Origin: a virus
Reading direction: 5' to 3' (one strand)
IMG/VR virus record: IMGVR_UViG_3300020445_000072
Location: 1 to 24,223 of that record
DNA: 24,223 bases
Shown here: positions 1 to 24,223 of the stretch, in pieces
Position numbering within the stretch: the first letter of the stretch is position 1
Layout: each line of letters begins with the position of its first letter
The notes under the pieces: model-generated
The model's input: the letters and a program-made list of their open reading frames with translations, nothing else
Told to the model about the DNA's origin: nothing
Databases searched by the model: none
Translations under genes and position numbers: made by a program

Positions 1-2013
1 ACCATCTTGTCTTGCACCGATTGTATAACCCTGTACTCTTGTTGTTGGTGGTGATGCTTGAGTTGTATAACCATATAGGTACAATCTTGTTCCAGGAGTA
101 CCACCCTGTCCTGCTAATGCAGCGTTAATTGTTTTAGTTCTTGATATGTCAATGTTAACCCAGTTAACAGAAGTTTCTTCACCAAATATTACGTTACCAT
201 TAATAGTTGCTGTGTTTGCACCCGTTAGAGTAACAACTCTTGTATTAGTATTGACTGAACCAACTGTTGCTCCTGTAGCAATACCAGTACCATGAACTGC
301 AACACCTTCTATAACACCGTTAACACTACCATCATTGGTAAGTGTAATTGTTGATGCTCCATTAACACCTGTAGCAGTAGTTGAAATAACATTAAGTGCT
401 TTAGGTGGAACTACGTGAGTTATAGCACCTGCCTTATCTTTAGAGAATGCTTTTGATTTAAATCCAGCAGATCTAAGTGCAATACTACCAAAGTTACTAT
501 TACTATTAGTAATAGACATGTCAGCACCTCTGAAAGCAGAGAAGTGTGCAAAGTATCCAACAGCGAACACCGAGACTGCTTGAATGAATGCGTCATCAGA
601 TGCCCTAATGTGCATATGACCCCATCCTTTACGGTATTCAGCGAAACCGTCTAAGTGAGCACCATCTCCAGCAGTTGCTACGTCATAGTTACCAGTTGAT
701 GCGTTATATCTTACAAATGCTCTGTCGTCTTTCTGTAGTGATAGTCCAGTAAACTGTGCCACAACCATTGATTTGAAACCAGTTGCTTTAGCACCGTTTG
801 CATGCATACCATTCATACCCCATACAGAACGTAGGGATAGGTTAAAGGCATAAGGTGATGCTGAGTCAACAGTGTCAATCTCAGTCTTAACAGTTATATT
901 AGTACCTACAGCATTTCCTGTAGGTTCACTTGCCATCTGATAAGTAAAGACATTACCTGATGCTGAAGTGACGGTGAAAGATCCATTATAGACTGTTGCA
1001 TCAACTTCGGATTGTGGTCCCGTTGATCCTGTAACACCAGATATATTAATGTTAACGCCAACAGAGAAACCGTGATCTCTTGGGTTGTCGAACTCATCAA
1101 CAGTGACTGCCGTCGCAGTTTGACCATTTCTTGTGACCTGTAAGACTCTGTATTCATCAGATATAGGACCAACAATTCTGTTTTCTTCTACTCTTGCCTG
1201 TAATTGGTCTGTTGAAGGATCACCAGATGTATCAGGTATAGTAGCGAATGCTTTAGATACCTTCTGATAATATATGTCTAAGTCTGTTCTTGTTAGAATA
1301 TTAGGAACAGCAGAATAATCTGCATTAGGTACAGTTCCGTCAGATATTAGTGTTGATAAAGGATTTAAACCGTCTGCAAACTCAAAACAGGTCAATCTAT
1401 GGTGGGAAAATTTTGGAGGTATAGTCTCAACACTATCGGGTTTAAAGTAGACCCCCTCTTCAATACCATCAAAGAATGAGAACTGCCAGAAGTAAGTACC
1501 ACCAGTTACCTTGAAGATTGCAGTAGTAGGAGGAATTTGTGCTTCAGTGTTAATACCTTTTGCAGCATATGTTGTAGGATAAGGTATATACATTGGTCGT
1601 ATCTTAGTACGACGTAAGTCTAATCCAACAACAGAACAACCTCTGGGAACGATAACGCCTCCTTCGGTTGAGTTATACTTATATAATACGTTATTTGCAG
1701 ATGTTAAATCTAAGTTTGAGTTAGAGTCAATAGGTGGAACATTGGTATATAAAACTTCACCAGGTCTATTGTCTATCTGATATTCAGCAGGATATAACAT
1801 GATGCTGAATGCATCAAATTCGTCATTACTTAAACCAACTCTATATGAAAATCTTGCTACTTCTAAAAAGGCACGTTGCAACGTCTTAAATGGACGCAAA
1901 GCAGAGTTACCTCTGTTGTCAATCGCATCAGAAGCATCAAAGTCGTCTGGGTTGACGTAGATAATACGTCCCGTACGGGACGTAATAATATTCTTTAACC
2001 TAGTTAGTGACAT
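1..2013 (-). CDS. Large virion structural protein, probable beta-helix fibre/spike (C-terminus outside window)
   Basis: The frame is open from an ATG at 2013 through 671 codons to the window edge without a stop, so the C-terminus is missing. Near the N-terminus (about residues 35-75) the pattern Gly-x-x-x-x-x-Pro-Phe-Lys-Thr-Leu-Gln, followed by a hydrophobic strand and Pro-Ala-Glu-Tyr, looks like the entry of right-handed beta-helix fibre or spike proteins. The remainder is rich in Gly, Thr, Asn and short beta-prone segments, with no signal peptide or membrane segment. It is the third of three large leftward structural genes, lies 38 nt after the previous stop, and has its own late promoter box plus an AGG 3-4 nt before the ATG. 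Large proteins of this type are common in cyanomyoviruses. I see no enzymatic motif, so the exact location in the virion (fibre or baseplate-attached appendage) is inferred. Confidence 0.8.
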   Translation of the reverse strand, partial: MSLTRLKNIITSRTGRIIYVNPDDFDASDAIDNRGNSALRPFKTLQRAFLEVARFSYRVGLSNDEFDAFSIMLYPAEYQIDNRPGEVLYTNVPPIDSNSNLDLTSANNVLYKYNSTEGGVIVPRGCSVVGLDLRRTKIRPMYIPYPTTYAAKGINTEAQIPPTTAIFKVTGGTYFWQFSFFDGIEEGVYFKPDSVETIPPKFSHHRLTCFEFADGLNPLSTLISDGTVPNADYSAVPNILTRTDLDIYYQKVSKAFATIPDTSGDPSTDQLQARVEENRIVGPISDEYRVLQVTRNGQTATAVTVDEFDNPRDHGFSVGVNINISGVTGSTGPQSEVDATVYNGSFTVTSASGNVFTYQMASEPTGNAVGTNITVKTEIDTVDSASPYAFNLSLRSVWGMNGMHANGAKATGFKSMVVAQFTGLSLQKDDRAFVRYNASTGNYDVATAGDGAHLDGFAEYRKGWGHMHIRASDDAFIQAVSVFAVGYFAHFSAFRGADMSITNSNSNFGSIALRSAGFKSKAFSKDKAGAITHVVPPKALNVISTTATGVNGASTITLTNDGSVNGVIEGVAVHGTGIATGATVGSVNTNTRVVTLTGANTATINGNVIFGEETSVNWVNIDISRTKTINAALAGQGGTPGTRLYLYGYTTQASPPTTRVQGYTIGARQDG
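1965..1984. repeat. Perfect 20-bp palindrome inside the 5' end of the structural gene
   Basis: The 20 bases TACGTCCCGTACGGGACGTA equal their own reverse complement. They lie about 30-50 nt inside the coding sequence of the gene that starts at 2013 and are GC-rich in an AT-rich region. The transcript could form a short hairpin near the start codon. No function is known. Confidence 0.8.
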
Positions 2014-2035
2014 TACCTATTTACGTGCTTTTAGT

Positions 2036-2042
2036 TATTTAT
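2036..2042 (-). promoter_or_regulatory. T4-type late promoter box ATAAATA
   Basis: The minus strand reads ATAAATA, with its first base 29 nt upstream of the ATG at 2013. This matches the spacing of the other late boxes in the window and the T4 late consensus TATAAATA. It sits just after the stop of the upstream gene. Confidence 0.65.
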
Positions 2043-2051
2043 TGATGGAAT

Positions 2052-3539
2052 CTAACCTGAACCACCGCCACCAACTGTAGCAGCAGGATCGAAGACTCTT
2101 GTAACAAAGGATGTAGAAGTATCCTCAAAACCAATCAAACTAAATGCATTGTTTTGTGAATTACTCTCTATCACCAATCTTTCACCAGGTCCAATTACCA
2201 GAGAGGTAATCTTAATTACATTATTTGCAGCATTATCATTATTAATATAGAGATAGTTTGATGCCTCTACAGCAGCAGTTGCAACACCAACACTACTTAC
2301 AGTTACCGTATTCCTTGTAGTAGAACCAACTTTCGGATTATCCCTGAAAGTATTAGTACCTGCAAAATCAGCAGAGTTAGTACCCTTGACGACATATGCA
2401 GTTGTACCACTATAACTACGGATGTATCCATAAGGACCAGCAGTTACAGAAGATACTGTATATGTTGTACCACTATGAGTGAACTGATCTGAACCACCTG
2501 ACCAATCTCCCTCAATGTCATAAACATATAATGAATCATATGTGTATGTTGAAGAAGTTGTAAATAGGCGATCTGATCCACCATAGTTAGCATTAGCAGC
2601 AGTACCAGTACCACCATCATAATAGTAATAACTTGATGCTAAGGTAGCATTTGCTGAAAGATCATATTGAACATACGCACCACTGGATCCAGCAGTACCA
2701 TTGGTAGTCTTACCAGTAGTATATTCAGTACCATCATCAGAGTTACCAGCAGTACCATCAGGTCCCCACTCACCATTCACTGTGTCAGAGATTCCAAAGT
2801 CTCTACCACTCATTGAAGCATCAGCAACGTTAAAACGATATGCTCTATCCCCAAATATTGTGAAAGTAGTACCTAAGTAAAGGTCATATGTTCCACCAGC
2901 AGTTGTAGTTGAGAAAGCAAATTCATTATTTGCTGTACCAACACCACCAGATGCAATAGTACCAGTAGCACCACCAGATGCAGTTACAGAGTCACCTGCT
3001 ACAAATTCTGCTCCAGATCCCGCAAGTGTTGTAGGACCAATATAAACATTAGTTGTACCAGATCCTACTGCTGCTGCATATATTGTTGCTGTTGCTGTAT
3101 TACCACCACTTCCTTTAACTATAGTCTCTCCAACTGCGGGAGTACCACTAACTGATTCTAATGTTATCTGACGAATAGCAAATGTTTTTACAAATACTTC
3201 TGTGTATGGTGCAATGTAATACGATTCAAACTTAAACGACTTTTCTCCAGTCGTTGAAGTTAATAATGTACTACCTGCTAATGTTGCAGCAGCAGGAACA
3301 GGAGTGTTAAGATTTACCCTATATCCTGAAATTATATCACCTTTATGCAACGCATAAGTCGATGCATCTAAAGTTAATTTTTGATCATAATCTTTAAGAG
3401 CGAGATCCCACTGGGATGCCGATCCATCGTTTGTTATATTTAATACAGCACTTGCGGAAGCGTCAATAGGTGCAGCATACAGGACTGTGTTTGTCGTCGC
3501 TGCAGGTTTCGCTTGTGCTAAGAGTCCTTGATCTGCCAT
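2052..3539 (-). CDS. Virion structural protein, Gly/Ser/Thr-rich appendage
   Basis: This 495-residue protein starts at an ATG 6 nt after the stop of the upstream 440-residue gene. It has no clear Shine-Dalgarno and so is probably translationally coupled. The first 125 residues look like a folded domain (alternating hydrophobic strands, few glycines). From about 125 on, the sequence is rich in Gly, Ser, Thr, Ala and Tyr, with short beta-strands separated by Gly-containing turns, ending in a Gly-rich tail. No catalytic motif, signal peptide or membrane segment is visible. Composition and position between two fibre-like genes indicate a late virion protein of the adhesin or fibre type. I do not recognise a specific T4 counterpart. 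Confidence 0.75.
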   Translation of the reverse strand: MADQGLLAQAKPAATTNTVLYAAPIDASASAVLNITNDGSASQWDLALKDYDQKLTLDASTYALHKGDIISGYRVNLNTPVPAAATLAGSTLLTSTTGEKSFKFESYYIAPYTEVFVKTFAIRQITLESVSGTPAVGETIVKGSGGNTATATIYAAAVGSGTTNVYIGPTTLAGSGAEFVAGDSVTASGGATGTIASGGVGTANNEFAFSTTTAGGTYDLYLGTTFTIFGDRAYRFNVADASMSGRDFGISDTVNGEWGPDGTAGNSDDGTEYTTGKTTNGTAGSSGAYVQYDLSANATLASSYYYYDGGTGTAANANYGGSDRLFTTSSTYTYDSLYVYDIEGDWSGGSDQFTHSGTTYTVSSVTAGPYGYIRSYSGTTAYVVKGTNSADFAGTNTFRDNPKVGSTTRNTVTVSSVGVATAAVEASNYLYINNDNAANNVIKITSLVIGPGERLVIESNSQNNAFSLIGFEDTSTSFVTRVFDPAATVGGGGSG

Positions 3540-3545
3540 TGTTAA

Positions 3546-4868
3546 TTAGAATCCAGCGTAGAAAAATTGTTGTTGTCTTGTTAACCCAGTAAGGTTGTTT
3601 GCTCCAATACCAGCACCAAATGTAACATCTTCAAGAGTTACGTTTTCAGTAGACAGTAGTGTAGCATCAGCATCTGGGAACTTAATAGTTCGAGGACCAG
3701 TGATCCCTTCAGCAGAAAGAACAACTGATGCAGCAACATTAGTTGAGTCTTTCAACGACATGTTATACATTGATTTATAGTATAACCCTTGGTCGCCTCT
3801 TTCGGTAACTATTATATTATGGTTACCAGATCTATTTAGGTTATTGGTTGGAGGAACCTGAAAACTCTCGTTTGATAATGTGTTCTGATTACTAAGATCG
3901 AATGTAATCTTTTTCGTTACGTCAGTTACATCTGCAAGTTGCAGTGCCTTGAAACTTTTGTTAGAAAGAATCTGTGTAGTATCTTCCATTACAACAGTAC
4001 CACTCTGGTCAGGCATCGTTAAGATCCTGTTAGAGGTTACATTGTCAGTATTCCACTGAACATATGCTGTTGCAGTTTCTGCGTTAGCAGCAAGTTTCAT
4101 ATTAACGAAAGTCTTACTTAATGCAGTTTGCTCTGCTTTAGTATCAAGTATAGTAGATGATGTAGCAGTTGGTTCAGCAGTTGTAGTTACTGATCCAGCA
4201 TCAGGTAAGAAATAAGAACGACGAGCACCTGAAGTAGTTGCCCAGTTAATCTGGAAAATTGCTTCTTCAGTCCCGTCAACGATAACAAAGTTATTCTCAT
4301 TAATAAGAATAGTTTTGTTAGTCAATGTTTGTTGTGTATCAGCACCAACAAGTGTAGTACCGTTACCAGAGGTAATAGCAGGTAATGTCATGATTCTGGT
4401 ATTAGTACCAGTACCAACATTACTTACCTCAAATCTTGCTTTTGGTCCTTGAGCATCTTCTAAAATGAAAGAACCATCTTCCATTAAGAATTGTCCCGTT
4501 ACTTTAACAGCACCCGTACCTTTAGGTGCGAGAACAATATCAGTATTTGTCGCAACGTCATCCTGTGCAGTCATGTATAATGATGTACTGCTGTTACCGT
4601 TATCAATACGGGAACAATAGAAACCACCATCACCAAATGCGATACCCAACTGATCATATGCTGTCTGGTAGAAACCTGTGTCTCTATCCAAATCAAAAGC
4701 TATTCCAGGTGCTGCCTTTGTACCTTGCGATACACCTCTAAACAACTGATTAACTTTTGCTTTCCTATTAGGAATCAATGGATCAGATACCACAACAGGA
4801 AGAATCGCTTCTCCTGACAAGTTGGAGTCTGATATTGTTTCTAACTGTGATATCTTCTTAGTTGCCAC
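3546..4868 (-). CDS. Tail-fibre-like structural protein with degenerate internal repeats
   Basis: This 440-residue protein starts at a GTG; an in-frame TGA two codons upstream excludes a longer start. The N-terminal block (about 1-60) resembles a virion attachment domain. Residues 60-125 contain Asp-Thr-Gly-Phe and Pro-Lys-Gly-Thr-Gly-Ala, motifs common in phage fibre proteins. From about 158 a degenerate unit recurs: a strand of the form Arg-x-x-x-hydrophobic-Pro-Asp/Ala, a Gly/Thr turn, then Leu-x-Asn/Ser-Lys-Thr/Ser-Phe. Repeats begin near residues 158, 217, 281 and 393. It is the first gene of the leftward structural block and follows the one exact TATAAATA late box. I call it a fibre or fibre-associated protein; which fibre is unknown. 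Confidence 0.75.
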   Translation of the reverse strand: MATKKISQLETISDSNLSGEAILPVVVSDPLIPNRKAKVNQLFRGVSQGTKAAPGIAFDLDRDTGFYQTAYDQLGIAFGDGGFYCSRIDNGNSSTSLYMTAQDDVATNTDIVLAPKGTGAVKVTGQFLMEDGSFILEDAQGPKARFEVSNVGTGTNTRIMTLPAITSGNGTTLVGADTQQTLTNKTILINENNFVIVDGTEEAIFQINWATTSGARRSYFLPDAGSVTTTAEPTATSSTILDTKAEQTALSKTFVNMKLAANAETATAYVQWNTDNVTSNRILTMPDQSGTVVMEDTTQILSNKSFKALQLADVTDVTKKITFDLSNQNTLSNESFQVPPTNNLNRSGNHNIIVTERGDQGLYYKSMYNMSLKDSTNVAASVVLSAEGITGPRTIKFPDADATLLSTENVTLEDVTFGAGIGANNLTGLTRQQQFFYAGF

Positions 4869-4878
4869 GAATCATCAT
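4858..4878 (-). other. Six-residue leader ORF overlapping the GTG start of the fibre gene
   Basis: The minus strand contains ATGATG followed by four codons and TAA, which would make a six-residue peptide. An AGGA lies 6 nt upstream of the first ATG, a better ribosome-binding arrangement than that of the GTG at 4868. The leader ORF terminates 8 nt past the start of the GTG codon, so termination-reinitiation is possible. There is no direct evidence of translation. Confidence 0.35.
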
Positions 4879-4895
4879 ACGTTTTCCTACAGATC

Positions 4896-4903
4896 TATTT
4901 ATA
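4896..4903 (-). promoter_or_regulatory. Exact T4 late promoter consensus TATAAATA
   Basis: The minus strand reads TATAAATA, the full T4 late consensus. It overlaps the TAA stop of the NifU-like gene. It lies 24 nt before the leader ATG at 4878 and 34 nt before the GTG at 4868, and would drive the structural block to its left. Confidence 0.75.
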
Positions 4904-5138
4904 CCGATACCACTTGTGTTACTTCAGGAAATCGTTCTTTAATTAATTTCTCGACACCCATAGTCATAGTCTGAGCACTCATAGCACATCCTACACAATT
5001 ACCAAGGAGTCTAACCATAACGACTGGTCCGTCTTTAAGGTAATCTATTGCAACATATTCGAGCATCCCACCATCCATTTCAATGTAGGGACGTATCTCG
5101 TTAAGTACGTTGTTGACATTTAAATCGTTTAGTTCCAT
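4899..5138 (-). CDS. NifU-like C-terminal (Nfu) Fe-S scaffold protein
   Basis: The 79 residues match the Nfu/NifU C-terminal domain over its whole length: an N-terminal helix with Ile-Arg-Pro-Tyr, then Asp-Gly-Gly, a strand, Val-Arg-Leu-Leu-Gly-Asn-Cys, and the cluster-binding Cys-x-x-Cys (C48 and C51) followed by a helix and Pro-Glu-Val. Members of this family carry an Fe-S cluster at a dimer interface and hand it to apo-proteins. The phage version is a stand-alone domain without the NifU N-terminal or central domains. It overlaps the preceding 53-residue gene by 10 nt and is last in the leftward early cluster that also encodes a [2Fe-2S] ferredoxin, a plausible client. The family assignment is strong; the client is inferred. 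Confidence 0.88.
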   Translation of the reverse strand: MELNDLNVNNVLNEIRPYIEMDGGMLEYVAIDYLKDGPVVMVRLLGNCVGCAMSAQTMTMGVEKLIKERFPEVTQVVSV

Positions 5139-5290
5139 ATTCTTTTTAATTGTCTTACATCAGTAACACCAAACTGTGCCTTACATACATTCTCTGCATC
5201 TTCTCTAAGATTAGATACAGACAGAAATTCCACCTTCTGCAACCTATTGGAAGGTAATAGAATATATGCTTCCCATTTAATAGGTTTCAT
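5129..5290 (-). CDS. Small conserved-looking phage protein, 53 residues
   Basis: An ATG at 5290 opens 53 codons to a TAA at 5129-5131. The start overlaps the pcyA stop as ATGA and the end overlaps the NifU-like start by 10 nt, so it fits tightly into the operon; this packing is the main evidence that it is real. The protein has an N-terminal strand-like Trp-Glu-Ala-Tyr-Ile-Leu-Leu segment, then a helix, Cys-Lys-Ala-Gln-Phe-Gly-Val, and a basic end. No membrane segment or known motif is visible. Function unknown. Confidence 0.65.
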   Translation of the reverse strand: MKPIKWEAYILLPSNRLQKVEFLSVSNLREDAENVCKAQFGVTDVRQLKRIWN

Positions 5291-5952
5291 GGAGTACAGA
5301 ATAGTATATTATTAATATAACCGTCTGCCCATTCCTTATCAAACCACTTAGAAAGAACTGCTAATGTCTTAGGATTCTTTCTCTGTTGTATAGAGTATCT
5401 AATTTGGTCTGCCTTACGTTGTTCTGTTGTTAATGGTGATCCTTTTTCAGCACTCTTAACAGCATCACAGTATATAATAAGGTATTCCATTAATACATCA
5501 AGGAATTTTCTTTGTTCTTCTACATCCCTTATACGTTGAAATTTCATATAAGGTGAGAATATATCACCCCATTCTGGTAAAGGACGAGGTTCTTTAAAAT
5601 TGAATACACTACAGATAGGTTCTATCTTCTCATAAATGTATTCTGATCCCGTAATAGGTGATACATCAACTATCGCAGCAGTAACTACTGTTGGAGTAGC
5701 AATGATATCACATCCAAAAATAGGAAGGTTATAACGAGGATCTGGAAAATACACGCAATGTAATACATCCAAATTTCCTGCCTTAGCAACCTCCAAATGG
5801 ATCTTACGAAGCCCTGTACATTCATGCATCTCATTAGAGATACTAAGATTCTCCCTATGTAACTCAGGGTATTCATTATATAACCATTTTATATTAGGTA
5901 AGTCACCCCAAGAGGTACGAATTACCTTTGCCAAATCATCAACGATAGTCAC
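5287..5952 (-). CDS. pcyA: Phycocyanobilin:ferredoxin oxidoreductase (ferredoxin-dependent bilin reductase)
   Basis: This 221-residue protein covers the whole ferredoxin-dependent bilin reductase fold. It resembles cyanobacterial PcyA in the segment Arg-Lys-x-His-Leu-Glu, Leu-His-Cys-Val, Phe-Pro-Asp-Pro, Leu-Pro-Ile-Phe-Gly-Cys-Asp-Ile and Trp-Gly-x-Ile-Phe-Ser. From memory of Synechocystis PcyA, its catalytic Glu76, His88 and Asp105 correspond here to E54, H65 and D82. Having all three favours PcyA, which reduces biliverdin by four electrons to phycocyanobilin, over the phage enzymes PebS or PcyX. The start is a GTG that shares one base with the TAG of the gene before it. The reaction needs reduced ferredoxin, and petF lies upstream in the same cluster; no heme oxygenase is in the window. 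It is somewhat shorter than host PcyA, mainly at the N-terminus. The exact product needs assay. Confidence 0.85.
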   Translation of the reverse strand: MTIVDDLAKVIRTSWGDLPNIKWLYNEYPELHRENLSISNEMHECTGLRKIHLEVAKAGNLDVLHCVYFPDPRYNLPIFGCDIIATPTVVTAAIVDVSPITGSEYIYEKIEPICSVFNFKEPRPLPEWGDIFSPYMKFQRIRDVEEQRKFLDVLMEYLIIYCDAVKSAEKGSPLTTEQRKADQIRYSIQQRKNPKTLAVLSKWFDKEWADGYINNILFCTP

Positions 5953-6107
5953 TATAGTAAAATTGCTCCGATAACGAATCCTTTAGCAAATGCAAGACAA
6001 AGCATTTGATAGTCTGTGAGTGAAAATTTATCTTGAATTTTTTTTGCGACTTTTTTGTCCCAGTCTTTGATTTTGGTAAGTGCTGCCCCTAACTTAATAT
6101 TCCACAT
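5952..6107 (-). CDS. Small protein with C-terminal hydrophobic helix, 51 residues
   Basis: An ATG at 6107 opens 51 codons to a TAG that shares one base with the pcyA GTG. It has the best ribosome-binding site in the cluster, AAGGAGG 8 nt upstream. The N-terminal half is lysine-rich and amphipathic; the last 18 residues are a hydrophobic stretch that could be one membrane-associated helix. The lysine codons hold a 20-bp sequence that recurs exactly at 23921-23940. Function unknown. Confidence 0.7.
   Translation of the reverse strand: MWNIKLGAALTKIKDWDKKVAKKIQDKFSLTDYQMLCLAFAKGFVIGAILL
6038..6057. repeat. Copy 1 of an exact 20-bp direct repeat
   Basis: The plus strand reads TTTTTTTTGCGACTTTTTTG, identical over 20 bases to 23921-23940. 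Here it lies within the coding sequence of the 51-residue protein, encoding a Lys-Lys-Val-Ala-Lys-Lys stretch. It is low in complexity, but the central GCGAC makes the identity notable. Confidence 0.7.
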
Positions 6108-6110
6108 TGG

Positions 6111-6287
6111 TTAATCCTCCTTTTGTTTGATATCATACTCAATTATGATCTTATTAGATGATCTACCAACGCTATTAAGCGTACTGGTTCTCTCACAGGT
6201 TCCACCAAGACATGCTGCTATTTGCAGTACCTCGGATATCAATTCACCCTGATTCATATGGATGAATTTATCTTCCTCAACTGTCAC
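6111..6287 (-). CDS. Small hypothetical protein, 58 residues (GTG start)
   Basis: The frame is open from a GTG at 6302 to a TAA at 6111. I prefer the GTG at 6287 because GAGG lies 9 nt upstream and the start overlaps the stop of the preceding 45-residue gene; the longer form would have 63 residues. The sequence has an acidic N-terminus, a helix with Glu-Leu-Ile-Ser-Glu-Val-Leu-Gln-Ile-Ala-Ala, a Cys-x4-Cys (Gly-Gly-Thr between), and a C-terminal strand. The two cysteines are too few for a clear metal site. Function unknown; it sits in the early small-gene cluster. Confidence 0.6.
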   Translation of the reverse strand: MTVEEDKFIHMNQGELISEVLQIAACLGGTCERTSTLNSVGRSSNKIIIEYDIKQKED

Positions 6288-6414
6288 TGCCTTTCGCCTC
6301 ACGCATATTTCGATGTAACCTATCTAGTGCTTCTTTAACTTCTGGTGTCTCTTCCCATTCCCAAGTTTCTTCACGTCCCTTCTTGTCGATCTTCTTGAAT
6401 TGTTTCTTCGTCAT
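6277..6414 (-). CDS. Small charged protein, 45 residues
   Basis: An ATG at 6414 opens 45 codons to a TGA at 6277-6279. It overlaps the 56-residue gene at its 5' end and the next gene at its 3' end. The protein is highly charged: a lysine-rich start, then Trp-Glu-Trp-Glu-Glu, then a basic helix. No fold is recognised. Support comes from its fit in a tight chain of overlapping genes and from the lack of any other good frame here. Confidence 0.5.
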   Translation of the reverse strand: MTKKQFKKIDKKGREETWEWEETPEVKEALDRLHRNMREAKGSDS

Positions 6415-6541
6415 GGAGTTTCTTCTCACGCTTGATACGTTTCTTTACCATCTTAGCATAATTTATCTCTTCTGTCGAGTACCATTTCGGATGTTTCTTT
6501 GCTCTCTTAATAATTTTCTTTGCTGCCTTAAGATCCTTCAT
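6371..6541 (-). CDS. Small basic protein, 56 residues
   Basis: An ATG at 6541 opens 56 codons to a TGA at 6371-6373; the start overlaps the end of the 78-residue gene by 14 nt. Residues 1-42 are strongly basic (Lys-Lys-Ile-Ile-Lys-Arg-Ala-Lys-Lys type) with one aromatic Trp-Tyr pair, and the C-terminal 14 residues are acidic. It could be a nucleic-acid-binding or host-interaction peptide, but nothing identifies its role. It continues the chain of overlapping early genes. Confidence 0.55.
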   Translation of the reverse strand: MKDLKAAKKIIKRAKKHPKWYSTEEINYAKMVKKRIKREKKLHDEETIQEDRQEGT

Positions 6542-6764
6542 TCAAATTCATTACCTTTTCTTTACCTCTGAAGTAGGTATTTATAACATCAACCTGATCT
6601 TGATACTTAGCAATCATGTTCAATTCTTCCTCTATTGCCTCTAAAACATTAGAATGTTCTCCAATGCCAGCAGGATTAGTGAGATAGATCTCAACATTTG
6701 CCTTATGCTTTGCTATGTCACCTTTTGCATGTGCTAATAGTGCATTAATAATTTTATCTCTCAT
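6528..6764 (-). CDS. Conserved cyanophage hypothetical protein, 78 residues
   Basis: This is an almost wholly alpha-helical, soluble protein of 78 residues: a helix to about 25 with Ala-His-Ala-Lys-Gly-Asp-Ile, a loop containing Asn-Pro-Ala-Gly-Ile-Gly-Glu-His, then a long helix 38-70. Its ATG shares one base with the ferredoxin stop (TAATG), so the two genes are translationally coupled. I recall proteins of this pattern as widespread in cyanomyovirus genomes, without known function. It has no cysteines and no membrane segment, so it is not an obvious electron-transfer partner despite its position after petF. Confidence 0.75.
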   Translation of the reverse strand: MRDKIINALLAHAKGDIAKHKANVEIYLTNPAGIGEHSNVLEAIEEELNMIAKYQDQVDVINTYFRGKEKVMNLNEGS

Positions 6765-7057
6765 TAGTATAAATTCTCCTCTTGTTCACTTAGTAATGTT
6801 ACTGTATCTGAAGTAGGTAATGCTACACATGTTAGTACATACCCTTCTTCTATTTGATCGTCATCCAAGAAAGATTGCTCTTCTTGATCTACTGTCCCTT
6901 CTACAATTTTCATAGCACATGATGAACATGCACCTGCTCTACATGATGAGGGATGATCCAAACCTGCTTCTTCTAATGCTTCTAATATAAAACTATCAGA
7001 TTCACATTCAAATGTTTCAGTTGATCCATCAGGAGATTGAACAGTAATAGTTGCCAT
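6764..7057 (-). CDS. petF: Plant-type [2Fe-2S] ferredoxin
   Basis: The 97 residues show the plant/cyanobacterial ferredoxin signature: cluster ligands C39, C44 and C47 in Cys-Arg-Ala-Gly-Ala-Cys-Ser-Ser-Cys, and C77 in Leu-Thr-Cys-Val-Ala. The N-terminal beta strands and acidic surface ([11 protein letters not shown]) are also typical. Length equals host PetF (about 97-99), so it is complete. It would take electrons from photosystem I and pass them to ferredoxin-dependent enzymes; PcyA, encoded further down the same leftward cluster, is an obvious recipient. It is followed by the 78-residue gene with a one-base overlap. A 75-nt AT-rich gap with possible -10 elements lies upstream. Confidence 0.95.
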
Positions 7058-7132
7058 AGTAGTAAATTCCCAACAGTATTATATATCACACTTATTGCGA
7101 ATAAATTATACACTATTGAGAATCACTCGCAT
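7058..7132 (-). promoter_or_regulatory. AT-rich leader of petF with two TATAAT-like elements
   Basis: Reading the minus strand from 7132 to 7058, TATAAT occurs twice: about 50 nt and about 25 nt before the petF ATG. Neither has a convincing TTGACA at 16-18 nt. It may hold a weak host-type promoter for petF, or be only a spacer. Confidence 0.35.
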
Positions 7133-7291
7133 CTATTCCTGTAACAGACTTCCCGTCCGAGTTCTTGATGCAGCAAACAAGTTCTCTATTTCAAGAACAT
7201 AGTTACTGTTAATAAGGACTCTCTTGGTTTCACTCATTTCATCTGCGTAAAACTTAGGCGGTTGAGGATCGTGTAGGTTGTCTCCAGACAT
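7133..7291 (-). CDS. Small hypothetical protein, 52 residues
   Basis: The frame is open from a TTG at 7342, but the first ATGs are at 7294 and 7291. I choose the ATG at 7291, since the TTG has no ribosome-binding site; the long form would be 69 residues. The sequence begins Ser-Gly-Asp-Asn-Leu-His-Asp-Pro-Gln-Pro-Pro, followed by a helix with Met-Ser-Glu-Thr-Lys-Arg-Val-Leu-Ile-Asn and a final helix. It is soluble, without cysteines or membrane segments. Function unknown; it is part of the early cluster upstream of petF. Confidence 0.6.
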   Translation of the reverse strand: MSGDNLHDPQPPKFYADEMSETKRVLINSNYVLEIENLFAASRTRTGSLLQE

Positions 7292-7371
7292 CATTGTATT
7301 AGTTAAATTTCTACATACTATTTTATATGGAAATGCTAACAAATGACGTTTATTTTATAATATCTTTCGTT

Positions 7372-7503
7372 TTATGCAACGTTACGTAATTTCTTTAACA
7401 ATCTCTTATTACGTTTCTTAATTTGACGCAAACGAGCAGACGCAAGACGAGACTTTATGTTCCGTCCCTGCTTCCTAGGAGTTTCATGGCGTTTAAGACG
7501 CAT
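7372..7503 (-). CDS. Very basic 43-residue protein
   Basis: An ATG at 7503 opens 43 codons to a TAA at 7372-7374. The protein has 10 Arg and 8 Lys against a single acidic residue, and reads as one long basic helix after residue 16. Such composition suggests binding to nucleic acid or to an acidic surface, for example DNA, RNA or a host enzyme. It lies in the early region where T4-like phages place host-takeover genes. No homologue is recognised and the ribosome-binding site is weak. It fills an otherwise empty 190-nt gap. Confidence 0.6.
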   Translation of the reverse strand: MRLKRHETPRKQGRNIKSRLASARLRQIKKRNKRLLKKLRNVA

Positions 7504-7536
7504 CGGTCTGCTGCTTACTATACAAGTATAGGTTAT

Positions 7537-7782
7537 TTATGCTGCCTTGTCAACCTGTGCTTCTTTTGGAGTCTTCTCCATGTATTCTTTCTTAAATTCT
7601 TCCACCTGTGAAATTACCTCCTGATCTATTGGAGGACCATGTTGCATCAGTGGTGATAATAATACTGTACATCCATCTGGACGCTTAATTCTCCATACAG
7701 TACGATTCCTTTCACACATGGTAATGAGAAAGGGTAAATTATTCGTTGCTTCTTCTTCAGTTATATCTTGTATATCGGTCAT
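7537..7782 (-). CDS. Small hypothetical acidic protein, 81 residues
   Basis: The ATG overlaps the stop of the 69-residue gene as ATGA, so the two are coupled. The protein has an acidic N-terminus (Asp-Ile-Gln-Asp-Ile-Thr-Glu-Glu-Glu-Ala), a central part with Met-Cys-Glu-Arg-Asn-Arg-Thr-Val-Trp-Arg-Ile and Cys-Thr-Val-Leu-Leu-Ser-Pro-Leu, and a charged C-terminal helix. No family is recognised. It is second in the early cluster. Confidence 0.65.
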   Translation of the reverse strand: MTDIQDITEEEATNNLPFLITMCERNRTVWRIKRPDGCTVLLSPLMQHGPPIDQEVISQVEEFKKEYMEKTPKEAQVDKAA

Positions 7783-7988
7783 TGAATAACTGCCTCCTCG
7801 ACAATATAGGTAACCTCCACACCGTAAGGAAGTACCTGTTTAATTAAATCTACTGTCTCAGCAAATCCCTGAGACCCTTCATCATCCCACTTCCAATTAA
7901 TTCTCTTATTGTCACCTTCATCCGAGATCAGAGTAATCTGTCTTTTAGAAAAATTAACAATGACTTCTTCAAGAGCTTCGTCTTCCAT
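7779..7988 (-). CDS. Small hypothetical acidic protein, 69 residues, first gene of early cluster
   Basis: The ATG at 7988 is preceded by GAGG with 6 nt spacing and lies about 22 nt downstream of a near-perfect sigma70 promoter. The sequence alternates beta strands (Val-Ile-Val-Asn-Phe-Ser, Ile-Thr-Leu-Ile-Ser, Val-Glu-Val-Thr-Tyr-Ile-Val) with one helix, suggesting a small alpha/beta fold. It has Trp-Lys-Trp-Asp-Asp-Glu-Gly in the middle, net negative charge and no membrane segment. Function unknown. Being first behind a strong host-type promoter suggests it is made early and abundantly. Confidence 0.7.
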   Translation of the reverse strand: MEDEALEEVIVNFSKRQITLISDEGDNKRINWKWDDEGSQGFAETVDLIKQVLPYGVEVTYIVEEAVIQ

Positions 7989-8009
7989 AGGAACCTCGTT
8001 TATATACTC

Positions 8010-8038
8010 ATCATACCACAGGTCGATTAGGATGTCAA
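8010..8038 (-). promoter_or_regulatory. Near-consensus sigma70 promoter (early)
   Basis: The minus strand reads TTGACA (8038-8033), a 17-nt spacer, then TATGAT (8015-8010), which is one base off the bacterial sigma70 consensus. It lies in the 51-nt gap between the gp5 stop and the 69-residue gene and points into the early cluster (petF, pcyA, NifU-like). T4-like cyanophage early genes are known to use host-type promoters. Confidence 0.85.
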
Positions 8039-8039
8039 C

Positions 8040-10619
8040 CTAATTCAAGAAGATAGTTGCAGCAAGGAGTTTGATGGTAGCAGTAGCAGTCATGGTAATA
8101 GCAGCACCAGATGCTATTGTTGTTGCTGCTCCTGAAGTCATAATGATAGCACCAGCAGCATTAGCATTAAATGCTCCACCCAAGACTGTATTACTATATC
8201 CAGTAGCACCACATGTAATAACCATTGGTCCAGTAGGATTAGCAAGAACCCATCTTGGAATAGCATCAGTTGCAGATCCTCCTGGCATCATAACAGTTTC
8301 AATAGATCCCTTACAAATTGTCCTAATACCAGCAAGTGCTGATGGACCTATTGAAGGAACATTAATTATATTATAGAGACTGGTTGTAAACAATTCAATA
8401 GAGTTATCACCAGCAATCAATATTTCTCCACCAGCATATTTCTGTACTGTTGATGAACATTCCATTGAACTACCAGTAATCTTAGTAGATTGTGAACCAA
8501 TATCAAGTTCTGCTCCTTGGAACGTTATCTTAGCACCTGCGGAAGCAATATCTACATCAGAACCAAAGTTGATTGTATGCTTCTGAATCTTCTCTCTTAC
8601 ACTCTCACCCCTCTTATTAACAAGTTTAGGTGAACCTTGAGCATTCATAAAGAATCCACCACCAACTGTTAGATGACAATCACCAGTAACATCTAAGAAA
8701 TAATCACCGTGAATAGTTTCTACCTTATCATTCTCAATGTCTATACAATCATCACCTTTAACATCTTGTGTACGATTACCTGCCCAAGTAATATGGTCAG
8801 CAACTAAATTACCTCTATCACCTTTATTTTCTACAGTAGGGGAATTAGTTGTTGTATTATATGCTTTAACTGTCTTAGCAATGAGTGCTTTTCTATCAGC
8901 ATCACTCATCTTCTCACCACTCTTCTCTTCTTCTTCTCTTATTTGCTTTTCTGCTGCTGCTATCGCTCTTCTTTGAGTATTACTATTAATAGAGAAGTGT
9001 AGAGTACCACTAGCATTTCTCTTTTGCTCAATTTGACCACCTGGATTACCTATGTGCAATTCATAAGAACCATCCAAGAAAGTTTTTGCAGCAGTTAGAT
9101 AAGGATCTGCCTGTTTAATTAGGTTATCAAATAGACTACCACTTTCCTTAGCTTTACCACCATCACACGACTGCCTACCACCACCTCTTATATTCTCAAT
9201 TGCCTTTAATTCTTCTGGTGTACAATGTGTTACACCTAATAATGGATACCAACCAACAGTATCTTGACCTCCATCTGGTTCTCTACCACAATCACTTGCA
9301 AGGAATCCAATAATCATTGAAATGATTCCTGTTATGCTTGCTTTACCATTCTTAATAAGGTCAAATCCATCAGCAAAAATCTTAGTACCTTTTTTCCAAG
9401 TGTCAATGATATCTTTTGCCTTACCTACAGCATCAACGATAGTCGTAACTTTACTAACAACGCTAATAACGCTATCGATCATACTCTGAACATTACAAAC
9501 AATACCATCAATAGTCTTTTGAACACTCTGCAGAACAAATGCTGCTTTATCAATTAAACCTTCAAGTAAACTATCTAACTTATCAGTAATGAAACTCATA
9601 GGATCTGAGATGAATTTCATGATATTACTATCAAGGTTGCATAATGCAGAAAGAATTAATTTTACTGCTGACTGAATGATCCCAAATATCACCATAGGTG
9701 CACCAGTCTTCGACCCAAGAATACTAACCAGTTTTAATTCATCAGCAAGGTTAGCTAATGCTTGACGCATTGCAGATACAACTTGTGCAAATACTGCTCC
9801 CAAGAAATTTTGTATCTTAACGGTAAGTTCTTTTGCTTTTACTAATTTACCACTAACAACATCAAGAAAATCACCATCTTCTGCTTTAATTAATGTACTA
9901 GCACTATCAGCAAGATCCTCTACCAAATATTGCAACTGATATTCTAATGTTTTCCAAGGACCACCTACACCATTAGCAGCAGGTCTTGGTTTATCTCCTA
10001 TTTTTGGTGCTAATTTACCAACACCCTTATTAGTTAAGTTATTAGGACTTTGAGGTCCATTAGGTTCTTCACCGTCACCATCTGTGTCATCAGATGGTAT
10101 ATTTACACTGGTATTTGAATCCTTACTATATCCTTCTTCCTCAGTAGTTGCATTTGATGAATTTGGAAATAATGGGTGTGTAGCAGCAGGATTAGGTGCA
10201 ATTCCTGGTTCCATATCCTGACCAGTAAATGCAAATTTCTTCGTCTTCTTTGTCTTATCTGATTTTTGAACTCTTAGTACACCAATAACAATAGGCATTT
10301 GGGCATTATCACCATCCATGAAAAATCCCATGACAATAGCACCTGGTTGTAATTGACCAGATGATTCGCCTTGCTTATCATTACCTGATTGTGCAGTAGT
10401 TTGTAATACTGTAGCCCAAGGAAGAAATTTAGTAGGAAGGTCTGATGTAGTACCACCTTGTACATTAGTATAGTAACCAAGTACACGGCATCTAACCCTA
10501 CCTAACTTCATAGGATCTTCATGATCTTCTACTTCACCAACCCACCAGTAAAATCCATCTTTACCAACAAAATTTACGGTTGCTTCAGAAACAATACCAT
10601 CAATGGTGTCAATTGCCAT
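8040..10619 (-). CDS. 5: Baseplate hub/needle protein gp5, lacking the lysozyme domain
   Basis: The 859 residues show three parts. Residues about 20-118 form the gp5 N-terminal OB fold (Tyr-Trp-Trp-Val-Gly-Glu-Val-Glu-Asp-His-Glu-Asp-Pro, then Leu-Gly-Arg-Val-Arg-Cys-Arg and Gly-Phe-Phe-Met-Asp-Gly-Asp). Residues about 220-480 are a long helical, hydrophobic-amphipathic region. Residues about 620-859 are beta-helix repeats (Asp-Tyr-Phe-Leu-Asp-Val-Thr-Gly-Asp type), like the T4 gp5 needle. T4 gp5 has 575 residues with a lysozyme domain between OB fold and needle; I see no such domain here. It forms the membrane-piercing tip below gp27. A late box overlapping the cpeT stop drives it. Confidence 0.85.
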   Translation of the reverse strand: MAIDTIDGIVSEATVNFVGKDGFYWWVGEVEDHEDPMKLGRVRCRVLGYYTNVQGGTTSDLPTKFLPWATVLQTTAQSGNDKQGESSGQLQPGAIVMGFFMDGDNAQMPIVIGVLRVQKSDKTKKTKKFAFTGQDMEPGIAPNPAATHPLFPNSSNATTEEEGYSKDSNTSVNIPSDDTDGDGEEPNGPQSPNNLTNKGVGKLAPKIGDKPRPAANGVGGPWKTLEYQLQYLVEDLADSASTLIKAEDGDFLDVVSGKLVKAKELTVKIQNFLGAVFAQVVSAMRQALANLADELKLVSILGSKTGAPMVIFGIIQSAVKLILSALCNLDSNIMKFISDPMSFITDKLDSLLEGLIDKAAFVLQSVQKTIDGIVCNVQSMIDSVISVVSKVTTIVDAVGKAKDIIDTWKKGTKIFADGFDLIKNGKASITGIISMIIGFLASDCGREPDGGQDTVGWYPLLGVTHCTPEELKAIENIRGGGRQSCDGGKAKESGSLFDNLIKQADPYLTAAKTFLDGSYELHIGNPGGQIEQKRNASGTLHFSINSNTQRRAIAAAEKQIREEEEKSGEKMSDADRKALIAKTVKAYNTTTNSPTVENKGDRGNLVADHITWAGNRTQDVKGDDCIDIENDKVETIHGDYFLDVTGDCHLTVGGGFFMNAQGSPKLVNKRGESVREKIQKHTINFGSDVDIASAGAKITFQGAELDIGSQSTKITGSSMECSSTVQKYAGGEILIAGDNSIELFTTSLYNIINVPSIGPSALAGIRTICKGSIETVMMPGGSATDAIPRWVLANPTGPMVITCGATGYSNTVLGGAFNANAAGAIIMTSGAATTIASGAAITMTATATIKLLAATIFLN

Positions 10620-10641
10620 TTTATTCTTATACCTTATGTTT

Positions 10642-10648
10642 TATTTAT
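10642..10648 (-). promoter_or_regulatory. T4-type late promoter box ATAAATA for gp5
   Basis: The minus strand reads CATAAATA here; the box starts 29 nt upstream of the gp5 ATG at 10619 and overlaps the TAA stop of cpeT. Confidence 0.7.
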
Positions 10649-11115
10649 GAGACACGGACAAACTTATAAGTTCCATCATCACCCCAAAGGACATTACCCT
10701 CAGAATCTACGGACTTATCCTTAGTGAATAGTTTATTACCATAGAGATTCAACTCAGCATATACACTGGTATCCTCTCCATCCTGATCTATTTTACTATT
10801 AAATGATCCAGTCCACTTAGAACCATCCCATCTTAATGTCATATCACAGTTATCAAGTCTTTTCCAATTAGTATATGTGCCACCATAATGTTCAAGAACT
10901 ACTTCTGTATCAGATAATGTCACAAGTTTCTTCCGAACCTCAAGATAAGGATCGGGATCATCTCTATAGTGATATGCAGCATGATACCATCCCAAACCTC
11001 TTCCAACTTTCCTTGTCCAATGCAAGGTCACCTGTCTAAATCCAGTAGGATTAGACTGTGCTTGGGCTTTATTACTCCAAGTACCTAAAAGAAACGCTTG
11101 AAAATATTCACTCAT
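10645..11115 (-). CDS. cpeT: CpeT-like phycobiliprotein lyase (T-type)
   Basis: The 156 residues match the CpeT/CpcT family, beta-barrel chaperone-lyases that bind a bilin and attach it to a phycobiliprotein cysteine. Visible family features are an N-terminal Gly-Thr-Trp-Ser-Asn-Lys-Ala-Gln-Ala, a strand with Arg-Gln-Val-Thr-Leu-His-Trp, Gly-Trp-Tyr-His-Ala-Ala-Tyr-His-Tyr, and later Asp-Asn-Cys-Asp-Met and Trp-Thr-Gly-Ser-Phe strands. Host CpeT has about 200 residues; phage versions are shorter, so this looks complete. Its ATG overlaps the oxygenase stop as ATGA. It shares a late transcription unit with cp12 and is separated from pcyA by gp5. Phage CpeT proteins bind bilins, but activity and target here are not shown. 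Confidence 0.88.
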   Translation of the reverse strand: MSEYFQAFLLGTWSNKAQAQSNPTGFRQVTLHWTRKVGRGLGWYHAAYHYRDDPDPYLEVRKKLVTLSDTEVVLEHYGGTYTNWKRLDNCDMTLRWDGSKWTGSFNSKIDQDGEDTSVYAELNLYGNKLFTKDKSVDSEGNVLWGDDGTYKFVRVS

Positions 11116-11759
11116 ACCAATTTCTGAGACCTCTCATCAAAATCATACATTATGTTTATTGACATTATATATCTGTTTTGATCAGATTGATTTATTTCTG
11201 TCTTATGCTTCATCCATCCAGGAAATAATAACACATCATTAGTTTCCACATCAACAGTATGCCATTTTAACCCAAGACTATCATAGTTACCATGCATAGG
11301 TTCTGCACACTTGTATATCTGCATTGGATTCTCTATCATTAATCCTCCACCCTTAGGTGGAACATTTAGATAGCATGATACAGCAACAATAGCTCTATTA
11401 TGCATGTGTTCTGCTGTCCATCCTCCTTTAGGATGTACATTAAGCCATGACTCTGAGATATAATTCTTTACTCTTGGTTCAAGTCTCCAAGTTTCCCATA
11501 TCTCTCCGATACGAGATGGCAACCACCCCTGTACAAAGTCCTGAAACTCTGGCCAATAATGAGGAGGTTGATATTGTGTGCCCATAAGGACAACACTAGT
11601 CTCCGCACCATCTCTCATGAGAGGTTGCGGAACATTGTACTGTGTTTTGATATTCTCTGCTATCTTAAGATTATCAATTATCTTCTGCTTATTCTTATTA
11701 AATTCAAAGTCATACTTCCCTTTAAAGAGATAGGGAGTAGGATTAACATAATCTAACAT
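11112..11759 (-). CDS. Putative 2-oxoglutarate/Fe(II)-dependent oxygenase
   Basis: The protein has 215 residues from the ATG at 11759; an in-frame TTG at 11768 would add three. The C-terminal half fits the 2OG-Fe(II) oxygenase family common in cyanophages: Trp-Leu-Asn-Val-His-Pro-Lys-Gly-Gly, then a His-x-His pair (Glu-His-Met-His-Asn-Arg), a strand Ser-Cys-Tyr-Leu-Asn-Val-Pro-Pro-Lys-Gly-Gly-Gly, a distal His in Phe-Pro-Gly-Trp-Met-Lys-His, and Arg in Gln-Asn-Arg-Tyr as 2-oxoglutarate contact. The usual acidic ligand of His-x-Asp appears replaced or displaced, so metal coordination should be checked. The substrate is unknown; protein or small-molecule hydroxylation is possible. It is coupled to cp12 upstream and cpeT downstream. 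Confidence 0.8.
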   Translation of the reverse strand: MLDYVNPTPYLFKGKYDFEFNKNKQKIIDNLKIAENIKTQYNVPQPLMRDGAETSVVLMGTQYQPPHYWPEFQDFVQGWLPSRIGEIWETWRLEPRVKNYISESWLNVHPKGGWTAEHMHNRAIVAVSCYLNVPPKGGGLMIENPMQIYKCAEPMHGNYDSLGLKWHTVDVETNDVLLFPGWMKHKTEINQSDQNRYIMSINIMYDFDERSQKLV

Positions 11760-11764
11760 AAACT

Positions 11765-11992
11765 TCAATCATCATAAACTAAACATTCTGGTTCGTCTGG
11801 ATTCTGATCACAAAATAATTCTAAGCAATTAGGATCGTGATGGTCTCCATCTACGATCTCTTGATGATGATGCTCTTCGTATTCTATAAGGTCATGCAAC
11901 TCTTCTTTAACGTGTCTACGTGCAGCAGGACTAATAGTAGGATCATCAAGGAGCTCCTTGTCGTGCTCTATATGTTGTTCGATTGTTGTCAT
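11765..11992 (-). CDS. cp12: CP12-like Calvin-cycle regulator
   Basis: The protein has 75 residues from the ATG at 11992, chosen because GGAG lies 6 nt upstream; a TTG four codons earlier lacks this. The C-terminus Leu-Phe-Cys-Asp-Gln-Asn-Pro-Asp-Glu-Pro-Glu-Cys-Leu-Val-Tyr-Asp-Asp is the diagnostic CP12 tail, with the redox pair C61 and C70. The N-terminal half is helical and acidic, ending in His-His-His-Gln. The N-terminal cysteine pair of host CP12 is absent. CP12 bridges GAPDH and phosphoribulokinase and switches off the Calvin cycle; cyanophage CP12 is thought to divert carbon and NADPH towards the pentose phosphate pathway. It is first in a late cassette and overlaps the oxygenase gene. 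Confidence 0.88.
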   Translation of the reverse strand: MTTIEQHIEHDKELLDDPTISPAARRHVKEELHDLIEYEEHHHQEIVDGDHHDPNCLELFCDQNPDEPECLVYDD

Positions 11993-12015
11993 AGTTTTCT
12001 CCAACTATACCGTAA

Positions 12016-12022
12016 TATTTAG
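12016..12022 (-). promoter_or_regulatory. Late promoter box CTAAATA for the cp12 cassette
   Basis: The minus strand reads CTAAATATTACGG; the box begins 30 nt upstream of the cp12 ATG. The same CCTAAATATTACG block occurs at 21194-21206 before gene 4 (there with GCCTAAATATTACG), which supports a functional element. Confidence 0.75.
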
Positions 12023-12051
12023 GTCAGGTCTACATTTGTTAGCGTTTGCAA

Positions 12052-13578
12052 TTACACCTTGGATTTAGTTTTGATAACATCATCTTGGATCTTTGCCCCA
12101 TCTGTTGTAGATAAAGTGGAGATAGCAGGTTTACCATAAAGACTATCCTTACAAAGAAGTAAAGTTGTACTGAAAGTCTCACCAGTAGATTCATGTTCAA
12201 CACCAACTATAAGATAGCGTCCACTATACTTTTTGTCAATAAAAACTTCATCCCCTCTTTGTCCACCAGGCATTTCAACATAAACTGCAGATCCTGCATA
12301 TAAATCAAGATTACCAGGAACTCCAATTGATAGTCTAATAGACTTCAATGATTCCATACGAATATATTGATATGCTTGAAGCTCTACCAACTGTTCATAA
12401 TTCTTCTGGGGATTCTTTTTGAATTTTTTATCAAATACCTGGTTTGGAAGTGCAGTATAGCGTACTCTCTTTGGATAGTCAAGTAATGCCTGAACACCAC
12501 TATCCATAAGTTTTATTGGATTCTGATCCTTAGTCTTTCCAAGATGAGACATATTCTTCCACATCTCTTGATTACTATATCTGTAAGTATCATTTGATAT
12601 GTCCTGACTTACATCAGTTCCCACTTTAGAATTACCAAGTGTAGTTGGATCAAATCCAATACTATACCCTGCCCAAGCTCCATGTCTTAATCCCATAAGA
12701 TAACTTCTTTCATTAGGGAATACTATACTATTAATATTATACGGATCAGTTTCTGGAGATCCTGTACTCTTAGGTCTATATGTGTATTTGTAAAGTTGAG
12801 GTTCTCCCTTTGTAAAATTAGTTTTAGTATCAAACTTTTGTGCATTAGCTCGATCAATCATACCATCAATTGATTTAAAATTATATCCTAATGCAGTCTC
12901 AAAGAAAGCATATCCATTTTGGAATGATGATTTACCCTTACCTTTACGAATTGTCCTCTGTCCTAACCAATAAATGAGATCAAATGGTCTCCAATTCGTT
13001 GATATGAATTGATGGTTATTAATAGATTCATTCAAATCAGTAAATACTTTCTTAGGACTACCAATATAATCCTTATTATTGAGAAGTCTTTTAACTATTG
13101 CTTCTGCTTTAGTACCAGACTCTGTTTGTTTATATGAAGTTTTCTTAGTTACGTCCTTCCTACCTCCAAACAAAACTTCACTGTGACCAAATACATTAAC
13201 AACCTCATTCTTTAAAAACTCATCTGATGCAGCATTGATTATAAAGATATCAGACAACTGATTAGTTCTAGAACGATCTACAACTTCATAGGTTCTAAAA
13301 AAATAAGTTCTATCTATATGATCAGTCTTAAGAGTAAACTTCCAGCTCTCTGATCCTGTTAAAACAGCACACATTCCCATAGCATCAGTTAAAACAAAAC
13401 TAGCTTGTATTGATGCATTAGTGATAGTCTCTGAAATACTAAAACCATTCAAAAATTCTACAAAATTCCAAGAACCATCAATTTCAACCCTCTGTCCATT
13501 ACGATAAATGGATAATTCGGCTTCAATGTCAGAAATCTGACTACCTGTTATAGATCCTTTTCTATTAACATTACTCAT
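12052..13578 (-). CDS. 27: Baseplate hub protein, gp27-like
   Basis: This 508-residue protein starts at an ATG that overlaps the stop of the 921-residue gene as ATGA. The N-terminal ~150 residues form beta-strand pairs like hub domains (Asn-Gly-Phe-Ser-Ile-Ser-Glu-Thr, Ser-Phe-Val-Leu-Thr-Asp, then Tyr-Phe-Phe-Arg-Thr-Tyr-Glu-Val). The middle (about 160-240) contains a helix and Phe-Ile-Ser-Thr-Asn-Trp-Arg-Pro-Phe-Asp, typical of the segment in gp27/VgrG-type hubs that packs against the tube. The C-terminal Tyr-Ser-Gly-Arg-Tyr-Leu-Ile-Val-Gly-Val-Glu-His-Glu is also characteristic. T4 gp27 has 391 residues, so this one is enlarged. It would trimerise on gp5 as the adaptor to the tail tube. 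Gene order (tape measure, hub, gp5) agrees. Confidence 0.75.
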   Translation of the reverse strand: MSNVNRKGSITGSQISDIEAELSIYRNGQRVEIDGSWNFVEFLNGFSISETITNASIQASFVLTDAMGMCAVLTGSESWKFTLKTDHIDRTYFFRTYEVVDRSRTNQLSDIFIINAASDEFLKNEVVNVFGHSEVLFGGRKDVTKKTSYKQTESGTKAEAIVKRLLNNKDYIGSPKKVFTDLNESINNHQFISTNWRPFDLIYWLGQRTIRKGKGKSSFQNGYAFFETALGYNFKSIDGMIDRANAQKFDTKTNFTKGEPQLYKYTYRPKSTGSPETDPYNINSIVFPNERSYLMGLRHGAWAGYSIGFDPTTLGNSKVGTDVSQDISNDTYRYSNQEMWKNMSHLGKTKDQNPIKLMDSGVQALLDYPKRVRYTALPNQVFDKKFKKNPQKNYEQLVELQAYQYIRMESLKSIRLSIGVPGNLDLYAGSAVYVEMPGGQRGDEVFIDKKYSGRYLIVGVEHESTGETFSTTLLLCKDSLYGKPAISTLSTTDGAKIQDDVIKTKSKV

Positions 13579-16340
13579 CCGAAGATACCTCTCAAAGGAT
13601 TATTAAATGAATTCAATGCTTGAACAGCAGTTCCGAGGAATCCACCGAAGCGACTTCCACCGCCTCCGCCTCCTCCACCGCCGCCTCTACCACCACCAGC
13701 ATTGATCACTTTTGGTGTATTAGCAGAAGATAACACCTGTTGTGCCATAGAATTAGCTTGTGCAACCCAAGCACGACTACTATTATTTGATTTTTCAACT
13801 GCTGCCAATGCTTGTTGTACAATCTGAAGTGTTTTGGCATTCATCTCACGTCTAGCTCTATTCCTATCTTCAGTCTGCTTCTTAATTGCCTGAGTATCTT
13901 GAGTTCTTCCAATAGTAGGTCTTGGTGCTCTCCGTCCTGATGATACATTAGCAACTTTATTTGCTCCACTACCACCCCATAAACTTGTTTCTTCTTGACC
14001 ACCTCTCTTTCCTCTTAACCCACCTTCTTGATAAGGTACACCTGGTCCATCACCTGCATATTTATCATTAGCCTTCTGTGCTAATAAATCCTTAGCTCCA
14101 GTATTACCAGCAGTATTAAAGATATGATTACCATACTTAACCTTATTAACATTCTGAGATGGATCCTCAAATGCACTCTTAGTTCTAAATCCAGTAGCAG
14201 CAATTAAATTGTCAGCAACTGATTTATCATAACCTTGTGCCATAATTTTATCCCTTAAAGCACGAGAATTCTGTGCCAACCTTATTGCTATAGCAGCACG
14301 TTTATATTCCTCCTCAGAGAAGTTACCATCTATAGATCCATCACGTACTGGTTGGAATTGTCCTTCACCCATAATAACATCAGTAATACTCTCACCCTTA
14401 GAATTAAACATACCTGGATTACCAGTCTGTCTAATCAATGCCTGTCTTTGTAATACTGCTCTTGCTACCAGAGACATACCAGTTGTACCTTCACCTCTTG
14501 CCTCAGCAAGAATTAATCTCTGAAGTAAATTAAACTCAGTCTTATCCATCTGCTTCCGTTCGGTCTTCCTCTTTCCTGGTAACTGCATGAAAGATTTCAT
14601 CATTGAACGTAATCTATCACCACCAGATCCATCAGGATCATTCTTTCTTAACTTCCATAATCCCCAACGTTCACCAGTACCACCCCAATCTACTGGACCA
14701 TAATTCTCATGAGCTCCACCACCATCTCTATTAGATGCTGCTTCAGCTTGAGTCATAACATTTTTTCTTGTCACATCACCTGGTTTCATTCCCCATGACA
14801 TACCAATTCTTGCTGCCTCTTTCATCATATTAATCAACTGTGGTGATGTAGGAGGATATTCATCCCATCCTCTACCTCCCATTGCAGCAATAGCAAGACC
14901 TACAGCATTTTTATTACGTTTAAAAGTATGAGAAAGTGTTGCATCATAATCAGAATTCTGAGTTTTTTTACCAGCACCACTGAATATTGAATGATATCTA
15001 CCTGTTGCTGTCTGATTATACGCACTACCAGTCCAATGTAGATACATTTTCTTATCTACCATGCCACCTATAGCTCTTGTTATTCCACTAACATCATAAC
15101 CCATCCTTGTAGCTTCAGCAAGGCGATTCTTAGTAAGATTAGGATTAGATCTTGTAGCCTTAGTATCAAATGGAATAATATATGATGAACCGTCAGACTT
15201 ACCTCCTGCTACATACTCAGTTCCATGTCCAATAAAGTTTGGACCCATACCATCAACACTAACAGGATAACCAGACTGAGGTCCTTGTATCCATCCACCT
15301 TTTGCCATCTCCTTGGCAGGTAATTCTATACCTATTCTATCTATTGTTCCAGCTTCAAATAAAGCTCGTTGGATATTAGGATTTGGTGCTTTACTAGCTT
15401 TAGACCATCCTCCATTAGAGGAATCAAATTTTTGTTTTACCCATATCTGTCCCTTCGAGTCAACAAACCAATCACCAGGCTGAGCACCATCTGGAGCACC
15501 TGGCACTAAATCGCCAACAAAGTTCTTTTCACCAGTAGGATCATCCTCATAATAGTCTATTATCTTGTCGGTTACTATTTCACCTACTTTACCACTGACA
15601 GCAATTGCAGCAGCACCAAGGAACATCCATCCCAATGGTCCGAGTGTCAATGCACTTAATTTCACATACGCAGCTTTTATTGCTGTACCAAATAAAGTAA
15701 CGACCATCCTAAGTTCTTTAACAGTCGTTAAAATGTTTAAAGGATTCAACCATCTAAATGCTAAAGCTAGCGTACCAAATCCTACTAAAAATTGACCAAA
15801 TCCTACTAATCGATCCCACCAACTACTTTCATCCGCAAGCATATTATAGAGACCATTAAACATGTTATTGGTCCCAAATTTAGCGATAGAAGCAAGAATC
15901 TTGAGCATCTTGCCCATGACTTCTACGCCCTTCAGTATCTTTTCTTTATTATCAGGATTTGCAATCCACTTCATTATAGGCAGGATAACAAATAACTTTA
16001 ATAATCCTGCAAGCATATTAAGAAGACTTTCTATGAAACCAGGAATTTTACCTTTCTTTAATTTCCCAAGCCATGCAAACATACCCTGCTTTTTCTTAGG
16101 AGTAGTAAAATTAGGTTTAAATTTTACTCTATTCTTTTTCTCTTGCTCTAACCTATTAAGATTAATCTTTTTAATATCAACTACAACTGCACCAATAGAA
16201 TTAACCGTCCTACCAAGATTATTAACTGCCGCAACATTAGAGACCATAGCCCTAACCATAGGATTGGCTCTGCCTCTAGCGTTAGTCTCGGCACTAACCA
16301 TCTTATAGGGATCTATTTTGGAAGACTTACTTACAGTCAT
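13575..16340 (-). CDS. Tape-measure/hub-type protein with amidase-like and SleB-like cell-wall hydrolase domains
   Basis: The 921 residues divide as follows. Residues 1-250 are a helical, hydrophobic region paralogous to the N-terminus of the next gene upstream. Residues about 250-430 are a linker with beta segments. Residues about 430-570 resemble N-acetylmuramoyl-L-alanine amidase type 2: Leu-His-Trp-Thr (H435), Arg-Tyr-His-Ser-Ile (H450), Asn-Ala-Val-Gly-Leu-Ala-Ile, and H544. Residues about 600-745 resemble SleB-type hydrolase: Leu-Ala-Glu-Ala-Arg-Gly-Glu (E613 likely catalytic), Gly-Gln-Phe-Gln-Pro-Val-Arg-Asp-Gly (659-668) and Tyr-Gly-Asn-His-Ile-Phe (H739). A coiled coil follows at about 815-870, then a run of ten glycines (886-895) and a hydrophobic tail. 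It probably opens the host peptidoglycan during DNA injection. A late box lies 30 nt upstream of the ATG. Domain calls come from motif reading and are firmer for SleB than for the amidase. Confidence 0.75.
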   Translation of the reverse strand: MTVSKSSKIDPYKMVSAETNARGRANPMVRAMVSNVAAVNNLGRTVNSIGAVVVDIKKINLNRLEQEKKNRVKFKPNFTTPKKKQGMFAWLGKLKKGKIPGFIESLLNMLAGLLKLFVILPIMKWIANPDNKEKILKGVEVMGKMLKILASIAKFGTNNMFNGLYNMLADESSWWDRLVGFGQFLVGFGTLALAFRWLNPLNILTTVKELRMVVTLFGTAIKAAYVKLSALTLGPLGWMFLGAAAIAVSGKVGEIVTDKIIDYYEDDPTGEKNFVGDLVPGAPDGAQPGDWFVDSKGQIWVKQKFDSSNGGWSKASKAPNPNIQRALFEAGTIDRIGIELPAKEMAKGGWIQGPQSGYPVSVDGMGPNFIGHGTEYVAGGKSDGSSYIIPFDTKATRSNPNLTKNRLAEATRMGYDVSGITRAIGGMVDKKMYLHWTGSAYNQTATGRYHSIFSGAGKKTQNSDYDATLSHTFKRNKNAVGLAIAAMGGRGWDEYPPTSPQLINMMKEAARIGMSWGMKPGDVTRKNVMTQAEAASNRDGGGAHENYGPVDWGGTGERWGLWKLRKNDPDGSGGDRLRSMMKSFMQLPGKRKTERKQMDKTEFNLLQRLILAEARGEGTTGMSLVARAVLQRQALIRQTGNPGMFNSKGESITDVIMGEGQFQPVRDGSIDGNFSEEEYKRAAIAIRLAQNSRALRDKIMAQGYDKSVADNLIAATGFRTKSAFEDPSQNVNKVKYGNHIFNTAGNTGAKDLLAQKANDKYAGDGPGVPYQEGGLRGKRGGQEETSLWGGSGANKVANVSSGRRAPRPTIGRTQDTQAIKKQTEDRNRARREMNAKTLQIVQQALAAVEKSNNSSRAWVAQANSMAQQVLSSANTPKVINAGGGRGGGGGGGGGGSRFGGFLGTAVQALNSFNNPLRGIFG

Positions 16341-16363
16341 ATAAAATTACTACTGCACATGAT

Positions 16364-16374
16364 TATTTATTTAC
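16364..16374 (-). promoter_or_regulatory. Late promoter boxes GTAAATA/ATAAATA (overlapping)
   Basis: The minus strand reads GTAAATAAATA, two overlapping late-type boxes. ATAAATA starts 30 nt upstream of the ATG at 16340, and the TAA stop of the upstream gene lies within the element. Confidence 0.65.
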
Positions 16375-18944
16375 ATCCTACCAGCTAGACTATTATAAGC
16401 ATTACGCACAATAACTGCTTTCTCTTTAATTTGTGGTGAGATGACTACCTGATCCTGTATTATTGGCATTACTATAGGAAGAAGTTCTACTGGATCTTTT
16501 TGTAAAGCAACTGTCTTGGCACGATCATATAGACTCTTACCCTTTTCAACTGCTCCAAGTGCCTCAGGACTAACTCCTATCTCACCAGCAATCTCCTTGA
16601 GTCCAGTGTACATATCACCACCACCAAGTAATCCCATAGCAGACTTATAAAGTCCACCCATACCATTCTTCTCTGCTAATCCACCAATTGCTTGCATAGG
16701 AGAGAACCCACCAGCAAAAATATCCTGAATACCAGGAAGTTGTGAAAATCCAGGAATACTATTAGCTAATCCCGCAAGTCCAGGGAACATGTTACCAATA
16801 CCAGCAAGGTTATGTTCTTGTAACCAATTACCCATATTAGCCATCCTTCCACCTTCACCAAAGAACCCACCTTCTCCAAACAATCCACCAGGTTTATTCA
16901 ACCCTAATATATTACTACCAGCACTCAGGGCATTGCCCCAACCTCCACCAGTTGCACCTTGATAAACACCCTTAGCTAGTTGTCCTACATTAGACCCCAT
17001 GAAATTACTAACTCCAGCAGTTAATCCTGCCCAAGCATTAGCACCAGAGTTATACATACCAGCAAGTCCTTGACCAAACTTACTCATACGTAAGTTCATC
17101 ATCCAATTTGGTGTGTTAACCATAGACTTGGCAGTACTACCAATAGCAGCAAAGTTGCCTAAAGCACCAACACCGCCCATGACGGCACCCATGATATCTC
17201 CCTGCCTTAAGGAATTAAACGCATTAATACCTGCAACAATAGGTCCAACACCTGGAACAAATGATAGAGCAGTAGATACTATAGGATTACTAACTACCTT
17301 ACCGACAGTATTAACAACACCACTTACTACACTACCAACACCCTTAACTACACTACCTACTGCCTTACTAATACCTTTAAATATCTTACCGAAGAAGAAT
17401 TCTGGTAATTTACCTCCATCACCTTTCCAAAATTCCCACCATTTCTTACTAGATGTAACCTCTTTTTTAGCTGTTTTTTGAACAGGTGCTACAACATCAT
17501 CCTTCTTCTTTTTACCCCATCCACTAAAAAGATTACCAAAGAAATTAGTTTTCTTTTTATTTGAATCGGATTTTTTTACTTCAATAGTTTTCTTAGGAGT
17601 AGTATCCCTATTGTTAATATAATCAATCTTCTGAGAAAGTACATCAATCTTTGTCTCATTAGGACCAACAAGAACATTGGGATATCCTAAGAGAGCCATA
17701 TTTGCCCACTTATTCCAAGGTGTCTTTGCTTGTTCAGCAGCTAGATCCGACTTTAACTTATTAAGTACTTTTGCTTCACCATGCTGGGCTATTGCTTCAT
17801 CTATCTTCTGATTACCCATCTCAGTGGCTTTTTTATTGATAGGTTCAAAGATGAATTTATCAGCAGCCCAATTAATACCCCAATCAGCAAGAATACCTAC
17901 ACCAAGATTCGTAGCACCCTTTGCTCCACTCTTTAAAATATTTCCAGAAGTTACAAGAGGTTTTGCTTTAAAATTCTTAACACCTTTCTTACCCCAATTT
18001 TTTATCCCTGACCAAGTTTTCTGCCAGAAATTCCCTTTCTTCATTATATTTGAAGCACCCTGAATACTAGGTGCTCTAAATTTAGTAGACCTTAATTTAC
18101 CAGTGTTAGTAAACGATGTCTTACCCTTTACACCTTTACTTGAAGCGTTACTCTTTGTTCTTTGATTTAACTTACTATTTTTAGTTTTATTAGTATCTCC
18201 CTTTGGTGGCTTTGGAGGTTTTCTGTTGAATACATTGCAAAAGTTACCAATCCAGGTAACTATCATTGCTAGACTACCTATAGGATTAGTCAGCATTGAT
18301 ATAACAGCTATACCTTGAGTTAAATCCCAGAGGCCACTAAACCTCTCCATCAAGGTACTTTCTTTACCAACTAATTTTTGCCAACCTGATATTAACTTAT
18401 CATTAACCAACCATTGACCAAACTCTTTTAACTTTGTAAATATTACATTTGATTTATAAAAAAATTCTTCTATTTTATGCTCATTATCTGGATCAGCAAA
18501 CCATTCCAACATCTCCTTAACTACTGCGATCTTCAAGATCTCAGTAAATAGCATAAACAATGGTTCCATCATCTTTGCCCACATGGGCAACATACTCATC
18601 AAACCCTTACCTATTTTAGACTTACCAAAGAAACCTTTTATTTTACCCTTAGAAGGTTTCCCCTTATCAGTCTTACCTAATTTTGCCCTCTCCTGATCTT
18701 CCTCTGCATCAGAATCCCTATCTCTTTGTGCTTGCCGACGCTCCATCTTCTCTCTAAGAGCATCATTCTTTATACGAGCTATCTCAATCGATTCAATATC
18801 TTTAACTACACTACCAACACCATTAAGTGTCTTACCAAAACGATTAAAGGATAAAACTAATTTTCTGCCCACAAGCGATCCTTCGCTGGCATTATCTGCT
18901 GCCATGCCAGGATTAATAAACTTGTATGCTTCAATTTTAGCCAT
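16371..18944 (-). CDS. Putative tail tape-measure protein (gp29 position)
   Basis: This 857-residue protein is large, helical and low in cysteine, and follows the tail-assembly chaperone as tape-measure genes do. Residues 30-70 form a coiled-coil-like helix (Phe-Gly-Lys-Thr-Leu-Asn-Gly-Val-Gly-Ser-Val-Val), then come a charged linker to 110, hydrophobic helices at 115-150 and 200-235, a very basic Lys/Thr/Ser-rich stretch 240-330, another amphipathic region, and from about 515 Gly/Val/Ala-rich hydrophobic segments with Gly-Gly-Leu and Gly-Asn-Met repeats. T4 gp29 has 590 residues; similarity cannot be judged by eye. The ATG overlaps the end of the -1 frame chaperone extension. Its first ~240 residues are paralogous to the 921-residue protein. 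It presumably sits in the tube lumen and sets tail length. Confidence 0.65.
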   Translation of the reverse strand: MAKIEAYKFINPGMAADNASEGSLVGRKLVLSFNRFGKTLNGVGSVVKDIESIEIARIKNDALREKMERRQAQRDRDSDAEEDQERAKLGKTDKGKPSKGKIKGFFGKSKIGKGLMSMLPMWAKMMEPLFMLFTEILKIAVVKEMLEWFADPDNEHKIEEFFYKSNVIFTKLKEFGQWLVNDKLISGWQKLVGKESTLMERFSGLWDLTQGIAVISMLTNPIGSLAMIVTWIGNFCNVFNRKPPKPPKGDTNKTKNSKLNQRTKSNASSKGVKGKTSFTNTGKLRSTKFRAPSIQGASNIMKKGNFWQKTWSGIKNWGKKGVKNFKAKPLVTSGNILKSGAKGATNLGVGILADWGINWAADKFIFEPINKKATEMGNQKIDEAIAQHGEAKVLNKLKSDLAAEQAKTPWNKWANMALLGYPNVLVGPNETKIDVLSQKIDYINNRDTTPKKTIEVKKSDSNKKKTNFFGNLFSGWGKKKKDDVVAPVQKTAKKEVTSSKKWWEFWKGDGGKLPEFFFGKIFKGISKAVGSVVKGVGSVVSGVVNTVGKVVSNPIVSTALSFVPGVGPIVAGINAFNSLRQGDIMGAVMGGVGALGNFAAIGSTAKSMVNTPNWMMNLRMSKFGQGLAGMYNSGANAWAGLTAGVSNFMGSNVGQLAKGVYQGATGGGWGNALSAGSNILGLNKPGGLFGEGGFFGEGGRMANMGNWLQEHNLAGIGNMFPGLAGLANSIPGFSQLPGIQDIFAGGFSPMQAIGGLAEKNGMGGLYKSAMGLLGGGDMYTGLKEIAGEIGVSPEALGAVEKGKSLYDRAKTVALQKDPVELLPIVMPIIQDQVVISPQIKEKAVIVRNAYNSLAGRM

Positions 18945-19131
18945 TAGCTGCTTGTTGCTCTTTTGCTCTTCGCTCTTCCTCTTTGAGGAATGACATTAGT
19001 AAATTAACATAAATTTCCTTCTCAAAGGGCATCAAATTATCAACATACTCTATATTCCACTTGTGATGATGCATTAATGCGAAGTTACCTTCATAATAAG
19101 CTTTCAATGTATTATGAAGTAGAGCTATGCG
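18937..19131 (-). CDS. -1 frame extension of the gp26-like chaperone (GT-type), made by frameshift
   Basis: In the -1 frame relative to the gp26-like gene, 64 sense codons run from the slip site to a TAA at 18937-18939 that lies over the tape-measure ATG. This frame has a TGA 13 nt upstream of the slippery heptamer and no ATG until 45 codons before the end, so an independent start would lose conserved-looking sequence. The peptide is helical and charged: Leu-Leu-His-Asn-Thr-Leu-Lys-Ala-Tyr-Tyr-Glu-Gly-Asn-Phe-Ala-Leu-Met-His-His-His, then Pro-Phe-Glu-Lys-Glu-Ile-Tyr and Glu-Glu-Glu-Arg-Arg, a pattern typical of T domains of tail assembly chaperones. A frameshifted product would have 301 residues. 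Alternatives are a TTG start or a separate short gene; T4 has a separate gene 51 in this operon position. Confidence 0.75.
   Translation of the reverse strand, partial: RIALLHNTLKAYYEGNFALMHHHKWNIEYVDNLMPFEKEIYVNLLMSFLKEEERRAKEQQAANG
19089..19119 (-). promoter_or_regulatory. Perfect 10-bp stem-loop downstream of the slippery site
   Basis: On the minus strand, CTTCATAATA (19119-19110) pairs exactly with TATTATGAAG (19098-19089) across an 11-nt loop. The stem begins 11 nt after the slippery heptamer, slightly farther than the usual 5-9 nt, and is AT-rich. It could stimulate -1 frameshifting. Confidence 0.6.
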
Positions 19132-19841
19132 AAAAAACTCGCAAGACCCTCAAGTACAACATCACTTTCAACCTTTGTTTTAGGATTAGTTACCTTCAAA
19201 GTATGAGATAACTTAGGCATAGTTTCAAAAAATTCTTGAACCTTAAGAAACTGCTTACTGCTTAACTGCTCAAAGAACTCTACAATTTCAGTTCTTGGCA
19301 TATCAGTACAATCGTATACCTGTTCAGTATCAGTAATTGATTCAACACAATCAGCTGCCATGTCAAAAACTTGATCGGGACCGAAATCCTCTTCGTCACC
19401 TATGAAATTCATTGAAACAAAAGTTTCCATACTAGGATACTTCATCTTCATAACGATTTCATCAGATAATTTAATCTCTGATTTGTGTTTTTTATCTTTT
19501 TTAATCTTAATATCACTCAAAGGAATTGTTACAGGAACTTGAGTTTCACCATCATCAGGACATGTTACAGAGAGTTCAACACTCTCACCAACAGATTTTG
19601 TACGAATCTGAAGGAATAAAAATTCAATATCAAAAGTTGCTAAAACATCTATTTTTTCTATATCAGTACATGCTGTAATGATAGTCTTAATAGCATCAAT
19701 AAGATCTGCCTGTTCACCAGTTTCAGTCGCTAAAAGAAGCAACTTCTCTTCTTTAACAAGAAAAGGTCTATAATTTACAGTCCTACCATCAGACGGTAGT
19801 TTCATTTTGTACTTAGGTACATTTAATTTAGGTAATGCCAT
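19125..19841 (-). CDS. 26: Baseplate hub / tail assembly chaperone, gp26-like
   Basis: This 238-residue protein begins Ala-Leu-Pro-Lys-Leu-Asn-Val-Pro-Lys-Tyr-Lys-Met-Lys-Leu-Pro-Ser and continues Tyr-Arg-Pro-Phe-Leu-Val-Lys-Glu-Glu-Lys, which I recognise from the T4-like gp26 baseplate family. The N-terminal helix region (30-80) ends in Phe-Asp-Ile-Glu-Phe-Leu-Phe-Leu-Gln-Ile-Arg, followed by a beta part with a Cys-Pro-Asp-Asp-Gly motif and an acidic helical C-terminus. T4 gp26 has 208 residues. It lies directly upstream of the tape-measure gene and carries a -1 slippery site at its third and second last codons, as G-type tail assembly chaperones do. The ATG follows a CTAAATA late box by 28 nt. 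Calling it a chaperone is inferred from position and frameshift; hub membership is family knowledge. Confidence 0.8.
   Translation of the reverse strand: MALPKLNVPKYKMKLPSDGRTVNYRPFLVKEEKLLLLATETGEQADLIDAIKTIITACTDIEKIDVLATFDIEFLFLQIRTKSVGESVELSVTCPDDGETQVPVTIPLSDIKIKKDKKHKSEIKLSDEIVMKMKYPSMETFVSMNFIGDEEDFGPDQVFDMAADCVESITDTEQVYDCTDMPRTEIVEFFEQLSSKQFLKVQEFFETMPKLSHTLKVTNPKTKVESDVVLEGLASFFA
19131..19137 (-). promoter_or_regulatory. Slippery heptamer T TTT TTC for -1 frameshift
   Basis: In the frame of the gp26-like gene the codons read AGT TTT TTC GCA TAG, so T TTT TTC fits X XXY YYZ exactly. It is the only such site in the short window between the last -1 frame stop (TGA) and the zero-frame TAG, two codons later. 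Confidence 0.75.
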
Positions 19842-19862
19842 AAATATTCAATTCAGTATAGT

Positions 19863-19869
19863 TATTTAG
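19863..19869 (-). promoter_or_regulatory. Late promoter box CTAAATA for the gp26-like gene
   Basis: The minus strand reads CTAAATA 28 nt upstream of the ATG at 19841, directly after the TAA stop of the gp54-like gene. Confidence 0.7.
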
Positions 19870-20745
19870 TTACCAAGCACGACCTCTTACGTTTCCAATA
19901 AAGCTTTCTGCATTCTGAGTATTATCTCCATCCCAATATCCTTTAGCTGGAATAGTTATCATATGTTTAAGATCATCATCTTCAAATTTGGGTGCAGCAT
20001 AAAATCTATATCTCTCATAATAGAACGATACACCAACAGTCATTAGTGATGATGCATTGTTATTAAGTTGTGCACTACCTATATTGTAAGGAAAAACATT
20101 TCTCATTTCCCACATAGCAGTAATCTTGTTAAGTCTTGCATTCTGCCACATTTTTAATTGTGCTTGTTGATCATTCTCTGCCAATGCCCTCTTCATCTTA
20201 TCATCTAAAGAAGCATAATTACCACCACCTCTTTCCCATTTAAAGATTCTTACTGTAGGTGCACAATAATCCTCATAATATTCTGTCATCTGATTAGAAT
20301 CATTTGCCATTAATGTCATCCATCTCTCAAAAACAGTCCTAGTCCTTTGAGATCGTGGCATCATAAAATTCATCTGCATCTGACTAAAAGCAGATCCAGT
20401 AGCGTACTTATAACCAGCACCTACATTAGTAATCTGCCCTGATGTAATCTGTTTACTTGGTAAACTAACACTATTACAATAAAAATCAAGTAATCTTCCA
20501 AGTTGATCATTTCCTAATTGAAATTTACCATTCAATTTAGTTGTAAAAATTGGAGGTGCTGCAAACTGAATTGTATATAAGTTGGTATAACTGGGATGGT
20601 TATCATCATCCCTCATGAAAGCTTGAAAATCTTGCAAAGAGTTATATCGTGCACCACTTTGATCTTTGTGCACTACATCTGCACCACCAACTATTAATTT
20701 TATAACATCTCCTACAAAATCAAATACAGGTCCCATGTTTGCCAT
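19870..20745 (-). CDS. 54: Baseplate tail-tube initiator, gp54-like (gp19 tail-tube fold)
   Basis: The 291 residues show a T4 tail-tube-type fold: after a helical N-terminus (1-60) come the strand Leu-Tyr-Thr-Ile-Gln-Phe-Ala-Ala-Pro-Pro, Cys-Asn-Ser-Val-Ser-Leu-Pro-Ser-Lys-Gln-Ile, Met-Gln-Met-Asn-Phe-Met-Met-Pro-Arg, a helix Thr-Val-Phe-Glu-Arg-Trp-Met, and the late Asn-Val-Phe-Pro-Tyr-Asn-Ile-Gly plus Met-Thr-Val-Gly-Val-Ser-Phe-Tyr-Tyr-Glu-Arg-Tyr. These are marks of gp19/gp54 relatives. T4 gp54 has 320 residues and gp19 163, so size and the location among hub genes favour gp54, the first ring on which the tube polymerises. Its ATG shares one base with the gp4 stop (TAATG). Confidence 0.72.
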   Translation of the reverse strand: MANMGPVFDFVGDVIKLIVGGADVVHKDQSGARYNSLQDFQAFMRDDDNHPSYTNLYTIQFAAPPIFTTKLNGKFQLGNDQLGRLLDFYCNSVSLPSKQITSGQITNVGAGYKYATGSAFSQMQMNFMMPRSQRTRTVFERWMTLMANDSNQMTEYYEDYCAPTVRIFKWERGGGNYASLDDKMKRALAENDQQAQLKMWQNARLNKITAMWEMRNVFPYNIGSAQLNNNASSLMTVGVSFYYERYRFYAAPKFEDDDLKHMITIPAKGYWDGDNTQNAESFIGNVRGRAW

Positions 20746-21176
20746 TAGATTTTCAACTCCTTCTCTGTGATTAGCATAAATTCCATATTATAATCTTTAC
20801 AAAACTCAGTCGCTGCTTTCCACTTTGCTTGGTTTACACCCCAAGTGAAAACTTCATTGATATATCTCTTAGTTACTCGTTTCTGAGTTTTAGGTTCTTT
20901 AGTTTGTCTAAAGGGTTTAACCTCAACGATATATTTCTTACCTCTCACCTTTACATAAAAATCTGGGTAATACTTATGTCGTTTACCATCAACAGGACTA
21001 ATATAAGGAATAATGATCTCCTCACTACCCCATTCTTGTACTGCTGAACGAGAATCACACCATTCCATAAATTTATACTCCCAAGATGACCTAAAAACAA
21101 CGTTATTAGGATCCCCCTTGTACTTAGAGGGCAATCTTAGACGATACTTACCTTGTAAATATCTTTTTTTTCGCAT
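20745..21176 (-). CDS. 4: Head completion nuclease gp4-like (PD-(D/E)xK)
   Basis: The protein has 143 residues from the ATG at 21176; an in-frame TTG at 21185 would add three. The core is a PD-(D/E)xK nuclease: E33 in Ser-Ser-Trp-Glu, D72 in Tyr-Pro-Asp-Phe-Tyr-Val, then E85 and K87 in Ile-Val-Glu-Val-Lys-Pro. This matches T4 gp4 (150 residues), the head completion protein that T4-like phages need to join heads to tails and that protects or trims DNA ends at the portal. It is the first gene of the leftward hub operon, with a late box 28 nt upstream of the ATG and no clear Shine-Dalgarno. The gene is divergent from gp48, and its start codon lies inside the plus-strand late box. Confidence 0.82.
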   Translation of the reverse strand: MRKKRYLQGKYRLRLPSKYKGDPNNVVFRSSWEYKFMEWCDSRSAVQEWGSEEIIIPYISPVDGKRHKYYPDFYVKVRGKKYIVEVKPFRQTKEPKTQKRVTKRYINEVFTWGVNQAKWKAATEFCKDYNMEFMLITEKELKI

Positions 21177-21181
21177 AAATA
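21174..21181 (+). promoter_or_regulatory. Plus-strand late promoter box CATAAATA for gp48-gp53
   Basis: The plus strand reads CATAAATA, 38 nt upstream of the TTG start of gp48. It overlaps the ATG of the divergent gp4 gene. It is the only late-type box upstream of the plus-strand pair; spacing is longer than at the minus-strand genes. Confidence 0.5.
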
Positions 21182-21197
21182 ACAATAGGTCACGTAA

Positions 21198-21204
21198 TAT
21201 TTAG
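21198..21204 (-). promoter_or_regulatory. Late promoter box CTAAATA for the gp4-gp54 unit
   Basis: The minus strand reads CCTAAATATTACG, the same 13 bases as before cp12; the box begins 28 nt upstream of the gp4 ATG at 21176. It lies in the leader of the divergent gp48 gene. Confidence 0.7.
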
Positions 21205-21212
21205 GCAAGAAA

Positions 21213-22340
21213 TTGAGTAGTATCTACAGATATCCATTAAAGCCGCCTGTTGAGTCCAGTGGGATCGACAGTGTTGAAGGTCCAACAGAAGCAATTGACT
21301 ACTTAGTTCTGAAAAGATCTAGGATATTTTATGATGAAACAAAGGCAATTGGTGATGTCAACATTCATCACTTGACTGAGGCAGGAGCTCCAAGGGGAGG
21401 TGGAAAACTTGTAAGAAGACAGTATCAAGATGGATGTGTGTACCTTGCTATGCCACCACAACTATCAACAGCATATCAAGCAGCATATAGTCAGCAAGAT
21501 ATAGGTGTTATGGGTCTGGGATTAGCAGAGATGACATCTAGTGGCGGTGATTTTGGAAAGTTAGTAGATGCAATTCAAGGTGCTGCAGGAGCAGGTCTAC
21601 CTGAATTTGCAGGATCAACTGCTACTAGCATAGCTAACTCATTTGGTAACATGTTAGGACTTGCAGGGCAAATGGATGCAAATGCATTATCTCAACTTAA
21701 TAGAGGAAAGGTTTTTAACCCATTTTCTGAACAAGTATTCAAAAGTATGGCATTCAGACAACATCAATTTAATTTTAAGATGTTAGCTAAAAGTCAAGCT
21801 GAAGCAGCAATGATTCAAAAGATAATTGACTGGATAAAACTGGGTGCTACTCCAAAAGTTGAAGCTGGAAGCGGTGATTGGGAAAAAGACTTTATGGGCA
21901 CAAAATCAACATCAACAAAATGGACCTCTGATGGGAAAAAAGAGACTGTATCCAATGATCAAAAAGATGCAGCAGCTAAAATCAAAACGAAACTAGAAGA
22001 TGCAGGAAATGTCTCACAAAACCAAAGATTCTTCCAAATACCAGACCATTTTGATCTTAGATTTGTCAGAGTAGATCCTGCTAAACAAGATAGGTGGTAT
22101 AACCCTACTGGGGATAATGCAGGTGGGTTTGATGATGGATCAGGATTCCAAAGTATGCACTTTAAGATACATCCATCATTTTGCAATAACGTTGGTGTTA
22201 ATTATACTCCAGATGGTCAATACACATCATTCAAAAATATTAAAAATGGTAACCAAATTCAAGTACCAGCAATCCAACTATCATTACAATTCATTGAAAC
22301 AAGACTAGTAAGTCAACAAAACGTACAACAAGGATACTAA
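21213..22340 (+). CDS. 48: Baseplate tail-tube cap protein gp48
   Basis: This 375-residue protein starts at a TTG with TAGG about 7 nt upstream; no in-frame ATG lies nearby. The N-terminus Ile-Tyr-Arg-Tyr-Pro-Leu and the early Tyr-Leu-Val-Leu-Lys-Arg are typical of cyanophage gp48. The C-terminal part has Phe-Lys-Met-Leu-Ala-Lys-Ser-Gln-Ala-Glu-Ala and a long strand region with Pro-Asp-His-Phe-Asp-Leu-Arg-Phe-Val and Gln-Leu-Ser-Leu-Gln-Phe-Ile-Glu-Thr, as in the tube-like domain of T4 gp48 (364 residues). Between them is an Ala/Gly-rich insert (about 95-170). gp48 caps the central hub, and gp54 then starts the tube on it. It is coupled to gp53 by TAATG. Confidence 0.85.
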   Translation: MSSIYRYPLKPPVESSGIDSVEGPTEAIDYLVLKRSRIFYDETKAIGDVNIHHLTEAGAPRGGGKLVRRQYQDGCVYLAMPPQLSTAYQAAYSQQDIGVMGLGLAEMTSSGGDFGKLVDAIQGAAGAGLPEFAGSTATSIANSFGNMLGLAGQMDANALSQLNRGKVFNPFSEQVFKSMAFRQHQFNFKMLAKSQAEAAMIQKIIDWIKLGATPKVEAGSGDWEKDFMGTKSTSTKWTSDGKKETVSNDQKDAAAKIKTKLEDAGNVSQNQRFFQIPDHFDLRFVRVDPAKQDRWYNPTGDNAGGFDDGSGFQSMHFKIHPSFCNNVGVNYTPDGQYTSFKNIKNGNQIQVPAIQLSLQFIETRLVSQQNVQQGY

Positions 22341-23119
22341 TGTATTTTTCACAACTACCAGATGTTTTCATCGGAGAAGGATTAGACGATACAGAATCCT
22401 TCAAATATCGTCTTGTCAAGAATATCTTCAGAAGAGTAAAAATACGATCTGATATAGCAGATGTAGCAACTAGCTTTGAATCTTATATACTTGGAGATGA
22501 TGAAACTCCTGAACTAATTGCTCAGGCATTATGGCAGAATGGTCATTATGACTGGGTTATACTATTAGGAAATAATATTACAGATTTTTATGAGCAATGG
22601 CCTAAAAATTCAAATGATTTAACCGACTACTGTAGAGAGAAATATAACGATATTGAAGCTATACATCATTATGAAACCAATGAGATCAAGTACAATGATG
22701 ATATTGTAATGTATAAAGAAGGTCTACAAGTTAACGAATCATTCCGTGCTGTAGTTGATGGAACGACATTAACAGCAGAACAATCCAGAAACCCAATTAG
22801 TAACTATGAGTGGGAATATTATCTAAACGAAAAGAAAAGAATGATTAGAATACCTACAACATTAATGTTTGATGTAATGAACTCAGAATTTGAGAATTTG
22901 ATTGCTTATGAACCTCATTCAGAACTTGATGAATTTGGCAATAAAAAAACGCCCCTAAATGTGGCGCAGAGATTCTTGGATGTATCTGGTTATGTTACTG
23001 GAAGTATTAGTAAGTCAGATGAAATTGGCACAGTAACCTCATACGATTACGGTCCAAGTGCAACAACAAGTACAGCAGGTGTAGCAACAACTGTCGCAAG
23101 TCAAACTGTTACTGTCTAA
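22340..23119 (+). CDS. 53: Baseplate wedge protein gp53
   Basis: In this 259-residue protein, residues 1-110 carry the gp53 hallmark: Lys-Tyr/Phe-containing N-terminus, Phe-Glu-Ser-Tyr-Ile-Leu, Pro-Glu-Leu-Ile-Ala-Gln-Ala-Leu-Trp, then His-Tyr-Asp-Trp-Val-Ile-Leu-Leu-Gly-Asn-Asn and Asp-Phe-Tyr-Glu-Gln-Trp-Pro. This is the LysM-like part that in T4 clamps neighbouring wedges together. The middle (110-210) is charged. The last ~45 residues are a Ser/Thr/Ala/Val-rich tail not expected in T4 gp53 (196 residues). Its ATG overlaps the gp48 stop. Its stop overlaps that of the convergent minus-strand small gene. Confidence 0.85.
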   Translation: MYFSQLPDVFIGEGLDDTESFKYRLVKNIFRRVKIRSDIADVATSFESYILGDDETPELIAQALWQNGHYDWVILLGNNITDFYEQWPKNSNDLTDYCREKYNDIEAIHHYETNEIKYNDDIVMYKEGLQVNESFRAVVDGTTLTAEQSRNPISNYEWEYYLNEKKRMIRIPTTLMFDVMNSEFENLIAYEPHSELDEFGNKKTPLNVAQRFLDVSGYVTGSISKSDEIGTVTSYDYGPSATTSTAGVATTVASQTVTV

Positions 23120-23301
23120 TCGTCTTGGGGAAGACCATGAGACTCATACTCGAGCTGTTGCTCTAGAAAAGCAATCTGATCAAGCAATTCCTTATTTTCC
23201 TTCTCTAATTCCTCAATATGATCCTGATATACTGTTAGCATGGATTCGTATTTTTCATTTTGGAGTTCGAGTTCGTACCATGATTTAATTTCATCGTACA
23301 T
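23116..23301 (-). CDS. Small coiled-coil protein, 61 residues
   Basis: It runs from the ATG at 23301 to a TAG that overlaps the gp53 TAA on the opposite strand. Almost the entire protein is one acidic coiled coil with regular Leu/Ile spacing (for example Ile-Glu-Glu-Leu-Glu-Lys-Glu-Asn-Lys-Glu-Leu-Leu and Ile-Ala-Phe-Leu-Glu-Gln-Gln-Leu), preceded by Trp-Tyr-Glu-Leu-Glu-Leu. It probably forms a dimer or higher oligomer. No family name can be assigned; it may be regulatory or a scaffold. It is downstream of the Ycf35-like gene by 26 nt. Confidence 0.65.
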   Translation of the reverse strand: MYDEIKSWYELELQNEKYESMLTVYQDHIEELEKENKELLDQIAFLEQQLEYESHGLPQDD

Positions 23302-23327
23302 TTTTACTTAGACATTTAAGGTTTTCT

Positions 23328-23714
23328 TTATATCCATCTCGTTACGACCATTTCGACGGATTGGTCGTCTTTAGCGACTTCTTGACTTTCTACCTCAAAT
23401 CCCTCACTCTTTGCAGCAGCAGCGATTACTTCGATAGCGTATTGTTGAGATAACTTATCTATAAACCTTTTTACAGGAATTGGTTGATCCCAAGTCTGAA
23501 GATCTGTTACGAGTTCGTAACTTTGCGTAACCTCATTCCAACGAAACCCAATATCCTTGCCAATAGCGATATTGACGGTCATTTCCTCATGTTCATGATT
23601 AGTAGGATTCTCTAATTTCTCATCAATAAAAACTGGATGCCCCATTAGCATAAGTGCCTGTAATAGTGCTTTACGGTCTTTAATTTTGGTCTTGATTGTG
23701 CTGAAGTGTGACAT
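23328..23714 (-). CDS. ycf35: Ycf35-like protein (DUF1257)
   Basis: The 128 residues begin Met-Ser-His-Phe-Ser-Thr-Ile-Lys-Thr-Lys-Ile, the diagnostic start of the DUF1257/Ycf35 family found in cyanobacteria, plastids and cyanophages. Following features also match: a helix with Leu-Leu-Gln-Ala-Leu, a strand Val-Asn-Ile-Ala-Ile-Gly, Asp-Ile-Gly-Phe-Arg-Trp-Asn, and a C-terminal helix Gln-Gln-Tyr-Ala-Ile-Glu-Val. Length equals host members. The family's biochemical function is not established. It overlaps the upstream DUF2997 gene by 35 nt, and the same pair sits together in host genomes. Confidence 0.85.
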   Translation of the reverse strand: MSHFSTIKTKIKDRKALLQALMLMGHPVFIDEKLENPTNHEHEEMTVNIAIGKDIGFRWNEVTQSYELVTDLQTWDQPIPVKRFIDKLSQQYAIEVIAAAAKSEGFEVESQEVAKDDQSVEMVVTRWI

Positions 23715-23886
23715 TTTCCTGTTTTTGGTAATATTCTGAATTATGAATTCTGCGGGTTAAATCTCCAAGTTTCGCTTCAATGTCTTTAGTGAGATTTTCG
23801 CAAACATCACCTTTTACACCTTCGACTCGTTCTTCGACTATACCGTCTTGTCTAATTTTGAACGTAATTGTCTGTTTGTCTGTCAT
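23680..23886 (-). CDS. DUF2997 protein
   Basis: This 68-residue protein starts at an ATG with AAGG 8 nt upstream. The family pattern is a strand (Ile-Thr-Phe-Lys-Ile), Asp-Gly-Ile-Val-Glu-Glu-Arg-Val-Glu-Gly-Val-Lys-Gly, Cys-Glu-Asn-Leu-Thr, then Ile-Glu-Ala-Lys-Leu-Gly and Ser-Glu-Tyr-Tyr. This is DUF2997, which in cyanobacteria is paired with Ycf35. The last 12 codons overlap the start of the Ycf35 gene in another frame, implying coupled translation. Function unknown. Confidence 0.8.
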   Translation of the reverse strand: MTDKQTITFKIRQDGIVEERVEGVKGDVCENLTKDIEAKLGDLTRRIHNSEYYQKQENVTLQHNQDQN

Positions 23887-23962
23887 TGTAAAAACCTTAA
23901 TAATCTAAAAAATTGCCGAGTTTTTTTTGCGACTTTTTTGGAACTAAAAGTCGAATAATATA
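23887..23962. other. AT-rich leader with repeat copy 2 and a perfect hairpin
   Basis: This short intergenic stretch holds the second copy of a 20-bp repeat (23921-23940, first copy 6038-6057). It also holds an inverted repeat CGACTTTT (23930-23937) / AAAAGTCG (23946-23953) around an 8-nt loop. On neither strand is the stem followed by a T run, so it is not a standard terminator. It may structure the 5' leader of the DUF2997 transcript. No clear -35/-10 or late box is seen. Confidence 0.6.
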
Positions 23963-24223
23963 TCAACCTTGCCATATTAAATCAGGCATTGCCTGTTGTC
24001 CAGGTCTCATTACAAATAATAGTATAGCATATCCAACGAACCATATGATATTAAATATCCATGCTTGTCTTATCAGATACTTTCGTACACCCATAGCACG
24101 GTTGATCATTCTCTCATCATCATAACTCATTGGTTCTGATGTTGCTAACCTTCTTATGATCTGTTCTATGATCACTGCAATGATTGACCCTATCACTAAT
24201 GGATAGAATACAAAATTTGCGAA
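23963..24223 (-). CDS. Small membrane protein (N-terminus outside window)
   Basis: The frame is open to the right edge of the window; the 87 visible codons include an internal GTG at 24196 that could also be a start. Two hydrophobic segments are visible: one at the N-terminal end (Phe-Val-Phe-Tyr-Pro-Leu-Val-Ile-Gly-Ser-Ile-Ile) and one near the C-terminus (Trp-Ile-Phe-Asn-Ile-Ile-Trp-Phe-Val-Gly-Tyr-Ala). Between them is a charged loop with Asp-Asp-Glu-Arg-Met-Ile. It is probably an inner-membrane protein with two helices. Family unknown; it precedes DUF2997 by a 76-nt gap. Confidence 0.65.
   Translation of the reverse strand, partial: FANFVFYPLVIGSIIAVIIEQIIRRLATSEPMSYDDERMINRAMGVRKYLIRQAWIFNIIWFVGYAILLFVMRPGQQAMPDLIWQG

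Follow-up and report, generated by a model that had tools for sequence, protein, structure and literature searches.

The DNA analysed here is a 24,223-base virus record of IMG/VR; this whole stretch is what we call the window. Its gene content is that of the hub region of a T4-like cyanophage, and the core gene order of this region is repeated in about 20 Kyanoviridae isolates. The genes of interest are the following:

19125–19841, minus strand: gp26 baseplate hub/chaperone (PF12322, E 1.7e-75).
18937–19107, minus strand: likely gp51 (hub assembly catalyst), 56 aa with a TTG start, with the position and size of gp51 in S-SM1, S-RIM50 and others.
16371–18944, minus strand: protein A, 857 aa, the paralogous neighbour of B (phrog_790).
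13575–16340, minus strand: protein B, a 921-aa tail/hub-operon protein with a wall-hydrolase cassette (ORF; phrog_2588 and phrog_1200, 'endolysin').
12052–13578, minus strand: hub-operon tail protein in the gp27 position (phrog_350, E 6e-128).
8040–10619, minus strand: gp5 spike with an OB fold, a gp5-type trimer region and a helical insert, without a detectable lysozyme domain (Pfam, phrog, comparisons).

A profile comparison of the phrog_350 gene downstream of B with T4 gp27 was not significant, so gp27 homology has been dropped for this gene. Among the hub genes, in 5287–7057 and 10645–11768, are also found a ferredoxin-dependent bilin reductase (PF05996; PcyA-type), a ferredoxin-like ORF, CpeT and a 2OG-Fe(II) oxygenase; P-SSM7 likewise has them among its hub genes.

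Protein B is exactly the 921-residue frame described in an earlier note on this DNA, and the residues named there (H435, H450, H544, E613 and H739) lie at those positions. It matches phrog_2588 and phrog_1200 from end to end (E 4e-219 and 2e-135); this full-length homology and the operon gp26-gp51-A-B-phrog_350 place it in the cyanomyovirus tail 'endolysin' family (phrog_1200/2588). Its relatives occur in 295 phage records, cyanophages nearly throughout. With the window protein as single query IMG/VR gave no matches; an alignment query gave 389 relatives. The whole protein compared by sequence with the PDB has low-complexity matches only. The dual-domain protein itself is not new: the databases already hold this 'endolysin' family. 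Its parts are:

15570–16340, minus strand: N-terminus, residues 1–257, hydrophobic, all-helical and common to protein A (model, phrogs).
15081–15305, minus strand: scaffold motif GGWI.GPQSGYPVS..FIGHGTEYVA..IPFDT, residues 346–420 (alignment).
14586–15068, minus strand: amidase_2 fold with a degraded zinc site (pseudo-amidase), residues 425–585 (model, residue states, dN/dS).
15036–15038, minus strand: H435, first zinc ligand, retained in the window (H in 26/26 non-redundant intact domains).
14748–14750, minus strand: Q531 (CAA), in place of the second zinc His (H in 26/26 intact domains).
14661–14663, minus strand: G560 (GGA), in place of the third zinc ligand, Asp (D in 26/26 intact domains; G in the window and in contig L028).
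14091–14543, minus strand: SleB-like (Hydrolase_2) domain, residues 600–750, catalytic site intact (sub-threshold Pfam match, fold, conservation).
14502–14504, minus strand: E613, predicted catalytic Glu of the SleB domain, aligned to the Glu of YGESRGE in Bacillus anthracis SleB (4fet).
13578–13943, minus strand: C-terminus, residues 800–921, coiled-coil-like and Gly-rich, ending in LNSFNNPLRGIFG (translation; conserved alignment end).

The hydrophobic helical N-terminus and the Gly-rich C-terminus of the earlier description are both present, as judged from hydropathy (peaks near residues 105 and 230), a helical model and the translation. The model of residues 1–422 has a mean pLDDT of 63.8, a low to modest confidence; residues 27–257 are all-alpha, at modest confidence. 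A fold search with it gave no more than weak resemblance to helical and membrane proteins. A and B share matches to phrog_790 and phrog_1200 at their N-termini, and A was recovered as a paralogue of B with E 4.9e-6; a Pfam search of protein A of the window gave no match and found no hydrolase domain. Residues 346–420 have the highest conservation across all cassette types.

Could B, together with A, be the tail tape measure? This is a serious possibility, although we lean slightly against it. B lies in the operon between gp51 and the gene in the gp27 position, and its N-terminus is hydrophobic and helical. Mass spectrometry of S-CREM2 virions detected the positional orthologues of A and B with 73 and 71 unique peptides; the authors named them endolysins, possibly head-packed (PMC10665884). 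Presence in the virion fits a tape measure, and by analogy we infer that protein B of the window is also in the virion. A and B have 1565 and 1456 aa in S-CREM2, with a 418-nm tail, versus 933 and 722 in S-N03 (138 nm) and 936 and 735 in S-H34 (129 nm), a comparison of three phages only. However, spread over the 632 residues by which A is longer, or the 734 of B, the extra tail of about 280 nm corresponds to 4.4 or 3.8 Å per residue, too high for a helix, so that neither A nor B alone fits. S-CREM2 also has an alternative candidate, ORF124 (2668 aa; table in PMC10665884). The N-terminus of B has no significant profile match to T4 gp29 (hhalign against the single T4 sequence, probability 0.5%). 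The S-CREM2 locus of A and B is L124:5484–14555; their length is possibly tied to tail length.

The cassette which follows the scaffold was studied with an AlphaFold2 model of residues 418–765, built with 23 IMG/VR relatives (mean pLDDT 72.9; the loop 545–558 has low confidence). It matches amidase_2 structures: 8c4d (Z 12.8), 4ols (Z 11.8), AmiE 3lat (11.1), T7 lysozyme 1lba (Z 10.4) and the PGRPs (Z about 9). It also matches SleB 4fet with Z 13.0 and 2.7 Å rmsd over 120 residues. On account of these structure matches of the model both folds are real, beyond chance. Structure prediction has thus borne out the two domains proposed in the earlier note; the catalytic residues which the note gave to the amidase are contradicted by the states of intact relatives, as will be described below.

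In Pfam the SleB-like domain is sub-threshold: Hydrolase_2 covers residues 616–741 with E 2.4e-4 and 22.1 bits against a cut-off of 27, so its membership rests on fold and motif. Relatives of B reach 28–34 bits. The segment LAEARGE of B has the catalytic Glu motif (G/A)E(A/S)RGE and aligns with YGESRGE of SleB. E613 and H739, which the earlier note had singled out, are retained in every SleB-type relative long enough to reach them. This conservation suggests that the domain is probably still a working enzyme. In one relative (L027:7046–9829) LAEARGEG is replaced by LAEAANQG, in which the catalytic Glu is still present; the SleB domain of this relative is possibly also changing.

The amidase domain is different. 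Pfam Amidase_2 gives no match on protein B of the window; its intact relatives are at or just under the cut-off. As a reference we used 51 intact amidase cassettes, 26 of them non-redundant (<95% identity), whose second domain is SleB, glucosaminidase or other. Positions 435, 531 and 560 are His, His and Asp in all of them (51/51, or 26/26 non-redundant). Amidase_2 has His, His and Asp/Cys as zinc ligands; in AmiE they are H60, H165 and D179 (PMC2837410). Protein B has H435, Q531 and G560. The earlier note had proposed H435, H450 and H544 as the site of an amidase-2-like domain: the fold and the first ligand stand, the other two do not, since some intact relatives have Asn or Gln for H450 and several have Thr or Asn for H544.

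The second zinc His is also absent in 10 related contigs, with Gly, Ala or Glu in its place, and some of them have lost other ligands. Position 531 reads Q/G/A/G/G/E/G across the lineage of the window. The states at 435/531/560 are H/Q/G in the window; among its closest IMG/VR relatives they are H/G/D in L025–L026, H/A/D in L027, H/G/G in L028, N/G/D in L029, G/E/D in L030–L033 and H/G in L043. A sequencing error behind Q531 and G560 is unlikely: the related contigs come from other samples and carry losses of their own, and the recurrence of identical substitutions in different samples (L025/L026; L030–L033) argues against it. Given H531→Q, D560→G and the loss of the second His throughout the lineage, only a SleB-like (glycosidic) activity is expected. 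A search of the other contigs from the degraded lineage for a replacement amidase or T4-type lysozyme found none, which means little: the contigs are fragmentary, and some amidases known by other evidence (e.g. G007/L113) escaped the Amidase_2 profile as well.

The amidase domain still evolves under constraint. Its dN/dS (Nei-Gojobori, rough at these distances) is 0.39–0.65 in 20 degraded pairs versus a median of 0.22 and a maximum of 0.43 in 362 intact pairs. With phylogenetically disjoint pairs the difference between degraded and intact has p 0.009, the truly independent degraded pairs being two. A separate computation for L029/L030 gave 0.64 (dN 0.155, dS 0.244). In the SleB domain the degraded and intact groups overlap. 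These rough values point to an amidase constraint which is relaxed yet still purifying, not gone.

The history of the loss is not simple. Trees without contig L105 unite the degraded set in one clade, whichever of the three parts of the protein is used. L105, which came from a second scan, is a member of this lineage whose H/H/D site is intact. In the amidase-domain tree the degraded set stays together (92/93), with L105 as its sister; in the scaffold tree L105 is nested among the degraded proteins and a one-clade model is rejected (p 2.5e-5). A single clean loss of the amidase site, which held on the first trees, was thus broken on the scaffold once L105 was added. Because of this nesting either one amidase decay with scaffold recombination, or repeated loss of the second His, is needed.

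It might be thought that the amidase fold is a functionless remnant, decaying and in the course of being lost from the cassette. The raised dN/dS would agree with it, and so would L029–L033, which besides the first His have also lost H471 and the 537–546 loop. We find it unlikely: dN/dS is well below 1, and W436, Q501, E508, E533, P549, G573 and R578, which look structural, are fixed in the degraded amidases, as is Y449 except for one Phe. Moreover, deletion of the domain has not been found in any member of the lineage so far.

Protein B should also be placed in the context of other cyanomyoviruses. The earlier note suggested a survey of whether the loss of the gp5 lysozyme goes together with these domains. 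The gp5 of the window, as had been claimed, has no detectable lysozyme domain, and none was detected in a set of 12 gp5 proteins, which resemble T4 gp5 in their OB and trimer parts; no hydrolase domain is found in gp5 across 17 complete genomes. In the same 17 genomes all matches to Amidase_2, Phage_lysozyme, M15_3 and Hydrolase_2 are in A or B, save one S-SM1 ORF. The proposal that the wall-degrading domains are in a protein of the tail-hub operon and not in gp5 holds, then, as a family-wide trait of cyanomyoviruses. In gp5 of the window (8040–10619) a helical insert occupies the place of the T4 lysozyme, and C327, C444, C466, C485 and C625 (window numbering) are nearly invariant.

The N-terminal 420 residues of B are constant while the cassette varies. 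B has Phage_lysozyme and M15 in S-SM1 and P-RSM4, amidase and glucosaminidase in S-RIM50, glucosaminidase and M15 in P-SSM7. Protein A has Phage_lysozyme in S-H25 and an M15 peptidase in S-RIM50; in S-CREM2 there is a GH19 chitinase domain in A and lysozyme in B. A more distant phage (L113:7387–12497) has an intact amidase in A and SleB in B, the pair being split over two adjoining genes. In S-RIM2 R1_1999 (L014:6491–11525) A and B are each annotated as two ORFs and, taken in one frame, run through stops: these are frameshifts, real or due to sequencing.

In PHROGs and in several records B is named 'endolysin', and it may be asked whether it is the late lysis enzyme rather than an enzyme of entry; the two roles are compatible. 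Something must lyse the host, so the lack of a separate Amidase_2 or Phage_lysozyme gene in the 17 complete genomes counts for it. Against it, B belongs to the gp26-gp51-hub operon, its hydrolase part is joined to a conserved scaffold of 420 residues, and the S-CREM2 orthologues are found in virions; we consider a lysis role in place of entry improbable. The exception in S-SM1 is a free small ORF (NC_015282.1:162750–162959; 133 aa frame) with Hydrolase_2 above the cut-off, the sole wall-hydrolase match outside A and B; it is a candidate lysis enzyme.

That both domains are active, with the amide and glycosidic specificities of the earlier note, is very improbable for the window: both folds are present, H435 and Y449 are kept and the intact relatives WH25-B, ACG-2014b and L105 plausibly act in this way, but two of the three zinc ligands are missing, the second His is absent in every degraded relative which reaches it, and mutation of a single ligand abolishes the activity of AmiE (PMC2837410).

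Our preferred reading, which we consider likely, is that protein B is a wall-cutter of the tail hub in which a pseudo-amidase probably binds the wall next to a probably working SleB enzyme. A and B are a paralogous tail/hub-operon pair of T4-like cyanophages, carrying the wall-cutting domains that T4 has in gp5. The common helical N-terminus and the conserved segment GPQSGYPVS...FIGHGTEYVA would serve as scaffold, and the cassette at residues 425 to 760, which is exchangeable, would attack the peptidoglycan, most likely during tail penetration, a timing that we infer. In the lineage of the window the cassette is an amidase fold followed by SleB. The former, its second zinc His lost and other catalytic residues lost in different members, is not expected to cleave. 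Cutting of the glycan strand would fall to the SleB-like domain, which has its catalytic Glu, while the amidase fold that persists would probably grip the peptide stem and position SleB. A binding role is plausible by analogy with AmiE, since its ligand mutants which are unable to cut (H60A and D179A, with lytic activity gone) still bind muramyl-tripeptide (PMC2837410). Non-catalytic PGRPs also have an amidase_2 fold without zinc and retain the equivalent Tyr (PMC8124813).

Two points weigh on this reading. The protein of the window still has H435 and Y449, and a metal might in principle be bound in it with the help of H471 or H544. As to the binding module, many of the same data fit a domain degrading toward removal. 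The more specific proposal, that this lineage has turned a tail amidase into a zinc-free peptidoglycan-binding partner of the adjacent SleB domain, a viral parallel to non-catalytic PGRPs within a cassette-swapping paralogous hub family, is a tentative one, to which we come close to committing ourselves but do not.

Several known systems are related to protein B. The nearest are the other members of the phrog_1200/phrog_2588 'endolysin' family (S-SM1, P-RSM4, ACG-2014b and others), with the same gene, operon place and full-length homology; in most of them the amidase is intact or the cassette is a different one (Phage_lysozyme and M15, amidase and glucosaminidase), whereas the amidase of the window is degraded. 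The tail lysozyme of T4 gp5 is also a wall-cutting domain in the hub region of a contractile tail. In cyanophages gp5 has retained its OB and trimer parts, but the domain has shifted to neighbouring proteins and has amidase and SleB folds, not that of T4 lysozyme. The hub protein gp15 of Anabaena phage A-1(L) has several hydrolase domains, two of them shown to be active on the host; it differs in its lysozyme, endoglucanase and peptidase folds, which lie within the barrel hub protein itself (PMC10966104). In mycobacteriophage TM4 the tape measure protein, in the tail interior, has a peptidoglycan hydrolase motif (PMC1796659); it is a different motif, in a siphovirus with an established tape-measure role. 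Non-catalytic PGRPs and the AmiE mutants still bind peptidoglycan with a zinc site that does not work, and keep the Tyr; they are animal receptors or engineered proteins, whereas B has a phage tail domain, putatively binding, fused to an apparently working glycosidase. The catalytic domain of Bacillus SleB (4fet, 4f55) shares fold and catalytic Glu with B, at about 22% identity, and acts in spore germination, not in a phage tail. No phage pseudoenzyme amidases were found in the open-access literature, and what is new here is most likely the variant: a virion-associated wall hydrolase with a zinc-less amidase fold beside SleB.

The case of protein B corrects an automatic inference: two folds do not imply two activities. 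The natural series from the intact L105 to the partly or fully degraded L025–L033 and the window can be used to test how a wall enzyme changes into a binding module. In T4-like cyanophages the detectable wall hydrolases are found in two paralogous, cassette-swapping tail/hub genes and not in gp5; these A and B genes are a direct target for studying how abundant cyanophages cross, and perhaps exit, the cyanobacterial wall.

Follow-up and report, generated by a model that had tools for sequence, protein, structure and literature searches.

This marine cyanophage very probably uses a programmed −1 ribosomal frameshift at the end of its gp26-like gene to produce two tail assembly chaperones (TAC) from a single mRNA. 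The stretch of DNA analysed (the window) is a 24,223-base fragment, an IMG/VR virus record with T4-like cyanophage gene content. In the proposed mechanism most ribosomes would reach the TAG stop codon of the gp26-like gene and make a 238-residue protein, TAC-N; a minority would slip on the heptamer T_TTT_TTC, where both tRNA-Phe molecules would re-pair one base back, and would read on in the −1 frame to make a 301-residue protein, TAC-NC, which gains a gp51-type TAC-C domain. By analogy with the lambda G and GT proteins, the role of TAC-N would be to coat the probable tape-measure protein, whose gene follows directly, and that of TAC-C to recruit tail-tube subunits, so that the efficiency of slippage would set the ratio of the two products. 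A frameshift with products of 238 and 301 residues had been put forward in a first-pass annotation of this DNA, and the comparative evidence given below supports it.

Gene layout and identity of the two proposed products

The gp26-like reading frame (0 frame, TAC-N, 238 aa) occupies positions 19125–19841 of the minus strand, on which all of the features described here lie, and its 3′ end reads AGT TTT TTC GCA TAG, with the TAG stop codon at 19127–19125. The −1 frame that overlaps this end is open over positions 18937–19149, that is, from just after a TGA (19152–19150), the nearest −1 stop codon 5′ of the heptamer, to a TAA (18939–18937) that overlaps the ATG (18944–18942) of the next gene (16371–18944, 857 aa). 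The heptamer T_TTT_TTC (19137–19131) lies in the X_XXY_YYZ register and is unique in the overlap as an in-register heptamer of this form. A −1 slip at this site gives a 301-aa product with 64 added residues (RIALLHN...QAANG, which is TAC-C) and the junction ...ASFF-RIALLHN..., whose junction peptide is VESDVVLEGLASFFR. The first-pass annotation had described this same layout (the 0-frame end, the −1 TGA, the 64-codon extension and its overlap with the downstream ATG) and had named T_TTT_TTC as the sole slippery heptamer of the overlap; all of its coordinates, and the register of the heptamer, proved correct. An open run of 62 codons by itself has a p of ~0.013 at the base composition of the window, and the argument that the overlap is more than chance is made from the presence of the heptamer in 198 of 198 junctions and from the codon-position pattern of substitutions in the −1 frame (both below).

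TAC-N and TAC-C domains are both present at the locus. The 0-frame protein matches Pfam PF12322 (T4_baseplate; 3.9e-75) and phrog_150 (baseplate hub; 3.7e-94), and the TAC-N family profile aligns with T4 gp26 over 203 columns (98.1%, E 9e-14). The −1 peptide matches phrog_634, the “baseplate hub assembly catalyst” or gp51 family (1.3e-28). T4 gp51 hits phrog_150 (residues 3–248) and also phrog_634 (147–246), as does the fusion encoded in the window, and T4 gp26 matches phrog_150 with no match to phrog_634; by this pattern the 301-aa frameshift product is, from end to end, the counterpart of T4 gp51, and the 238-aa unshifted product is that of T4 gp26. The relation of the −1 peptide to T4 gp51, a comparison suggested in the earlier annotation, was found by way of phrog_634; direct profile alignment (hhalign) of TAC-C with the single T4 gp51 sequence is weak (E 0.0014), and that of the TAC-C profile with Vibrio phage pv27 is firmer (E 3e-7). 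For the TAC-C link the PHROG route is clearer than the direct alignment with T4 gp51. The same division into a short and a long form is seen in pv27, as two tandem genes, and in both T4 and pv27 TAC-C is fused to a TAC-N domain. A search of IMG/VR for relatives of the pv27 long form found none. A PDB sequence search gave no match; its hits to gp41 (E 0.36 or worse) were set aside as chance coiled-coil matches.

The AlphaFold2 model of TAC-N (pLDDT 85) strongly matches predicted viral baseplate-hub proteins, and when it was compared with solved chaperones the HK97 chaperone 2ob9 was among the top hits, at E values of 1.5–4.8 that are not significant. TAC-C is predicted to be helical. A chaperone role for TAC-N and TAC-NC is what their homology and their position suggest. 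The 857-aa neighbour has four hydrophobic stretches and, from its position and composition, is plausibly the tape-measure protein; a comparison with T4 gp29 detected no similarity, and the neighbour matches phrog_790, which is labelled “endolysin”.

Conservation of the heptamer and candidate stimulators

A collection of 205 loci, from IMG/VR and from named phages, gave 198 distinct junctions. The IMG/VR loci were retrieved with the gp26 protein, the −1 peptide or a profile of that peptide as query, and loci were picked without regard to the heptamer, with one reservation: in nine of the named phages the final tally found the heptamer by matching its string, after an earlier, independent reading of the same sites. 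An in-register heptamer is present in 198 of 198 junctions (TTTTTTC in 177, TTTTTTT in 16 and TTTTTTA in 5), and the −1 extension is 58–70 codons long and open in all relatives, so the heptamer and −1 frame that the first-pass annotation had picked out are kept throughout these junctions. The heptamer is retained across Kyanoviridae, KVP40-like, Aeromonas and Sinorhizobium phages, and its carriers include phi-pp2/KVP40, Aeromonas PX29, Sinorhizobium phiN3, S-PM2 and P-SSM2. In 33 of the 198 junctions the opening of the −1 frame coincides with the heptamer.

The codon ahead of TTT is AGT, TCT, GCT, GAT or AAT, with a constant final T; on a tree of 116 sequences it has 17 and 14 changes at its first and second positions and 0 at its third. 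On the same tree the three codons of the heptamer have 0, 0 and 1 changes at their third positions, compared with a mean of 26.5 for upstream third positions, and T_TTT_TTY is found at 0 of 190 other Phe-Phe pairs of the same genes. A strong preference for TTT is seen as well at a few other conserved Phe codons (4, 6 and 2 changes), and the case for the heptamer is therefore made from the three third positions together.

The 10-bp stem-loop that had been noted 11 nt 3′ of the heptamer (19089–19119) is indeed present, with arms CTTCATAATA (19119–19110) and TATTATGAAG (19098–19089), but it is not conserved in the family; the complete set of 10 pairs is formed in 6 of 116 relatives. Recoding with synonymous codons gives equally stable folds (p ~0.3 in the window), and the family fold z of −0.68 compares with −0.66 and −0.34 in control stretches. 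With its pairs so rarely kept and its fold signal equal to that of the controls, the stem-loop was rejected as a conserved stimulator, and it is probably incidental.

A better candidate stimulator, which the earlier annotation had missed, is the Shine-Dalgarno-like sequence GAGGG at 19147–19151, 9 nt 5′ of the heptamer. Upstream stimulators of this kind are known from dnaX. GAGG, AGGA or GGAG is found 5′ of the heptamer in 150 of 198 junctions and is absent from 48; since the stem is not conserved either, no universal stimulator was found among these junctions. The Glu codon of the upstream element is GAG in 87 of 116 sequences (19–45 of 116 at five other conserved Glu codons), and its Gly codon is GGA or GGG in 80 of 116 (7 at Gly85). 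A duplex-energy test of the element gave a weak shift (mean z −0.71, with one control window at −0.65), and the candidacy of the element thus comes down to codon choice at Glu231 and Gly232. The element falls on a Glu-Gly pair, which tends to a Shine-Dalgarno-like sequence anyway.

The internal ATG and other ways of expressing the −1 frame

The second of the two overlapping reading frames lies in the −1 frame and has no conserved start of its own. Its codon 21 is an ATG (19072–19074) that serves in databases as the start of a separate “gp51”; the Syn33 and S-IOM18 records annotate it so, as do most cyanophage records, and other records omit “gp51”. Might this ATG, and not the heptamer, be how TAC-C is expressed? 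A conserved start with a ribosome-binding site would have spoken against the frameshift proposed in the earlier annotation. Codon 21 is ATG in 100 of 116 relatives and another codon in 16 of 116, having been lost in several lineages, and the first 34 codons of the −1 frame contain no ATG in 7 of 198 junctions and no ATG, GTG or TTG in 3 of 198, the cultured phage S-CAM8 included. At their positions 1, 2 and 3, codons 4–20 of the −1 frame, which run from the 0-frame stop to the internal ATG, have 7.4, 5.7 and 20.5 changes per site, respectively, a pattern that marks a translated reading frame. The gp26 start itself is without a clear ribosome-binding site here, and the missing ribosome-binding site of the small open reading frame was for this reason left out of the argument.

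One alternative, which we consider improbable, keeps the frameshift and adds to TAC-N and TAC-NC a third product, a free TAC-C of ~45 aa started from the internal ATG, which would regulate tail assembly in many cyanophages. Very unlikely is a reading in which gp51 (~45 aa) is a small gene of its own in the −1 frame, started at the internal ATG, with the heptamer incidental: the ATG of most relatives and the existing annotations speak for such a gene, but coding selection in the −1 frame is already evident before the ATG, the ATG is lost in the 16 relatives and S-CAM8 is without any start codon, TAC-C is fused to a TAC-N domain in T4 and in pv27, and the heptamer is invariant. Conservation of the internal ATG may instead reflect a need for Met at this point of the protein. 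RNA-polymerase slippage on the six-T run, which is always present and where one extra U in the mRNA would join the frames into the same fusion, is just as hard to credit, since most junctions (the 177 with TTTTTTC and the 5 with TTTTTTA) keep exactly six T with no growth of the run, transcriptional slippage normally needs a longer run than this, and a Shine-Dalgarno-like element at stimulator distance is common.

Separate-gene lineages and known systems

If TAC-NC is indeed made by −1 ribosomal frameshifting on the heptamer, phages that encode the long form in its own gene offer a control. The long form is a gene of its own in nine lineages (T4, Karamvirus, Jiaodavirus, Dhakavirus, Lazarusvirus, two Krischvirus phages, Acinetobacter Ac42 and Vibrio pv27), and an in-register heptamer is present at the end of TAC-N in 0 of these 9. 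The T4, Karamvirus, Jiaodavirus and Dhakavirus phages (T4, KMB19, JEC and JS98) have kept Phe-Phe there, coded TTC TTT or TTC TTC. Within the 24-kb fragment studied here, the locus shows TAC-N followed by the −1 extension and not the T4 arrangement, in which the long form has a separate gene. Desulfovibrio phage 7757 has the −1 layout with T_TTT_TTC. Pseudomonas phage Cygsa01 is an exception, with TAC-C in the −1 frame and no canonical heptamer; it has a TAATG overlap, a possible start for TAC-C. The −1 layout occurs in Kyanoviridae, KVP40-like, Aeromonas Angelvirus, Sinorhizobium and Desulfovibrio phages, a spread which suggests that it is ancestral and the two-gene form derived. The lineages with the heptamer and the separate-gene lineages without it amount to a natural experiment in how phages set the proportions of two assembly proteins, and in the light of this contrast the odd two-gene arrangement of T4 looks derived.

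Frameshifting is reportedly conserved in several T4-like groups, with T4 using genes 26 and 51. Identification of the TAC genes of T4-like phages is credited to Vladimirov, Gautam and Davidson (Virology 566:9–15, 2022); two later papers that cite it mention, respectively, separate short and fused long genes in some T4-like phages (PRFect, PMC10885494) and poly-T slippery sites in the TAC-N genes of T4-like phages (the Adele paper, PMC12846349). To judge from these accounts the TAC-N and TAC-NC proteins of T4-like phages are the same proteins, of the gp26 and gp51 families, as those described here. The first-pass annotation had offered the unification of the T4 hub proteins with the G and GT chaperones as its inference; comparative evidence supports the unification, but it is not new, since the 2022 paper on the TAC genes of T4-like phages appears to constitute prior art. 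What is added here is a large-scale test of conservation, a coding test 5′ of the internal ATG, the separate-gene control and a candidate upstream element, together with the evidence against the stem-loop. These settle, as far as sequence can, how the tail chaperones are encoded in a group of marine phages that is both large and abundant, and for which many cyanophage records misannotate the second half as a separate 45-aa “gp51” or omit it.

As in lambda gpG/gpGT, the −1 shift proposed here comes late in the first reading frame; the heptamer differs, being G_GGA_AAG in lambda. The short lambda protein and its frameshifted long form are encoded just 5′ of the tape-measure gene (reviewed in PMC5009743; Xu, Hendrix and Duda 2004), as TAC-N and its extension are just 5′ of the probable one. 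Pseudomonas phage Adele and the Vandenendeviridae likewise have a conserved −1 frame and a T-rich slippery motif at the 3′ end of TAC-N, with the downstream frame misannotated as a separate gene, but their motif is GTTTTT and they belong to another phage family (PMC12846349). T4 shares the proteins, its gp26 matching TAC-N and its gp51 carrying TAC-N plus TAC-C, but its genes 26 and 51 are separate and on opposite strands, and gene 26 lacks a heptamer at its end. The locus is thus very probably the cyanophage version of a mechanism that has been described for many long-tailed phages and proposed for T4-like phages.

Length variants and other slippery sequences

The slippery heptamer near the end of TAC-N (the gp26-like zero-frame product; T_TTT_TTC in the window) and the −1 frame that it would open are unaltered in relatives L204, L210, L211, L219, L224 and L257, and the zero-frame stop of these six loci lies 21 nt farther downstream than at the other junctions compared, so that their TAC-N proteins are 7 residues longer. 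Apart from this heptamer, a single in-frame T_TTT_TTN occurs in the window's long minus-strand ORFs, at position 13303 (minus strand); it lies a long way from the gene's end and is probably a chance occurrence. The records of cyanophages Syn33, S-IOM18, S-CAM8, S-MbCM100 and Syn30 either give the −1 extension as a separate 45-residue gp51 or omit it altogether, and a joined CDS would be needed in them.

Neighboring genes

Two large minus-strand genes follow the chaperones, at 16371–18944 and 13575–16340, and their products have a common N-terminal region (25% identity over 247 residues, E = 3e-12); the latter product also carries a SleB-type cell-wall hydrolase domain. Either may be the tape measure. 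Auxiliary metabolic genes identified by PHROG matches (5287–5952, 6764–7057, 10645–11115 and 11112–11768, all minus strand; listed products ferredoxin oxidoreductase, ferredoxin, a CpeT-like antenna protein and a 2OG-Fe(II) oxygenase) are interspersed among the tail genes.

Relatives with other chaperone arrangements

Vibrio phage pv27 has TAC-N and the long fusion form, TAC-NC, as separate tandem genes (L171:1802–3144), and this locus has no heptamer; its long form is labelled merely “baseplate protein”. The gp51-type TAC-C of Pseudomonas phage Cygsa01 (L274:1509–1682) lies in the −1 frame relative to TAC-N, but this junction has a TAATG overlap and no canonical heptamer; TAC-C may be reached here by a shift at another site or by re-initiation that is coupled.
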